Source: Gilliamella sp. wkB108 (GTDB lineage Bacteria; Pseudomonadota; Gammaproteobacteria; Enterobacterales; Orbaceae). From it: a stretch of DNA of 64,000 nucleotides. The stretch spans positions 1 to 64,000 of the forward strand of contig NZ_LZGM01000021.1 of the NCBI RefSeq assembly GCF_001690195.1, written 5' to 3'. Numbering within the stretch: the first letter of the stretch is position 1; each line of letters begins with the position of its first letter. A program made the translations under genes and the position numbers. This document shows, in pieces, positions 1-64,000 of the stretch. A model generated the notes under the pieces. The model was not told the origin of the DNA and searched no databases. It worked only from the letters and a program-made list of their open reading frames with translations.

Positions 1-87
1 ATAATATTACTTAGTTTTAGCTTTGATTATAAAAAATAATAATTACAAAAAGCATTAATAGTACAAGAGTAACGATTTTAGCGGGAT

Positions 88-113
88 AACCAATTCTAAT
101 GGATTAGTTGGTT
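88..113. terminator. Strong hairpin upstream of aegA
   Basis: AACCAA (88-93) pairs with TTGGTT (108-113), and inside it CTAAT pairs with ATTAG. A pyrimidine-rich stretch ending in TTTTT follows. It looks like a rho-independent terminator of a gene lying left of the window, or an attenuator in the aegA leader. The sequence does not decide between these. Confidence 0.5.
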
Positions 114-157
114 TTCCTGCTTTTTGTTGCGCTTGTTTTTTTATAATCGGAGTAAAA

Positions 158-2227
158 ATGACGCAATTTATTATCACTAATCCCCAAACTTGTATTGGTT
201 GCCATGCTTGTGAAGTTGCTTGTGTGTTAACCTATCATCAAGGAAAACACCCAGATATAAAAGAGCAATTTCAACCAAGAATAAAAGTCCATAAAATCTC
301 TCAAGGTAGAAAAAAAGTTTATACCGCATTAGCATGTCGACAATGTGAAAATGCACCTTGTGTCAAATCATGCCCTTCTGCTGCACTAAAACAAAGTAAT
401 GAAAAAGTTCATCTTAATAAATCACTTTGTATCGGTTGTAAAGCCTGTGTCATGGCCTGCCCTTTCGGCGCAATTCGAATGGTTGATGAATCAATTGAAG
501 GCGTGCTTGGTGTGGGTAATACTGAAGGTGTATTAAATAAAATTATAGCACATAAATGTGATCTCTGTAATGAGCGACGAGCTAGCCCTGCTTGCTTAGA
601 TGCCTGCCCGACAGGATCAATTAAATTGGTAAGCATTGATAAGATTAAAGAACAACGTCGACAAAAACAACTGCAAACCGCTTTTGGTACTACACCAGAT
701 CGGGCGATGATTAATAAACAGTATTCACCCTTTACTAGCGAAGAAACACCTTTTTCAAGATTAGTTAGCATTCCTCGTCAAGATGCAGATAAGAAACCCA
801 TTGAAGAACGTAAAAAAACCTATAACGAAATCTATTATGGTTTTACCCAAACCCAAGCGCAATTACAATCTTCTCGTTGTTTAAGTTGTGGTCCTAATTC
901 AATTTGTGAATGGACTTGCCCACTGCATAATCGTATTCCACACTGGATCAAATTGGTAAAAGAAGGTCGCATTATTGAAGCAGCTGAACTATCTAATAGT
1001 ACCAATAGCTTACCAGAAATTACAGGACGAGTTTGCCCACAAGATCGTTTATGCGAAGGTTCTTGTACGCTTAAAAACGAAAATGATGCCGTAACAATCG
1101 GAAATATTGAACGTTATGTCACAGAAACAGCCTTTGAGCTTGGTTGGAGACCTGAAGCATCATGCGCTGAACCTACAGGTAGGAAAGTTGCAATAATTGG
1201 TGCTGGCCCTGCTGGGCTTGCTTGTGCTGATGTTTTAGTCAGACGAGGAATTAAACCGGTAGTATTTGATCGTCATCCGGAAATTGGTGGAATGTTAACC
1301 TTTGGTATTCCTAATTTTAAACTTGAAAAAGAGATTATGATTCGCCGTCGTGAAATTTTTTCGGCTATGGGCATTGAATTTCATCTCAATACTGAAATTG
1401 GTAAAGATGTGTCTATGACTGAACTACTCAATAACTACGACGCTATTTTTACCGGTATTGGAACTTATGAATCATTGAAAGCTCGCCTTGAAAATGAAAA
1501 TGCACAAGGCGTTTATCAAGCTTTAGATTTCTTAACCGCCAATACTAAGCACGTTATGGGATTACCCGAACTTGCTTCACAACCTTATATCAATACTAAA
1601 GATAAACGTATCGTAGTATTAGGTGGTGGTGATACGGCAATGGACTGTTTACGCACAGCCATTCGTCAAGGTGCAAGTAGTGTAACATGTGCTTATCGAC
1701 GTGATGAAAGTAATATGCCGGGTTCTAAAAAAGAAGTTAAAAACGCACGTGAAGAAGGCGCTGAATTTATGTTTATGATGCAACCGATCAAAATCGAAGT
1801 AAATGAGGCAAATCAGGTAATAGGTATTCGAATGGTTAAAACTGAACTCGGCGATCCTGATGCCAAAGGGCGTCGAAGTCCACAACCAATTGCCGACTCA
1901 GAATTTGTACTTGAAGCTGATATAGTCATTGTCGCTTTCGGATTTATACCTCATGACATTTCATGGTTACAAGCAGAAGGCGTACAACTAAACCGACGAG
2001 GAACTATTGCCGCTATTCCTATTCACAGCCAAAAACTGGCTTGCCAAACTGATAATCCCAAAATTTTTGCTGGAGGTGATATTGTACGAGGCGCTGATCT
2101 TGTTGTAACCGCAATTTCAGACGGAAGAATGGCAGCAAGAAGTATCATGCAATATCTTAATATAACTAATAACCAAATGAATAATATCAATAAACAAGAG
2201 ATTACAAACATGGAGAAAGCATCATGA
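158..2227 (+). CDS. aegA: AegA-like Fe-S/FAD oxidoreductase (GltD-type)
   Basis: This is a 689-residue fusion of a polyferredoxin and a glutamate-synthase small-subunit-like flavoprotein, slightly longer than E. coli AegA (about 660). Visible Cys clusters are 12/15/18/22, 60/63/68/72, 91/94/97/101 and 134/137/146/150, enough for four [4Fe-4S] clusters. A GltD-type Cys-rich segment follows near 240-256, then an FAD motif GAGPAG near 348 and an NAD(P)H motif GGGDTA near 489. The ATG is preceded by a CGGAG ribosome site. The stop overlaps the next gene by 4 bases (ATGA), so the two are translationally coupled. Known of the family: cytoplasmic electron transfer between Fe-S partners and NAD(P)H; in E. 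coli, AegA together with FdhF has been linked to anaerobic formate-dependent urate breakdown. Inferred here: it is the electron acceptor or donor partner of the two downstream genes. Confidence 0.88.
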   Translation: MTQFIITNPQTCIGCHACEVACVLTYHQGKHPDIKEQFQPRIKVHKISQGRKKVYTALACRQCENAPCVKSCPSAALKQSNEKVHLNKSLCIGCKACVMACPFGAIRMVDESIEGVLGVGNTEGVLNKIIAHKCDLCNERRASPACLDACPTGSIKLVSIDKIKEQRRQKQLQTAFGTTPDRAMINKQYSPFTSEETPFSRLVSIPRQDADKKPIEERKKTYNEIYYGFTQTQAQLQSSRCLSCGPNSICEWTCPLHNRIPHWIKLVKEGRIIEAAELSNSTNSLPEITGRVCPQDRLCEGSCTLKNENDAVTIGNIERYVTETAFELGWRPEASCAEPTGRKVAIIGAGPAGLACADVLVRRGIKPVVFDRHPEIGGMLTFGIPNFKLEKEIMIRRREIFSAMGIEFHLNTEIGKDVSMTELLNNYDAIFTGIGTYESLKARLENENAQGVYQALDFLTANTKHVMGLPELASQPYINTKDKRIVVLGGGDTAMDCLRTAIRQGASSVTCAYRRDESNMPGSKKEVKNAREEGAEFMFMMQPIKIEVNEANQVIGIRMVKTELGDPDAKGRRSPQPIADSEFVLEADIVIVAFGFIPHDISWLQAEGVQLNRRGTIAAIPIHSQKLACQTDNPKIFAGGDIVRGADLVVTAISDGRMAARSIMQYLNITNNQMNNINKQEITNMEKAS

Positions 2228-2760
2228 CTAATCGATTTATTGTAGCTGATGCTAACAAGTGCATTGGATGTAAAACCTGTGAGTTAGCTTGTGTAGCCTC
2301 ACACGTTAAGGATAACAATATGACATTCTCAAATTTTCATCCACGTTTAAAAGTCATTAAAGGGATGAGCGTAACAATACCGGTTGTATGTCGTCAATGT
2401 GATAACGCACCTTGTGCAAATGCTTGTCCTACAAATGCCATTATTCGCAAAGCAAATAGTATTCAGGTCATTCAAGAACGTTGTATAGGTTGTAAAACAT
2501 GTGCAATTGCCTGTCCTTTTGGTGCTATGACGGTAGTAACGCAACAAACCGAATATAATCAACAAAACGATAACGACAGTTATCAAACTCAAGCAATTAA
2601 GTGTGATTTATGTATTGATAATCCAACAGGCCCTGCTTGTGTTAATGCCTGTCCCACTAATACATTATCAATAGTTGAACCACGTAATATTGAAAAACTA
2701 ATACAAGAAAAACAGAAACGAACAGCATTAGATGAAATGAATATTTTTATTCAACTATGA
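2224..2760 (+). CDS. hydN: HydN-like four-cluster ferredoxin
   Basis: A 178-residue polyferredoxin of the HydN/YsaA family (E. coli HydN is about 175 residues). Sixteen cysteines fall in four ferredoxin-like groups: CIGCKTCELAC near 13-23, CRQCDNAPCANAC, CIGCKTCAIAC, and CDLC followed by CVNAC near the C-terminus. It has no signal peptide or membrane segment, so it should be a soluble cytoplasmic electron carrier. It overlaps the aegA stop by 4 bases and is followed by fdhF after 88 bases. HydN proteins accompany formate dehydrogenase H and are thought to pass electrons from it. The position between an Fe-S flavoprotein and fdhF fits a shuttle between them. The paralogous N-terminal half of AegA is similar, so exact orthology with hydN rather than ysaA is not certain. 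Confidence 0.82.
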   Translation: MTNRFIVADANKCIGCKTCELACVASHVKDNNMTFSNFHPRLKVIKGMSVTIPVVCRQCDNAPCANACPTNAIIRKANSIQVIQERCIGCKTCAIACPFGAMTVVTQQTEYNQQNDNDSYQTQAIKCDLCIDNPTGPACVNACPTNTLSIVEPRNIEKLIQEKQKRTALDEMNIFIQL

Positions 2761-2848
2761 AAATGGTTGCTGGTTTTCAATGACTGACTTATAGTTAAGA
2801 AATAATAATAATAATTTATATCATCAATAAATTTGGAGGATATAGACA

Positions 2849-5011
2849 ATGGTTGAGCATAATATAAAAAAAGCATTAACGGTATGCCCGTATTGCGCAT
2901 CAGGATGTAAAATTAATTTAATAGTCGAAAATAATAAAATAATTGCGGCAGAAGGCGCAAATGGTGTAACCAATCAAGGTGAACTTTGTTTAAAAGGTTA
3001 TTATGGTTGGGATTTTTTAAATGATACTCAAATTTTAACCCCGCGACTTAAAACCCCAATGATCCGCCGACAAAAAGGTGGCGATTTTGAAGCAGTAAGT
3101 TGGGATGAAGCAATAAATTATGTTGCAGATCGCTTAGCTGATATTAAATCTAAATATGGTCCTGACTCTATCATGCTAACTGGTTCATCCCGTGGAACCG
3201 GAAATGAAACCAATTATGTAATGCAAAAATTTGCGCGCGCTGTAATTGGTACCAATAATATTGATAATTGTGCGCGTGTTTGTCATGGGCCTTCCGTTGC
3301 TGCTTTGCAAGTGACATTGGGTAATGGCGCAATGAGTAATTCAATTGTGGAAATTGAAGATACCAAATGCATATTAGTCTTTGGTTACAATGCTGCTGAT
3401 TCTCACCCAATTGTTGCACGTCGAATTATAAAAGCGAAACAGAAGGGTGCAAAAATTATTGTTTGCGATCCGCGCTATATTGAAACCGCACGCATTGCAG
3501 ATCTTTGGCTACCACTCAAAAATGGCAGTAACATGGCACTAGTGAATGCCTTTTTAAATGTACTTATTAATGAAAATCTCTATAAACCCGATTATGTCCA
3601 AAAGCATACTGAAGGATTTGATGAACTAAAAGCCCTCGTTGACAAATATACCCCTGAATCGGTGGAAGAGATCACCGGATTAAGTGCTAAACAGATCCGT
3701 GAAGCTGCTTATATGTATGGGAACTCACCTGCTGCAACAATTCTTTGGGGAATGGGCGTCACACAATGGGGACAATGTACTGACGTCATCAAAGGTTTAT
3801 CAAGTATGGCATTAATTACCGGTAATTTAGGTCGTCCAAATGTTGGGGTTGGGCCTGTACGTGGGCAAAACAATGTCCAAGGTGCTTGTGATATGGGGGC
3901 AACGCCTAAAGACTATCCGGGTTATCAGAAAGTTAATGATATTAATGTTCGAAATAAGTTTGCCAAAGCTTGGAATGTTGAATCATTACCTGAGAATCCT
4001 GGTTGCACTATTACTGAAGTGCCTCATCGTATTTTAGAAGGAAAAATAAAAGGTTATTATATTTTAGGTGAAGATCCGCTACAAACCGATCCAGATTTGT
4101 CCGAATTACGCAAAGCATTTAAACAAGTTGATTTTTTAGTTGTGCAAGATATTTTTATGACTAAAACAGCGGCCGAAGCAGATGTTATACTCCCTGCCAC
4201 ATCATGGGGAGAGCATGAAGGTGTTTATTCCAGTGCCGACCGTGGTTTTCAACATTTTGAAAAAGCGATTGAACCTACCGGTAATGTTAAAGTCGATTGG
4301 GAGATTATCAGTTTAATTGCCACCAAATTGGGCTACCCAATGCATTACAATAATACTAAAGAAATTTGGGATGAACTTCGCTTACTTTGCGATCAGTACA
4401 AAGGTGCAACTTACGAAAAACTGGCAGGATTAGGCTATGTTCAATGGCCATGTCCAACAGAAGATCATCCTGGTTCACCTTACCTTTATAAAGACAATAA
4501 ATTTGACCGCCCAAATGGTAAAGGTCTACTGACGACTGCTGAATGGATCCCACCAAAAGATAAAGTTAACGAAGATTATCCAATGATACTATGTACCGTA
4601 CGGGAAGTGGGTCACTATTCTTGCCGTTCAATGACAGGCAATTGCCGCTTATTACAAGCTCTGGCTGATGAACCGGGTTATGTGCAAATTCATCCTGATG
4701 ATGCACACAATTTGGACATAGCTGATCAGGAGTTAGTCTATGTTGAATCACGCCGAGGTAAAATTATTACTCGCGCGAATGTCAATCCAAGAGTTAACAA
4801 AGGGGCGGTTTATATGACTTATCAGTGGTGGGTTGGTGCATGTAATGAACTAACTTTAGATCATCTGGATCCTGTATCTAAAACGCCAGAATACAAATAT
4901 TCGGCAGTTAAAGTCAGTCATATTGAAAACCAAAGGTGGGCTGAACAAAAAGTACAACAACTTTATAGTGAACTTAAAAATCGCTTAAAAACAATTGCAA
5001 ATGTAGCTTAG
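2849..5011 (+). CDS. fdhF: Formate dehydrogenase H, cysteine form
   Basis: A 720-residue molybdopterin oxidoreductase that aligns along its full length with E. coli FdhF (715 residues). It oxidises formate to CO2 at a Mo-bis(MGD) centre. Cys13, 16, 20 and 47 form the N-terminal [4Fe-4S] ligand set. The active-site residue that is selenocysteine in E. coli (Sec140) is Cys145 here, encoded by TGT at 3281-3283 in NCARVCHGPS, with the catalytic His146 kept. Further conserved blocks are GMGVTQ, GQNNVQGACDMG and SCRSMTGNC. A clear GGAGG ribosome site precedes the ATG. There is no signal peptide, so the protein is cytoplasmic. No selenocysteine insertion element is needed. No hydrogenase genes are in the window, so whether it feeds hydrogen production or another acceptor is unknown. 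Confidence 0.93.
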   Translation: MVEHNIKKALTVCPYCASGCKINLIVENNKIIAAEGANGVTNQGELCLKGYYGWDFLNDTQILTPRLKTPMIRRQKGGDFEAVSWDEAINYVADRLADIKSKYGPDSIMLTGSSRGTGNETNYVMQKFARAVIGTNNIDNCARVCHGPSVAALQVTLGNGAMSNSIVEIEDTKCILVFGYNAADSHPIVARRIIKAKQKGAKIIVCDPRYIETARIADLWLPLKNGSNMALVNAFLNVLINENLYKPDYVQKHTEGFDELKALVDKYTPESVEEITGLSAKQIREAAYMYGNSPAATILWGMGVTQWGQCTDVIKGLSSMALITGNLGRPNVGVGPVRGQNNVQGACDMGATPKDYPGYQKVNDINVRNKFAKAWNVESLPENPGCTITEVPHRILEGKIKGYYILGEDPLQTDPDLSELRKAFKQVDFLVVQDIFMTKTAAEADVILPATSWGEHEGVYSSADRGFQHFEKAIEPTGNVKVDWEIISLIATKLGYPMHYNNTKEIWDELRLLCDQYKGATYEKLAGLGYVQWPCPTEDHPGSPYLYKDNKFDRPNGKGLLTTAEWIPPKDKVNEDYPMILCTVREVGHYSCRSMTGNCRLLQALADEPGYVQIHPDDAHNLDIADQELVYVESRRGKIITRANVNPRVNKGAVYMTYQWWVGACNELTLDHLDPVSKTPEYKYSAVKVSHIENQRWAEQKVQQLYSELKNRLKTIANVA

Positions 5012-5018
5012 TAGCCTA

Positions 5019-5058
5019 TTGATTGATTACCGGATTAATTGATACGGTAATCAATCAA
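5019..5058. terminator. Convergent terminator between fdhF and mltG
   Basis: A perfect 14-bp stem (TTGATTGATTACCG, 5019-5032, with its complement at 5045-5058) and a 12-base loop lie just after the fdhF stop and just before the mltG stop on the other strand. It probably serves both convergent transcripts. Confidence 0.75.
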
Positions 5059-5064
5059 AATTAA

Positions 5065-6087
5065 TTAATTTCCCCCTCGGGTTAACCTACGATATTCATT
5101 AACAGCTTGTTGATGATTACTATAAGTATTGGAAAAGGTATGTCCTCCATTACCATTGGCAACAAAATAGAGATAATTTGTTTTTGCTGGATGAGCTGCC
5201 GCTTCTAATGACGCTAGGCTAGGCATTGCAATTGGCGTTGGCGGTAATCCTTCAATGACATAGGTATTATAGGGATTATTAGTATCGGTTAAATCACTGC
5301 GCTTAATAGTGCCTGAATAATTATCACCTAATCCATAAATAATAGTCGGATCGGTTTGTAATTTCATCTTTAATCGTAAACGATTAACAAATACTGAAGC
5401 AACGTTAGCCCGCTCTGAACTGATGCCTGTCTCTTTTTCAATTATTGAAGCAATAATTAACAAATCATAAGGAGATTGATACGGCAGATTACTATCGCGA
5501 TTATCCCAAATTTTTTGTAAATTACTCTTCATGGTACGGTAAGCTCGTTTTAAAATATCGATATCGACCGTATCAGCAGTATAAAGATAGGTATTAGGTG
5601 ATAACCAACCTTCCATTGAACCTTCAATTCCAAGTAATTTAGCAATGTCATCTGGTGATTTATCTTTGAGAGTTTGCTCTATATATGGAGTATTTTTTAA
5701 GACAATTAACCAATCTTTAGCACGTTTACCTTCCACAAATTGGATTGAAAAACTACTCTCTTTGCCTGAAACCAGTAATTTCAAAAACTCATCAACTGTC
5801 ATGTGTGACTGTAATTGATAGGTACCCGCTTTAATAGTACCTAAAGTAGGATTTAACTTATACAAATAAGGTAATAAATAAGCCTTTTCCATTAAATGGG
5901 CTTGGTTAATTTGAACCACTAATTGATGCACTGATGTACCTTTTTTTAGAACGAACATCTGATTATCATTGGAAACATGTATAACTTGCTGAGAAAATTG
6001 GTGTAAAAAATAATAACCAATTCCAACCGAACCACCACCGATTACCATAAAGGTGAGTAATGTATAAAGAAAAATTTTTTTAATCAT
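5065..6087 (-). CDS. mltG: Endolytic murein transglycosylase MltG
   Basis: A 340-residue YceG/MltG protein, the same length as the E. coli enzyme. Residues about 5-28 form an N-terminal membrane anchor. A LysM-like region follows, and then the catalytic domain with the signature IIASIIEKETG, whose Glu at about 217 matches the catalytic Glu218 of E. coli. Late motifs include QTDPTIIYGLG, NPYNTY and GLPPTPI. The enzyme cleaves nascent glycan strands in the periplasm and helps set strand length. The gene begins 6 bases after the alr stop, so alr and mltG form one wall-synthesis operon here. In E. coli mltG instead lies between pabC and tmk. Confidence 0.93.
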   Translation of the reverse strand: MIKKIFLYTLLTFMVIGGGSVGIGYYFLHQFSQQVIHVSNDNQMFVLKKGTSVHQLVVQINQAHLMEKAYLLPYLYKLNPTLGTIKAGTYQLQSHMTVDEFLKLLVSGKESSFSIQFVEGKRAKDWLIVLKNTPYIEQTLKDKSPDDIAKLLGIEGSMEGWLSPNTYLYTADTVDIDILKRAYRTMKSNLQKIWDNRDSNLPYQSPYDLLIIASIIEKETGISSERANVASVFVNRLRLKMKLQTDPTIIYGLGDNYSGTIKRSDLTDTNNPYNTYVIEGLPPTPIAMPSLASLEAAAHPAKTNYLYFVANGNGGHTFSNTYSNHQQAVNEYRRLTRGGN

Positions 6088-6093
6088 AACTAG

Positions 6094-7179
6094 TTAATTT
6101 ATATAATGGATCTTTGCGCGAGTTGTTAAGCGCGTTAATAATTCATAAGCACTAATGCCTGTGAGTGTTGCTATTTCTTCAACAGGTAAACCTTTTCCCC
6201 AAAAAATGACTTCATCTCCGGGTTTATCCTGACTCTCATTACCTAAATCAATCACTATCATATCCATTGAAACACGCCCAACAATAGGAACGCGTCGTCC
6301 ATTTATTAAAACCGGTGTATTTTCAGGAATACTTCGAGGATATCCATCACCATACCCAAGCGCAACCACACCTAACTTTGTATCTTGGCTACTGGTCCAA
6401 ATTTGCCCATAACCAACTGTTTCGCCTTGTTTATGTGGACGAACAGTGATTAGCTCTGATTTAAATGTCATTGCAGGTTGTAATTCTGCAACTGGAGTTT
6501 GAAATGGAGATACACCATATAAGGCTATGCCAGGACGAACGGCATCACGATGAGACATCGGCCATGCTAAAACACCACCCGATGCAGCAATAGAACATTT
6601 ACCAATCAATGATTTATTTTGAATTGATGCAATAAAATCATCAAACAATTTTATTTGTTGTAATGTTTGTTGTGATGTTAATTCATCTGCTGAACTAAAA
6701 TGACTAATGATATTAATCGGTTTGCGAACCACAGGACAATTTGCTAAACGGTTAAATTCACTTAGCGCTTCATCCATATTAAAGCCTAAACGATGCATCC
6801 CTGTATCAAGTTTAAACCAAACAGTAATTAGACTTTCGCCGGCAAAATCTCTTAATAGATCGATTTGCCATGGACTGTGAACAATTGTCTGTAAATTAAA
6901 ATCAATTAAAAACCAAATGTTATCTCGCAGGAAAAAACCTTCTAATATCACAATTGGCTTATTGATCCCTATTCTACGTAAACTCATCGCCTCGGTAAGA
7001 CGTGCAACACCAAAACCATCAACTCGATCATGTATTAATTCAGCTATACCTTTAATACCATGAGAATAGGCATTTGCTTTGACAATGGCGATGAGTTCAC
7101 TATCGGGTACAATTTCCTTTAAATACTCAACATTATGTAGAATAGCTTTGCGATCAATTTCAACTACAGCAATAGACAT
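6094..7179 (-). CDS. alr: Alanine racemase
   Basis: A 361-residue fold-type III PLP enzyme that interconverts L- and D-alanine for peptidoglycan. The PLP lysine is K34 in IVKANAYSHG. The second catalytic residue is Tyr257 in ETVGYGQIW. The RPGIALYG, GYGDGYPR and GRVSMDM blocks are all present, and the length is normal for Alr/DadX. It is transcribed leftward and followed almost at once by mltG. No dadA lies nearby, so the biosynthetic alr is a better name than dadX. The long AT-rich region to its right holds the degenerate CRISPR-like array. Confidence 0.94.
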   Translation of the reverse strand: MSIAVVEIDRKAILHNVEYLKEIVPDSELIAIVKANAYSHGIKGIAELIHDRVDGFGVARLTEAMSLRRIGINKPIVILEGFFLRDNIWFLIDFNLQTIVHSPWQIDLLRDFAGESLITVWFKLDTGMHRLGFNMDEALSEFNRLANCPVVRKPINIISHFSSADELTSQQTLQQIKLFDDFIASIQNKSLIGKCSIAASGGVLAWPMSHRDAVRPGIALYGVSPFQTPVAELQPAMTFKSELITVRPHKQGETVGYGQIWTSSQDTKLGVVALGYGDGYPRSIPENTPVLINGRRVPIVGRVSMDMIVIDLGNESQDKPGDEVIFWGKGLPVEEIATLTGISAYELLTRLTTRAKIHYIN

Positions 7180-7348
7180 CTTGTTAAACCTAACTCTTTT
7201 TATATCAGGTACATATTGTAAGTTCTGTTAATTATAATCACAAATAAAAAATAACCAATTTTTTAATTTTTATCCCGATAACGACATGAAATCCAACTAT
7301 ACCAAGCAAAAACGATATCTGAATAATATTGAAATTTTTTTCTTAAAA

Positions 7349-7671
7349 GAATTATACCGCTTATATAGCGGTATAACCCTAAATTTTATATCTAGATTTA
7401 TCAATTTTGTTTCTTAACCACCTATACGGCAGTGAAGTTGCTAACGCAAATTGGTAATACTAGCTTTCTAAACCACTTATACAGCGGTGAAAAGTACATA
7501 AAGATATCTAAAAAAACAATAAAATTTCTAAACCACTTACACAGCGGTAAATATGTTAATTCAGCCATTTTAAATTTTAATATTTTCTAAACCGCTTCCA
7601 CAGCGGTGAATATCATTTATTAAATGTTCGAATTTTTAAGTGATTTCTAATTCACATATACAAAAGTGAAT
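7349..7671 (-). CRISPR. Degenerate type I-F-like CRISPR array, no cas genes
   Basis: Six 28-bp repeat copies start at 7349, 7410, 7465, 7525, 7584 and 7644, giving steps of 61, 55, 60, 59 and 60 bases. That is a 28-bp repeat plus about 32-bp unique spacer. Read on the minus strand, copies begin TTCACYGC and end GGTTTAGAAA or close to it, with a short internal palindrome. The copy at 7410 reads TTCACTGCCGTATAGG on the minus strand, close to the classic subtype I-F repeat. The first (7349) and last (7644) copies are the most diverged, and all copies differ from each other. The spacers are AT-rich and differ from one another. No cas gene is in the window. The rest of the 7180-7950 gap shows nothing else convincing apart from a terminator near ppsA. 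Confidence 0.68.
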
Positions 7672-7861
7672 TAGAAACATCAATAATATAAACCTTGTTT
7701 CAAAAAAAACAAACATAGATTTTAATTAAAAATCCTCTCGTTGATATACAACATGCTGTCAATTATGATCAATCACATCATCAAACTAGTGTAAGAACCG
7801 CTAAAATAAGGCAATGATAAAACTGAAAAATTTCTCATAATAAGCACAGCAACAGAATTCC

Positions 7862-7898
7862 AAAAATAACCAGTCTGTTTACTCAGACCGGTTATTTT
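7862..7898 (-). terminator. ppsA terminator
   Basis: An inverted repeat (AAATAACC and GTCTG arms with one mismatch) lies downstream of ppsA. On the minus strand the stem ends in a run of T. Confidence 0.7.
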
Positions 7899-7950
7899 AC
7901 TTATACAAATTTCATTACTAAAAATGTTTAACGCTGTTAGACAATAATTG

Positions 7951-10332
7951 TCAAGTATTGGATGAATCAGCTAAATATAGCCATGTATCAATTACAGTAT
8001 CAGGATTAAGTGATAAACTATCAATACCTTGATTTAGCAACCATTTAGCAAAATCAGGATGATCAGAGGGACCTTGTCCACAAATCCCGATATATTTATT
8101 ATGTTTTTTACATGCTGTTATCGCCATAGATAACATTGCTTTTACTGCTGGATTACGTTCATCAAAGGTCGCAGCAATTGGGCCACCACTATCACGATCG
8201 GTACCTAATGTAAGTTGGGTCATATCATTTGATCCAATAGAAAAACCATCAAAATAGACCAAAAAATCCTCAGCTAAAACGGCATTTGCAGGGATCTCAC
8301 ACATCATAATTAAACGCAAACCCTCTTTACCGCGTTCTAGTCCATTAGCAGTTAAAATTTCATTAACTTGTTTGGCTTCATTAACAGTACGTACAAATGG
8401 GATCATAATTTCCAAATTTTTTAACCCAAGTTGATTCCGTACCATTTTTATCGCCTCACATTCTAACTCAAAGCATGGTTTAAAAAAGGTTGAAACATAT
8501 CTGGCTGCACCTCTAAAACCGAGCATAGGGTTTTCTTCATGTGGTTCATAACGTGTACCGGCAATCAGATTGGAGTATTCATTAGATTTAAAATCAGACG
8601 TTCTTAATATGACGCGTTTTGGATAAAAAGCACCCGCAATCATCGCAATACCTTCTGCTAATTTTTGAATATAAAAATCACGCGGTGACGCATAACCAGA
8701 AATACGTTCACTTATAATTTGCTGAAGATCGCTTGGTAATGAATCAAATTCTAATAAAGCTTTAGGATGAATACCGATCTGTTTATTAATAATAAATTCC
8801 ATTCTGGCCAGTCCCACCCCATGATTAGGTAGTTGACTAAAACTAAAGGCTAACTCTGGATTACCCACATTCATGTAAATTTTTAAAGGAATATCAGGCA
8901 TAGCACCAAGATCTACCTGAGATTTTTCAATATTTAAAAGACCTTTATAGATAAAACCTGTATCACCTTCGCAGCATGAAGCAGTGATCGGCTCGCCTTC
9001 TGTAATCATTTTGGTTGCATTACCACATCCCACAATCGCCGGGATCCCTAATTCACGAGCAATAATCGCTGCGTGACAAGTTCGACCGCCTCGATTCGTT
9101 ATAATTGCAGAGGCTTTTTTCATGATCGGTTCCCAATCAGGATCAGTCATATCGGTGACTAATACATCCCCTGACTGAATTTTGTCCATATCGCGGATAT
9201 CATGAATAATTTTGGCACTGCCCTGACCTATTTTCTGTCCTATAGCTCGTCCTTGACAAATAATGTCTGATTTACCTTTGATATGGTAACTAGTAAGACT
9301 TGTTTTCGATTCTCTGGATTTAACGGTTTCCGGTCTGGCTTGTAAAATATAAAGTTTACCATCCTCGCCATCTTTACCCCACTCTATATCCATAGGCCGT
9401 CCATAATGCTCTTCAATGATTATCGCATAACGAGCAAGCTGTAAAACATCCTCATCAGTGATTGAAAACTGACCTCGTAGTTGCTCATCAACTTCAACTG
9501 TCCTAACGGATTTATTTGCTGAAGCGATATCGGTAAATTCCATTTTAATTAATTTGGAACCTAAACCTCGATGTAAAATACACGGGTAACCTTGGGTTAA
9601 TAATTGTTTATGGACATAAAATTCATCGGGATTAACAGCTCCTTGTACCACTGTTTCACCTAAACCATAAGCTGACGTAATAAATACTACTTTATCAAAG
9701 CCTGACTCGGTGTCCATCGTAAACATAACGCCTGCAGCGCCAATGTCACTACGAACCATTTTTTGAACCCCGACTGAAAGCGCAACTTGTGAGTGATCAT
9801 AATTTTGGTGTTTACGATAAGAAATTGCCCGATCATTATACAGAGAAGCAAATACATGTTTGATTGCTTCCTTGACATTTTCAATACCATGAATGTTTAA
9901 AAACGTCTCTTGCTGACCAGCAAAAGATGCATCAGGTAAATCTTCGGCTGTAGCAGAAGAACGCACCGCAACGGAAAAATTATCGCCATAATCTGTTAAC
10001 ATCGTTTGCCAAGCTTGATTAATTGCTTGTTCAAATTCAGGTGTAAAGTCAGTTTGTAAAATCCAAGTACGGATCTGTTCACCAGCTTTAGTTAATTGAT
10101 TAATATCATTAATGTCAACTGAATTAAGAAGCATTGTAATACGTTGATCTAATCCCCCTTGCGCTAAAAAAGCGCGGTATGCAGCAGCGGTTGTTGCAAA
10201 GCCATTGGGAACTTGTACACCTTTGGCATAGAGTTGACTTATCATTTCGCCTAATGAAGAGTTTTTGCCTCCCACACTTTCAACATCATCCTTGCGTAAC
10301 TCGTTAAACCAAATTACGTTCTGCATAACCAT
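7951..10332 (-). CDS. ppsA: Phosphoenolpyruvate synthase
   Basis: A 793-residue enzyme (E. coli 792) that makes PEP from pyruvate and ATP, giving AMP and phosphate. The N-terminal nucleotide-binding domain has VGGKNSSLGEM near 20-30 and SVAVRSSATAEDLPDASFAGQQE near 120-142. The phosphohistidine domain has GGRTCHAAIIARELG with the swivelling His420. The C-terminal TIM barrel carries GSNDMTQLTLG and the catalytic CGQGPSD. It is transcribed away from ppsR, its regulator. Two Met codons lie at the start (residues 1 and 3); the first, preceded by GGAG, is used here. The enzyme supplies PEP for gluconeogenesis and for the PTS encoded at 20.8-22.9 kb. Confidence 0.96.
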   Translation of the reverse strand: MVMQNVIWFNELRKDDVESVGGKNSSLGEMISQLYAKGVQVPNGFATTAAAYRAFLAQGGLDQRITMLLNSVDINDINQLTKAGEQIRTWILQTDFTPEFEQAINQAWQTMLTDYGDNFSVAVRSSATAEDLPDASFAGQQETFLNIHGIENVKEAIKHVFASLYNDRAISYRKHQNYDHSQVALSVGVQKMVRSDIGAAGVMFTMDTESGFDKVVFITSAYGLGETVVQGAVNPDEFYVHKQLLTQGYPCILHRGLGSKLIKMEFTDIASANKSVRTVEVDEQLRGQFSITDEDVLQLARYAIIIEEHYGRPMDIEWGKDGEDGKLYILQARPETVKSRESKTSLTSYHIKGKSDIICQGRAIGQKIGQGSAKIIHDIRDMDKIQSGDVLVTDMTDPDWEPIMKKASAIITNRGGRTCHAAIIARELGIPAIVGCGNATKMITEGEPITASCCEGDTGFIYKGLLNIEKSQVDLGAMPDIPLKIYMNVGNPELAFSFSQLPNHGVGLARMEFIINKQIGIHPKALLEFDSLPSDLQQIISERISGYASPRDFYIQKLAEGIAMIAGAFYPKRVILRTSDFKSNEYSNLIAGTRYEPHEENPMLGFRGAARYVSTFFKPCFELECEAIKMVRNQLGLKNLEIMIPFVRTVNEAKQVNEILTANGLERGKEGLRLIMMCEIPANAVLAEDFLVYFDGFSIGSNDMTQLTLGTDRDSGGPIAATFDERNPAVKAMLSMAITACKKHNKYIGICGQGPSDHPDFAKWLLNQGIDSLSLNPDTVIDTWLYLADSSNT

Positions 10333-10476
10333 AATTTACTCCTATATTTAAAGTCATAAATAAAAAATACGCTTCTACGGACTACTACAAGAGATTTTAA
10401 TTAAGTTCATAATTAACTTATCTCTAGTTCATTCTAGGTGACATTGAGCAAATATTCAGCTAGTCAATGATCACGA

Positions 10477-10492
10477 TGTGATTTGGATCATA
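10477..10492. promoter_or_regulatory. Candidate CRP or FNR site between ppsA and ppsR
   Basis: TGTGATTTGGATCATA matches the CRP pattern TGTGA-N6-TCACA except for one base. The inner GTGAT-N4-ATCAT also resembles an FNR site. It lies in the 268-base divergent promoter region, about 145 bases from ppsA and 110 from ppsR. The sequence alone cannot decide which regulator binds. Confidence 0.4.
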
Positions 10493-10600
10493 TTATTTAC
10501 AATAGCTTTACGTCCTTTACTAAATAATGATTGAAATATTACATCTATTCCTAAATAATTGTCTCTATGACTAACAGAGTTGATCCTCATTGGAATTAAA

Positions 10601-11425
10601 ATGTTAACAAAACGCACTGTTTTTTTTATTTCAGATCGCACTGGTGTCACGGTAGAGAATCTTGGTAATTCTTTACTTAATCAATTTACAGGCATTGAAT
10701 TTGAACGTCATACCGTACCTTTTGTTGATTCGGTTGAACAAGTGCAAGCAGTATTAGAAGATATAAACCGAATCTATTGTTCACATCAAGAACCAATCAT
10801 TGTGATATCTAGTTTGGTTAAAACCTCATTAAGATCGCTATTTGATCAGCAATCTCATATTTTTCATATGGATTTTTTCAGTTTATTTATTCCACCATTA
10901 GAATCCACCTTACAAACAAAATCACATATGGTGGCAGGTTTAACACATGGTATTACTGATGAAAAACGTTATGACGAAAGAATGGAAGCGGTAAATTTTG
11001 CCTTAAATAATGATGATGGGATCACGGAAAAAAATTATCATCAAGCCGATATTATTTTAATCGGTGTTTCACGTTCAGGAAAAACCCCAACTTGCCTTTA
11101 TCTTGCTCTACAATATGGTGTTCGTGCTGCTAATTACCCGCTAACAGAAGAAGACCTTAATGATAACCAAATACCCAGAATGATCGCACCATTTCAAGAT
11201 AAATTATTTGGGTTAACAATTGATTATAAACGTCTTAGCCGTATCCGAGAAGAACGCCGACCAAATTCTAAATACGCAAATCCACTCAATTGTGATTTTG
11301 AAGTCAGAACAGCAGAAACACTATTTAAACGTTTTAGTATTCCTTATTTATCGACAACCAATCGTTCAGTTGAAGAGCTAGCTGCTACCATTATGAAAAT
11401 GAAAAATTTATTAAGTCCGAGTTAA
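10601..11425 (+). CDS. ppsR: PEP synthase regulatory protein (kinase/pyrophosphorylase)
   Basis: A DUF299-family protein of 274 residues from this ATG. An in-frame TTG at 10580 would add seven residues, but the family N-terminus (VFFISDRTGVTVE) and the ATG favour 10601. The P-loop GVSRSGKTPT lies at about 155-164, and the region LFGLTIDYKRLSRIREER is typical. It inactivates PpsA by ADP-dependent phosphorylation of a Thr next to the catalytic His and reactivates it by phosphorolysis. Placement divergent from ppsA confirms the partner. The E. coli homologue is PpsR (YdiA), 277 residues. Confidence 0.94.
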   Translation: MLTKRTVFFISDRTGVTVENLGNSLLNQFTGIEFERHTVPFVDSVEQVQAVLEDINRIYCSHQEPIIVISSLVKTSLRSLFDQQSHIFHMDFFSLFIPPLESTLQTKSHMVAGLTHGITDEKRYDERMEAVNFALNNDDGITEKNYHQADIILIGVSRSGKTPTCLYLALQYGVRAANYPLTEEDLNDNQIPRMIAPFQDKLFGLTIDYKRLSRIREERRPNSKYANPLNCDFEVRTAETLFKRFSIPYLSTTNRSVEELAATIMKMKNLLSPS

Positions 11426-11506
11426 TTAGGATTGCTTGCTAAAATCCAACGTTTTCATTTCAATTAATAAAAAACAAACGGTTAATCAAAATAACAATTA
11501 AAACTA

Positions 11507-11524
11507 AGCCCGCAAAAACGGGCT
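11507..11524 (-). terminator. GC-rich terminator between ppsR and the 11.5-kb gene
   Basis: AGCCCG pairs with CGGGCT across a CAAAAA loop. On the minus strand TAGTTTT follows, so it best ends the leftward gene at 11548-12537. It may also stop ppsR. Confidence 0.65.
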
Positions 11525-11547
11525 AGAAAAATAAAATGCTGGATCCT

Positions 11548-12537
11548 TTAATGTCGATTATCACAATTAATCGGAATGTAATTTTCACTAAGTACATCAA
11601 TTGTGTCACATCCAAAAATGACATAAGCAAAACCAAAAACGACTGGAGGTTTATTTTTAAACAATTTTCCTGATAATCCCATCTTAAATTTCGATGGTAG
11701 TTTTTGTTCCCCGGTATTAAGACGAGAAGCTTCATTGTTAGTATAAAACGTATCCAAAACGCGTTTTTGGGTTTTAGGATCAATAACAATAAGTTGTCGA
11801 ACATAAACTTTTCCATCGTAAAGTTGATCCTGAAGGTAATAATCATATCCATTGGCTTGACTTAAATAAGTATTACCAATCGTTTTATTAGTTAAATCAA
11901 ACCCTTTTTCAAAATCCAGAATTGCATCATCAATCTGTTTAGTCCTTTTTGGAAATTTATTTTTTGCAATTTGATGCCAGGATAAAAATTTAAGTTTTTT
12001 AGCAACAAAAGGATTTCTCGACCCAATATAAATAAGCGAAGAATATTTAGATATTTTATGTGATTTAAATTTTGCCCAATAAATATTGAATCCAATCATA
12101 TAATCAGACAAATCAAAAGGTGAATGGTCTAAACTATCCCGATATATATTCACTCTAGCAACAATTGAAAGATCTTTGATAGGAAAACTGATAGTTCTGC
12201 CCATTCGATAGTCATGAAAATAGAGCTTATCAGTTTCACGTAAATTTAAATTGGCAAGGAAATTTTTTCGATATTGCCCTGTGATAGGGTAACGAAGTTT
12301 GTCATATTTATCATCTTCAGGACGATCAATGATACGTTTTTTTGAATTAATCGGATAAATATCTGACATAGAAACAAACACTATCCCCTCTTCTTCAAAA
12401 AAATAAGGGCTAAAAATATTAAAATCAGACGGTTTACTGATATCCGCTTCCTTTGTTTGAGTTTCATCCGCATACGTGATAGATACCGACAGGAAAATAG
12501 ATAAGATATAAAACAGAGATATAACGACTTTTTTCAT
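11548..12537 (-). CDS. Secreted protein of unknown function
   Basis: 329 residues that I do not recognise. Residues 1-23 form a typical signal peptide (MKKVVISLFYILSIFLSVSITYA, with cleavage likely before DETQ). The mature part has no membrane segment, is rich in Lys, Asp, Tyr and Phe, and contains only one clear Cys pair near the C-terminus (FGCDTIDV, PINCDN). It is therefore likely periplasmic or exported. It is transcribed leftward, away from the other secreted proteins starting at 12994, with a 456-base AT-rich gap between them. It shows no clear sequence similarity to the six-Cys family downstream. No function is proposed. Confidence 0.7.
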   Translation of the reverse strand: MKKVVISLFYILSIFLSVSITYADETQTKEADISKPSDFNIFSPYFFEEEGIVFVSMSDIYPINSKKRIIDRPEDDKYDKLRYPITGQYRKNFLANLNLRETDKLYFHDYRMGRTISFPIKDLSIVARVNIYRDSLDHSPFDLSDYMIGFNIYWAKFKSHKISKYSSLIYIGSRNPFVAKKLKFLSWHQIAKNKFPKRTKQIDDAILDFEKGFDLTNKTIGNTYLSQANGYDYYLQDQLYDGKVYVRQLIVIDPKTQKRVLDTFYTNNEASRLNTGEQKLPSKFKMGLSGKLFKNKPPVVFGFAYVIFGCDTIDVLSENYIPINCDNRH

Positions 12538-12993
12538 AAATTATTCCATTCTTGTTTACTGAAAAAGACGATTACAAAATTTTGTACAAAAAATAATTCA
12601 TTATATTGAGCATTATCTAAAAATAACAATATTTAAAGCAAGTATTATTCAATCGAATAAACTTGAAAACGACAACTGGATTCAGATACTTATTTATCAA
12701 TAATAATCATAATAACTTTAGGAAAGTTAAAAGAAAAACATAATGATTGGATTATAGAACACAAACATAAATGTCAAAATAACACAAAACAAGTTATTAT
12801 TTGATAGATAATAAAGGTAATATTAATTTTGAATAATAAATGTGATTAAGTATAAATTAGAATGACATAAAAGCTATTTTCTTCATAAGTTTTACTAGCT
12901 CATCCTAAATAATATTTCTCATAAAACAAAACCAGAAACCAACAACCCCTTATATGTTGAATTTGGCATAAATAAAATTAAGGAAATCATATA
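12538..12993. other. AT-rich divergent intergenic region
   Basis: 456 bases separating two outward-facing secreted-protein genes. Very AT-rich, with many possible -10 elements. I see no credible ORF, repeat or defined operator. An AAGGAA ribosome site sits just before the 12994 gene. Confidence 0.5.
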
Positions 12994-13599
12994 ATGAGAG
13001 TATTTAGAGATTTAATTATTATCTCTTTATTAATATTTTGTTATGTTGACATTGCATATTCAGAAAATTTAAATAGTGATTTACGTAACTATCGTAAAAT
13101 AAAATTACCTTATTCTTCTGATGAATTAAAAAAATATTATTATTGGGGTGAATATGGTTTGTATCTTTCACCTAATATGCCATTTCCATCTAGATTTTCA
13201 AATAAAGAATTTTCATTTAGACCAAAATTATCCGAATATCTGATTAAAACTACTTTTTATTTCCCGCATTGCTATTTTTATTATAAAGATATTTTATATA
13301 AAGGGATTATACAAATGGCTATGGGAGAGAATGATGAAAAGGTTTTTACTTTTCAATTAAATAGTTACGACTCTCAAGGCCTTCTAATTGATGCAATATT
13401 ACTTTATCGAATACAAGGTGGAGAAATATCATATTGGAATGATTTTGTAATAAAAACCAATGGTAAAATTTTGATAAAACAACATCAAAAACAAAATCTT
13501 TTTGAACCTGACGAATTTCCCAAAAATGATAAAGTTCACACAACCAAAGTTGAATATCAAATGACAGCTTCGGGAGTTTTTAAAGTAATAAAGGATTAA
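12994..13599 (+). CDS. Small exported protein of unknown function
   Basis: 201 residues, not recognised. The N-terminus (MRVFRDLIIISLLIFCYVDIAYS) is a signal peptide. The mature protein is Tyr-, Lys- and Phe-rich, with a single Cys (PHCYFYY) and no membrane helix. An AAGGAA site precedes the ATG. The next gene starts only 3 bases after its stop, so it is co-transcribed with the first of the six-Cys paralogs. It may work with them at the envelope, but the sequence gives no activity. Confidence 0.7.
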   Translation: MRVFRDLIIISLLIFCYVDIAYSENLNSDLRNYRKIKLPYSSDELKKYYYWGEYGLYLSPNMPFPSRFSNKEFSFRPKLSEYLIKTTFYFPHCYFYYKDILYKGIIQMAMGENDEKVFTFQLNSYDSQGLLIDAILLYRIQGGEISYWNDFVIKTNGKILIKQHQKQNLFEPDEFPKNDKVHTTKVEYQMTASGVFKVIKD

Positions 13600-13602
13600 G
13601 TA

Positions 13603-14562
13603 ATGAAAAAACCATTGTATATTGGTGTAATTTTATTTCTATTCAGTTTTGGTTGTTATGGTCAGGAATTTATTTTCACAGATAACTTTGAAGGTTCATC
13701 TATTCTTGAAAAGATAGATATTTGGAAATTGGAAAAGGATTGCCAAAAACCTCATGATTTTTGGCAATTCACTAATAGTGAACGAGAAAAAAGCAGAGAA
13801 CGTTGCCAAATCAATCAAATTGCTCCCAATTTTGATAACTTATATGAAATTATTAACAACGAGGTTGTTATATATAATCAAGATAATTTCAAACTCGTTA
13901 TTAATAAAAAAATCTATGATAAGACTATTAATAATAAAAAATATCCTGTTAAAGAACTTAGTTTATCTCTTATTTATAAAAATAATCAAAAAGATAAAAT
14001 AATATTGGCAAATAGTTACTATGATGTTGAAGGTTATTATTGGTTAAGTAATCAATATTACTACATTACTCCTAAAGGCGATATTTATCTGTTATTAGCG
14101 AAAGATATAGATACTAGCGTAAAGCCAATTTTTTGGAAACATTATCAAATAGATAAAGAAAACTCGCAATTTCAACTTAAAGAATTATTAGTTGGCGAAG
14201 GTTATAAATATCAAATTATTTATCCCAATCAATTTAAAATGTTAAAGGGGTCATTAGAAGCATCAAGGTTTAACATTGATGAGCTTAAAACTTGTTATCA
14301 AAACGAACATAATACTATATGTAGTTTAGATTCCTATCGTTATTACCATGATATTTTATCTCAAAAATTAGTATCCCTTGCAGAAAAAAATCCAACGGTT
14401 AATGAGAATATAGACATAATTGATAAAGAGATAAATCAAATTTGCTTAACTTCATCTCCCCCTATTTATCATAATCAAATCGAAGATTTTACTTTTAACA
14501 TTACAAAATGTTTAACAGAAAAACTAAACTATAAAATAGAAAAAATAGATAAAAATGAATAA
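13603..14562 (+). CDS. Six-cysteine exported paralog A
   Basis: 319 residues with a signal peptide ending in CYGQ. It is the first of three tandem homologues. Shared landmarks are L..DC near residue 45, a second Cys in ERCQIN, a central YITPKGDIYLLL strand, KHYQID, YQIIYPNQF, a pair of Cys (TCYQNEHNTIC) before a YRYYHDILSQK segment, and two last Cys (QICLTSSPPIY, TKCL). Six cysteines in three spaced pairs suggest disulfides in the periplasm. The C-terminal Cys-x(8-11)-Cys-Tyr/Leu helical part faintly recalls LprI/DUF1311 lysozyme-inhibitor repeats, but this is a weak impression. Function unknown. Confidence 0.72.
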   Translation: MKKPLYIGVILFLFSFGCYGQEFIFTDNFEGSSILEKIDIWKLEKDCQKPHDFWQFTNSEREKSRERCQINQIAPNFDNLYEIINNEVVIYNQDNFKLVINKKIYDKTINNKKYPVKELSLSLIYKNNQKDKIILANSYYDVEGYYWLSNQYYYITPKGDIYLLLAKDIDTSVKPIFWKHYQIDKENSQFQLKELLVGEGYKYQIIYPNQFKMLKGSLEASRFNIDELKTCYQNEHNTICSLDSYRYYHDILSQKLVSLAEKNPTVNENIDIIDKEINQICLTSSPPIYHNQIEDFTFNITKCLTEKLNYKIEKIDKNE

Positions 14563-14700
14563 CAGCTTATTCACCTGATTAAAAATCAGAAGGATAATTG
14601 ATATTTTTGATACATGATGAAAAAATCATTCAATTGAAAATTTGATATTTTCCATACTAATTTTTCAATAGCAAAGATTGAAGAAATAGAGGAGTAAATA

Positions 14701-15675
14701 ATGAAACGTTGGTATTTTATTACAATTATATTATTTATAGTTAGCTCAAGTGCCTATGGGCAATCATTTAATATAGCCAAAAAATACCGTGGAGATCCCT
14801 TTTTTACTAATAATAATATGCTAAAACTTGAGTATGATTGCATAAGACATTCGGATTATTGGCAAGACCAGAATAAACAAAAGAAAGATGATGAGCGTTG
14901 CCCTTTAAATCATCTTAAATTTGATTATGGAAGTTTATACAAACTGATTGATAAAGATCCTATTGCCTATAAAGATAATAATATACAACTTAGGCTAAGT
15001 GCACCAAAAGATGATAATGACAACATTAAAGAAGATTTAGAAGTTTTTGGTGGAAAGATCACTCTGTCTTTAATTCACCAGAATAAAGTGAAAGATAAGA
15101 TTTTTTTGGCTGATGATTTTTTTGAACTTGGTGAATATGCGGTTGGTTATCAACGTTACTATATTGCACCCAGTGGGGATATTTATACAATATTATTTGT
15201 AGAAACAGAGGAAGGCATTACTCCTATGTTAAGCAAACATTATAAAATTGACACTAACAAAATGGAGTTTACTCTTAAAGAGATATTAATTAGTGCAGCT
15301 GATACACATTTTCAAATTATCTATCCAACGAAATTTGATGTCCTTACTGAAAAACTTCAATTGGACTACAGTCAACAACAATCTGAATCATGTCAAGAAG
15401 AGATTAAAGATGGTGAATATTACCATTGTTATTTAGATTTATATAAATATTATGAAAATAAGTTAAAACAAAAAATTAAGTTACTGGATCATAAACAAAA
15501 AGTACAAACAGACTCCTTTCCAGTATTAAAACAAAAAATGGATTCAATTTGTTTAGAAACGGCTTCTCCTATTTACTATGAGGATATATTTCCTTATTTA
15601 TCTAAAATGATGTCTTGTTCAATACAACAATTTAAACAAGAAATAAAACAAGCAGAAAAAAAATTGACTCAGTAA
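14701..15675 (+). CDS. Six-cysteine exported paralog B
   Basis: 324 residues, preceded by GAGGAG, with a signal peptide ending in AYGQ. It is closely related to its neighbours: RGDPF after the signal, YDCIRHSDYW, DERCPLNHL, YIAPSGDIYTIL, KHYKIDTNKMEFTLKE, FQIIYPTKFDVL, SCQEE with HCYLDLYKYYENKLKQK, SICLETASPIYY and MSCSIQQFKQEI. All six family cysteines are kept. The separate ribosome site and 138-base gap suggest it can be transcribed alone or with gene A. Exported, function unknown. Confidence 0.72.
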   Translation: MKRWYFITIILFIVSSSAYGQSFNIAKKYRGDPFFTNNNMLKLEYDCIRHSDYWQDQNKQKKDDERCPLNHLKFDYGSLYKLIDKDPIAYKDNNIQLRLSAPKDDNDNIKEDLEVFGGKITLSLIHQNKVKDKIFLADDFFELGEYAVGYQRYYIAPSGDIYTILFVETEEGITPMLSKHYKIDTNKMEFTLKEILISAADTHFQIIYPTKFDVLTEKLQLDYSQQQSESCQEEIKDGEYYHCYLDLYKYYENKLKQKIKLLDHKQKVQTDSFPVLKQKMDSICLETASPIYYEDIFPYLSKMMSCSIQQFKQEIKQAEKKLTQ

Positions 15676-15770
15676 GAATATAAAACCTAAAACTAGCTAA
15701 GTATGCAAGTTGTATATTAATCAAACAACCATTTATTGTAATAAAAAACAATATAATTAAGGAGTATGTT

Positions 15771-16751
15771 ATGAAACGATTATCCTATATCGGGATATTA
15801 TGGATTATATTAGCCAGCTACACATATGGTCAATTGGTTAATATTAATGAAGAATATCGTGGCGACCCGTTTATTAGCAAGATTAATATGCAGCAACTGG
15901 AACGGAATTGTAAAAGAGATGCGAATTATGAACAAATGAGTGCAACGGATAGGGAAAAAGATGATAATCGTTGCCCTTTAAGACACCTCACATTTAATTT
16001 TAGAACCCTTACTGACTCAATTATTACAATTTCTGACAGTATTTATTTGAGCAATTATTTAACTATACAACTACGTAAGGAATTTTATGAAAATACAAAA
16101 GATCGTAATTATCAAGGATGCGGATTATCTCTAGCTATGATCAATGATGATAGAAATCAAAGTCAAATTAATTTAACATATTGGTATGAAAATCAAACAA
16201 CTTCACAGATAACGGATTATCAATATCATTATATAGCCCCTAGTGGGGATATTTATACCTTATTATCAAAAGAAACTGATACAGGGATTACCCCCTTATT
16301 ATGGAAACATTATAAAATTGACACTGAAAAAATGAAATTTATACTTAAAGAGATGATAATTAATGATGAAGTAACAAAAACACACTATCAAATTATTTAC
16401 CCAACCCAATTTAATGTACTCTCTTCTGGTAAATTAGCCATTGATTCCAAGCAAGCACTACGTGATTTATGTCTAGCCGAAAATGATGATAAGTATGATA
16501 AATGCTATTTTACTGCCTATAATTATTATTTAAATGAATTAAAACAAAAAATAACATCATTAGATGCAAAGAAAAAAAGCAAAATCAATACGTTTCCTAA
16601 ATTAAAACAAGATGTTGATGCTATCTGTTTAATGACACAAACACCTTCTTATCCAAATGATATCAATCCCTATTTAGCAGATATTACTGGTTGTTTTATT
16701 CAATATTTTAAAGATGAAATAAAACAAACTGAGGAAGAATTAGCAAAATAA
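15771..16751 (+). CDS. Six-cysteine exported paralog C
   Basis: 326 residues with an AAGGAG site and a signal peptide ending in TYGQ. It shares RGDPF, RNCKRDANYE, NRCPLRHL, YIAPSGDIYTLL, GITPLLWKHYKID, YQIIYPTQFNVL, LCLAEN with KCYFTAYNYYLNELKQK, AICLMTQTPSY and TGCFIQYFKDEI with paralog B, including the six cysteines, and has one extra Cys (GCGLSLAM). B and C look more alike than either does to A, so the last duplication was probably B/C. It ends the tandem array; the sequence beyond holds an IS remnant. Confidence 0.72.
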   Translation: MKRLSYIGILWIILASYTYGQLVNINEEYRGDPFISKINMQQLERNCKRDANYEQMSATDREKDDNRCPLRHLTFNFRTLTDSIITISDSIYLSNYLTIQLRKEFYENTKDRNYQGCGLSLAMINDDRNQSQINLTYWYENQTTSQITDYQYHYIAPSGDIYTLLSKETDTGITPLLWKHYKIDTEKMKFILKEMIINDEVTKTHYQIIYPTQFNVLSSGKLAIDSKQALRDLCLAENDDKYDKCYFTAYNYYLNELKQKITSLDAKKKSKINTFPKLKQDVDAICLMTQTPSYPNDINPYLADITGCFIQYFKDEIKQTEEELAK

Positions 16752-16825
16752 TATAAAAAAACTGTACAAAGTAATCGATCCTCGCCAAAATATCATACAG
16801 TATTCACCTTTATAATCTTGTTGTT

Positions 16826-16925
16826 TTAGTAATACTGTTGTTCATATTGTTGTGGCGATATCCAGCCATTGGTAGAATGACGACAAACTTGATTTAACCT
16901 GACAGACAAATAAAAAAACGGGTAA
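16826..16925 (-). pseudogene. C-terminal remnant of an IS3-family transposase
   Basis: Reading leftward to a TAA at 16826-16828, the frame gives RHSTNGWISPQQYEQQYY and then stop. This is the typical end of IS3-family OrfB integrase proteins. A further PFFYLSVRLNQVC stretch lies upstream, resembling the usual YxxVxYN..RRH context but degraded. No rest of the transposase and no clear terminal repeats remain. The surrounding 16752-17455 gap is AT-rich and otherwise without a credible gene. Confidence 0.6.
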
Positions 16926-17066
16926 CTGTTAGATAAGGCTTGAACAAGTATTAATAAGAGAAGTAGTTTACAAAATCAAACAAAATTAGCTTAACACATT
17001 CTATAACTTAATTCTTTTTGACGTAGTTAAGAAAAAACCAAAATAAAGTTAACTTTAAAATATTGC

Positions 17067-17105
17067 AAAGATATTTCAGGTTAACTATACGTTTCAGTAT
17101 AAAAA
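17067..17105 (-). repeat. Dispersed repeat, copy 1
   Basis: TTTCAGGTTAACTATACGTT and flanks read as the inverted complement of sequence at 53342-53385. About 28 contiguous bases are nearly identical, with a shared TTTTTATA beyond them. Both copies sit beside tandem secreted-protein arrays. It could be an IS end or a small interspersed repeat. Confidence 0.5.
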
Positions 17106-17455
17106 TTAAAAAATTTACCACCTTTTCGTGCCATATTATATTGATAAATATCTACAAAAAAACTAAAACTTCTAATGTTAATTTTTTTCATTTAGCTTTG
17201 GTACTAGTATTTGTGCAGCTCTAATTCCCAATCAGTTTTAAGATTATTTTTTTCACCATTACCCACTATTATGATATCTATCAATCTAATCAATAATAAC
17301 TGTTCCATTTATATCTTTTTGCTTTCCATATTTTTAATATTATCTTGCACTATAATCATGCTAAAGATAATAACAATCAAAATGGATGATAACTCAATTC
17401 TTTTGTTTTAAAGCTAATGAAAATAAAAAAGTTGCCATTTAATCAGCAGGCAAAA

Positions 17456-17797
17456 CTACTTTTTTATAAGATTTTTATATAAGTGTTTCATTGCCATGAC
17501 GGGATGATAGATCATCATTCTGGGACCTGAAAATCGCATCACTTGTTTGATTTTCAGTTTATAATCCTTGCGATAACAGTGTTTAGGACAACGCTCACAG
17601 GTTGTTTTTTCTTCACCAAAACGGCACATCGTGAGTCGTTGCATCGCATATTGTAATAAATCATTACACTCATCACACAATTGATTATGCGGTGTGTGAT
17701 GCTTTTTATGGCAATATAGGTAGATCATGACCCGAACGGTAGCTTTTTCTTGTGTTATTTTTGGACCGGTATTGTTTGCAACCATAATGACATTCAC
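17456..17797 (-). CDS. ygbA: YgbA-type nitrosative-stress protein
   Basis: About 113 residues, starting from GTG at 17797 or, more likely, ATG at 17785 (four residues shorter). Neither start has a strong ribosome site. Recognised as the 'nitrous oxide-stimulated promoter' (YgbA) family by EKATVRVMIYLYCHKKHH, LCDECNDLLQYAMQRLTMC, CERCPKHCY and MRFSGPRMMIYHPVMA. Several Cys and His residues suggest metal binding. In enteric bacteria ygbA belongs to the NsrR regulon and helps recovery from nitric oxide. No clear NsrR box was found upstream. It is divergent from the shikimate-dehydrogenase-like gene. Confidence 0.85.
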   Translation of the reverse strand: MNVIMVANNTGPKITQEKATVRVMIYLYCHKKHHTPHNQLCDECNDLLQYAMQRLTMCRFGEEKTTCERCPKHCYRKDYKLKIKQVMRFSGPRMMIYHPVMAMKHLYKNLIKK

Positions 17798-17855
17798 GCT
17801 TAGTTAGAAAGTGATACAATATCAATAATTATTCTCATCAAAAGGATCAATGACA

Positions 17856-18689
17856 ATGGCAAGAATTATTAATAAGGATACCACTGTTTGTATGTCTCTG
17901 TCTGCAAGGCCGAGTAATTTTGGTACACGTTTTCATAACTATTTATACGAAAAACTCGATCTTAATTATATTTATAAAGCCTTTACAACTAATAATTTAA
18001 AAGATGCTATTTATGGTATTAAAGCATTAGCGATTCGTGGTTGTGCGATTTCAATGCCTTATAAACAAGCTTGCATTGAATTCATTGATGAATTAGATCA
18101 ATCTGTGACATCAATTCAATCAGTTAATACTATTGTGAATACTAATCATTATCTTAAAGCATATAATACTGATTATATTGCTGTCGCTAAACTGATTGAA
18201 TCCAATCAAATCAATAACACAACCCCATTTGTAATAAAAGGTAGTGGAGGTATGGCTAATGCGGTTATTGGTGCTTTTTATGATGCCGGATTTAAAAGCG
18301 GTATTATTGCTGCCCGTAATCAACAAAAAGGAGAAGCATTAGCCAAACGCTATGATTATAAATGGTTAAGAAATGAGCTTGATATTCCACCTGAAAAAGC
18401 ACAGCTAATTATTAATGTCACCCCAATTGGTATGCTTGGCGGTGTTGAAGCACAAGAATTAGCTTTTCCGGAGTTGATGATACAACAAGCCGATATCGTT
18501 TTTGATGTCGTGGCATTGCCGATCGAAACACCAATGATTAAGTATGCCAGAAATTTAAATAAAAAGATTATTTCTGGTGCTGATGTGATGGTACTACAAG
18601 CTGTTGAACAATTTGTATTATATACCGGCATAAGACCTGATGATGAATTGATAAAACAAGCTGCCGATTTTGCCAGACAAAATATTTAA
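17856..18689 (+). CDS. Shikimate dehydrogenase-like protein
   Basis: 277 residues from the ATG at 17856, which has the better spacing to AAAGGA. An ATG two codons earlier (17850) is the alternative. It belongs to the AroE superfamily, closest in feel to the Haemophilus HI0607-type SDH-like group. Seen: an N-terminal substrate domain with MSLSARPSNFGTRFHNYL and ISMPYKQACIEFID (the conserved catalytic Lys region), then an NADP fold with IKGSGGMANAVIGAFYDAGF and INVTPIGMLGG. It would reduce or oxidise shikimate- or quinate-like compounds, but this branch often has weak shikimate activity, so the true substrate is open. The housekeeping aroE is probably elsewhere. Confidence 0.78.
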   Translation: MARIINKDTTVCMSLSARPSNFGTRFHNYLYEKLDLNYIYKAFTTNNLKDAIYGIKALAIRGCAISMPYKQACIEFIDELDQSVTSIQSVNTIVNTNHYLKAYNTDYIAVAKLIESNQINNTTPFVIKGSGGMANAVIGAFYDAGFKSGIIAARNQQKGEALAKRYDYKWLRNELDIPPEKAQLIINVTPIGMLGGVEAQELAFPELMIQQADIVFDVVALPIETPMIKYARNLNKKIISGADVMVLQAVEQFVLYTGIRPDDELIKQAADFARQNI

Positions 18690-18704
18690 GAATTTTAATG
18701 TTAA

Positions 18705-18729
18705 AGGATGATCTTTAAGAGATCATCCT
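18705..18729. terminator. Hairpin between the SDH-like and aldolase genes
   Basis: AGGATGATCT pairs with AGATCATCCT across a five-base loop, in the convergent gap. TTAAA and TAAA flank it. A probable shared terminator. Confidence 0.6.
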
Positions 18730-18798
18730 AAATTCCATGCGTTATTTTAGTTACAAAGCTCCTTGGTACTGAGCTTATCACATTAAGAATTCCCAATA

Positions 18799-19659
18799 TC
18801 AATAACGATTTATTGATCCAAATAGCTTCATTCGTTCTGAAATTTTTTCGGCAACTGGTTTTAATCCTTGATTAATCACTTTTCTTGGATCATTGATATC
18901 ATGCTCTTTTTGTTGTGCAAATAGATTCCCTACTGTGACACACCATGTATACATGTTTTCAGTATTAACATTAATTTTTGCTGTACCAAGTTGGATTGCA
19001 TGTAACATATCATCATCACAAATACCCGTTCCACCATGGAGTACTAACGGAATTTTAATTAAATTTGAAATATGTTGCATTTCATTAAAACCTAATTTTG
19101 CTTTCCCTTTATATAAACCATGAGTTGAGCCTAAAGCTGCTGCTAAGCAATCAACATTAGTCTCTTTAACTAATTTCAAACATTGGTTTGGATCGGCATA
19201 TATGACCTGAGAGTTAACAATACCATCTTCGCTACCAGCAATTGTGCCTAATTCTGCTTCAACAGATACACCACGTTTATGCGCATAATCAACAATACGT
19301 TTAGTTATTTCCAGGTTTTCTTCAAAAGGTAAATGGGAACCATCAAACATAACCGAACTGAAACCCGCTTTAATTGCCTCAAAACAGGATTCATAACTCT
19401 GCCCATGATCTAAATGCAATGCAATCGGCACATCAATATCAAGATAATCCATAGCATTTTTGACTATCGAGTAAATAGTATTAAACCCTAACATATGCTT
19501 AATCGTACCGCCTGATACACCTAAAATCGCTGGAGAACGATTTTCCTTTGCAGTTTTTAATACCGTTGCAACCCATTCAAGATTATTGATATTAAATTGC
19601 CCTACTGCATAATGTTGTTTATAAGCTTCATTAAGCATCTCTTTCATTGAAACTAACAT
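18799..19659 (-). CDS. Class II ketose-bisphosphate aldolase
   Basis: 286 residues of the FbaA/GatY/KbaY family, which split ketose 1,6-bisphosphates into dihydroxyacetone phosphate and an aldehyde phosphate using Zn. Seen: LHLDHGQSYE with catalytic Asp84 and Zn ligand His85, EAELGTIAGSEDG (Glu136), STHGLYKG with His180, and LVLHGGTG with His208. The length matches tagatose/fructose-bisphosphate aldolases of about 285 residues. It is the last gene of the PTS operon, 38 bases after the PfkB kinase, with an AAGGGG site. Context suggests it cleaves the doubly phosphorylated product of that kinase. Stereospecificity (fructose or tagatose) cannot be read from the motifs. Confidence 0.88.
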   Translation of the reverse strand: MLVSMKEMLNEAYKQHYAVGQFNINNLEWVATVLKTAKENRSPAILGVSGGTIKHMLGFNTIYSIVKNAMDYLDIDVPIALHLDHGQSYESCFEAIKAGFSSVMFDGSHLPFEENLEITKRIVDYAHKRGVSVEAELGTIAGSEDGIVNSQVIYADPNQCLKLVKETNVDCLAAALGSTHGLYKGKAKLGFNEMQHISNLIKIPLVLHGGTGICDDDMLHAIQLGTAKINVNTENMYTWCVTVGNLFAQQKEHDINDPRKVINQGLKPVAEKISERMKLFGSINRY

Positions 19660-19697
19660 GATTTACCCCTTTTCTGCCTTTATATTAATTTTTACTA

Positions 19698-20660
19698 TTA
19701 CTTAAAATATTCAGTTAAATTTTTTTCAAATCGATGAAGAGCTTTGTTTACCTCTGATAGATTTGGCATAGCTTTTCGTACGCCTTTTCGTTCAATGGCA
19801 ATAGCCGCTGATAAGCTGGCAAATGAAATAATTTTTTCGATCTCCCACCCATAACTCACACCATAAGAAAACGCACCATGAAAGATATCCCCTGCCCCTG
19901 TTGTATCTACTGATTGACAAAGAAGACTTGGAATAATTTTGACTTTCTTATTACAAAGATAAGCACAGCCCTTTTCACCTAACGTGATAAAAGCTGAACC
20001 TTTTGAGATCGATTCTAATTTTTTGAGTGCTTCTTCTAATGATTTTTTAGACGTGAATTCATCAATTTTTGCATAGGCTAAAGCAAAGTTTTCACTAGCG
20101 ACTAAATAATCAGTATATCTGGCAAGGTAGACATTACTTTCACGTAGTGAACCTGCATCCATAACGACTTTTGCATTTGGTATTTTTTTAATGACGTATT
20201 CACTTAATTCTGGTTCATGTCCGTCAATTAAAATGACCAAATCACGCTTATTCTCATTTAAATATTGAATAAACTGATTTAATTTATTTTTCTCTATACA
20301 GGTTAATAATGGTGGCGTATTTAATTTACGGGTAATAATCGTTCGGGAACCATTTTCTTTATTTACAGTAATTGCAGCTAATGGTGTTATCATTTCGTCA
20401 GAAAAGATAATTTGTTGCGTTTTCACACCAACTTGTTCAAATTCAGAAACAATCTTATTACCGTAAATATCATCATGTAAATGTCCGAGATGATAGACAT
20501 CTTCACCCCATAGACCTAGTAAATATGCAGCATTAGCACAAGGCCCACCACCACTTTCAATAAAATCATAAGCAAATAATTTACTATTTTCTTTGGGAAA
20601 ACTGGTAGTAAAGTAAAATTGATCATAACAAGCAAAACCAATTGTCAGTATTGTCATCAT
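19698..20660 (-). CDS. PfkB-family sugar kinase
   Basis: 320 residues of the ribokinase/PfkB superfamily. An N-terminal glycine motif (ESGGGPCANAAYLLGLWG) and the C-terminal anion-hole and catalytic Asp motif DTTGAGDIFHGAFSYG are clear, as is the GxxG region FITLGEKGCAYL. It would phosphorylate a PTS-imported sugar phosphate to the bisphosphate used by the aldolase gene just downstream, as LacC/FruK-type kinases do. A GAGGATGA site precedes the ATG. It shares the operon with the IIC gene 119 bases upstream. The sugar is unknown. Confidence 0.85.
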   Translation of the reverse strand: MMTILTIGFACYDQFYFTTSFPKENSKLFAYDFIESGGGPCANAAYLLGLWGEDVYHLGHLHDDIYGNKIVSEFEQVGVKTQQIIFSDEMITPLAAITVNKENGSRTIITRKLNTPPLLTCIEKNKLNQFIQYLNENKRDLVILIDGHEPELSEYVIKKIPNAKVVMDAGSLRESNVYLARYTDYLVASENFALAYAKIDEFTSKKSLEEALKKLESISKGSAFITLGEKGCAYLCNKKVKIIPSLLCQSVDTTGAGDIFHGAFSYGVSYGWEIEKIISFASLSAAIAIERKGVRKAMPNLSEVNKALHRFEKNLTEYFK

Positions 20661-20779
20661 TCATCCTCAATTTATTATTCAATTTTTTTAGCAAACAAAA
20701 GGATTCCTTTCCTAATATTTAAGGGAATTAACTTAATACATTATGTTGATTGAGCATGATCCTGCTCAATCATGAATAA

Positions 20780-22162
20780 TTACTTATTTGCGGTTAATTC
20801 GTCATCATGTTTAGAATCACCTACCACTTTGATTGATTTGATGCAATATGGTACACACAAAGCAATAATGAGAATCACACAAATACAGTAAATAGCTATT
20901 TGGCCAAAATGGGTAAACAAGTTACCAATAACGATCCCCCAAACTGCAAAATCAAAGTCAGCAAAAGTTGAATTTTGGAAACCTAAATTACCTAATGTTG
21001 GAAGTAATAGTGCTGGTAAAAATGCGAGCAATATACCACCTATAAAAGAAGCAATAATGCAACCACGTTTACCCCCTAATTTGTCAGCAAATACACCAGA
21101 AGTACCACCACAAAAGAAGTGAGGAACCATACCTGGAATAATTAATGCCATGCCAAGTCCACCAAGAATAAACATACCGATTAATCCACCAATAAACGAA
21201 CAGATGAAACCAACAACAACCGCTGTAGGACTAAAGGTAAAAAAGACAGCACAATCGACCGCAGGAATTGAATTTGGAATAATTTTTTGACTAATACCTT
21301 GGAAAGCAGGAACAAGATCGCCCAAAATTAAACGTACCCCGCTATACACAATTGCAACACCGACTGCAAATTGTAAACCACTTAATATAGAGAAAATAAC
21401 CGGATTTAATTCAGTGATAGTTTTCATATATTCACTACCGGCAACGAGACTACAAATTAGGTAAATGATGACCATAATAATACCCGTTGTTACGGTAGTA
21501 TCGCGTAAAAAACCCCATTTTTCAGAAATTTCAATATCGGCAAATGAATTTTCTTTATCCCCCACTTTTTGCGCAATAAATGCTGATAAATAGTATCCCA
21601 AAGAACCAAAATGCCCCATTGCAATACCGCTATCATCGGTAACTTGTTTGGTATAGCATTGACCAATAGCGGGGGAAATTGCTGACCAAGACCCTAATAA
21701 AAAACCACCGATAATGATTAATAACCAACCATTAAATTGAGCCGCTTGTAATACCGCTGAAAATAGACAAGCCAGGAAGAATGAGTGATGACCAGTTAAA
21801 AAGATATATTTATATTTGGTGAAGCGGGCTATAACTAAATTCATAATAAAACCAAGTAATAAAATACTCATGGTTTCAACACCCAGTATTTGTTGTGCTA
21901 CCGAAACAATTGCTTCATTATTTGGAATGACACCCCGAATACTAAAACCAGCTTCAATAATACTACCTAGCGGATTCAAATTAGTAATAATAACGCCTGC
22001 ACCAGCACTTAACATTAAATAACCCAAAATTGGTTTTAGAGTACCGGTTAAAAGTTTATTGAGTGGAGAACGTAATGAAACTAATCCGACAAAAGCGATA
22101 ATCCCCATTAAGAAAGCGGGTTGGCTAAAAATATCAGTTAAAAATGAAAGTAATGATTGCAT
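20780..22162 (-). CDS. PTS IIC permease, ascorbate (UlaA)-like
   Basis: A 460-residue membrane protein with about ten to twelve hydrophobic segments, of the UlaA/SgaT type (UlaA about 465). Seen: the N-terminal LMGIIAFVGLVSLRSP and GTLKPILGYLMLSAGAGVI, the central TGHHSFFLACLFSAVLQ, and the late PHFFCGGTSGVFADKLGGKRG. It forms the transmembrane channel and takes phosphate from the IIB protein encoded upstream. Ascorbate use is not supported: the lactonase and decarboxylase genes of the ula pathway are missing, and the neighbours are a kinase and an aldolase. A ketose or polyol is the more likely cargo. Confidence 0.85.
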   Translation of the reverse strand: MQSLLSFLTDIFSQPAFLMGIIAFVGLVSLRSPLNKLLTGTLKPILGYLMLSAGAGVIITNLNPLGSIIEAGFSIRGVIPNNEAIVSVAQQILGVETMSILLLGFIMNLVIARFTKYKYIFLTGHHSFFLACLFSAVLQAAQFNGWLLIIIGGFLLGSWSAISPAIGQCYTKQVTDDSGIAMGHFGSLGYYLSAFIAQKVGDKENSFADIEISEKWGFLRDTTVTTGIIMVIIYLICSLVAGSEYMKTITELNPVIFSILSGLQFAVGVAIVYSGVRLILGDLVPAFQGISQKIIPNSIPAVDCAVFFTFSPTAVVVGFICSFIGGLIGMFILGGLGMALIIPGMVPHFFCGGTSGVFADKLGGKRGCIIASFIGGILLAFLPALLLPTLGNLGFQNSTFADFDFAVWGIVIGNLFTHFGQIAIYCICVILIIALCVPYCIKSIKVVGDSKHDDELTANK

Positions 22163-22186
22163 AGTAAAATCTCCTGTATATGTATT

Positions 22187-22468
22187 TTAAATTCCAGCCA
22201 ATTGCTTTAATTTTTCTGAAATATCTTCCTCTATGAGCTTTTTGTTAACATAATTTCGAATAACGGCTACTTTATCTTGATCAGGGAGTTGTCTGGCTAA
22301 ATCTTTGATCGTAACGTATAAGTCCGCTTTTTCCCCTACTGCATTGGCGAAATCAATGGATGCAACATCTGCTTTGATCCCCAACGTATTACATATATTT
22401 TTGACGTGATTAGCAGCCATTAATGAACTGCCTATACCATTGCCACATACTGTACGAATTTTTAACAT
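22187..22468 (-). CDS. PTS IIB protein, UlaB-like
   Basis: A 93-residue cytoplasmic IIB of the lactose/ascorbate type. The phosphoryl-accepting Cys8 is in RTVCGNGIGSS. A long helix ends the protein (KKLIEEDISEKLKQLAGI). Start chosen at the ATG with an ideal AAAGGAG seven bases upstream, rather than an in-frame TTG two codons earlier. This ATG overlaps the end of the IIA gene by seven bases, implying coupled translation. It passes phosphate from the IIA His to sugar bound by IIC. Confidence 0.88.
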   Translation of the reverse strand: MLKIRTVCGNGIGSSLMAANHVKNICNTLGIKADVASIDFANAVGEKADLYVTIKDLARQLPDQDKVAVIRNYVNKKLIEEDISEKLKQLAGI

Positions 22469-22932
22469 CGCCAATCTCCTTTACTGTTTTTAATAATAAA
22501 TGGTTCAACAAAATTAACTAATGATTGTGGTGTTGTTGATCGTTGAGCTACTGAAACCAAATCGTTTTCAATCAATGTTGCAATCAATTGAATAAGATCT
22601 ACATGAGCGTCTAATTCATTTGAAACAATTGCTACCACAACCGTTACTGGATCAAAATCTTCATTACCAAATTCAATTGGATTTTTGAGGGTGATAATAG
22701 AAAAGCCCGTCGCTTTCGCGCCATGCTCTGGTCGAGCATGAGGCATCGCAATTGCATTATCTAAAACGATATAAGCACCAAAATTTTGGTATACCTGTTT
22801 CATTGCAGAAACATAATCATCTGTACACAATTGTGCTTTAACTAATAATTCACCGGCCCGCTCAATTGCTTGCTCAGCTGTTTGGCAATCTACATCCAAT
22901 GTTATTAATGAAGAATTAAATATAATATTCAT
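22462..22932 (-). CDS. PTS IIA protein (mannitol/fructose type)
   Basis: 156 residues of the PTS EIIA type 2 domain. The phosphorylated His65 lies in AIAMPHARPEHGAKATG, and VAIVSNELDAHVDLIQLIATL is characteristic. The ATG at 22932 is preferred over an in-frame GTG three codons upstream, since the latter would give an unusual N-terminus; both are possible. It is the first gene of the IIA-IIB-IIC-kinase-aldolase operon. It receives phosphate from HPr (not in this window). A consensus CRP site lies about 65 bases upstream. Confidence 0.88.
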   Translation of the reverse strand: MNIIFNSSLITLDVDCQTAEQAIERAGELLVKAQLCTDDYVSAMKQVYQNFGAYIVLDNAIAMPHARPEHGAKATGFSIITLKNPIEFGNEDFDPVTVVVAIVSNELDAHVDLIQLIATLIENDLVSVAQRSTTPQSLVNFVEPFIIKNSKGDWRC

Positions 22933-22996
22933 GACAATCACTTTATATAAAACGATTCAAGATAGTTTTATTTTGACCAACGAAAGGACGTAGATA

Positions 22997-23012
22997 TGTG
23001 ATACATTTCACA
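22997..23012. promoter_or_regulatory. CRP-cAMP binding site of the PTS operon
   Basis: TGTGATACATTTCACA is an exact match to TGTGA-N6-TCACA. Its centre is about 72 bases before the IIA start codon, consistent with activation of a class I or II promoter. It implies catabolite control of the sugar operon. The rest of the 22933-23380 gap is AT-rich with no ORF. Confidence 0.8.
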
Positions 23013-23286
23013 AGAAATAAAACACCAAGTGATTTAAATCACAATTTACTGATATTATTGATTTATTTTTTTGAGAACAGAGGCAAACATTAAAATATAA
23101 CATATTGATTTATTGTGAGAATAAAAATAAGAAAATAAATATTAAAAAATGAGGAATAAAAATAAACGACAAAAAAACCGATTTTTTTGTGATGAACTTC
23201 TCAAAAACTGTTGTGGAAAGATCAAAAAATGATCGAATTATAGCGATTTGAAGCGTTTATATTTTCTTTGTAATTTGGAGGGAGCC

Positions 23287-23332
23287 AATAGGCAAAATTT
23301 TATTCAATGAATAATACTCTATTTTGCCTATT
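23287..23332. terminator. Inverted repeat downstream of ycaO
   Basis: AATAGGCAAAAT pairs with ATTTTGCCTATT around a 22-base loop, about 50 bases beyond the ycaO stop. A probable ycaO terminator, although the minus-strand side lacks a T run. Confidence 0.5.
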
Positions 23333-23380
23333 ATTTAATTGTTATATATATCTGCAAGAGATGATTTGCAGGTACTCAAA

Positions 23381-25147
23381 CTATTGCATTGCCTTATGTA
23401 ACTTGTTATAGACAGCTAACAATTTTTGGTGCATTGCAAATTGTTCAAGATTATTGTCAGCTAATTGACTGCTTGATGTTAAGTTGGTTAACCCGTAAAA
23501 CTGTTGTTTGGCTGTTGCATATTGCCACATCTCATCAACACACGTTTGCCCATACATTTTATAAAATGCATTTTGGTAATTCTTAAACTGTTTGCTACCT
23601 CGCGTAATGATAAAATTGACTAAAGTTTGCAAACAACGATAAGCGTGATTACGCTCTGGTGTAAAAATAGATTCATTCATTTCAATCGTCCAATCAATCC
23701 ATAATTTTGCTTGTTTTAAATCTTTACCGGCAAGCGCTAGCATCGCTTTTAATTCACCAATACGTAAAGTTAACCAAGCGTTATCTTTACCTGTTGCGAT
23801 TCCTAATAGTTCTCGTACCCGTGCAAAATCATCCAAATTTTCATCATCTAATTGTTCTATTATGGCAAGGTATTGTTTGGCGGAACGTTTTTTATGCGGT
23901 AATGATAAAATAAGGTCACGTAGGTGAATCGCCATATTATTATTAGCAATTATAAGATCTTCTGGAGGGTAGATTTCAGACATACCAACGGCTAATATTC
24001 GACAAGCATATACACCTAAATGCTCATAATCCATAATTAATACTTCAATTTTATTATGGGTAAATATTGCCATTAAGTTATCAAATTCTTGTTCAGTGGT
24101 ACCCGAAAAATCCCAATCAACAAATTGGTAATCAGTATGCTCGTTAAATAGATCCCACGAAATTAATCCACTAGAATCGATAAAATGTGTTTCTAAATTA
24201 CTCAGATCTGCAACATCATCATTGTCGAAACTCGGTGGCGAAAAGACATCAAGATCTTTTAAACTTCGCCCTTGTAATAACTCAGTGACAGTACGTTCTA
24301 AAGCAACGCCAAAATCAGGATGCGCACCAAACGAAGCATAACTCGTGCCATTTTGAGGATTAAAAAGCACAACACAGATAACCGGATATTGACCGCCTAA
24401 AGAGGCATCAAAACAATAAAGAGGAAATCCTTCACTTTCAAGTGCTTCAATGGCAGCTAAAACGGCTGGATAGCGGTTAATTACGTCACTTGGTATGGTT
24501 GGTAAACTAATCGCTTCTGCAATAATTTTGTTTTTAGCATAACGTTCAAAAATCTCAGATAATGCCTGTACTCTGGCTTCATTAGGTGTATTGCCAGCAG
24601 ACATACCATTAGAGGCATATAGGTTTGCAATTAAATTAATCGGCACATAGATCGTTTTTTGATCCGATTGTTGAACAAAAGGTAAAGCGCATATACCACG
24701 CTCACTATTGCTAGATTGTAAGTCGATCAGATCGGTAGCACATAACTCTTTATCTGGATCATAAAATTTAAGTAGTTTTTTCGATAATATATCTTTAGGC
24801 AATGAATTATCTTCAGGAATAGCAAACCATTTTTCGTTTGGATAATGAACAAAATCAGCATTCGCGATATTTTTGCCTAAGTAAAAATCAGAAAAGAAAT
24901 AATTGGTCGATAGTCTTTCAAAATATTCACCTAATGCAGAAGCTAGCGCAGCTTTTTTACTTGCACCTTTACCATTGGCAAAACAGAGTGGACACTTGGT
25001 ATTTTGAATATGAACAGACCAAACATTTGGCACAGGATTAAGCCATGATGCCTCTTTTACTTCTAATTGATATTTGACTAATTGCTTTTGAAAATAAGCT
25101 ATCGAATCTTCAAGAGCGGCATCTTTACCTGTAATGTAAGTTTTCAT
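23381..25147 (-). CDS. ycaO: YcaO, accessory factor for ribosomal S12 methylthiolation
   Basis: 588 residues from the ATG at 25147 (a TTG four codons upstream is less likely). Nearly collinear with E. coli YcaO (586). The YcaO ATP-grasp-like domain shows ASWLNPVPNVWSVHI near 40-55, ANGKGASKKAALASALGEYFERLSTNY with the ATP/Mg residues, and SAGNTPNEARVQALSEIFERYAK. The C-terminal part is a TPR-like helical extension. In E. coli it enhances RimO-dependent modification of S12 Asp88. No peptide precursor or dehydrogenase gene lies nearby, so an azole-forming RiPP role is unlikely. It is single, divergent from the DUF4282 gene. Confidence 0.93.
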   Translation of the reverse strand: MKTYITGKDAALEDSIAYFQKQLVKYQLEVKEASWLNPVPNVWSVHIQNTKCPLCFANGKGASKKAALASALGEYFERLSTNYFFSDFYLGKNIANADFVHYPNEKWFAIPEDNSLPKDILSKKLLKFYDPDKELCATDLIDLQSSNSERGICALPFVQQSDQKTIYVPINLIANLYASNGMSAGNTPNEARVQALSEIFERYAKNKIIAEAISLPTIPSDVINRYPAVLAAIEALESEGFPLYCFDASLGGQYPVICVVLFNPQNGTSYASFGAHPDFGVALERTVTELLQGRSLKDLDVFSPPSFDNDDVADLSNLETHFIDSSGLISWDLFNEHTDYQFVDWDFSGTTEQEFDNLMAIFTHNKIEVLIMDYEHLGVYACRILAVGMSEIYPPEDLIIANNNMAIHLRDLILSLPHKKRSAKQYLAIIEQLDDENLDDFARVRELLGIATGKDNAWLTLRIGELKAMLALAGKDLKQAKLWIDWTIEMNESIFTPERNHAYRCLQTLVNFIITRGSKQFKNYQNAFYKMYGQTCVDEMWQYATAKQQFYGLTNLTSSSQLADNNLEQFAMHQKLLAVYNKLHKAMQ

Positions 25148-25272
25148 AGGTGATCTCAATAAAATTATATATCATATAGCACCCATTCTTTATGGGGCTA
25201 TCTATTATCAAATCTCTGTACTAAAGATAGAAAATCATAATAATCTTTAAACTTCATAAATAGGAATATAAA

Positions 25273-25629
25273 ATGAAAAATAAATTTGATTTACAAAACC
25301 TTTCAGTTAAAGATTTTCTCTTTTTAAACAAATTATTAACCCCAGTATTTATCACTTTCTTTTATTGGTTAACATTACTGCTAGTATTAATCAGTGGATT
25401 AAGCATTGTATTTACTAGTTTTACTCTATTCAGTTTTAGTTTTAAATTGGCTTTTTTTACCTTTTTTAGTGGCATTATAACCATCATTGTTGGCATTTTA
25501 ACAACTCGTGTTGTATTTGAATTAATTTGTGTACTATTGAATATAAATCGCAACATTGAAAAATTATCTTCAACTAAAACTGATGCAAGCGAAGCCACTG
25601 ACGACCTTACAAGTCATGATGAAAATTAA
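25273..25629 (+). CDS. DUF4282 membrane protein
   Basis: 118 residues with two strong transmembrane segments (about 26-52 and 58-82). The arrangement of KDFLFLNKLLTP at the start and TTRVVFELICVLLNINRNIEKL at the end is typical of the DUF4282 family. The C-terminal tail is short and acidic. A small inner-membrane protein with no known activity, monocistronic and followed by a strong terminator. Confidence 0.75.
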   Translation: MKNKFDLQNLSVKDFLFLNKLLTPVFITFFYWLTLLLVLISGLSIVFTSFTLFSFSFKLAFFTFFSGIITIIVGILTTRVVFELICVLLNINRNIEKLSSTKTDASEATDDLTSHDEN

Positions 25630-25665
25630 TTATTTGTTCATCTGATTTATATCGATAACTAAATG

Positions 25666-25694
25666 AATAAAGTGGGACGTTTTCCCACTTTATT
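25666..25694. terminator. Bidirectional terminator between the DUF4282 gene and tsaD
   Basis: AATAAAGTGGGA pairs perfectly with TCCCACTTTATT around a five-base loop, between convergent genes. AT-rich tails lie on both sides. Confidence 0.8.
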
Positions 25695-25726
25695 AAATAG
25701 TTATACACGTTTTTAAACGTATAAAC

Positions 25727-26758
25727 TCAAAAATAAACTAACTCATTTAAAGGCCAACGTGGCTTAACGTTGATTGTCAGATCTGTTGATACATTTGCTT
25801 TTTTTAAGTGGATCATTCCTGCATAAGCAATCATCGCACCATTATCCGTACAAAAATCCAGTCTTGGATAATAAACTTGCCCTTTACGTTGTTGCATAAG
25901 TGCTGTTAGTTTTTGGCGTAAGGTCTTATTGGCGCTCACGCCACCGGCGACAACTAAGTGCTTAAATCCGGATTGGTCAAGCGCACGACGTGATTTAATC
26001 ACTAACGTATCAACCAGTGCATCTTCAAAAGCCCTTGCTATATCTGCTTTAGTTTGAGTATCAATAGTATTATTAGCATTGATATTTTGATAGATAGTGT
26101 TAGCTGTAGCGGTTTTAAGTCCGGAAAAACTAAAATCCAACCCCGGACGATCCGTCATTGGTCTTGGAAAATGGAAACGTGATGTATCACCTTGTTCAGC
26201 TAATTTAGAGAGTTTCGCGCCTCCGGGATAATCTAGGCCAAGAAGTTTAGCCGTTTTATCAAACGCTTCACCAGCAGCATCATCAATCGATTCACCGATT
26301 AATTGATATTGACCTATATTTGTAACTCTGATCAACTGAGTATGACCACCAGAAACCAATAATGCGATAAATGGAAATTCGGGCGGATTCTCTTCAAGCA
26401 TTGGTGCAAGTAAATGCCCTTCCATATGATTTACCGCAATAGCCGGCACATTCCATGCATATGCAAGTGAACGTCCAATTGATGCTCCAACCATTAATGC
26501 ACCAATTAACCCCGGACCGGCTGTATAAGCGACACCGTCAATGTCAGCTGAAGTCAAATTTGCTTCTATTAATGCAGATTGAATTAATGGGATTGTTTTA
26601 CGAATATGATCGCGTGAAGCAAGTTCTGGTACAACACCGCCATAATCCGCATGTAATTTAATTTGTGAATAAAGTTGATTAGCAATTAAACCCTTATTGT
26701 CATCATAAATGGCAACACCAGTTTCATCGCAAGATGTTTCAATACCCAGAATTTTCAT
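25727..26758 (-). CDS. tsaD: tRNA t6A37 threonylcarbamoyltransferase TsaD
   Basis: 343 residues of the Kae1/TsaD family. It transfers threonylcarbamoyl to A37 of ANN-decoding tRNAs with TsaB and TsaE. Metal ligands His111 and His115 are in NHMEGHL. Other motifs are GIETSCDET at the start, [19 protein letters not shown] and [12 protein letters not shown] with the third metal Asp. Its ATG shares one base with the stop of yacG, so it is the last gene of coaE-zapD-yacG-tsaD. In E. coli tsaD is unlinked to these, so this order is a local trait. Confidence 0.96.
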
Positions 26759-26976
26759 TAATGTTTACCTGCAAACTCTGAAAGATCTTCTTCGCTCCAG
26801 AGATCTTGCTCGGTAATATCTTTATCGGGTATACGATGTTCTTCTGCTGCCCATTCACCTAAATCAATAAGCTGACATCGTTTACTACAAAATGGACGAA
26901 AAGGACTCTTTTCAGACCATTCAACCTCTTTTTGACAAGTTGGACATTTGACAAATGTAATTGTTTGTTTATTCAT
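26758..26976 (-). CDS. yacG: DNA gyrase inhibitor YacG
   Basis: A 72-residue zinc-finger protein. Zn ligands Cys11, 14, 30 and 34 lie in [11 protein letters not shown] and [12 protein letters not shown], followed by WAAEEHRIP and an acidic tail, as in E. coli YacG (65 residues), which binds GyrB. It follows zapD after 25 bases, the conserved coaE-zapD-yacG order. Confidence 0.93.
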
Positions 26977-27001
26977 GCTTACTCTTTTATATTTTATGCT
27001 A

Positions 27002-27739
27002 CTAACAACTTGCTAATTCAAACTCAATTGCGTCAAGATTAACATTCTCACTACCTTCAAGTGGTAAAAAACGTATGCTATAACGGGACATATGTCCGGA
27101 TACTTGTGGATAAACATTTTTATCTAACTCGACACGAATACGGATTAAATTTATATCGCCATTGGTTTCTTGAAAAAAATTATTAGTACAAATGAAATTC
27201 TTAAATTCACCTAGTTGCCTAACTAGTTGCATATAACAAGTTAATGACTCATCTAAAATGGATAAATGTTGCAACCAACTCTGAACTTGATTATCTCGTT
27301 TTTCAGGTGATTGTTTTAACCATAAATGGAAAGAAGGAAGATCAAAACTACAACAACCACCAGGGATCATCAATCTTTGTCGAATTGAATTAATAAAACG
27401 ATCATCTTTTAAAAACTGCCCTAAACGTGATGAAGAGTTAAATTTAGCTATAAATGAATCAAATTTAGTTAATAAACCATCTAGTAGATCTTGATCTACT
27501 CCGTCAATATCTCGCCATAATAAAAGCTTCTGTTTTTGGGTTTCAATATCTTTAATTAGATCACTTTTGATATCATTCCGTTCAATGATTTCTAATAATT
27601 CAGATAATACATGAAAAAAAAGTAATGCATTGTTTTGATTAAAATGACAATGCAAATTGAGCTGTTTCAATAAAAATTCAATCCGTAACCAAGTACGCAT
27701 TTTTTCATTTAGTGGATGTTCAAAAATTATTTTATTCAT
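27002..27739 (-). CDS. zapD: Cell division protein ZapD
   Basis: 245 residues of the ZapD (YacF/DUF1342) family, which bundles FtsZ filaments at the division ring. Seen: [19 protein letters not shown] at the N-terminus, [33 protein letters not shown], and the C-terminal [16 protein letters not shown]. The length matches E. coli (247). The ATG overlaps the coaE stop by four bases, so translation is coupled. Confidence 0.94.
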
Positions 27740-28350
27740 ACTAATCCATTCTTGTATTTATCGTTATTTATATATTGATGATGTAATTTATTTACTTGTA
27801 ATGTTAATGAATTCAAATCATCATTATTTATAATAATATCATCTGCATAGGCTAGCCGTTTAAGAGAAGATACTTGCGATCGTATCATTTTCATAGCTAA
27901 AGCCTCATCAATGTTGTCTCTTTGCATTAAACGTTGCAGTTGTAACTCAATTGGAGAATCAATCATCAATACGCGATCAGCCAGATGATGTAAGTTGTTT
28001 TCGATTAATAATGGTACCACCCAAATTACATAAATAGCTTGTTGTGACGCTATTTGATCTTGCGTTTGTTGTTGAATTATTGGGTGTAATAAACTATTCA
28101 ACCATAACCTTTCATGATCGTTATTAAAAATAATTTCGCGCAATTGAGAACGATCTAGTTCACCATTGGCTAATAAAATCTCTTGACTAAAATGTTTGAC
28201 AATCGTCGAAAAGGCAGATGTACCGGGTTGAACAACTTGACGAGCAATAATATCAGCATCAATAATTGGTACACCTAACTGGGCAAATAGATTCGCAATA
28301 GTACTTTTACCACTAGCGATTCCACCACTAAGTGCGACAACATAAGGCAT
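27736..28350 (-). CDS. coaE: Dephospho-CoA kinase
   Basis: 204 residues, the last step of coenzyme A synthesis (3'-phosphorylation of dephospho-CoA). The P-loop is GGIASGKST at 9-17, with DADIIARQVV and a late MQRDNIDEA lid region. Normal length. First gene of the four-gene operon to tsaD. The upstream 410-base region contains a separate promoter and terminator structure described under 28440-28626. Confidence 0.94.
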   Translation of the reverse strand: MPYVVALSGGIASGKSTIANLFAQLGVPIIDADIIARQVVQPGTSAFSTIVKHFSQEILLANGELDRSQLREIIFNNDHERLWLNSLLHPIIQQQTQDQIASQQAIYVIWVVPLLIENNLHHLADRVLMIDSPIELQLQRLMQRDNIDEALAMKMIRSQVSSLKRLAYADDIIINNDDLNSLTLQVNKLHHQYINNDKYKNGLV

Positions 28351-28439
28351 GAGACGATTTCCAATCAGATGAAGCTATTAGAAAATTATATCATATAATT
28401 GAAGTTGATTATATATAGCAAATTGCCTTAATCATACTG

Positions 28440-28520
28440 AAAAAAAACTCATAATCTAATAGATAGATTATGAGTTAAGTTACTCAAAGAAACAATGAGA
28501 CTTACCGGTTAACCGCGCTC
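28440..28520 (-). ncRNA. Candidate small RNA ending in a strong terminator
   Basis: On the minus strand a perfect 12-bp stem (ACTCATAATCTA with its complement, 28447-28475, five-base loop) is followed by eight T, a textbook rho-independent terminator. No gene precedes it on that strand: lexA, to the right, faces the other way. A sigma-54-like promoter ends about 12 bases before 28520, so a transcript of about 80 nt is predicted. It would also contain a CGGTTAACCG palindrome and a CTCA/TGAG stem. No ORF with a ribosome site is present. It could instead be the debris of a lost gene. Confidence 0.35.
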
Positions 28521-28531
28521 ATAATAATCAA

Positions 28532-28626
28532 TGAAAAAATCGTACCAACTTTACCAAATGCTGGGAAACATAATAAATCAATCTATTGAATGAAATGATG
28601 TTTCGCTACTGCTCCATCTTGGTGAA
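28532..28626 (-). promoter_or_regulatory. NtrC-like site and sigma-54-like promoter
   Basis: On the minus strand TTGGTACGATTTTTTCA (28532-28548) resembles the sigma-54 element TTGGCAC-N5-TTGCA with correct GG-N10 spacing, but has TC in place of GC at -12. About 62-78 bases upstream, TTCACCAAGATGGAGCA (28610-28626) matches the NtrC palindrome TGCACC-N5-GGTGCA at 10 of 12 positions. Another TGCACC half-site lies at 28642-28647. The layout fits a nitrogen-regulated enhancer-promoter pair. Confidence 0.4.
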
Positions 28627-28723
28627 TTATTTAACTAATCTGGTGCAATTTGTCCTCATTTAGTCAACTCTATTGATGATTAGAGAAAATAAATCAATAA
28701 AACTATTGGTTTTATATCATTAG

Positions 28724-28759
28724 CTGTATATAATCACATGTATCTGTATATAAAAACAG
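28724..28759 (+). promoter_or_regulatory. Double LexA (SOS) box
   Basis: CTGTATATAATCACAT (28724-28739) and CTGTATATAAAAACAG (28744-28759) match CTG-N10-CAG, the first with one end base changed. Two tandem boxes just before lexA match the autoregulated arrangement of enteric lexA. Confidence 0.88.
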
Positions 28760-28769
28760 GATGACTATT

Positions 28770-29396
28770 ATGAGACCTTTAACTGAACGCCAACAGCAAA
28801 TCTATGATTTGATTAAAGAAAATATCCAAACAACAGGAATGCCACCGACTCGGGCTGAAATTGCCAAAAAATTAGGTTTTCGTTCCGCTAATGCAGCTGA
28901 AGAACATCTAAAAGCTCTGGCGAAAAAAGGTGCAATTGAAATGATTGCCGGATCTTCACGAGGAATTCGTTTACTCCTTGAAAGCCAGACAGAAGAAAAT
29001 GAATATGAAGGTATTCCACTCATTGGTCAAGTCGCAGCAGGCTCACCTATCTTAGCTCAAGAACATATCGAAAGTCATTATCAAGTAGACCCGTCACTTT
29101 TTAAACCACATGCTGATTTTCTATTGAGAGTACAGGGAATGTCGATGAAAGATATTGGTATATTAGACGGAGACTTACTCGCTGTACATAAAACCCAAGA
29201 TGTTAAAAATGGTCAAGTTGTTGTGGCTCGCATTGATGATGAAGTTACTGTCAAAAGATTATCTCGCAAAGGTAAACATGTTCATCTATTAGCCGAAAAT
29301 TCAGATTTTTCACCAATTGAAGTCGACCTTGAGCAACAAAATTTTGCAATTGAAGGACTTGCTGTTGGGATTATTCGAAATGGGTCATGGATGTAA
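28770..29396 (+). CDS. lexA: LexA repressor
   Basis: 208 residues from the ATG at 28770, which has AGGA at good spacing and matches the family N-terminus ([15 protein letters not shown]); an ATG three codons earlier is less fitting. A winged-helix DNA-binding domain (1-70) is followed by the cleavage site Ala90-Gly91 in QVAAGSP and the latent-protease dyad Ser125 (QGMSMKD) and Lys162 (TVKRL). It represses SOS genes and cleaves itself when bound to RecA filament. The paired SOS boxes show autorepression. Confidence 0.97.
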
Positions 29397-29446
29397 ATAA
29401 AAAGTTAGTATAAAATAACTACTAAATATTGTCAGGAGATAATTTT

Positions 29447-29854
29447 ATGTGGCTATTTTGGTTATTTGAATTTTTAGGGTTTGTTGCGGTTCTGTTACTT
29501 ATTTATGCTTACTGCCGTTTTGTGGACAGAGGCTTTTGGTCTTTTGTCTGGAAATATTTGAAATGGGTGGGATTAGCCATCGCTATTGTATGGATATTAA
29601 TTATTGTGCTTTGTCGACACCATTTATATAGCGCGACTCACTGTTACTTTCGTGGAGTAAGTATGCATACTAACACTAAATACTCTATCTATTTAAGTGA
29701 ATGCCAAATTGAAACACGAAGTGGCAGTTATGTGCCGATAGATAGAGCAAGAGCATTACCTGGTGCGAAAGATCAAGATTCTGATAATAATAGTGATCAT
29801 GATAATCACTCTGATAATGATGATGAGGGAAGTGATCAAATCTTATCAGAATAA
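29447..29854 (+). CDS. Small membrane protein of unknown function
   Basis: 135 residues from the ATG at 29447, which has AGGAG seven bases before it; the upstream TTG at 29429 is less likely. Two hydrophobic helices (about 1-25 and 36-58) are followed by a soluble part with three cysteines and a strongly acidic, Asp/Ser/His-rich tail (SDNNSDHDNHSDNDDE). Lies right after lexA, but without an SOS box of its own; whether it is read through from lexA is unknown. Not recognised. Confidence 0.6.
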   Translation: MWLFWLFEFLGFVAVLLLIYAYCRFVDRGFWSFVWKYLKWVGLAIAIVWILIIVLCRHHLYSATHCYFRGVSMHTNTKYSIYLSECQIETRSGSYVPIDRARALPGAKDQDSDNNSDHDNHSDNDDEGSDQILSE

Positions 29855-29870
29855 TTAATACTCCCGGATT

Positions 29871-29905
29871 TAGATCAGGCAATAACCGTTTCAAATTGCC
29901 TGATC
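29871..29905. terminator. Terminator between the 29.4-kb gene and hisM
   Basis: AGATCAGGCAAT pairs with ATTGCCTGATCT around an 11-base loop in a convergent gap, with ATCTTCTTT on the plus side. A good candidate for both strands. Confidence 0.75.
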
Positions 29906-29933
29906 TATCTTCTTTAAAGACCTAAAGCTTCTT

Positions 29934-30659
29934 TTAGTTTTTAACCTTCTCATTTGAAGCTGACATATAAGCTAAACAATGCTTTTCCCATTGCCTAAAA
30001 CCATATATCAAGATAAAGCTGACACATAAGTAAATTACAGCAGCAATGCCAAAAGCATGAAATGGCATGTAGGTATCAGCATAAATATCTTGGGCGATTT
30101 TCATTAAATCAGGTACTGTTGCTGTAAAAGCTAACGCCGTTGAATGCAACATAAAAATCACTTCATTACTATATGCCGGTAAGGCGATACGAAATGCTCT
30201 TGGTAAAATGATATATCGATACAACTGAAAACGATTAAAGCCTAATGCAGTTGCGGCTTGGATTTCGCCACTTGGAACATTACGAATAGCGCCAGCAAAA
30301 AACTCAGTTGTATAAGCACATGTATTTAAGGTAAATGCCAAAATTGTACAATTTAAACCACTACGAAAAAAATCATTAAGCACATAATTATCTTTAACTA
30401 TACTTAATGTATAAATACCGGTATAGATGATTAATAATTGCACATATAGCGGAGTGCCACGAAAGATGTAAGTATATAACCAAATTGGGAATTTAATTAA
30501 TATATTGGATGAATTACGTGCCACCGCCAATAAAATAGATAAAACTCCACCCATTGTCACAGATAACACCAAGATCCAAAGGGTAATAGCTAGCCCAGTA
30601 ATATTAAAACCATCAGTCCATAGCAAGGCTTTCCAATATTCTTGAAGAATTTCTATCAT
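29934..30659 (-). CDS. hisM: Basic amino acid ABC permease HisM
   Basis: 241 residues of the polar amino acid permease family, aligning throughout with E. coli HisM (MIEILQEYWKALLWTDG, YIFRGTPLYVQLL, FFRSGLNCTILA, CAYTTEFFAGAIRNVPSGEI). It has about five membrane segments and the EAA loop (GEIQAATALGF) that contacts the ATPase. It follows hisQ by 14 bases. It is the last gene of the cluster: no hisP ATPase follows, only a terminator and a convergent gene. Confidence 0.9.
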   Translation of the reverse strand: MIEILQEYWKALLWTDGFNITGLAITLWILVLSVTMGGVLSILLAVARNSSNILIKFPIWLYTYIFRGTPLYVQLLIIYTGIYTLSIVKDNYVLNDFFRSGLNCTILAFTLNTCAYTTEFFAGAIRNVPSGEIQAATALGFNRFQLYRYIILPRAFRIALPAYSNEVIFMLHSTALAFTATVPDLMKIAQDIYADTYMPFHAFGIAAVIYLCVSFILIYGFRQWEKHCLAYMSASNEKVKN

Positions 30660-30673
30660 GATAATAATCTTTC

Positions 30674-31357
30674 TTATAATTTTGCTTTGGCAATACCAAT
30701 AGAATAATGCTTTTCAAGCTTCCATAAAACAATATTCGAAATCGAAGTAAAAAAGAGATAAAAAGCTCCGGCTATTAACGCAAAAAAAAGTGGTGCATAA
30801 GTTGCTTCACCAACTATTTTGGTTGCTCTAACAAGATCTGACAAGCCTAATAATGATACTAGTGCGGTCGCCTTTAACACGACCAACCAATTATTTGTAA
30901 TACCGGGAAGCGCAAAACGCATCATTAAAGGAAACATAACATAACGAAAAACTTGAGATTTACGTAAACCTAAGGCAAAAGCAGCATCAAGTGTTGTTTT
31001 AGGTACGGAGATATAGGCTCCGCGAAAAGTTTCGGTAAAATAAGCACCATAAATAAAACCTAGTGTAATAATACCTGCAACTAATGGATTGATTTCAATA
31101 AAACCGATATCGAAAAAATCTGTAATTTGATTAAGTAACAGTTGTAAACCATAAAAAATTAACATCATCAAAACTAAATCAGGCACACCACGAATTAGCG
31201 ACGTGTATGCCTGACAAAGTAAAGCAACAGGTTTAAACTTTGACAATTTACCAATAGCGCATATCACACCCAGTGCCATTGCTAAGAATAATGAAGCAAC
31301 AGCTAAACTGATAGTAATTAATGCACCTTGGCAAATTAAAGGAATATAGCCTTGCAT
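30674..31357 (-). CDS. hisQ: Basic amino acid ABC permease HisQ
   Basis: 227 residues, close to E. coli HisQ (228). Seen: YTSLIRGVPDLVLMMLIFYGLQ, GIITLGFIYGAYFTETFRGAY, the EAA-type loop DAAFALGLRKSQVFR and LPGITNNWLVVLKATALVSLLGL. It pairs with HisM to form the inner-membrane channel. The gene sits 3 bases after hisJ and 14 before hisM, so the three form one operon. Confidence 0.9.
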   Translation of the reverse strand: MQGYIPLICQGALITISLAVASLFLAMALGVICAIGKLSKFKPVALLCQAYTSLIRGVPDLVLMMLIFYGLQLLLNQITDFFDIGFIEINPLVAGIITLGFIYGAYFTETFRGAYISVPKTTLDAAFALGLRKSQVFRYVMFPLMMRFALPGITNNWLVVLKATALVSLLGLSDLVRATKIVGEATYAPLFFALIAGAFYLFFTSISNIVLWKLEKHYSIGIAKAKL

Positions 31358-31360
31358 TGA

Positions 31361-32149
31361 TTATTCATTACTATTATAAATATTAAATTCAAAATATTTG
31401 TCATTGATTTTCTTGTAAGTACCATCAGCTAAAATGTCAGCTAGTGCTTTATTGAATGCTTCTCGAAGTTCATTATCTCCTTTACGGAATCCTAACCCTG
31501 TACCAACACCAAAATATTTTTGATCAACTAATGCTTTTCCAGCAAAAGAAAAATCCTTACCTTGCGGTTGTTTTAGAAAAGATTCGCTAGCTGTTACTTC
31601 ATCTTGTAAGGCAGCATCTAAACGACCGGCAACAAGATCAGAAAAAACTTGTAGCTGATTTTGATAAGGTACAATGATAACACCATTAGGTCGCCAAATT
31701 TCATTAGCATAATATTCTTGAGTTGTACCTTGTTCAACGCCGACTCGTTTACCTTTTAATGATTCAACAGTTGGCAATAAATTTGCACTGGTTTTGGCAA
31801 CCAATCGAGAATTGACAGCGAAAGTTGGATTTGAAAATGCAATTTGTTTTTCTCGTTTTTCAGTGATCGTAAATGATGATGAAATCATATCGATTTTACG
31901 AGATAACAGCGAAGGAACTAATGCATTAAAATCGGTCGTAGCAAAATTACATTTGATACTAATTCGATCACATAAAGCTTGAGTAAGTTCAATATTAAAT
32001 CCTGTGATTTGACCATTAGCATCGATATAATCAAACGGTGCATAAGAAGTGTCTGAACCTATTTTAATTGAATCGGGTAATTTTGCATGTCCAGCTATAG
32101 GTAAGCATAATAAATTAATAATAAATAATGATTTTAATAGTCTGTTCAT
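31361..32149 (-). CDS. hisJ: Periplasmic lysine/arginine/ornithine/histidine-binding protein
   Basis: 262 residues with a signal peptide (about 1-22, ending GHA). The mature protein is very like HisJ/ArgT: IGSDTSYAPFDY, GFNIELTQALCDR with CNFATTDFNALVPSLLSRKID (the two Cys form the family disulfide), SSSFTITEKREKQIAFSNP, LQDEVTASESFLKQPQGKDF. It delivers basic amino acids to HisQM. HisJ and ArgT cannot be told apart from this alone. First gene of hisJ-hisQ-hisM. Confidence 0.88.
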   Translation of the reverse strand: MNRLLKSLFIINLLCLPIAGHAKLPDSIKIGSDTSYAPFDYIDANGQITGFNIELTQALCDRISIKCNFATTDFNALVPSLLSRKIDMISSSFTITEKREKQIAFSNPTFAVNSRLVAKTSANLLPTVESLKGKRVGVEQGTTQEYYANEIWRPNGVIIVPYQNQLQVFSDLVAGRLDAALQDEVTASESFLKQPQGKDFSFAGKALVDQKYFGVGTGLGFRKGDNELREAFNKALADILADGTYKKINDKYFEFNIYNSNE

Positions 32150-32240
32150 AATTAATTCTCTGTGAATGAATCAAGTGGATAATATAACGCTTTCTTAACA
32201 AATTAGATAATAAAAAAAAATTATAAATGTGAACAGTATT

Positions 32241-32275
32241 ATTAGAATTGCAAAAGTACTTTTTGCAATTCTAAT
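32241..32275. terminator. Terminator after glgP
   Basis: A perfect 15-bp stem (ATTAGAATTGCAAAA at 32241-32255 with its complement at 32261-32275) and a five-base loop lie between the glg operon end and hisJ. It ends the long glg transcript before the his promoter. Confidence 0.8.
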
Positions 32276-32316
32276 CTTTCTTGACTATAACTAATTATTA
32301 CAAATGACACCAAACA

Positions 32317-34767
32317 TTAGAGTTTAATCGGTTTAATACCCCAAATATCTTGGGCATATTCCTGAATAGTTCTGTCAGATGAAAATTTACCCATATTAGC
32401 AATATTAAATGCTGTTTTACGGAACCACTGATTCGGATCGCGATAAACTTCATCAACTCTTTTTTGCGCTTGGTAGTAAGATTCGAAGTCTGCCAAATTC
32501 TGGTAATGGTCGCCAAAATTAGCAATAGCGTCAAATAATCCTCGATAACGTTCTGGGTTCAAAGGGCTAAAGTAACCTGTCGCGATTTGCGTTAAAGCTT
32601 GATTAATACGCGGATCTTTTTCATAGTAATCACGTGGATTATAAGTTTGACGAAGCTCTTCAACTTCTTTAGCGTTATGACCGAAAATAAAAATATTATC
32701 ATCACCCACACTCTCTTTAATCTCAACATTAGCACCATCTAGTGTACCAATAATTAATGATCCATTAAGGGCGAACTTCATATTACTGGTTCCCGACGCT
32801 TCAAAACCTGCTAAAGAGATTTGTTCAGAGAGATCGGCTGCTGGGATCATAATTTCAGCAAGACTGACACTATAATTTGGCACAAAGATCACCTTGAGCT
32901 TACCATTAATCCGCTTATCGTTATTAATAACTGTTGCTACTTCATTAATTAATTGAATCGTCTGTTTAGCTAATTTGTAAGCACTTGCTGCTTTACCCGC
33001 AAAAAAGACCACTCTCGGTACCCAATCTGCATCAGGATTAGCTAAAATTTCATTATAACGAACGATAGTATGTAATAAATTCAAACTTTGACGTTTATAT
33101 TCGTGGATACGTTTTATTTGCATATCAAAAAGTGAACTTGGATGAATCACTATATCGAGTTCTTCAGCGATATATTTAGCCAATCGCTCTTTATTCGCTT
33201 TTTTAACATCTTGTAACTCTTTTAGGAACAGTGGAACATCAATTTGCTCATTTAATTCAGTGAGTAAATTTAAATTAGTTCGCCAATTTTTACTTAAATA
33301 TTTATCTAATAAATCAGCTAAATTAGGATTAGCCACACCGACCCAACGTCTAGGGGTGATGCCATTAGTCTTATTACAGAATTTTTCAGGATATAATCTT
33401 GCGAAATCAGCAAATAGTGATTTAACCATTAGATCTGAATGAAGTTGTGATACTCCGTTAACTTTATGACTCGCGATAACTGCAAGCCAAGCCATACGTA
33501 TTCGGCGACCATTATTTTCATCAATTATTGATACACGAGTGAGTAGTTCATTATCATTCGGAGCCAGTTTTTTGACTTCTTCTAAAAATGCATAGTTAAT
33601 TTTAAAAATAATTTGGAGGTGATATGGCAATACTTTACTCATCATGTCAACAGACCATGTTTCTAACGATTCACTCATAAGCGTATGGTTAGTATAAGAA
33701 AATATTTGTTTAGCCATTTGCCATGCATTATCAAATGAATATTGATAATGTTCAGTTAATATTCGGATAAACTCCGGAATAGCCAAAACAGGGTGAGTAT
33801 CATTTAAATGGATAGCGACCTTTTCAACTAAATCATCAACGGTTCCATAAATTGAATGGTGTCTACTAATAATATCTTGCATCGTGGCCGAAACTAAAAA
33901 ATATTCTTGCGATAAACGTAACGCTTTACCATGCATAGTTGAATCATCAGGATAAAGTACAAATGATACATTTTCAGAAAGTGATTTATCTTGAACCGCC
34001 GCAAAGTAATCACCTTGATTAAACTTGGCAAGATCAAATTCATCAATAGCCTTAGCAGACCATAATCGTAAGGTATTAGTGACATCATTATCATAACCGG
34101 GAATAATTTGATCATAAGCATAAGCCAATACTTTTTCAGTATCTAACCAACGAGTAATATCCCCTTCTTGCTGAACGCGTCCACCAAATTCAACTTTATA
34201 TTCAATATTATGACGGTAAAACTCCCAAGCATCACCATGTTTTAACCAATTATCAGGAACTTCAACTTGCTCATTATTGACTATGGTTTGCTTAAACATT
34301 CCATATTCATAACGTAAGCCATATCCCCATCCCGGATAACCTAATGTTGCCAGTGAATCCAAAAAGCACGCTGCTAAACGACCTAAACCTCCGTTACCTA
34401 ACCCCGGATCATCTTCTGCTGCACATAGATCTTCTAAATCAAGACCTAACTCTTGTAAGGCTTCTTTAACTTCAGAATAGATACCATTTGAAATCATGGA
34501 ATTTGAAAGTGTTCGTCCAATTAGAAATTCCATAGAAAGATAATAAACTTTTTTGCTATCTTGATAAGAGTTTGATCTTACCGTTCTTAACCAATCTTCT
34601 ACCATTCTGTCTCTAACGGTCAATATAACAGCATTTAACCAGTCATGCTTATCTGCCATAGCCGGATGCCGACCTATAGCAAAAAGCAGTTTATAAATAA
34701 TTGATTGTTTGATTTTTTTGACTGTAACGACAGGTGAAACATAATCAAAATTAGTAGCTAATGCCAT
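32317..34767 (-). CDS. glgP: Glycogen phosphorylase
   Basis: 816 residues (E. coli GlgP 815). It releases glucose 1-phosphate from glycogen ends using a PLP cofactor. Seen: [18 protein letters not shown] near 130-150, the catalytic [37 protein letters not shown] and the PLP lysine in [15 protein letters not shown]. It could also be called MalP, but its place after glgA marks it as GlgP. It follows glgA by 12 bases and is the last gene of the operon. Confidence 0.95.
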
Positions 34768-34779
34768 TTAATATTCTCC

Positions 34780-36237
34780 CTATAATTTACGCGATATAGC
34801 ATAGTAAAGCTGTTGATACTTCCTCGCTGAATCTTGCCAACTAAATTGTTGGCTCATAGCTCGTCGTTGCAATGATCGCCATACTTGTTGTGTTTGCCAT
34901 AATTGAAAAGCACGATTGACTGCGTAACGTAGCCCATCTTCATTACAATCAATAAATGAAAAACCGGTTGAGATTTTTTTATCTAAATTTTCGTCAGTAC
35001 TATCGATTACAGTATCAGCAAGTCCACCGGTTCGACGGACTAAAGGTAATGTGCCATATTTAAGGGCATATAACTGTGTTAAACCACAAGGTTCAAAACG
35101 ACTAGGCATCATAAAAACATCTGCACCAGCAATAATACGATGTGATAGCTCTTCGTTATAACCAAAATAAACAGCTATCTTATTTGAATACTGAGGATTA
35201 TTAACAAATTCGGAAAATGCTTGTTGCAGTTTATTGTCGCCACTTCCCAATAAGATAAATTGCCCTCCTCTATCCAAAATCTCCGGCAGTAAAGATAAAA
35301 TTAAATCTAATCCTTTTTGTTCGGTTAGGCGAGAAATGACACAAAACAACGGCCCATTACTTTCAACATCTAAATTAAATTCTCTCTGTAATTCATATTT
35401 ATCCGTTTTTTTAATGTCCAATTTACGTTTGCTGTATCTGGCTGCTATTAAACTATCACTGGTCGGATTCCAGACCTCATCATCAATACCATTTAAAATC
35501 CCACTTAAGCGACGCTGTTCGCTTCGGGTTTTTAATAATCCTTCAAAACCATTACCAAGCTCCGGTGTGGTAATTTCTTTCGCATAAGTCGGACTGACTG
35601 CTGTTATATGATCAGCGTAAAAAAGGCCTGCTTTTAAATAGGAAATTTGCCCATGATATTCAAGTCCATTAACATTGAAGTAGGACTCAGGAATTTGAAT
35701 TTGTGATAAATGATAACGATTAAAGCTTCCGTGATAAGCTAAATTATGAATCGTAAATACAGATTTAGCATGATGACTTGACTGTTTTAAGTTTAGGTAG
35801 GCACACGTTAACCCCGCATGCCAATCATGACAATGCAACAAATCTGGTTGCCAAAAATAGTCTAATCCACAAGCAAGTTCACTGGCAATCCAGCCTAGTA
35901 AGGCAAATCGTAGATAGTTATCGCTATAATCATTTTGATTTGCATCATGATAAGGACTGCCCGGTCTATCATATAAATGTGGTGCATCAATTATATAAAC
36001 ACCTATATCTTCAAAATAGCCGAAGAGTAGCGTTACATGTCCAGCATAAGTATCTACATTTTTTACTATATTGGTATTTTTAATTCCAGCTTTGATTGCA
36101 GGAAAGCCGGGTATTAAAACACGAACTTGATCACCTAATTTAATTTGTGCTTTAGGTAAAGCTCCGGTTACATCCGCAAGCCCGCCTGTTTTGAGTAAAG
36201 GGTAGAATTCTGCACAAACATGTAATATTTTCTTCAT
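34780..36237 (-). CDS. glgA: Glycogen synthase
   Basis: 485 residues (E. coli 477), a GT5 glycosyltransferase using ADP-glucose to extend alpha-1,4-glucan. The ADP-glucose site KTGGLADV is at 16-23. WQPDLLHCHDWHAGL, VFTIHNLAYHG, and the C-terminal MMPSRFEPCGLTQLYALKYGTLPLVRRTGGL with the retaining Glu are all present. It starts 9 bases after glgC. Confidence 0.96.
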   Translation of the reverse strand: MKKILHVCAEFYPLLKTGGLADVTGALPKAQIKLGDQVRVLIPGFPAIKAGIKNTNIVKNVDTYAGHVTLLFGYFEDIGVYIIDAPHLYDRPGSPYHDANQNDYSDNYLRFALLGWIASELACGLDYFWQPDLLHCHDWHAGLTCAYLNLKQSSHHAKSVFTIHNLAYHGSFNRYHLSQIQIPESYFNVNGLEYHGQISYLKAGLFYADHITAVSPTYAKEITTPELGNGFEGLLKTRSEQRRLSGILNGIDDEVWNPTSDSLIAARYSKRKLDIKKTDKYELQREFNLDVESNGPLFCVISRLTEQKGLDLILSLLPEILDRGGQFILLGSGDNKLQQAFSEFVNNPQYSNKIAVYFGYNEELSHRIIAGADVFMMPSRFEPCGLTQLYALKYGTLPLVRRTGGLADTVIDSTDENLDKKISTGFSFIDCNEDGLRYAVNRAFQLWQTQQVWRSLQRRAMSQQFSWQDSARKYQQLYYAISRKL

Positions 36238-36246
36238 TCTCTTTCC

Positions 36247-37536
36247 TTATGGTTGAACAATACCTAATTTACGAAGCATTTCACGAGTAACTAAAGTTAT
36301 ACCAGATTCACTACGATAAAAACGCTTTGCGTCTTCTTCTGGATTTTCACCGATGATCATCCCTTCTGGAATATGACAAGCTCGATCCAGAATACAACGT
36401 CGTAATCGACAGCGTAACTTAATAATGCAATCTGGTGAAATAATAGAAGAATCAATCGTACAAAATGAATCAATTCTAACTCTAGAAAACAAAATTGAAT
36501 TAACAATCATTGATCCCGTTATAATTGAACCCGCACCAACCAATGAATTCATGGTCATGCCCTGCCCACCGTCAAGATTTTGTACAAATTTTGCCGGTGG
36601 TAATGGATCAGTATAAGTTCGAATCGGCCAGTAAGGATCATAAATATCCAATTCCGGCATGACTGAAGCTAAATCTAAATTGGCTCGCCAGTAAGCATCA
36701 ACCGTTCCTACATCTCGCCAATAAGGTGGTGCTGACGTATCAGAAGTAACACAAGAACGGGTAAATGGATGAGCCCACACCACACCTTGTCCTACCCCTT
36801 TTGGAATAATGTCATGACCAAAATCATGTGTGGAATGAGTATCATTATGATCATCTTCCAGCATTTTGACTAGATAATCGGTATTAAAAATATAGATCCC
36901 CATACTGGCTAACGCATGGTCAGGATCATTCGGCATAGCAGCTGGATGTTCTGGTTTTTCTTGAAATTCGATAATTTTTTCGGATTTATCTACCGCCATT
37001 ACACCTAAACTAGTTGCATCTTTTAATGGGACTTTGATACATCCTACTGAACATTTGGCTCCTTTTTTAACATGATCAAGTAACATTTTGGAGTAATCCA
37101 TTTTATATATATGATCACCGGCTAAAATGACAATATAATTAGCCCGATAGCGAAGGATGATATCTAAGTTTTGATAAACTGCATCGGCAGTACTGACATA
37201 CCAATTACTACTTTCTACCTGCTGTTGTGCAGGTAGCAGATCAACAAATTCATTCATTTCTTCATTAAAAAATGACCAACCACGTTGAATATGTTGAATA
37301 AGCGAATGTGATTGATATTGTGTTAATACACCAATACGACGAATTCCCGAATTTATGCAATTAGATAAAGGGAAATCAATGATTCTAAACTTGCCACCAA
37401 AGTGTACCGCTGGTTTAGCCCGTTTAGAGGTCAGATCTTTTAATCGTGAACCTCGTCCGCCAGCTAAAATTAGAGCTATTGCTTGGTTTGGTAGCTCTTT
37501 AGCTAACATAACATCTTGATCCAATGGATTATCCAT
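36247..37536 (-). CDS. glgC: Glucose-1-phosphate adenylyltransferase
   Basis: 429 residues (E. coli 431). Makes ADP-glucose from glucose 1-phosphate and ATP, the committed step. Seen: [39 protein letters not shown] with the nucleotide loop and the activator-site Lys, [20 protein letters not shown] with the sugar-phosphate Lys, and a C-terminal left-handed helix domain with the ending [14 protein letters not shown]. It would be allosterically controlled by fructose bisphosphate and AMP as in enterics, by similarity. Between glgX and glgA in one operon. Confidence 0.96.
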
Positions 37537-37549
37537 ATAGTCTCCCCCC

Positions 37550-39451
37550 TTATTCCTGCAAAATTAAAATTGAAACTGCGTGCGCATTGATGTTCCAGTT
37601 ATGAGTATCTATTTGTTGTTGCTCTATTTGACCTAAGATACATTTTTTTATTATGCCTGGAGCGCAAAAACTTTGTTGTTCATCTGATACATTAATTACG
37701 ATAAGCCACTTATTTGATAACTCAATTTGTAAAATTTTGGGCGCTATCTGTTGCCAATCAGAAACCGACATTAAATTCCCCTGTTGGTTTAACCAACGGA
37801 CATCATAACTGGTTTGGTTTTGTGTGTTATCTTGCCACCAGTGATGATGATTTAATGCAACGATCTGTTTTCTAATTTGAATGACACTTTTAACATAATT
37901 AAAGAGATCTTTATTATTGTCTTTTATAAACGTCCAATTTAACCATGTCAATTCATTATCCTGACAATAACCATTATTGTTACCCTGTTGACTATTACCC
38001 CATTCATCGCCAGCAAGTAACATTGGCGTACCTTGTGATAATAGTAGCGTTGCTAACAAACTTTTTTGTATGATTAGACGTTTTTGCAAAATGTCAGGAC
38101 TGTCGGTAGCCCCTTCTACGCCAAAATTATTACTCCAATTCTGATTATTACCGTCATTATTATTTTCACAATTAGCTAGATTATGTTTCTGATCAAAACT
38201 CACAAGATCATTCATGGTAAAACCATCATGACAAGTAATATAATTAATAGAGCTAGCTGGCGTACGCCCTTGCTTTTCAAATAGCATACTCGATGCGGCA
38301 AAACGTTGGGCAAATTCGCCTAGTGATATATCTTGATAAAGCCAAAAACGACGCATCGTATCACGGTATTTATCATTCCATTCAGCAAATGGATAAGGAA
38401 AGTTCCCAAGTTGATAACCGCCTTGACCTATATCCCATGGTTCAGCGATGAGTTTTATTTTTTGTAGGATCGGATCTTGTTGAATCGCAATAAATAAAGG
38501 AGAGGTTGAATTAAATTCTGGCGTTCGACCTAATAGTGTTCCCAAATCAAATCTAAAACCGTCAATATGGCAAGTACAAACCCAATAACGTAAACAGTCC
38601 ATTACCCATTGAATGACTTTCGGATGAGTTAATTTTAGGGAATTACCACATCCAGTCCAATTAATTAAATGATCTTGTTCATCATGCCAATAATAGTTAT
38701 GAGGATCTATACCTTTCAAACTTAACGTTGGCCCACTAGCATCAAGTTCAGCGGTGTGATTAAATACCACATCCAAAATAACTTCAATACCGGCTTTATG
38801 TAGTGCTTTTACCATATCTTGAAACTCAGATAATGGTGTAGTATTGGGTCTTTTTGACCAATATTTTGTTTCCACAGCAAATGGAGCAATAACGTTATAA
38901 CCCCAATAATTATGCAGTTTTAATTGTTGTAATCTTGGTTCATCAAGATGAAATTGAACCGGAAGTAATTCAATAGTGGTGATCCCTAACTCAGTTAAGT
39001 AATCAATCATGATAGGATGAGATAATCCAGCATAGGTTCCGCGTAGTTGCTCAGGGATATTCGGATGTAATTTTGTTAATCCTTTAACATGAGCTTCATA
39101 AATAATTGTTTTTGACCATGGAATATTAATTGGATAATCATCGCCCCAATCATAATTATCATCAATCACAACACTCCAAAATTGACCGTCGATAACTTCT
39201 ATCGCTTTTGCATAGGGATCAAGTAATAACAACTGATTGTCATTAATTCGATAACAATAAAGCGTTCCAGTTTTAATATTTTCAATACAAGTAAACCAGA
39301 CTTCACCTATTTTTTCATTGATAGGAATAGTAGTAACTGAACCATTATTGAGCAGACATAATTCCACTTTGAATGCCGATGCAGAAAATAGTGTAAAACT
39401 AACACTATTATTCTTAGCATGATAACAACTTCCCATCGGCAAATAATTCAT
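37550..39451 (-). CDS. glgX: Glycogen debranching enzyme GlgX
   Basis: 633 residues of GH13 isoamylase type (E. coli 657). It hydrolyses alpha-1,6 bonds of phosphorylase-limit branches. An N-terminal CBM48-like domain ([21 protein letters not shown]) leads into the TIM barrel with [21 protein letters not shown] (nucleophile Asp), [10 protein letters not shown] (acid Glu) and [16 protein letters not shown]. It starts one base after the glgB stop, so the two are coupled. Confidence 0.94.
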
Positions 39452-39452
39452 A

Positions 39453-41630
39453 TTATGTCCTAGTTAAATACAAAGTGGCTAACGGCGGTACCGTTAGTTC
39501 CAATGAATACGGTTTCCCATGGCTAGGGATTTTCTTTGCAGTAATAGAGCCTAAATTACCCACATTACTACCGCCATAATAGTTTGAATCCGTATTTAAA
39601 ATTTCTTGATATTTACCGGATTCGGATATACCAATTTGATAATTATAGCGAATAACTGGCGTAAAATTAGTGATCACAACTATTTTTTTTCCTTGGCGAT
39701 CTACCCGTTCAAAAACAAATATAGAATTTTGATTATCATCAACCACTAACCAGTTAAATCCAGCTGGTTGATAATCAAGTTCATACAAAGGGGGATTGTG
39801 CTGATAGAGTTTATTTAAGTTTTTTACTAACTGCAAAACCCCTTGATGTAAATTATCTTTCTCTTCAGTTAATAAAAACCAATCTAATTTACTATCATGA
39901 TTCCACTCATTCCACTGTGCAAACTCGCTCCCCATAAAGAGTAATTTTTTACCCGGATAAGCCCACATGAAAGCATAATAAGCGCGTAAATTAGCAAATT
40001 TTTGCCAAGTATCCCCCGACATTTTATTTAAAATTGAACATTTACCATACACCACTTCATCATGAGATAAAGGTAAAATGTAATTTTCACTATAGGCATA
40101 AAATAAGCCAAAAGTGATCAGTTGATGATGATATTTGCGATAGATTGGATCGAGTTTTAAAAAATTTAAGGTATCATGCATCCAACCCATATTCCATTTA
40201 TAATGAAAACCCAATCCATTATTTTCCGGTGGTTTTGTGACATAAGGATAATCAGTGGACTCTTCGGCAATAGTAATACAACCCGGATAATATTTACCAA
40301 TATCATGATTGACTTCCTGTAAAAAAGAGATTGCTTCTAGATTTTCACGCCCACCATATTTATTAGGGATCCAGTTACCATCAGGGCGACTATAATCACG
40401 ATAGATCATTGAAGCCACGGCATCAAATCGAAAACCATCGACACCATAAACATCAAGCCAATAAAGGGCATTGCTGATTAAATAATTTCTTACTTCAAAA
40501 CGGCTATAATTATAAATAAGCGTGTTCCAATCTCGATGCACACCCTCTTTGGGATCAGGATATTCATAGAGTGTAGTGCCGTCAAATTGACGTAAACCAT
40601 GTTCATCTTCAGGAAAATGTCCTGGCACCCAATCTAATATAATATGAATATCTTGATCACGAGCTGCTTGTAAAAAGTAAGCAAAATCATCCGGAGATCC
40701 AAAACGACTGGTTGGTGAAAACAGACCAATTGGTTGATATCCCCAAGAGCCATCAAAGGGATGTTCCATTACCGGTAATAACTCCAGATGAGTAAACCCC
40801 ATTTCTTTAACATAAGGTAAGAGTTCATCGGCTAATTCACGATAGGTCAACCATGAATTATCCTTATGCCGTTTCCATGAACCTAAATGCACTTCATAAA
40901 TAGCTATGGGTTTATCAAATTGATTACCTTCTTTGAAGGTTTTATCGCAAATTGGTGACTTAGGAAAGTTTTCTACGCGTGAGGCAGTATTAGGTCGAAT
41001 TTCGGTACCAAAGGCATAAGGATCGGCCTTTAATACCACGGCATTTTGACTGGTAATAAGTTCGTATTTATAGAGTTGACCAACTTTAATTTGTGGAATA
41101 AATAGTTCCCAAACACCTGTTTCTTGGCGTAATCGCATTGGATGTTGCCTACCGTCCCAGAAATTAAAATCACCTACAACCGAAACGCGTTTGGCATTAG
41201 GCGCCCAGACTGCAAAAATCACGCCTTGTGTATCACCTATTTTAACCGGGTGAGATCCCAATTTTTCATAGGCTCGTAAATGTTTACCTTGCTTTAATAA
41301 CCAAACATCTAGCTCTTGTAACCAAAACCAAAAACTGTAAGGGTCATCACGCACTTCATGATAATCACCCCAATAAATATCTAATTGATAAGCAAATTTC
41401 TGTTTTTTATTGGGTAGTTTGCCGACAAAAAAACCTGTTTTATCAATTTGAGATAATTCAATAATGGGTTGAGAAGGATATTTGTTTAATAGAACAATAC
41501 GAGTAGCATTAGGAATAAAAACCCTAACTTCAAGAGATGAACCACATTGATGCATGCCCAAAATTGAGAAAGGATCATTACATTGACCATTGATAAGCCG
41601 TTTGATCTCCTGAGTGAAAGAGTATTGCAT
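39453..41630 (-). CDS. glgB: 1,4-alpha-glucan branching enzyme
   Basis: 725 residues (E. coli 728), GH13, introducing alpha-1,6 branches. Two N-terminal domains (DPFSILGMHQCG, then VIFAVWAPNAKRVSVVGDFNFWDGR) precede the barrel with GHFPEDEHGLRQFDGT, GVDGFRFDAVASM near 400 with the nucleophile Asp, and TIAEESTDYP with the acid Glu. LFMGSEFAQWNEW is also typical. First gene of glgB-glgX-glgC-glgA-glgP, which has only 1-13 bases between genes. Confidence 0.96.
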   Translation of the reverse strand: MQYSFTQEIKRLINGQCNDPFSILGMHQCGSSLEVRVFIPNATRIVLLNKYPSQPIIELSQIDKTGFFVGKLPNKKQKFAYQLDIYWGDYHEVRDDPYSFWFWLQELDVWLLKQGKHLRAYEKLGSHPVKIGDTQGVIFAVWAPNAKRVSVVGDFNFWDGRQHPMRLRQETGVWELFIPQIKVGQLYKYELITSQNAVVLKADPYAFGTEIRPNTASRVENFPKSPICDKTFKEGNQFDKPIAIYEVHLGSWKRHKDNSWLTYRELADELLPYVKEMGFTHLELLPVMEHPFDGSWGYQPIGLFSPTSRFGSPDDFAYFLQAARDQDIHIILDWVPGHFPEDEHGLRQFDGTTLYEYPDPKEGVHRDWNTLIYNYSRFEVRNYLISNALYWLDVYGVDGFRFDAVASMIYRDYSRPDGNWIPNKYGGRENLEAISFLQEVNHDIGKYYPGCITIAEESTDYPYVTKPPENNGLGFHYKWNMGWMHDTLNFLKLDPIYRKYHHQLITFGLFYAYSENYILPLSHDEVVYGKCSILNKMSGDTWQKFANLRAYYAFMWAYPGKKLLFMGSEFAQWNEWNHDSKLDWFLLTEEKDNLHQGVLQLVKNLNKLYQHNPPLYELDYQPAGFNWLVVDDNQNSIFVFERVDRQGKKIVVITNFTPVIRYNYQIGISESGKYQEILNTDSNYYGGSNVGNLGSITAKKIPSHGKPYSLELTVPPLATLYLTRT

Positions 41631-42128
41631 ATAAATTCCCTATTATATTGAAATAAAGCAAATTTCACTGGCAAGATTTATTATTCTATTTCTGAATGCA
41701 AGTTACTATTCTAAAGATTAAAATAATACTTATTATTGTTTAAAAAATAGCACAAAAAAACGGTCGCTTAATAATCAAAAAGTGCTAATAAAACGTTAAT
41801 TTTAATAGAGCTAGCAATTAAATTGATTAATGGCGAAATAGCATAAAATTCGCCTGTTTTTTGTACGAAAATTAAATATCTTTTTCTTTAATTTAAACCA
41901 AGATAATTAAGTTATCAAATTCATTGATTAGCTTGGTGTTCAATCTGAACTACATTAGCCATATTTAGAACACAATAGTAATAAATTATTTAGCTAATAA
42001 CTAATTAATATCACATACTTTGCAATAAATTCAACTATATCTACCGCTTTTTTGATATTTAGGCTTGATAACGGTATGATATTTGGTGATGTTACTTTGC
42101 GTTTTAGCCTGCTTACTATGGAGTTCTC
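41631..42128. other. Divergent promoter region of glgB and the DeoR gene
   Basis: 498 AT-rich bases that must hold the promoter of the whole glg operon and that of the regulator gene. A GGAG ribosome site precedes the 42129 start. I found no consensus CRP site, riboswitch or ORF. Confidence 0.5.
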
Positions 42129-42890
42129 ATGATTGATTATGATGCTTTCCCTGAACAACGACAATCCTTTATTCAACAACTACTTAGCCAAAAAGGTCGT
42201 GTGGTAAGTGCTGATTTAGTAGGATTGTTAGGTGTTTCAGAGCATACCATTCGACGCGATTTGCAAAAACTGGCGCGTGACGGTATATGTAAGCGAGTTT
42301 ATGGGGGGGCAGTGAGTCAACTCAAGCAATCTGCAACGTTTGAAACTAGAATGACACAAAGTGTAGCTGAAAAATCAACCGTTGCCAAAAGATGTGCGCA
42401 ACTAATAAAAGCAAATTCTTGTATTTTTATTGATGCTGGTTCGACCTATTTGGCAATGGCTAGTTATATACCGCAAGATATGGAATTAACCATTGTCACG
42501 AATTCCCCGCAAATTGGCTCTTTACTCAGTAGCCGCACTCATGGTGAAGTGATTTTATTAGGTGGTAAAATCAATCCACAAACAGGTAGTACTATGGGTA
42601 GTGACACGGTAAATCAAATACGTAACATGGTCTTTGATCAGACCTTTATTGGTGTTTGCGGGCTTGATCCTCAAGCCGGTCTAAGTGCAGTGTATTATGA
42701 AGATGCGTGTTTTAAAAAAGAAGTCATTGCTCAAAGTAATGAAGTGATTGCTGCTGTCATTGCAGATAAAATGTTGCAAGTTGCGCGCTATAAAGTCGCA
42801 ACTTGTGAAGATATAGATATCATAGTAGTTAGTCAGGAGACCAAAATTCAAGGCTTTGAAAATGCAAACTTACACATTGAGGTAGTTTGA
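42129..42890 (+). CDS. DeoR-family transcriptional regulator
   Basis: 253 residues. N-terminal helix-turn-helix (about 12-58) with VSADLVGLLGVSEHTIRRDLQKLARDGICKRVYGGAV, the DeoR signature. The C-terminal sugar-phosphate isomerase-like sensor domain contains FIDAGSTYLAMA, TNSPQIGSLL, LLGGKINPQTGSTMG and FIGVCGLDPQAGLS. Such proteins usually sense a phosphorylated sugar and repress a nearby sugar operon. No target is adjacent: it stands between the glg operon (divergent) and a HAD phosphatase (convergent). It could act on either or elsewhere, such as the PTS operon at 18.8-22.9 kb. Related to the GlpR/YgbI type; no exact name is justified. Confidence 0.86.
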   Translation: MIDYDAFPEQRQSFIQQLLSQKGRVVSADLVGLLGVSEHTIRRDLQKLARDGICKRVYGGAVSQLKQSATFETRMTQSVAEKSTVAKRCAQLIKANSCIFIDAGSTYLAMASYIPQDMELTIVTNSPQIGSLLSSRTHGEVILLGGKINPQTGSTMGSDTVNQIRNMVFDQTFIGVCGLDPQAGLSAVYYEDACFKKEVIAQSNEVIAAVIADKMLQVARYKVATCEDIDIIVVSQETKIQGFENANLHIEVV

Positions 42891-42922
42891 TAACGCCAAT
42901 TTATCGCTAATTGCATTGATCT

Positions 42923-43726
42923 CTATTTAGCTTGTAATGCAAGCATCTGTTCAATCGTTGTCATTACCGCATTATCATCATTATATCCCGTGATAAAATT
43001 GGCAACTGCTTTGGTTTCTTCAAAGGCATTTCTCATTGCAAAACTATATTGAGCTTGTTCAAGCAACTCTACATCATTTAAACCATCACCAAATGCCATA
43101 GTTTCATGGTAAGTTACACCAAGGAGTTGTTGTAATTTGTTAATGGTATTGCCTTTATGCACATCAAAATCTGTAATATCAATCCATGTAGCTTCTGAAA
43201 CTACAATATAGACTTCTTTTTCATAATCGTTTAAATGAGTTCGTGTTTGCGGGCATTGACCTGTTTCATCATATACGGTGATTTTAATAAAATCGTCTGT
43301 AATGGTATGAAGATCATTCACTTCAATAATATTGGCATAAGATCCGCGAACTTTTGCTTTAAGCCTGTCGGGCAAATTAGATTTGATGATCGCTCCGTTT
43401 GCTGTACAAGCAATAATGACATGATCTGAACTTGCATGTTCTAGCGTTTTTATAATACGCTGACCTAATGCATTATTAATAAAAGAGCGATAAATAAACT
43501 CTCCATTAAATTTAATCGTGGTTGCGCTGTCACCAACAATCCAGATCTTTTCGCTATATTGACCAAATAACTCTTCAACTCGATCACACTGTTTACCCGT
43601 ACAAGCTGCAAAATGAACACCTTGCTTAAGCATAAGTTCATACACTTGAGCAAATAATTGTCTGTCATAATCACCTTGATTGTTTAAAAACGAACCATCT
43701 AAATCAGTAATAATTAATTTAATCAT
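42923..43726 (-). CDS. HAD-superfamily (Cof-type) sugar phosphatase
   Basis: 267 residues from the ATG at 43726, which has an AAGAGGTAAC site; an upstream in-frame start at 43759 is less likely. HAD motif I is DLDGSFLNN, a Cof-type C2 cap occupies the middle, and motif IV is GDGLNDVELLEQA with AMRNA. It is like E. coli YbiV/SupH, which dephosphorylate sugar and other phosphates in the cytoplasm. The physiological substrate is unknown. Convergent with the DeoR gene. Confidence 0.86.
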   Translation of the reverse strand: MIKLIITDLDGSFLNNQGDYDRQLFAQVYELMLKQGVHFAACTGKQCDRVEELFGQYSEKIWIVGDSATTIKFNGEFIYRSFINNALGQRIIKTLEHASSDHVIIACTANGAIIKSNLPDRLKAKVRGSYANIIEVNDLHTITDDFIKITVYDETGQCPQTRTHLNDYEKEVYIVVSEATWIDITDFDVHKGNTINKLQQLLGVTYHETMAFGDGLNDVELLEQAQYSFAMRNAFEETKAVANFITGYNDDNAVMTTIEQMLALQAK

Positions 43727-43942
43727 TATGTTACCTCTTAAAAATAAGTGAAACCTCATAATGCAATATTATGCTCGTTTATATAATATTATGCAATATT
43801 TAGATAGATTAAATGCATATTTAAATGGTTGCTAACTGAATGGTTATTTAATTTATCACGATAAAAAATCATCAAAAAACCCCAAGGGCTTTGTATCTTA
43901 AGGCGCTATTGTTCAAAAAATAAGGACTTTTAATTATCAAAC

Positions 43943-43972
43943 CAAACATCTATTAACCGTAATAGATGTTTG
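43943..43972. repeat. Perfect 13-bp inverted repeat
   Basis: CAAACATCTATTA and its exact complement around ACCG, in the 505-base gap between the HAD gene and the 44.2-kb gene. Neither side has a T run, so it is not a normal terminator; it could be an operator or a mobile-element end. The rest of the gap (43727-44231) shows only AT-rich sequence. Confidence 0.5.
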
Positions 43973-44231
43973 AGATCTATTAATGTCATTGTTAGGAAGA
44001 TAATTGAATTTAAATAAGATGAATGATGAATTTTGATTAGCATCAACCTACACTTTTTGCTGATCTCTTTTACAGGGTAAATACCGGGCATAAATAACTA
44101 ATTTATAGCCAACTTAATTTTGTTACATATTTAACAGAACAGTAAAACAAAATTTGTATCAATAATAATATTAAATTAAACTGTCATGCGTGGTTATTAT
44201 ACTGTCAACGAAATTAAGGAGAATTTTCTAT

Positions 44232-44822
44232 ATGTCTGACAAACCTAAGATGTCTACCAAAAGAAAAATTTTAATCGCCGTCGGTGTTATATTTGTTATT
44301 TTGGCCTTTGTAAGTACCAACAATGATCAAAATGACCCTTTAGCATCACTTGAATATCCCCAAAATCAAGCCGCAATAGTTGAAGCTTCTAAAACAGCTA
44401 TGGAAAAAGCTAAAAAAGCTGAAAATGATATGCAAAAAGGTAGTGCGCTCAATGAAAGAAATAAAACTATTTGTGCTAATCTTGGTTCGCTCTCGGTTGA
44501 TAACTGGGTCGGTATTATTTCTAAAATAGATTCTAATTCAGACGGTTTTGGAGTATTAGAAATTCAAATAGCTAAAAATATTTTTGTTAAGACATGGAAT
44601 AATTCACTTTCTGACTCATTTCACGATACTCTGATCAAGCCTTCAACGACACTCTTTGAAACTGTATCAAATTTAAAGAAAGGTCAAAAAGTAAAATTTT
44701 CGGGTAACCTATTTAAAGATAGCAGTACTTGCATTGTTGAAGCTAGCTTAAGTTTAGACGGCAAGCTAAAGGAGCCTGAATATATCTTTAAGTTTTCTCA
44801 AGTTACACCTATTAAAGATTAA
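44232..44822 (+). CDS. Membrane-anchored protein of unknown function
   Basis: 196 residues from the ATG at 44232, which follows AAGGAG; the upstream ATG at 44190 would add a poor N-terminus. One membrane helix (about 11-27) after a basic start (KPKMSTKRK) suggests an N-in anchor with the rest in the periplasm. A helical Lys/Ala/Glu stretch (about 45-75) is followed by a beta-rich part with two Cys (TICANL, STCIVEA) and GQKVKFSGNLF, which recalls small OB-like folds. No family is recognised. Followed by a short tandem repeat and a terminator. Confidence 0.65.
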   Translation: MSDKPKMSTKRKILIAVGVIFVILAFVSTNNDQNDPLASLEYPQNQAAIVEASKTAMEKAKKAENDMQKGSALNERNKTICANLGSLSVDNWVGIISKIDSNSDGFGVLEIQIAKNIFVKTWNNSLSDSFHDTLIKPSTTLFETVSNLKKGQKVKFSGNLFKDSSTCIVEASLSLDGKLKEPEYIFKFSQVTPIKD

Positions 44823-44833
44823 TTACCTTTAAA

Positions 44834-44916
44834 CACAATAAAAAAGTATCTTTAATCACAATAAAAAAGTATCTTTAATCACAATAAAAAAGTATCTTTA
44901 ATCACAATAAAAAAAG
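44834..44916. repeat. Four tandem copies of a 23-bp unit
   Basis: Units beginning CACAATAAAAAAG start at 44834, 44857, 44880 and 44903, nearly identical. They lie between the 44.2-kb gene and the following terminator. Copy number may vary by slippage. Confidence 0.85.
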
Positions 44917-44945
44917 CCTGAAAACGTTCTATTTTCAGGCTTTTT
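44911..44945. terminator. Bidirectional terminator of the 44.2-kb gene and clpB
   Basis: AAAAAGCCTGAAAA pairs with TTTTCAGGCTTTTT around a seven-base loop; A and T runs on either side make it work on both strands. A second, shorter hairpin (GGGTTTGA/TCAAACCC) lies at 44963-44982. Confidence 0.9.
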
Positions 44946-44991
44946 GTTTAACAAACGCTATGGGGTTTGACTTATCAAACCCACATCAATA

Positions 44992-47562
44992 TTACTGTTT
45001 AGCAACAATTTGATTATCGTCTAACTCCAGCATAACTGGTTTACCCGGTATTAAAGCACCAGATAAAATTTGTTGTGCTAAAGGATTTTCGATTTCGTGT
45101 TGTATTGCTCTTTTTAGTGGTCTTGCACCATAAATTGGGTCAAAACCAACTTCAGCAAGATGTTCAAGCGCAGCATCTGAAATCGATACAGTATAACCAT
45201 GTTCTGCAAGACGTTTTTCAACTCGTTGTAACTGAATTTTAGCAATCGCTTTGATATTGTCTCGTCCTAACGGATGGAATACGACAGTTTCATCAATTCG
45301 GTTGATAAATTCAGGTCTGAAGTGTTGTGAAACCACTGTCATGACTAATGATTTCATTTCATTATAAGTTAAATCAACTTTACCTTGAATTAAATCTGAA
45401 CCCAAGTTCGAAGTCATAATAATAACCGTATTTCTGAAATCAACAGTTCGACCTTGACCGTCAGTTAATCGTCCATCGTCAAGCACTTGTAGAAGGATAT
45501 TAAATACATCCGGATGTGCTTTTTCAACTTCATCAAGTAAGACTACAGAATAAGGACGACGTCTTACTGCTTCAGTTAAATAACCCCCTTCTTCATAACC
45601 AACATATCCCGGAGGCGCACCGATTAATCGAGCAACCGAGTGTTTTTCCATAAATTCTGACATATCAATACGAATCATGGCATCTTCGCTATCAAACATA
45701 AAATTAGCCAGTGATTTACACAATTCAGTTTTACCAACACCAGTTGGACCTAAGAATAGGAATGAGCCAATTGGTTTATTTGGATCTGAAAGTCCGGCTC
45801 GACTACGACGAATCGCATTTGCCACCGCAACAACGGCTTCATCTTGTCCGATAACACGTTGATGTAATGACTCTTCCATATGTAATAATTTCTCTTTTTC
45901 CCCTTCGAGCATTTTCGAAACAGGAATACCGGTTGCTTTAGAAAGGACTTCGGCAATCTCTTCATCGGTTACTTTATTACGCAGTAACTTCATGGTTTTA
46001 CCTTCAAGCTGAGTAGCTTGCGCTAACTGTTTTTCCAGCTCTGGAATACGACCATACTGTAATTCAGACATCTTATTTAAATCGCCCGCACGACGAGCTT
46101 GTTCTATTTCAATGCGCGCCTTATCTAAATCCGCTTTAATATGCTGAGTGCCGGATACTGCTGCTTTTTCAGATTTCCACTCTTCATTAAGTGAAGCAAA
46201 CTCTTTCTCTTTTTCATCCAGCTCATTATTTAGCATTTCTAAACGTTTTTTACTGGCATCATCAGACTCTTTTTTCAACGCTTGTTGTTCCAATTTTAAT
46301 TGGATAATTCGACGTTCTAAGCGATCTAAAGACTCTGGTTTTGAATCCATTTGCATACGAATACTTGATGCCGCTTCGTCAATTAAATCGATCGCTTTAT
46401 CTGGTAACATACGATCGGAAATATAACGATGCGATAAAGTTGCCGCAGCAACTATTGCCGGATCAGTAATTTGTACATGGTGGTGGATCTCATAACGCTC
46501 TTTAAGTCCACGTAAAATAGCAATGGTATCTTCAACAGTTGGTTCAGCAACATAAACTTTTTGGAATCGGCGTTCTAATGCTGCATCTTTTTCAATATAT
46601 TGACGGTATTCATCAAGGGTAGTAGCCCCAACACAGTGTAACTCTCCACGAGCCAATGCGGGTTTTAACATATTACCGGCATCCATAGCACCATCGCTTT
46701 TACCTGCACCAACCATGGTATGAATTTCATCAATAAATAGAATGATTCGGCCTTCTTCTTTGGCTAAATCTTTTAATACTGCTTTTAAACGCTCTTCGAA
46801 TTCACCACGATATTTTGCCCCCGCAATCAAAGCCCCCATATCTAATGATAAAACGCGTTTATTACGTAATCCTTCTGGTACTTCACCATTAACGATTCGT
46901 TGAGCTAATCCTTCAACAATCGCTGTTTTACCTACACCCGGTTCACCAATTAACACTGGATTGTTTTTAGTACGGCGTTGTAAAACTTGTACAGTACGAC
47001 GGATCTCTTCATCACGACCAATAACAGGATCTAACTTACCTTGTTCAGCTCGTTCAGTTAAATCAATGGTATATTTTTTTAATGCATCTCGTTGATCTTC
47101 TGCATTGGCATCATTCACGTTATCACTCCCTCTTACTTGATTGACAGCTTGGGTAAAACGCGCTGTGGTTACACCCGCTTTTTTCAATAGTTCACCTAAC
47201 GCACCCTTTTCTTCAAGTGCCGCTAAAATAAATAACTCAGACGAAATATAACTATCATTATTCTTTTGTGCTAATTTGTCGCACAAATTCATAATACGAA
47301 CAAAATGTTGAGAAGGAATAACTTCACCACCGATCCCTTCAACTTGTGGTAATTTGTTAATTGCCTGTGTTAATTCTTGTTGTAATAAAGGCAAATTAGC
47401 ACCAGAACTGGTCAGTAGGGGTTTAATGCTACTGGCTTCTTGCGCTAACATAGCTGCAAGGACATGTTCAGGTTCAATATATTGATTATCTTTGCCAAGA
47501 GCCATTGACTGAGCATCAGCCAATGCTTGTTGAAATTTATTTGTAAGTCGGTCTAACCGCAT
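44992..47562 (-). CDS. clpB: Chaperone ClpB (disaggregase)
   Basis: 856 residues (E. coli 857). It solubilises protein aggregates with DnaK. An N-terminal Clp-N domain precedes AAA+ domain 1 with Walker [10 protein letters not shown] near 205-212, a long middle coiled coil (about 410-530), and AAA+ domain 2 with [11 protein letters not shown] near 605 and [14 protein letters not shown]. All arginine-finger regions are present. In many gammaproteobacteria clpB directly follows pgeF; here about 9.5 kb of other genes lie between them. Confidence 0.97.
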
Positions 47563-47653
47563 ATTAATATCTCCTTAGCAATAAATTTGGCTAAAATGTA
47601 TTAAAAACACTTAAACCATTTGCATGGTTACTAAATAAGTGTAGAAGGATAAA

Positions 47654-47660
47654 TTTCAAG
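47654..47660 (-). promoter_or_regulatory. Possible heat-shock -35 element of clpB
   Basis: On the minus strand CTTGAAA lies about 95 bases before clpB and equals the sigma-32 -35 core. A clear CCCCAT -10 at the right distance was not found, and a TTGAC element overlaps, so this is tentative. Confidence 0.25.
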
Positions 47661-47763
47661 TGCTTGTCAACAAATTTTTTTGATTTGATTTAGTATCATG
47701 AATATCAATCAATTTTTATCACTTAACAAAGGTTATGGCAATATCCAAAAAAATCACCCTAAC

Positions 47764-47791
47764 CTTAAAAATCCGCTGACAATGCCAGCGG
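47764..47791 (-). terminator. Terminator of the TonB-receptor gene
   Basis: CCGCTG pairs with CAGCGG, followed on the minus strand by ATTTTT. It lies just after the receptor stop. Confidence 0.75.
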
Positions 47792-47809
47792 AAACAAGTA
47801 AATAATGAT

Positions 47810-49795
47810 TTAGAAATCATAATGTAATTTCGCCCAAACAACTCGACCAGGTTCGGCTATTTGTTGATTTGCCGTATAACCAAAGGTCGCTACACCACCA
47901 CGGTTCAGGTGTTCAACATAGTATTTATTGAATAAGTTATCAACACCGGCTGATAACCGAAATTGCTTTGTAATAGTGTATTCGCCATTTAGTGAAAAAA
48001 TGCCGAATCCTTTACTACTAGCAAAATCTTTGCCAATAACATTGCCTTGATCTTTAGCAATACGATGTTGGGAGTTAACCAATCGCCACAAGCCACCAAT
48101 AGACCAACTATCAGCATGATAATGTAAACCCAATTTCAATTCTAACGGTGGAATTTGTGGTAATGGTTTATGATTATCACGATTTTTAGCCCAAGAATAA
48201 TTAAGTGCCATATCTGTCATAATATTGGAAGTGATATGATAGTTAACATTCAATTCACTACCCAATGTTCTGGCATCAACATTATTTACATTGTTGAATT
48301 TACCTAAAGTAGTATAAAGAATATAGTCATTCACCCAACCAACATAACCTGACAATTGCACATTTAATGTGTCAGTTTTATAAATGACTCCGGCATCGAG
48401 TTGTGTTGTTTTTTCTGGATTAAGTTTTTTGAACATCTGCACTTTATTACTGGCACTAAATAATTCCCAATAATCCGGGAAGCGACTAGTATAACCAAGC
48501 CCGGTATATACCGTTGCCGCATAATCAGTAAGATCATGCTCATAACGCATAAAACCACCCGGTAATACTTTATGCCGACTCTGATTTAATTGCGTAGCAT
48601 CAGCACTATAACGATCAACTCGCATACCAGAAATAATGGTATCCACATCAGATAAATAAAGGTTTAACTCACTAAATAACCCATAATTAGAAATTTTAGA
48701 ATCTTTCTGCCAATTATGAGTAGTTAACATATTTCGCCGAGTTTTGCTTTTGTGGGTATCTTGACGGCCATCTATCCCTAATTGTAATTTGAAGATATCA
48801 CTTGATTGCCAGGTAGTATTAATCCTTCCGCCAACTGTTTTTCTGGAAGGATTCGATTCCATTTTATGCATACTAACCGGACGTAAATGGAAGTTATCCA
48901 TCATATGATCGATATAATTATAGTAGACCTGACCTTCAAGCTTAGCTAAAAATTCAGTAATATTAGCTTGTTCAAAGCGCATCCCTAAAGATTCACGTAA
49001 AAATCGTGAACCATCCATACCCCGATCGGCATAACTGGCTTTACCATTACCTTTACCTGCGGTCACTTCTAACGCAGTGTCTTTATTGGGAGTAAAACCC
49101 AGAGAGATATCTGTATTCCAACGACGCCATTTAGAATGTACTCGATCATTGTTACCATCATGATAATCGTTGGCTTTAGCATGGTTACCAATCAATCTAA
49201 TATAGCCATCCTCATTACCGAAAGCGCCATCAAAACTCTGATCGAAACGACTATCTGTACCCGCTAACAAATCACCACGCATAAAACCATCAACTTTTGA
49301 AAAGTGCAAAATATCCCGTTCAAATAAGATAGTGGCAGCCGATCCCATTGGCCCCCAAATGACAGTTTCAGGGCCTTTTATCACAGTAATTCGATCGTAA
49401 GTTTCGGGTGAAATATATGAGGTTGGCGTATCCATTCTACCGCCACAGCCACCTAAAATAGTCCCTCCATTAGTCAAGATATTAAGCCTTGAACCAAACA
49501 TGCCACGAAAAACAGGATCACCATTAGATCCACCTTTACGCATCAGCGAAAATCCTGGAATCGTTTTTAAATAATCAGCCCCGTCACTAGCTGGTATCGG
49601 TTGTCTTGGTTTTTTAGGATCTGTTATTACAATCAGTGGTGCTGATTGTTCAACCATAGTCACAATCATTGTATCTTGTGGTGTTGGATCAATATTCGGA
49701 TCTTTTTGAGTTTCAGCATAAGCCAAATCACTCAAACTTAACGCAATAAATCCACTTAAATAGATTAATTTCATATTTTTTTTGTCAGTAATCAT
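47810..49795 (-). CDS. TonB-dependent copper-type outer-membrane receptor
   Basis: 661 residues from the ATG at 49795, which has AAAGGAG five bases before it; a start 12 codons upstream is less fitting. The signal peptide ends near AYAE. The plug domain has ADYLKTIPGFSLMRKGGSNGDPVFRGMFGSRLNILTNGG and GGCGGRMDTPTSYISPE, the signature of the OprC-type copper receptor subfamily. A 22-strand barrel follows and ends in the typical aromatic LHYDF. It imports a metal or metal complex using TonB energy. The partner DUF2946 gene lies just upstream, a common pairing for this subfamily. A Fur-like box further upstream points to iron control, so the cargo deserves checking. Confidence 0.88.
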   Translation of the reverse strand: MITDKKNMKLIYLSGFIALSLSDLAYAETQKDPNIDPTPQDTMIVTMVEQSAPLIVITDPKKPRQPIPASDGADYLKTIPGFSLMRKGGSNGDPVFRGMFGSRLNILTNGGTILGGCGGRMDTPTSYISPETYDRITVIKGPETVIWGPMGSAATILFERDILHFSKVDGFMRGDLLAGTDSRFDQSFDGAFGNEDGYIRLIGNHAKANDYHDGNNDRVHSKWRRWNTDISLGFTPNKDTALEVTAGKGNGKASYADRGMDGSRFLRESLGMRFEQANITEFLAKLEGQVYYNYIDHMMDNFHLRPVSMHKMESNPSRKTVGGRINTTWQSSDIFKLQLGIDGRQDTHKSKTRRNMLTTHNWQKDSKISNYGLFSELNLYLSDVDTIISGMRVDRYSADATQLNQSRHKVLPGGFMRYEHDLTDYAATVYTGLGYTSRFPDYWELFSASNKVQMFKKLNPEKTTQLDAGVIYKTDTLNVQLSGYVGWVNDYILYTTLGKFNNVNNVDARTLGSELNVNYHITSNIMTDMALNYSWAKNRDNHKPLPQIPPLELKLGLHYHADSWSIGGLWRLVNSQHRIAKDQGNVIGKDFASSKGFGIFSLNGEYTITKQFRLSAGVDNLFNKYYVEHLNRGGVATFGYTANQQIAEPGRVVWAKLHYDF

Positions 49796-50014
49796 ACCGA
49801 CTCCTTTTATTTTTAAAGGCAAAAGTCCCACTTCATTAGTCGTTAATAACCATTGAATAAGATTGGCTGGTTATAAAAAGGCGCATAGCACCTTATTCCA
49901 ACCTTTGTTATTTGGATTAGCTTAACTACTATTGAGCGCAAAAACGTAAATCTACAACTTAAAGCATCCGCTTTGTTATAGCGTATTTACGGTTAATTAA
50001 TTACTTAAAGAGGC

Positions 50015-50401
50015 TTAAACCAAAGGCGGTGCGCGGATATGATGACTGTTAAAGCGATACACTTTAACAAATTCAGGCGAATGGTTTTTAACCAACGTGA
50101 CTGAAATAAAGATTTTTACAATAGGTACATTGACATAAATTAACACCGGTACCTGCATAAATAGTTCACAATAATCACACATGCTTGTCCAACTATCTGG
50201 ATTAGTTTTATGTTTAGCATGTGGTGATTGATGATTGGTTGAATGCGGCGCTGTCGATGCATCTAAGGTGGTTTGATGACAATGTGGTGTTGATAAATGT
50301 TGAGAATTTATCGAACTTGCTATTCTCGAAGCAAACGGAATAAGCGTTAGTAGCAAAATACTAACAATACCAAGATAACCTACTCTATTTATATGCTTCA
50401 T
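50015..50401 (-). CDS. DUF2946 protein
   Basis: 128 residues with an N-terminal hydrophobic segment (about 8-28), a His-rich middle (HCHQT, HSTNHQSPHAKH) and CDYCELFMQVPVLIYVNVP, the CxxC-hydrophobic core of DUF2946, often found beside copper receptors. A membrane or periplasmic metal-related role is inferred from the His/Cys content and neighbour. It is transcribed toward the receptor gene with a gap of about 220 bases, probably in one operon. Confidence 0.75.
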   Translation of the reverse strand: MKHINRVGYLGIVSILLLTLIPFASRIASSINSQHLSTPHCHQTTLDASTAPHSTNHQSPHAKHKTNPDSWTSMCDYCELFMQVPVLIYVNVPIVKIFISVTLVKNHSPEFVKVYRFNSHHIRAPPLV

Positions 50402-50461
50402 CAGATTAAGATATCAGTTAGATAACCAGATGATAGTATAGTAGCGTAAAAATAATCAAAT

Positions 50462-50480
50462 TTAAATGATAATCATTATC
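50462..50480. promoter_or_regulatory. Fur-box-like site
   Basis: TTAAATGATAATCATTATC matches 16 of 19 positions of the Fur consensus. It lies 61 bases upstream of the DUF2946-receptor operon and about 130 before queD. Iron repression of the receptor operon is the simplest reading. Confidence 0.6.
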
Positions 50481-50564
50481 GTCTTAAATTAAGCAAGGGA
50501 TTAAAGATGACAAATTACCTTTAATCCTCTATATTATGTGCTTTATTTTGTTAGCCAACCTAAC

Positions 50565-50600
50565 CGTGGTTCGTAACCCATCCCACGTAAAAAAACTAGG
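50565..50600 (+). promoter_or_regulatory. preQ1-I-type riboswitch of queD
   Basis: A 5-bp stem CGTGG (50565-50569) with CCACG (50583-50587) encloses a loop TTCGTAACCCATC. The stem is followed by TAAAAAAACTAGG. The loop core GTAACCC and the A-rich tail ending CTAGG match the class I preQ1 aptamer, whose tail pairs with the loop to form a pseudoknot. The terminal AGG is also the ribosome site, eight bases before the queD ATG, so ligand binding should block translation. Predicted by pattern, not by a covariance search. Confidence 0.7.
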
Positions 50601-50608
50601 AATAGTAG

Positions 50609-51031
50609 ATGTTCAAAATTGCCAAAGAGTTCCAATTTGATGCTTGTCATATGTTAGACGGGCATAATCATAAATGCCATAACTTACATGGTCATACCTA
50701 CCGATTAATCGTCGAAATTAGTGGAGAGCTGATCTGCAGTGGTTCAAGTGCCGACATGGTCATGGACTATGCTGATTTAAAAACCATCGTCAAACAACAT
50801 ATTATTGATCGGCTTGATCATGCTTATCTATATCATCAAAACAATACAAATGAATGCCATTTAGCCTCACTACTGCAAGAGATGCAGCGCAAAATTTTTG
50901 CCTTTCCTTGCCGTACTACCGCTGAAGGTATGAGTAAATATATCTTTGATTGTTTATCGCAATATATACCTGTCTCAAAGATCACTTTATGGGAAACACC
51001 AACTTCATACTGTGAGTATCAACGGAGTTAA
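50609..51031 (+). CDS. queD: 6-carboxytetrahydropterin synthase QueD
   Basis: 140 residues of the QueD/PTPS family; it makes the pterin on the path to preQ0 and queuosine. Zn ligands are His14, His27 and His29 (DACHMLDGHN, NLHGHTYRL), the catalytic Cys is Cys23 in HKCHNLHGH, and the late EGMSKYIFDCL and LWETPTSYCEY are typical. A preQ1-like riboswitch covers its ribosome site. queE follows after two bases. Confidence 0.93.
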   Translation: MFKIAKEFQFDACHMLDGHNHKCHNLHGHTYRLIVEISGELICSGSSADMVMDYADLKTIVKQHIIDRLDHAYLYHQNNTNECHLASLLQEMQRKIFAFPCRTTAEGMSKYIFDCLSQYIPVSKITLWETPTSYCEYQRS

Positions 51032-51033
51032 AA

Positions 51034-51648
51034 ATGAGTGAATTTCGTATTGTGGAAATCTTCGAATCTTTACAAGGCGAAGGTTATAACACGGGTATGC
51101 CGGCAATTTTTGTCCGCTTTGCCGGTTGCAATTTAAATTGTACTTGGTGTGATACCAATTTCCGCCAATTTACTCGTTTTACGCTTGACGAACTAATGAC
51201 CAAAATTCAGGAATATAAAAGTAACAATATTATTATCACCGGTGGTGAGCCAACTATGGTTAAAAATTTATCGTTATTATTGAGACCATTAAAAGCTAAG
51301 GGTTATTTCATTGCTATGGAAAGCAATGGCTTAGGTAAAGTTGATCCGCTAATAGACTACCTTGCCATTAGCCCTAAATTTTGCTACCAATCACGTTATC
51401 AAAAAAGTCAACAAACCAAAGCAAACGAAGTACGTATTGTCGTTGAAGAGCATGACGATTTTATCCATTTTTGCCACAATATCGAAAAGCACATCCATGC
51501 ACCGCGTTATTTTCTTTCTCCGTGTGAAAAAAATGGTGAGTTTAATATGCTTAAAACGATCGAGCTTTTAGGGGAAATCAACCATAAGCGAATAGATAAC
51601 AAATGGCTACTGAGTTTGCAAACGCATAAATTAGCTAATATTGAATAA
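51034..51648 (+). CDS. queE: 7-carboxy-7-deazaguanine synthase QueE
   Basis: 204 residues of the radical-SAM superfamily; the step after QueD in preQ0 synthesis. Cys32, Cys36 and Cys39 (GCNLNCTWCDTNF) bind the [4Fe-4S] cluster, VEIFESLQGEGYNTGMPA binds substrate, and IIITGGEPT binds SAM. The length fits the short gamma-proteobacterial type. Co-transcribed with queD; queC and queF are not in the window. Confidence 0.94.
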   Translation: MSEFRIVEIFESLQGEGYNTGMPAIFVRFAGCNLNCTWCDTNFRQFTRFTLDELMTKIQEYKSNNIIITGGEPTMVKNLSLLLRPLKAKGYFIAMESNGLGKVDPLIDYLAISPKFCYQSRYQKSQQTKANEVRIVVEEHDDFIHFCHNIEKHIHAPRYFLSPCEKNGEFNMLKTIELLGEINHKRIDNKWLLSLQTHKLANIE

Positions 51649-51761
51649 TAAATTGATATCAAGAACGGATCATTATGCTAGTAAAATTATAATTAAATAT
51701 TAACTTTTAAAAGGTTATTGTTATTATATGACGATAATTATCAATTTTAGTGGAATTGAAT

Positions 51762-52832
51762 ATGTTCCGTTTTTTTTCTTGTTTACTACTTCTGTTATTT
51801 ATTACCTCAGCTAATGCTCAGCTAGCTAACGGTATTGTTTTTGAACATAAAGATTGGATTATTGTCTGCGAAAACACGCTTACTTGCCGCGCAGCGGGTT
51901 ACAATAACCAAGATATGGGTATTGATGACAATCTCGCTGTTTCAATACTATTAGAACGAAAGGCTGGAGCTAATCAATCATTAGTAGGCTACGTTCAAAC
52001 GAATATTGATGAAAAAGAAGTACCTAAAAACCAGCCATTTAACTTGTCAATCAACAACAAACAAATAGGATCTTTAGAGAAAGATAAAAATGGCCTATAC
52101 AAATTGACACAAAAACAAGTTTCATCAATCATTCAAGCCTTAAAAAGTAATAACAGTATTGTTACTTTTCATCAAAATAACCACAAATGGGTGTTATCAA
52201 ATGCTGGTTTTAATGCGGTCATGTTAAAAATGGATGAAGTGCAAGGTCGCGTTGGCACACTAGGTGCAATTATAAAAACAGGTAAAAAAAATGAATCACA
52301 GGTTTACCCGCCAATCCCTGCTCCTGTTATAAAAAAAATAGCAATGAATGAATCAGAACAAAGCAAAGAAATGACACTTGATGAAGTAATAGCGATATTC
52401 CCTGAATTTAAAGAGCACTATGAAAGAGCTGAGTGTGAATATTTTGATTTATCAAATGAAATTGAACCTGACCAAATGACTAATAACCCTCATCCGTTTC
52501 GACTCATTGAATTGGATAAACATAATGAGTTACTTGAAGCCATCTGTTGGTTAGCTGCATATAATACCGCTAATGCATATTGGGTGATCCCTAAAGCAAC
52601 CACACCAAATGATAGTAATATACATTTTGTGACTAATATGGGCAGTTACTACAGTGAAGGAAATATACATGCCTCACATAAAGGTCGAGGTCTAGGTGAT
52701 TGCTGGGAACAGACAAATTGGGTATGGAATGGTAACCAATTTATGCTCTCTGCCGAAAGTACAACTGGATTATGTCGAGGTTTTGCCGGTGGCGCATGGG
52801 ATCTCCCTTATTTTGTAAGTGAAATAAAATAA
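51762..52832 (+). CDS. DUF1176 exported protein, paralog 1
   Basis: 356 residues from the ATG at 51762 (an in-frame GTG at 51750 is upstream). The signal peptide ends in ANAQ. It carries the DUF1176 pattern: HKDWIIVCENTLTCRAAGY, a Cys pair, LLERKAGANQSLVG, LSNAGFNAVMLKMDEVQGRVGTLGAII, IFPEFKEHYE and AYWVIPKATTPNDSNIHFVT, then a W-W and glycine-rich end. No catalytic signature is known for the family; a periplasmic role is inferred. First of four tandem copies, separated from the second by a 700-base repeat-filled gap. Confidence 0.82.
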   Translation: MFRFFSCLLLLLFITSANAQLANGIVFEHKDWIIVCENTLTCRAAGYNNQDMGIDDNLAVSILLERKAGANQSLVGYVQTNIDEKEVPKNQPFNLSINNKQIGSLEKDKNGLYKLTQKQVSSIIQALKSNNSIVTFHQNNHKWVLSNAGFNAVMLKMDEVQGRVGTLGAIIKTGKKNESQVYPPIPAPVIKKIAMNESEQSKEMTLDEVIAIFPEFKEHYERAECEYFDLSNEIEPDQMTNNPHPFRLIELDKHNELLEAICWLAAYNTANAYWVIPKATTPNDSNIHFVTNMGSYYSEGNIHASHKGRGLGDCWEQTNWVWNGNQFMLSAESTTGLCRGFAGGAWDLPYFVSEIK

Positions 52833-52891
52833 TTATCGCTTAGTTAACCGAGTTTGACATTTAATTTGACAGATATTAATGATATATCGGC

Positions 52892-53340
52892 ACTTAGCTG
52901 TTGAATTCAGCCGTCAAAAAAAATGAAACGGTATAGACTCCTGAATATTTTTTACAATACTGGTATCATTTTATGTACAAACAAATCCTATTGTCACTTC
53001 CTTCGCTGTGGAATTTAGCCGTCAAGGAAAAATGAAACGGTATAGACTCCTGAATATTTTTTACAATACAGGCATCATGTTATAGACAAACAAATCCTGA
53101 TATCGCTCTCTTCGCTGTTGAATTCAGGCGTTAAGAAAAAATAAAACGGTATAGACTCCTGAATATTTTTTACAATACAGGCATCGTTTTATAGACAAAC
53201 AAATCCTGTTATTACTCTCTTCGCTGTTGAATTCAGGCATTAAGAAAAAATGAAATGGTATAGACTCCTGAATATTTTTTACAAAATAGGCATCATGTTA
53301 TAGACAAATTCTGTTATTACTCCCTTCGCTGTTGAAATCA
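52892..53340. repeat. 109-bp tandem repeat, about four copies
   Basis: The core GAAACGGTATAGACTCCTG recurs at 52925, 53034, 53143 and 53252 (with small changes), exactly 109 bases apart. A partial fifth copy of the unit start (TTCGCTGTTGAA) ends near 53337. Each unit contains ATTCAG...CTGAAT and CCGT...ACGG arms followed by ATTTTTT, so most copies resemble a hairpin with a T tail. Nothing codes for protein in this gap (52833-53533). Confidence 0.9.
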
Positions 53341-53341
53341 G

Positions 53342-53385
53342 TTTTTATATGATACTTAAACGTATAGTTAACCTGAAACATCTTT
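53342..53385 (+). repeat. Dispersed repeat, copy 2
   Basis: AAACGTATAGTTAACCTGAA and flanks are the inverse complement of 17067-17105, with about two mismatches over 28 bases. It lies just after the 109-bp repeats and before paralog 2. Confidence 0.5.
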
Positions 53386-53533
53386 ACCAATTGCAAATAA
53401 TGTTTGCTTATTTAATGATTAAATAAATAGTGTAAAAATCGTCGGTATATATTATTTAGATTACTGATTTATATTGTAACTTTACCATAGCCGTAGGTAT
53501 AATTATTACCGTAAATGTTAACAGGAAGAGTAT

Positions 53534-54574
53534 ATGATCCGTTTTGCTTGTTACTTTTTTTTAATTATATTTTCAATTACTGCTTTTGCCATGGAAGATT
53601 ATTTCAGTTATAAAAACTGGGGGATGGTTTGTGATAATACCTTGACTTGCCGTGCTTATAGTTATATTGATGATGAAAACAGTGCAATCTTCTTAAAACG
53701 TTATGCAGGAGCAAATCAACCTATTATTGGATCTGTCTATTTAGAAGATCCCTCAATTTATGAGCAAATTACTTTATCAATTAACGATAAACCTACCGGA
53801 ATAATCGAACCACAAGATGAACAACCCTATTCACTCACTGAGCAACAAACTCTAGCAATAATTGAAGCAATGAAAAAAAATGATAGCACGGTGACCTTTT
53901 ATAATAGTCAGCAAACTTGGAATTTATCTGATGAAGGTTTTAATGCTGTTATGTTAAAAATGGATGAGCTGCAAGGTAGAGTTGGCACTATCGGCGCAGT
54001 GATAAGATCTGGTTCTAAAGATGAGTCAAATGTCTATCCACCTATATTTTTCCAAATAATTAATAAAAGTCCGGTGATCACTCCAGAACAGAGCCGTAAT
54101 ATAACTTTTAATGAGATAATAACCCTTTTCCCCGAATTCAAAAAACGTTATGAAAATAGCGAGGACGGCATAAATTGTAATGAATATATGCAGTCAAATG
54201 ATCTTGATATCAGTTTTGAAGAAGGCGATTATCCTTTACCACGACTTATTAAGTTAGATAGCTACTACCATTTACTTGAAGTATTTTGTGTATATGATAT
54301 GGATTCCCCTAATTTTGCTTACTGGGTGATACCTAATGCTATTAATCCGATTGATAGTAATATTCAACTGGTGACTAAAAAAGGGACATCTTACAAAAAC
54401 GGTACGATCGACTCAAGCATAATAGAAAATCAAAATAATTGCGCTATTAACCAAACTTGGACATGGTCTAAAAATCAATTTATATTGAGCTTTAGTGGCA
54501 TAAATCCCCCTTGTAACAGAACAAAAGTCGATCCAGCATGGTATTTAGCTACTTGGGTTACTGCGATTAAATAA
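53534..54574 (+). CDS. DUF1176 exported protein, paralog 2
   Basis: 346 residues, preceded by GGAAGAG. The signal peptide ends in AFAM. YKNWGMVCDNTLTCRAYSY, FLKRYAGANQPIIG, LSDEGFNAVMLKMDELQGRVGTIGAVI, LFPEFKKRYE, LPRLIKLDSYYHLLEVFC and AYWVIPNAINPIDSNIQLVT align with its neighbours. It is the shortest copy and differs in the signal and end regions. Exported, function unknown. Confidence 0.82.
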   Translation: MIRFACYFFLIIFSITAFAMEDYFSYKNWGMVCDNTLTCRAYSYIDDENSAIFLKRYAGANQPIIGSVYLEDPSIYEQITLSINDKPTGIIEPQDEQPYSLTEQQTLAIIEAMKKNDSTVTFYNSQQTWNLSDEGFNAVMLKMDELQGRVGTIGAVIRSGSKDESNVYPPIFFQIINKSPVITPEQSRNITFNEIITLFPEFKKRYENSEDGINCNEYMQSNDLDISFEEGDYPLPRLIKLDSYYHLLEVFCVYDMDSPNFAYWVIPNAINPIDSNIQLVTKKGTSYKNGTIDSSIIENQNNCAINQTWTWSKNQFILSFSGINPPCNRTKVDPAWYLATWVTAIK

Positions 54575-54754
54575 CAGACATTAATAGGGACTAATTGCAA
54601 AGCACATTAAACATTCATTGCTTAACTATCTGATTATTTAAAATAAGCAATCATGATCTGATTTCATAAATTTAAAAGTTGCAACATTTATATCGGAGCT
54701 ATATATTTGGCGGATAATATTTAATCAGATAATTTTTTTGTGGATGATAAACGG

Positions 54755-55846
54755 ATGCGTTCTTATATTTATCTCTTTTTTATACTATTTTCAGGGCTTG
54801 CTTTGGCACAAGATAATACTTTTCAACAAGACGATTTTTTCCAATATAAAGATTGGGCGGTGGCTTGTGATAATACTTTAACCTGTCGTGCTGTTGGCTC
54901 TTATGATCAGGGAAAAAACGGTAATGTTTATGCGCGCATGGCATTATTATTAGAACGTAAAGCAGGTGCGAATAAACCGCTTAGTGGCCAAGTTAAAATA
55001 GACGATCAGATGCCTGGTGAAACGCTACTTAGCTTAGCAATTAATGATAAATCCCTCGGTCCTTTAAAATGGAAAGAAGACAATCTCTATGAACTTTCAA
55101 AATTTCAACTTACTCAATTAATTGAAGCATTGAAAGGCGATAAAAACACTATCTTCTTTTATATGGCTCATAAAAAATGGTTTTTATCCGACGCTGGATT
55201 TAATGCCGCTATGTTGAAAATGGATGAAAAGCAAGGTCGGATTGGCACGACTGGTGCCATCATATCATCCGGTGATAAAGATGAATCTCAGGTTTATCGC
55301 CCTACATTGATGCCAATAATTAAAGCTGCCACTGATGTTGGTGATAAACCCATCAAAAATGTTACTTTTTCTGAAATCAATAAATTATTCCCTGAATTTA
55401 AAAAGCGTTATGCCAATGAAGAAAAGATAAATTGTAATGGTGCAAATAGCTCCAATAATCTCGATAAAGATTTTGCCAATAAAAATCTTCCTTTACCAGA
55501 ACTCATAACTTTAAATGATGAATACAATTTATTGAAAGTTTTTTGTGATATAGGGCAACCCACTTCAAATTTATATAGTTTCTGGGTTATACCTAATGTC
55601 AATACACCCAATGATAACGATATAAAACTGGTAACCAAGACAGCGAATGATTACTATTATGGCATCATTACCTCTGACAATTTACAACAGGTTATATATA
55701 ACGACCATTCTTTCTTTATCAACATTGCAAAACAATGGATATGGACAGGTGAATCCTTCGTTTTGCAATCTGAAATTGCTCAAAGCTTGCGGGATAATGC
55801 CTCTACTTGGTCTTTGCCAATTTTTGTCAGTAAAATCAAAAGCTAG
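54755..55846 (+). CDS. DUF1176 exported protein, paralog 3
   Basis: 363 residues from the ATG at 54755 (the GTG at 54740 is an alternative); the ribosome site is weak. The signal peptide ends in ALAQ. YKDWAVACDNTLTCRAVGSY, LLERKAGANKPLSG, LSDAGFNAAMLKMDEKQGRIGTTGAII, LFPEFKKRYANEE and SFWVIPNVNTPNDNDIKLVT are shared. It has an N-terminal insertion (DNTFQQDDFFQ) compared with the others. Function unknown. Confidence 0.8.
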   Translation: MRSYIYLFFILFSGLALAQDNTFQQDDFFQYKDWAVACDNTLTCRAVGSYDQGKNGNVYARMALLLERKAGANKPLSGQVKIDDQMPGETLLSLAINDKSLGPLKWKEDNLYELSKFQLTQLIEALKGDKNTIFFYMAHKKWFLSDAGFNAAMLKMDEKQGRIGTTGAIISSGDKDESQVYRPTLMPIIKAATDVGDKPIKNVTFSEINKLFPEFKKRYANEEKINCNGANSSNNLDKDFANKNLPLPELITLNDEYNLLKVFCDIGQPTSNLYSFWVIPNVNTPNDNDIKLVTKTANDYYYGIITSDNLQQVIYNDHSFFINIAKQWIWTGESFVLQSEIAQSLRDNASTWSLPIFVSKIKS

Positions 55847-55930
55847 TAGATAACAATGACTAGTATAAAGATAATTTCAATGTAGACTAATTATATTAAT
55901 CAAGGCAATTTTTTTTAGGGTAATAAGACA

Positions 55931-57025
55931 ATGCGCTTTTATTTTTGTTTATTTTTAATGGTATTTTCAAGTTGTGCCTTAGCTCAAAAAGGCGTATTCA
56001 AATATAAAGATTGGGAAATTGTTTGTGACAATACCTTAACTTGTCGAGCTGTTGGTTATAATAATAAGCAACAAGAAAATGATATTTCACTTTTATTGAT
56101 TCGTCACGCAGGCAAGAATCAATCCTTTTCGGGGTATATTAAACTTAATTATGATGAGCCAGAAGCAATCCCCATTAGTTTGTCAATCAATAATCAATCA
56201 TTAGGTGATTTATCATGGATAGCAGATGAATATTATTATGAACTTTCACTACAACAAACTGAAAAAATTATCCAAGCGCTAAAGGGTGATAATAATACGG
56301 TTTCGTTTAATTCAAACGATAAAAAAAGAGTCTTATCTGATGCTGGTTTTAATGCAGTCATGCTTAAAATGGATGAACAACAAGGAAGAATAGGCACAAC
56401 CGGTGCGGTAATAAATACCGGCAATCAAGATGAATCAAAAGTTTACTCAGCCAACAAACCACCTGTCATTTATAAAGCTCGTGTTCCTAATCCTGAGCAA
56501 AATCAAAACATAACCTTTGAAGAAGCAATCGCACTATTTCCGGAACTTAAGCAACGTTATCTGCATGAAGTTAATTTAGAGCCTGAAGTATTAGAGTCCA
56601 ATTGTACTGCCTTTGAAGAACTCACTGGTGAAGAGAATGACTATACTATCTTTAGAGATGAATTTCCCTCTCCCCGGCTAATAAAATTAGACGATAACTA
56701 TCAATTACTTGAAGTACTTTGTGACTTTACCCCTCGTGAAAGTAACTTTGCTTATTGGCTAATTCCTAATGCCATCGAACCAATCGATAGTAATATCAAA
56801 CTCATCACCAAAATGGGGGATATTTATTTAGATGGTACTATCAATGCTAAACCCTGTGTAGATTTAGGCAGAGGTGGTGACGGATGTATGAACGTAGCTG
56901 ATTGGATTTGGGATGGCAAACAATTCTCACTCGAGGCAAAAACTGAATTTAGCGGGCAAGAATTTGCCGGAGGTGCATGGTTCTTGCCTGTATTTGTTAG
57001 CGAAGTAAAAACAGCGGAGCGCTAA
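55931..57025 (+). CDS. DUF1176 exported protein, paralog 4
   Basis: 364 residues with a signal peptide ending in ALAQ. YKDWEIVCDNTLTCRAVGYNN, LSDAGFNAVMLKMDEQQGRIGTTGAVI, LFPELKQRYLHE, SPRLIKLDDNYQLLEVLCDF, AYWLIPNAIEPIDSNIKLIT and the GGAWFLPVFVSEV end place it with paralog 1 (similar GGAW ending) as well as 3. Last of the array, ended by a terminator shared with pgeF. Confidence 0.82.
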   Translation: MRFYFCLFLMVFSSCALAQKGVFKYKDWEIVCDNTLTCRAVGYNNKQQENDISLLLIRHAGKNQSFSGYIKLNYDEPEAIPISLSINNQSLGDLSWIADEYYYELSLQQTEKIIQALKGDNNTVSFNSNDKKRVLSDAGFNAVMLKMDEQQGRIGTTGAVINTGNQDESKVYSANKPPVIYKARVPNPEQNQNITFEEAIALFPELKQRYLHEVNLEPEVLESNCTAFEELTGEENDYTIFRDEFPSPRLIKLDDNYQLLEVLCDFTPRESNFAYWLIPNAIEPIDSNIKLITKMGDIYLDGTINAKPCVDLGRGGDGCMNVADWIWDGKQFSLEAKTEFSGQEFAGGAWFLPVFVSEVKTAER

Positions 57026-57043
57026 AATAACCAAGATAGTGAT

Positions 57044-57068
57044 AAAACCGTTAATATTTAACGGTTTT
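57044..57068. terminator. Terminator between the DUF1176 array and pgeF
   Basis: AAAACCGTTAA pairs with TTAACGGTTTT around three bases. A and T ends on both sides suit both convergent genes. Confidence 0.8.
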
Positions 57069-57837
57069 AATCAAACCAGATCATTGAAGCCATTCTGCCT
57101 GTTTTATTTTCACGTCGGTAAGAATAGAATTTATCTTGTTCAGTAAAAGTACAATAATCACCGCCAAAAATATGAGTAATACCTACAGCAGTTAATCGTT
57201 GTTTGGCAATTAAATAGAGATCTGCCAAATATTTTTGCTCTTTCTCATTAATTAATTTAAATGCATTTTTTGCTTCTGGAGCAACTGCTTCAAATTGTTT
57301 TTTTACCTCAGCACCAACTTCAAATTTTTTGGCACTAATGGCAGGCCCTAGCCAAACTAAAATGTCACTCACAGGACAGATAAATTTCTTCACCGTCTTT
57401 TCTAATATTCCATGACATAACCCTCGCCAACCTGCATGCGCCGATGCAACTTCATCGCCTTTAACAGAACAAAATAACACGGGCATACAATCAGCCGTTA
57501 ATACGACGCTTACTTGTTTAGCCTGACGTGTATAAGACGCATCAGCATCGAGCATCTGTTTATTATTAACTATACCGATTGGGGTTTGTAACGGGAGCTG
57601 AGAAATATCAAGGACAGTCGTACTATGTGTTTGGTTTAGCCAATAGGGTTCACTTGGAATTTGTTGATCTTGGATCAAACGGCTACGATTCTCAGCGACA
57701 TTATCCAAAATATCCCCTGTTTTACTCCCCATATTTAAACTGTCAAAGGGTGCTAAACTCACTCCCCCCACTCTGGTTGTGGTAAATGCATGAATATTTT
57801 TCGGCGCAGACCAATAAGGATAAATTAATTTTATCAT
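57067..57837 (-). CDS. pgeF: Purine nucleoside phosphorylase / PgeF (YfiH, DUF152)
   Basis: 256 residues from the ATG at 57837; an in-frame TTG start four codons upstream would overlap rluD. Zn-site motifs of the YfiH/laccase-domain family are visible: LNQTHSTTV, VVLTADCMPVLFC and ASAHAGWRGLCHGILEKTV. It degrades purine nucleosides and has been proposed to correct misincorporated residues in peptidoglycan precursors. It lies a few bases after rluD, the conserved bamD/rluD-pgeF arrangement. Confidence 0.92.
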   Translation of the reverse strand: MIKLIYPYWSAPKNIHAFTTTRVGGVSLAPFDSLNMGSKTGDILDNVAENRSRLIQDQQIPSEPYWLNQTHSTTVLDISQLPLQTPIGIVNNKQMLDADASYTRQAKQVSVVLTADCMPVLFCSVKGDEVASAHAGWRGLCHGILEKTVKKFICPVSDILVWLGPAISAKKFEVGAEVKKQFEAVAPEAKNAFKLINEKEQKYLADLYLIAKQRLTAVGITHIFGGDYCTFTEQDKFYSYRRENKTGRMASMIWFD

Positions 57838-57842
57838 AATAA

Positions 57843-58817
57843 TCACCAATCTAACTCATCTTTATGTTGTTCAGTGTCTTCTTGTAATGCTTGAATTAAC
57901 TTTTGCATATCTTCAGGAATAGGTGCATGCCATTCCATCTGTTCACCAGTTATAGGATGAAATAATCGCAACATAGTTGCATGTAGTGCTTGTCTATCAA
58001 AATCACGTAGAGTTTGAATAAAAGACTCACTTGCTCCTTTTGGTGGTCTTGGACGACCGCCATATAGTGGATCACCAACTAAAGGATGAGCAATGTGTGC
58101 CATATGAACACGTATTTGATGTGTTCTTCCTGTTTCCAGTCGTAAACGTAATCGGGTGTGTAAGCGATATTTTTCCATTACCCGATAATGTGTCACCGCC
58201 GGTTTACCCGTCGGAAATACACTCATATGTGTTCTTTTAGTCGGGTGACGGCTAATCGGTTGATCGACTGTACCGCCTGCGGTGATAATGCCCATAGCCA
58301 CAGCTTCATATTCGCGGGTAATTTCTCTTAGCTGTAACGATTCAACTAAATGAGTTTGGGCAACAATATTTTTTGCAACAACCATTAAACCAGTCGTATC
58401 TTTATCTAACCGATGCACAATGCCGGCTCGTGGTACTTGCGAAATTTTGGGATAATAATGAAGCAATGCATTAAGTACAGTACCATTTGGATTACCTGCT
58501 CCGGGATGAACAACTAAATCTCTTGGTTTGTTGATCACCAAAATATCATCATCTTCATAAACAATATCCAGTTTAATATTTTCGGCTTGATGATAAGTTT
58601 CTTCTTCTATTTCTGCATTAATGGTTATTTTTTCACCGCCTAACACTTTTTCTTTCGGTTTATTGATAATAATACCGTTGACTAAGACTTTATTATTAAT
58701 AATCCAATCTTTAATTCGCGATCGTGAATAATCAGGTAAAAGCTGTGATATTGCTTGATCTAATCGCATTCCAAGTAGTGTTTGAGGTATTTCAGTTAAT
58801 AATTTTAACTCATGCAT
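57843..58817 (-). CDS. rluD: 23S rRNA pseudouridine synthase RluD
   Basis: 324 residues (E. coli 326). Makes pseudouridines 1911, 1915 and 1917 in 23S rRNA helix 69. An S4-like domain (about 15-75) precedes the catalytic domain with HRLDKDTTGLMVVAK, in which Asp138 is the nucleophile, and RLETGRTHQIRVHM. Divergent from bamD, 93 bases apart, as in many gammaproteobacteria. Confidence 0.96.
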   Translation of the reverse strand: MHELKLLTEIPQTLLGMRLDQAISQLLPDYSRSRIKDWIINNKVLVNGIIINKPKEKVLGGEKITINAEIEEETYHQAENIKLDIVYEDDDILVINKPRDLVVHPGAGNPNGTVLNALLHYYPKISQVPRAGIVHRLDKDTTGLMVVAKNIVAQTHLVESLQLREITREYEAVAMGIITAGGTVDQPISRHPTKRTHMSVFPTGKPAVTHYRVMEKYRLHTRLRLRLETGRTHQIRVHMAHIAHPLVGDPLYGGRPRPPKGASESFIQTLRDFDRQALHATMLRLFHPITGEQMEWHAPIPEDMQKLIQALQEDTEQHKDELDW

Positions 58818-58910
58818 ATGTAATTTATCTATTTGAAGCTGTTTTGTTTTAGAGTATTATATACTAATCATAGCCGTTAATGTTTATTTATATTTTGGAT
58901 TGAAAACTGA

Positions 58911-59705
58911 ATGAAATTACGTTTACACTCTCTATTAGCTATCTGTTTAAGTGGCATGCTAATTGGCTGCACTTCTTCAAAGCCTGATGTTGAAAATGTA
59001 TCAGAACTTGAACTTCACTCTAAAGCTCGACAAGAACTTGATAGTGGCAACATAAAGTCCAGTATTACCATTTTAGAGGCTATGGATAAGAATTATCCTT
59101 TTGGTCCTTATTCTCAACAAGTACAACTCGATTTGATTTATGCGTATTATAAATCTGGAGATTTACCTCTTGCTGTTGCACAAATCGACCGCTTTTTAAA
59201 ATTAAACCCAACACATCCTAATATTGATTGGGTTATTTATATGCGTGGTCTATCAAATATGGCGCAAGATAATAACACTATTCAAGGTTGGTTCAATGTT
59301 GATCGTTCCGATCGTGATCCTGAATTTGCAACCGCTGCCTTTAAGGATTTTACCTACTTAGTTTCAAGTTTCCCAACCAGCCAATATGTTGCTGATGCGC
59401 AAAAACGTCTTGTTTTCTTGAAAAATAGACTCTCTCGTTATCAACTAAAAATAGCACAATTCTATACTAAACGCGGTGCTTATGTGGCTGTGATTAATCG
59501 CGTAACGCAAATGCTTTCTTATTTCCCTGATACTGATTCAACTAAACAAGCGCTTTTATTAATGCGTGATGCTTATAATGAGTTGGGATTAGTTGATGAA
59601 ACACAAAAAGTTGATCAGTTAATTCAAGCTAATCTTGAAAATATGCCTAAAGAAGAACAACGATCTTTCTTATCAAGATTCACCAGCGTATTTAATGGCG
59701 GTTAG
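58911..59705 (+). CDS. bamD: Outer-membrane assembly lipoprotein BamD
   Basis: 264 residues (E. coli 245). Lipobox LIGC with Cys20 as the acylated residue, then TPR-like repeats with YPFGPYSQQVQLDLIYAYYKSGDLPLAVAQIDRFL, HPNIDWVIYMRGLSNM and SSFPTSQYVADAQKRL. It is part of the BAM complex that folds beta-barrel proteins. The N-terminal extension is small. Confidence 0.95.
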   Translation: MKLRLHSLLAICLSGMLIGCTSSKPDVENVSELELHSKARQELDSGNIKSSITILEAMDKNYPFGPYSQQVQLDLIYAYYKSGDLPLAVAQIDRFLKLNPTHPNIDWVIYMRGLSNMAQDNNTIQGWFNVDRSDRDPEFATAAFKDFTYLVSSFPTSQYVADAQKRLVFLKNRLSRYQLKIAQFYTKRGAYVAVINRVTQMLSYFPDTDSTKQALLLMRDAYNELGLVDETQKVDQLIQANLENMPKEEQRSFLSRFTSVFNGG

Positions 59706-59798
59706 TTTATTCAACAGCCATTATCTTCACTATTTTAGATCTCTATGGCTATTTAAATTCTTAAATAGCCCTTCTCATTTAAGTCTTGAATTCAGCAG

Positions 59799-60419
59799 TT
59801 ACTTTCTGACAAAAACATAACGATATTCTGTTCCATCATAAATATTTAAAACGGTTTCAACTAATATAGAGGGAACTGTCTTGTTCTTAGATTCTAAAGT
59901 AAATTGTGTGTCCAAAATTTGTTTATGAAGATATTGGATAAATTGTAAATATTGCTCTTTATCTTTTTTGGATAAAAGTGGGATAGGTCCGTTTACGATT
60001 AATATCTCGATACGCTTTTGCTCAAATTCCAAAATAGTAGTTTGGTTAAATCCATAAAGCGGTTTTTTTATTTTGAATATGGTAACCTTTTTTAACGTTT
60101 CCCATTGAAACATCTGATTTAGATTTTTATGGTTATCAAAATTAGCACCATTAAAAACTATATCAATAGTTAATTTCTTCCGAAAAACCCTCGCGATGCA
60201 CATACTAATAATGCAACCTGAGGCAAGACCAACAATAATTGGCACTACAAAAATAACGACATTAAACCAATCTTCTCTTAATGTCTCTGGGGCAAATTGC
60301 GTTAGTAAATAGGAAATAATACAAAATGCCACTGTGCATGCAAATAGTATTGTTAAACAAGCTAAAGCTATCAATGATCGCCTTGTTAAATGTCTAAATT
60401 CAAAACGTAAATTTTCCAT
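59799..60419 (-). CDS. Membrane protein of unknown function, YcxB-like shape
   Basis: 206 residues with two strong hydrophobic segments (about 15-41 and 51-74), followed by a soluble beta-rich part (TIDIVFNGANFDNHKN, LQFIQYLHKQIL). The layout of two helices and a PH-like domain recalls YcxB-type proteins, but there is no firm signature. It lies between bamD (convergent) and leuS (divergent) and seems to be transcribed alone. No function is proposed. Confidence 0.6.
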   Translation of the reverse strand: MENLRFEFRHLTRRSLIALACLTILFACTVAFCIISYLLTQFAPETLREDWFNVVIFVVPIIVGLASGCIISMCIARVFRKKLTIDIVFNGANFDNHKNLNQMFQWETLKKVTIFKIKKPLYGFNQTTILEFEQKRIEILIVNGPIPLLSKKDKEQYLQFIQYLHKQILDTQFTLESKNKTVPSILVETVLNIYDGTEYRYVFVRK

Positions 60420-60650
60420 ATTTTTCTATTTTAATACCTTAATTTCTCTGAAAAAGGGATTATATTTATAAACTATTGCCATGTCATCTGTATGTTTTTT
60501 GTCAACTCGACATATCTCATTTAACTTTAAAATTAGCATTACTGATAAATCACTCTTTTCGATTCATATAACGTTTGTAAAACGTGTCAATAACCAATAC
60601 AATTAGCAGATTATTTTTATTAGCAATAATAGATAGGACATTAATTCATC

Positions 60651-63233
60651 ATGCAAGAACAATATCGCCCCGATGAAATCGAAGCCACAGTACAGAATCA
60701 TTGGCTTGAAAATAAGACATTTCACGTTACCGAAGATCCTTCCAAACAAAAATATTACTGTTTATCCATGTTGCCTTATCCTTCCGGGCGTTTGCATCTT
60801 GGTCATGTTCGTAACTACACTATCGGCGATACCATTTCGCGTTATCATCGCCTAAATGGGAAAAATGTACTACAACCAATTGGTTGGGATGCATTTGGAT
60901 TACCCGCAGAAGGCGCAGCGGTAAAACATAATACGGCACCCGCTAAATGGACCTATGAAAATATTGCTTATATGAAAAAGCAATTGCAATTATTAGGTTT
61001 TGGTTATGATTGGGATCGTGAAGTGACCACTTGTCGCCCTGAATATTATAAGTGGGAACAATGGTTCTTTACTAAATTGTATGAAAAAGGCTTAGTGTAT
61101 AAAAAAACCTCAGCAGTTAACTGGTGTCCAAACGATCAAACGGTACTGGCTAATGAGCAAGTGGTTGAAGGTTGTTGTTGGCGTTGTAATACACCTGTTG
61201 AGCGTAAAGAGATCCCACAATGGTTTATAAAAATCACTGAGTATGCCGAAGAGTTACTTAATGATTTAGATACACTTGAAAGCTGGCCTGAACAAGTCAA
61301 AACCATGCAACGTAACTGGATCGGTCGTTCTGAAGGTGTCGAATTTGATTTTGCCGTTGAAAATTACGCGGATAAATTACGTGTTTACACGACTCGTCCT
61401 GACACTTTAATGGGCGTGAGTTTTGTCTCTGTTGCTGCAGAACATCCGTTAGCTCAATTAGCTGCTAAAAACAATCCTCAAATAGCAGAATTTATTGCTG
61501 AATGCAAAAATACCAAAACTGCCGAAGCGGATATGGCAACTATGGAAAAGAAAGGAATTGCAACAGGTTTTTACGCAATTCACCCTCTTAGCGGAGATAA
61601 AGTTCCTGTCTGGATCGCCAACTTTGTATTGATCGAATATGGTACTGGTGCCGTAATGGCGGTGCCGGGACATGACGAACGTGATTATGAATTTGCCAGC
61701 AAATATCAACTACCGATTAAACCGGTTATTTTAAATCAACAAGGTGAAGCGCCAGATTTATCTGAGCAAGCTTATACTGAACACGGTAACTTATTTAATT
61801 CAGGTGAATTTGACGGACTTAATTTTGAGCAAGCCTTTAATGCCATTGCAGATAAATTAATCGCTCTCGGAATTGGTGAGCGCAAAGTGAATTATCGCCT
61901 ACGTGATTGGGGTGTATCACGCCAACGTTATTGGGGAGCGCCAATCCCAATGGTCACATTAGAAGATGGAACAACCATACCAACTCCCGAAGATCAGATC
62001 CCGGTTATATTACCAGAAAATGTGGAAATGAATGGTATTACTAGTCCAATTAAAGCCGATCCAAATTGGGCTAAAACGACCATTAACGGTCAACCTGCAC
62101 TTCGCGAGACCGATACTTTTGATACATTTATGGAGTCATCTTGGTATTATGCTCGTTACACTTGCCCACACTACGATAAAGGGATGTTGGATGAAAAGGC
62201 TGCCAATTACTGGTTACCGGTAGATCAGTATGTGGGGGGTATTGAGCATGCTATTATGCATCTACTCTACTTTAGATTCTTTCATAAATTGATGCGTGAT
62301 TTTGGTTTAGTCTCCTCTGATGAACCAGCCAAACGCTTATTATGTCAAGGTATGGTATTAGCGGATGCATTTTATTATACCAGCCCAACCAATGAACGTA
62401 TTTGGGTATCACCAACTGAAGTTACTATTGAACGAGATGAAAAAGGTCGCATTGCTAAAGCTGTTGATAGTCATGGCAATGAGTTAGTACATGCTGGCAT
62501 GACTAAGATGTCAAAATCGAAAAATAATGGTATCGATCCTCAAGAAATGGTAGAAAAATATGGTGCTGATACTGTTCGCTTATTTATGATGTTCGCATCC
62601 CCTGCTGATATGACCCTTGAATGGCAAGAATCAGGTGTTGAAGGCGCTAATCGCTTTATTAAACGTGTTTGGCGTTTGGTCTTTGAGCATACTCAAAAAG
62701 GTAAAACCAATGCACTTGACCTTGCTCATTTAGACAGTGAACAAACATCGCTTCGTCGTGAATTACATAAAACTATCGCTAAAGTGAGCGATGATATCGG
62801 CCGTCGTCAAACGTTTAATACCGCCATTGCCGCAGTAATGGAATTTATGAACCGATTACAAAAAGCACCGCAAGAAACAGAGCAAGATCGTGCATTAATG
62901 GATGAAGCCTTAAATGCAATTGTGCGTTTACTTTATCCGATGATCCCTCATGCATGCTTTGTTATGTGGCAAGCATTAGGTCATAAACAAACTATTGATG
63001 AGGCAACTTGGCCTATTGCTGATGAGTCGGCAATGGTTGAAGATGAAAAACTCATTGTGGTACAAATCAATGGTAAAGTGCGCGGTAAATTCACAGTACC
63101 GGCTAATGCTGACCAAGATTTTGTTGTGAACCAAGCAAAACAAGAAGCAAATATTCAAAAATACTTGAGTGACGTAACTATTCGTAAAATCATTTATGTA
63201 CCAGGTAAATTATTAAATATTGTTGTTGGTTAA
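60651..63233 (+). CDS. leuS: Leucyl-tRNA synthetase
   Basis: 860 residues, the same length as in E. coli. The HIGH-like motif is HLGH at 49-52 in [13 protein letters not shown] and KMSKS lies near 619-623 in [11 protein letters not shown]. The editing domain shows [22 protein letters not shown] and [19 protein letters not shown]. It charges tRNA-Leu. Followed by lptE and holA in the usual order. Confidence 0.98.
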
Positions 63234-63269
63234 TATTGTTGAATAATTAAAGAACAGGTGGTCGTACCC

Positions 63270-63764
63270 ATGAAAAAATATTTAACTTTACTCTTGTTAT
63301 TAGCAATATCACTAACAGGTTGCGGGTTTCATTTACAACATAATACCGAAGTACCTGAGCGATTTAAAACAATGTCTTATATGAGCTACGATCCATATGG
63401 ACGTTTATCGCGTGATATCAAAGAAATATTAAGCGATAATCACGTTAAATTAGCTAATGAAGATACTTCTGGAAAATATCCATCATTAAGAATTACCGGA
63501 GATCATTTAGACCGTAACACTATTTCGATTTATCAAGATGGTAAAGCGGCTGAATATCAACTGGTATTGACTGTTTCAGCACAAGTGGTAATTGCCGGGC
63601 AACAAATCTATCCAATTAATGTACGAGTATTTCGTACATTCTTTGATAACCCATCTAAAGCATTAGCCAAAACAGCAGAACAGAATTTAATTGAAGATGA
63701 AATGTATGAAGAAGCCGCTAAACAAATTATCGGTAAATTAAAATCGGTTGATACTGTAAATTAA
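63270..63764 (+). CDS. lptE: LPS-assembly lipoprotein LptE
   Basis: 164 residues from the ATG at 63270; an in-frame GTG at 63258 is less likely. Lipobox LTGC with Cys18 as the acylated residue, then GFHLQHNTEVPERFKTM and the strand QDGKAAEYQLVLTVSAQVV. It plugs and folds the LptD barrel at the outer membrane. Between leuS and holA, eight bases from the latter. Confidence 0.93.
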   Translation: MKKYLTLLLLLAISLTGCGFHLQHNTEVPERFKTMSYMSYDPYGRLSRDIKEILSDNHVKLANEDTSGKYPSLRITGDHLDRNTISIYQDGKAAEYQLVLTVSAQVVIAGQQIYPINVRVFRTFFDNPSKALAKTAEQNLIEDEMYEEAAKQIIGKLKSVDTVN

Positions 63765-63771
63765 ATTTTCC

Positions 63772-64000
63772 ATGATAAGAATCAATGCAGATCAAATTAC
63801 CAATAAATCAGGATCGTCCTATTATTTATTAATAGGCAACGATCCTTATTTACAACATTACGTAAAAACGCAGTTACAAAACGCTTTCAAACAGGCAGGA
63901 TTTAATGAGCAACTTACCTTTACCATAGATAATCAAACTGATTGGACTGCAATTTATGACAGTTGTCAGGAAATGAATCTATTTTCGACAAGTACGCTTA
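63772..64000 (+). CDS. holA: DNA polymerase III delta subunit (partial)
   Basis: Only the first 76 codons are in the window: MIRINADQITNK, YYLLIGNDPYLQHYVKTQL, TFTIDNQTDWTAIYDSCQ and EMNLFST. These match the N-terminus of E. coli HolA. It is part of the clamp loader. Cut by the window end; the lptE-holA spacing is normal. Confidence 0.9.
   Translation, partial: MIRINADQITNKSGSSYYLLIGNDPYLQHYVKTQLQNAFKQAGFNEQLTFTIDNQTDWTAIYDSCQEMNLFSTSTL

Follow-up and report, generated by a model that had tools for sequence, protein, structure and literature searches.

Among the described systems, the orphan type I-F1 arrays of Gilliamella are close to the locus considered here. The array of genome G028 (contig C3, at ~98–100 kb), for instance, shares with it the repeat type, the pitch of ~60 bases, and the leader sequence, and its repeat is likewise placed after ..TTCTA. 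It is composed of 12 identical repeats and one with 2 differences, whereas the repeats described below differ among themselves and their spacers have drifted. A further point of reference is given by the CreTA modules. According to the portion of PMC10097628 that covers it, the I-F CreTA of Acinetobacter is located in the gap between cas3 and csy1 and uses CC as PAM. Degenerate CreTA repeats are described in part of PMC9458426 as stable and still able to work, and the relevant lines of PMC12737573 report that crRNAs compete with known CreR for Cas proteins.

The window, i.e., the whole analyzed stretch of 64,000 nucleotides from Gilliamella sp. wkB108, a bacterium of the bee-gut type, carries six I-F-type units at 7349–7671 with pitches of 61, 55, 60, 59, and 60 bases, as the preliminary description had stated. 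Five copies (7410, 7465, 7525, 7584, and 7644; pitch 55, 60, 59, and 60) were found in register by the repeat search and match the reference copy at 67–90%. The sixth came out as a separate pair (7344–7373 with 7520–7549) and falls at 7349–7376 once the stems are in register; therefore, the earlier 61-base step is correct. A 27-base pattern of the four inner copies, with up to three mismatches, has four matches in the 3.08-Mb assembly, all in the window array, and the same pattern read backwards, used as the control, has none. The Rfam model RF01317 (CRISPR-DR4, model positions 1–28), which we take to be the I-F/Ypest repeat cluster, matches four of the six units on the minus strand (E 0.00099, 0.0017, 0.0025, and 0.032), all four under the gathering score of 35 bits. 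On this strand, the inner units read 5′-TTYAC, a hairpin, and TTWAGAAA-3′. The minus-strand fold (−89.3 kcal/mol, z −5.1, 0 of 100 shuffles as low) contains the hairpins of the repeats, and the plus-strand fold is shallower (−64.9 kcal/mol, z −3.7, 1 of 100 shuffles as low). The 28-nt repeats with a short hairpin, the spacers of about 32 nt (32, 31, 32, 27, and 33 nt), and the ~60-base pitch are those of type I-F. This subtype, previously proposed from resemblance, is supported by CRISPR-DR4 on four of the six units, by the I-F pitch, and by a leader like those of live Gilliamella arrays. The window array is a genuine, leader-bearing orphan type I-F array whose reading strand is the minus strand. 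Its parts are listed in reading order.

7672..7731, minus strand: leader; last 34 bases compared with 17 live leaders, 10–26 identical positions
7644..7677, no strand assigned: inverted repeat with perfect 12-bp arms, spanning R1 and the leader end (sequence; fold; minus-strand self match)
7644..7671, minus strand: repeat R1, leader-proximal, stem core lost (repeat search; 9 differences to the nearest of five live repeats)
7612..7643, minus strand: spacer S1, 32 nt
7584..7611, minus strand: repeat R2 (repeat search; pattern match; RF01317 E 0.00099)
7553..7583, minus strand: spacer S2, 31 nt
7525..7552, minus strand: repeat R3 (repeat search; pattern match; RF01317 E 0.032)
7493..7524, minus strand: spacer S3, 32 nt
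7465..7492, minus strand: repeat R4 (repeat search; pattern match; RF01317 E 0.0017)
7438..7464, minus strand: spacer S4, 27 nt
7410..7437, minus strand: repeat R5 (repeat search; pattern match; RF01317 E 0.0025)
7377..7409, minus strand: spacer S5, 33 nt if R6 is placed by its stem (32 nt, 7378–7409, if R6 lies one base higher)
7349..7376, minus strand: repeat R6, terminal, hairpin (sequence; minus-strand fold)

Over its last 34 bases, the leader shares 20–26 positions (best 26) with 10 of the 17 live arrays of the genus, 16–19 with six, and 10 with one array that is one base out of register. The match has P ≤ 0.012 for 15 of the 17, 0.033 for one, and 0.56 for the out-of-register one. Since it lies directly before the unit at 7644, this unit is the first repeat, and the sequence at 7672–7731 stands beside it as the leader of an I-F array does. 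By eye, the leader holds a −35-like TTGTTT (7712–7707) and a −10-like TATATT (7690–7685), 16 apart, as in the G028 leader. At the other end, R6 forms a hairpin with perfect 10-bp arms (7352–7376), followed on the minus strand by TTCTTTT, which is terminator-like by eye. Neither the leader promoter nor the terminal R6 hairpin was reported by a consensus promoter and terminator scan, a result that counts against the explanation preferred below. R1, for its part, now belongs to a hairpin with perfect 12-bp arms (7644–7677).

In live arrays the repeats are near-identical; here they differ among themselves, and the array is therefore a relic and not a live one. Each of the four inner repeats has 3 to 4 differences to the nearest of the five live repeats compared, and R1 has 9. 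Two of the four inner units come closest, among these five repeat types, to that of G028, a genome that also has the best-scoring alr. All six stem pairs form in five of the six units, some of them as G–U and one via a change on both sides; the unpaired stem cells (4 of 36) are, by sequence, all in R1. Stem-pair covariation over the six repeats is not significant (88.9% of the cells pair, a value equaled or exceeded in 176 of 500 shuffles), and with a pair count that does not exceed the shuffles, the result speaks of stem retention and is no proof of selection. In a simple neutral simulation of the four inner repeats (five pairs, author-chosen rates), the inner stems all stayed paired with a probability of 0.002 or 0.03, according to the ancestor assumed.

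The spacers have a mean GC of 0.21, whereas 263 distinct live I-F spacers of relatives average 0.38 (sd 0.10; P ~4e-5 for five at random). The pooled GC of S1–S5 (0.208) is also below that of the intergenic DNA of the window (0.274), where 4.9% of 154-nt stretches are as low. As the spacers are thus AT-richer than most of this DNA, simple drift to background is an incomplete account. Two or three of the five spacers differ from 32 nt, the length of 257 of the 263 live spacers; the latter were collected at pitches of 57–63 only, so that very odd live spacers would be missed. Both GC and lengths are most simply accounted for by AT-biased drift combined with small indels. Had the spacers instead been captured from highly AT-rich DNA, their GC would be explained and their lengths would not. 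The decay already suspected from repeat divergence is thus borne out by the low spacer GC, the drifted spacer lengths, and the lost stem of R1. Going by the worn R1 and the drifted spacers, we infer that the growth of the array ended long ago and that the last acquisition lies correspondingly far back.

The array is flanked by genes that we take to be alr (6094–7179) and ppsA (7951–10332). The surrounding translations look like housekeeping genes, and inspection of the flanking ones by eye gave no mobile-element gene. In 29 other alr neighborhoods (up to 1.5 kb on either side; five more genomes of the genus, which lack the locus, were left out), the array is absent, with no I-F-like unit at 19 or more of 27 positions; an array shared with relatives at the same site finds no support in them. 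A ppsA at E ≤ 1e-100 occurs in only 2 of 35 genus genomes. The ppsA of the window is 92% identical to that of G010, and alr is 79% identical. On sequence comparison, ppsA may have moved horizontally. The repeat pattern itself occurs in 25 of the 35 genomes, mostly as regular arrays among the matches listed. The preliminary description had named units dispersed without the ~60-base spacing, or forming part of a mobile element, as evidence against a CRISPR array; neither was seen, and among the matches listed for the relatives, most form regular arrays of ~60-base pitch.

Matching of the spacers to phage and plasmid DNA, which had been proposed earlier as a check, gave no target for S1–S5 in the viral_contigs collection, in phages, or in plasmids. 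Patterns of S1–S5 and of guide A (one of two guides near the csy operon, described below) had 0 matches in viral_contigs, with most sixth bases left free and three of the six patterns shortened at the 3′ end. Seven phage records at E 0.3 and three plasmid records at E 0.09 were attributed to chance. A BLAST search with the array in its own genome gave, apart from the self match and the inverted repeat of the array (E 0.02), 37 matches, all with E of at least 0.14 and none of them a target. When 164 kb of the same genome were scanned for CC plus seed, S1–S5 and the guides A and B were all within the range of 20 shuffles, and the best place of guide B was its own locus. Since no spacer target was found, an invader origin of S1–S5 stays a presumption, which is likewise counted against the preferred explanation.

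The array had been described as lacking cas genes. This holds for its surroundings and fails genome-wide, as csy1, csy2, csy3, and cas6f, full length by Pfam and PADLOC, are present on another contig, C24 (L078:11744–15698, minus strand). Csy1 and Csy2 are separate proteins of 471 and 307 aa. The accompanying idea of an array served by cas genes elsewhere is right as regards Csy1, Csy2, Csy3, and Cas6f; I-F Cas1 and Cas2-3 were not found, genome-wide searches of the assembly giving none over the cut-off. The assembly is a draft of 129 contigs with a listed completeness of 99.99%. No array was found by a scan of the csy stretch on C24. Matches to Cas1, to Cas6f, and of Cas2-3-like type fall on contigs other than that of the array. 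One of these contigs, C31, has a Cas1 gene together with 19 regularly spaced copies of a different repeat; from its gene layout, this locus is presumably of type I-E.

Among 35 genus genomes, Cas6f was found in 21, Cas2-3 over the cut-off in 21, and I-F Cas1 over the cut-off in 20. The window genome is the only one of the 35 with Cas6f and without I-F Cas2-3. A search for Csy3, from which 80 loci were kept, gave 11 without cas2-3 in the fetched flank. Four of these (L176, L189, L203, and L233) were traced to their genomes, all of which have I-F cas2-3; L174 lies on the G026 contig, where cas2-3 is ~400 kb away, and the remaining six are cut by contig ends. I-F repeats without a Cas6f match occur in G009, G020, G030, and G034 (4 of the 25 genomes with the repeat pattern).

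Several neighboring cases were noted in passing. G030 (67% complete) shows the reverse situation, I-F Cas2-3 without Cas6f. G022 has Cas6f and Cas2-3 and no I-F Cas1; at G022:C79 (L106), the match of its cas2-3 begins at profile position 108. On G026:C1 (L111, L112), I-F cas1 and cas2-3 lie ~400 kb from csy1-csy2-csy3-cas6f on one contig. The csy1 of L100 (G015) aligns as two pieces in different frames and may be broken. A full I-F locus is present at L171 (Frischella japonica); Frischella is stated to be without CRISPR systems in a honey-bee study, in the passage of PMC12586679 concerned.

In the joint csy tree, the terminal branch of the window genome (G000) is the third-longest of 21 (0.285), and in the alr tree the sixth of 18 (0.162). 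Its mean identity to the other genomes is the 2nd to 4th lowest of 21 across the four csy proteins. Its share of changes at otherwise invariant sites amounts to 0.12–0.18 in the csy proteins, within the range of seven other genomes, and to 0.04 in alr. These comparisons give no clear sign of relaxed selection on the csy genes, whose frames are open.

Between cas2-3 and csy1, relatives often carry a pair of degenerate repeats round a guide whose start recurs slightly further on behind CC. Tested against 500 shuffled guides, one guide reaches p ≤ 0.004 at 16 of the 20 csy loci of relatives. L109 (p 0.28) and L099 (p 0.17 and 0.96) do not conform, and at L096 and L112 no repeat passed the filter; of the 25 relative guides tested, the other nine have p of at least 0.166. 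By eye, mismatches of the csy1-upstream guides (L092–L110; own element L146:24–218) often fall at guide positions 6 or 12.

In the window genome, C24 ends 161 bases past (upstream of) the start codon of a small gene that precedes csy1, and its last 24 bases, on which the join rests, are shared with the start of contig C57. There, at L146:24–218, lies an element of three repeats and two guides, A and B. Guide B has a CC with an 11-nt run close ahead of a promoter-like TTGACT (p 0.004 when 500 shuffled guides are scanned over this region), and guide A has no such match before the csy operon; over 164 kb of the genome, 20 shuffled guides also reach an 11-nt run. Degenerate repeats round a guide with a PAM and a partial match before the operon are thus found at the csy locus of this genome. 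Judging from sequence, the operon is preceded by a CreR/CreA-like self-directed guide and may be repressed through it. Further along C57, the place where relatives carry cas1 and cas2-3 is taken by a tandem repeat with a 108-bp unit in 3.9 copies (L146:341–759). No cas genes were seen by eye beyond the element in the first 7 kb of C57.

The small gene, of ~107 codons, lies between guide and csy1 at 13 of the 20 relative csy loci (own copy L078:15737–16060, minus strand) and at 11 of the 80 Csy3-search loci, all from Gilliamella or Frischella. The model of one member has a mean pLDDT of 71, with ~88–93 at residues 51–100, and predicts that the C-terminal half folds as a winged helix resembling MerR-type domains; the best Foldseek match has E 0.018, and no match reaches 0.001. 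The protein has no Pfam match over the cut-off (weak DUF6824, E 0.006) and none in PADLOC. A weak NCBIfam match to threonine ammonia-lyase in one of nine members was taken as chance.

Taken together, the locus is probably a frozen relic I-F array in a genome that keeps an intact Csy surveillance operon, including the small gene with the predicted winged helix, together with a CreR/CreA-like guide and has lost I-F cas1 and cas2-3. This explanation joins what is observed, namely the array, its leader, csy1-4, an assembly without I-F cas1 and cas2-3, and the guide–PAM match. The array would be read on the minus strand from the leader at 7672–7731 and closed by the hairpin at 7349–7376; acquisition of spacers would have stopped long ago, with drift since. 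If it is transcribed, Cas6f could cut the four inner repeats, the stems of which still pair, and the products could be loaded onto Csy complexes. Without Cas1–Cas2/3, the array should be unable to grow, and without Cas2/3, loaded complexes would bind DNA and not degrade it. If crRNAs are made, they and the CreR-like guide would be competitors for the Csy complexes. The array itself is probably not what keeps the csy operon in place; its retention would rather reflect the self-directed guide, addiction, or a recent loss.

Alternatively, the array could be the working guide set of a nuclease-free I-F regulator, whose Csy complexes would repress chromosomal or mobile DNA without cutting it. The intact csy1-4 without cas2-3, the retained leader, and the stems of the four inner repeats and R6, which all pair (0.002 or 0.03 in the neutral simulation of the inner four), are consistent with such a role, and degenerate repeats can work in CreTA modules, as part of PMC9458426 describes. 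However, S1–S5 have no CC-plus-seed target beyond control level in 164 kb of the genome, the own-genome BLAST gave no target (other matches at E of at least 0.14), the spacers appear drifted in length and GC, and the stem covariation is not significant; on balance, a guide set in use is unlikely. The same degree of doubt applies to the wider proposal of a nuclease-free I-F1 system as an RNA-guided DNA-binding regulator, in which Csy1–3 and Cas6f would stand under CreR-like self-repression and the window array would supply fixed processed guides for binding without cutting. The array might also act as a competitor, its crRNAs titrating the Csy complex from the CreR-like guide and so setting the csy operon level regardless of what S1–S5 match. 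Here the guide with CC and an 11-nt run before the operon would provide the counterpart, and a competition between crRNAs and CreR for Cas proteins is described in part of PMC12737573. Nevertheless, the array need not be transcribed, and the spacer drift is compatible with titration and does not support it, so that we give this possibility a low probability.

The same low standing is accorded to a whole system in the strain, with I-F cas1 and cas2-3 missing from the draft. The 129 contigs leave room for such a gap, and C24, which carries csy1-4, stops just short of the expected site of these genes; yet C24 overlaps C57 by 24 nt, and on C57 the expected CreR-like element is followed by genes of other kinds. 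The listed completeness of 99.99% and the genome-wide searches, which found no I-F cas1 or cas2-3, point the same way, and even with the genes present, the worn first repeat argues against live use. Service by type I-E genes of the same genome is very improbable: the Cas1-bearing C31 locus with its regular 19-copy array (presumably type I-E) could supply them, but its repeats are unlike those of the window, for which matching Cas6f and Csy proteins are present. A chance pattern or another repeat family, to which single units under the Rfam gathering score might point, is hardly credible in view of four Rfam matches at I-F pitch, unique in the genome, and a leader common to live arrays; leader and repeats together already refute a non-CRISPR reading.

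Considered by itself, this is a worn-out orphan array of an ordinary kind. The part worth following is the nuclease-free, self-directed Csy operon in the same genome. No such genome is described in the top-ranked titles and abstract openings of the literature on Gilliamella CRISPR, on I-F systems without cas3, on CreR, and on orphan arrays. In CreTA modules, the effector represses a toxin, and csy1-4 kept without cas1 and cas2-3 are therefore what an addiction model predicts, even if one genome is no proof. The genome lets one ask whether Cascade is kept for binding alone, in regulation or addiction, after immunity has gone.

Several known systems share traits with this genome. Its csy locus is like the CreTA/CreR modules, with degenerate repeats round a guide that has CC and a close partial match, while the window array differs from them in being longer, leader-bearing, and far from the csy locus, with no self target found. 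The I-F3 CRISPR-associated transposons share a Csy-type effector without Cas1 and Cas2-3. Their Cas8f–Cas5f fusion is not seen here, where Csy1 and Csy2 are separate, and no transposition genes were seen by eye beside the csy operon. From standard I-F1, the genome differs by the absence of cas1 and cas2-3. As with orphan arrays that lack matching cas genes, no cas gene stands beside the window array; unlike in those cases, the genome, with nuclease and adaptation genes not kept, retains the effector and processing genes.
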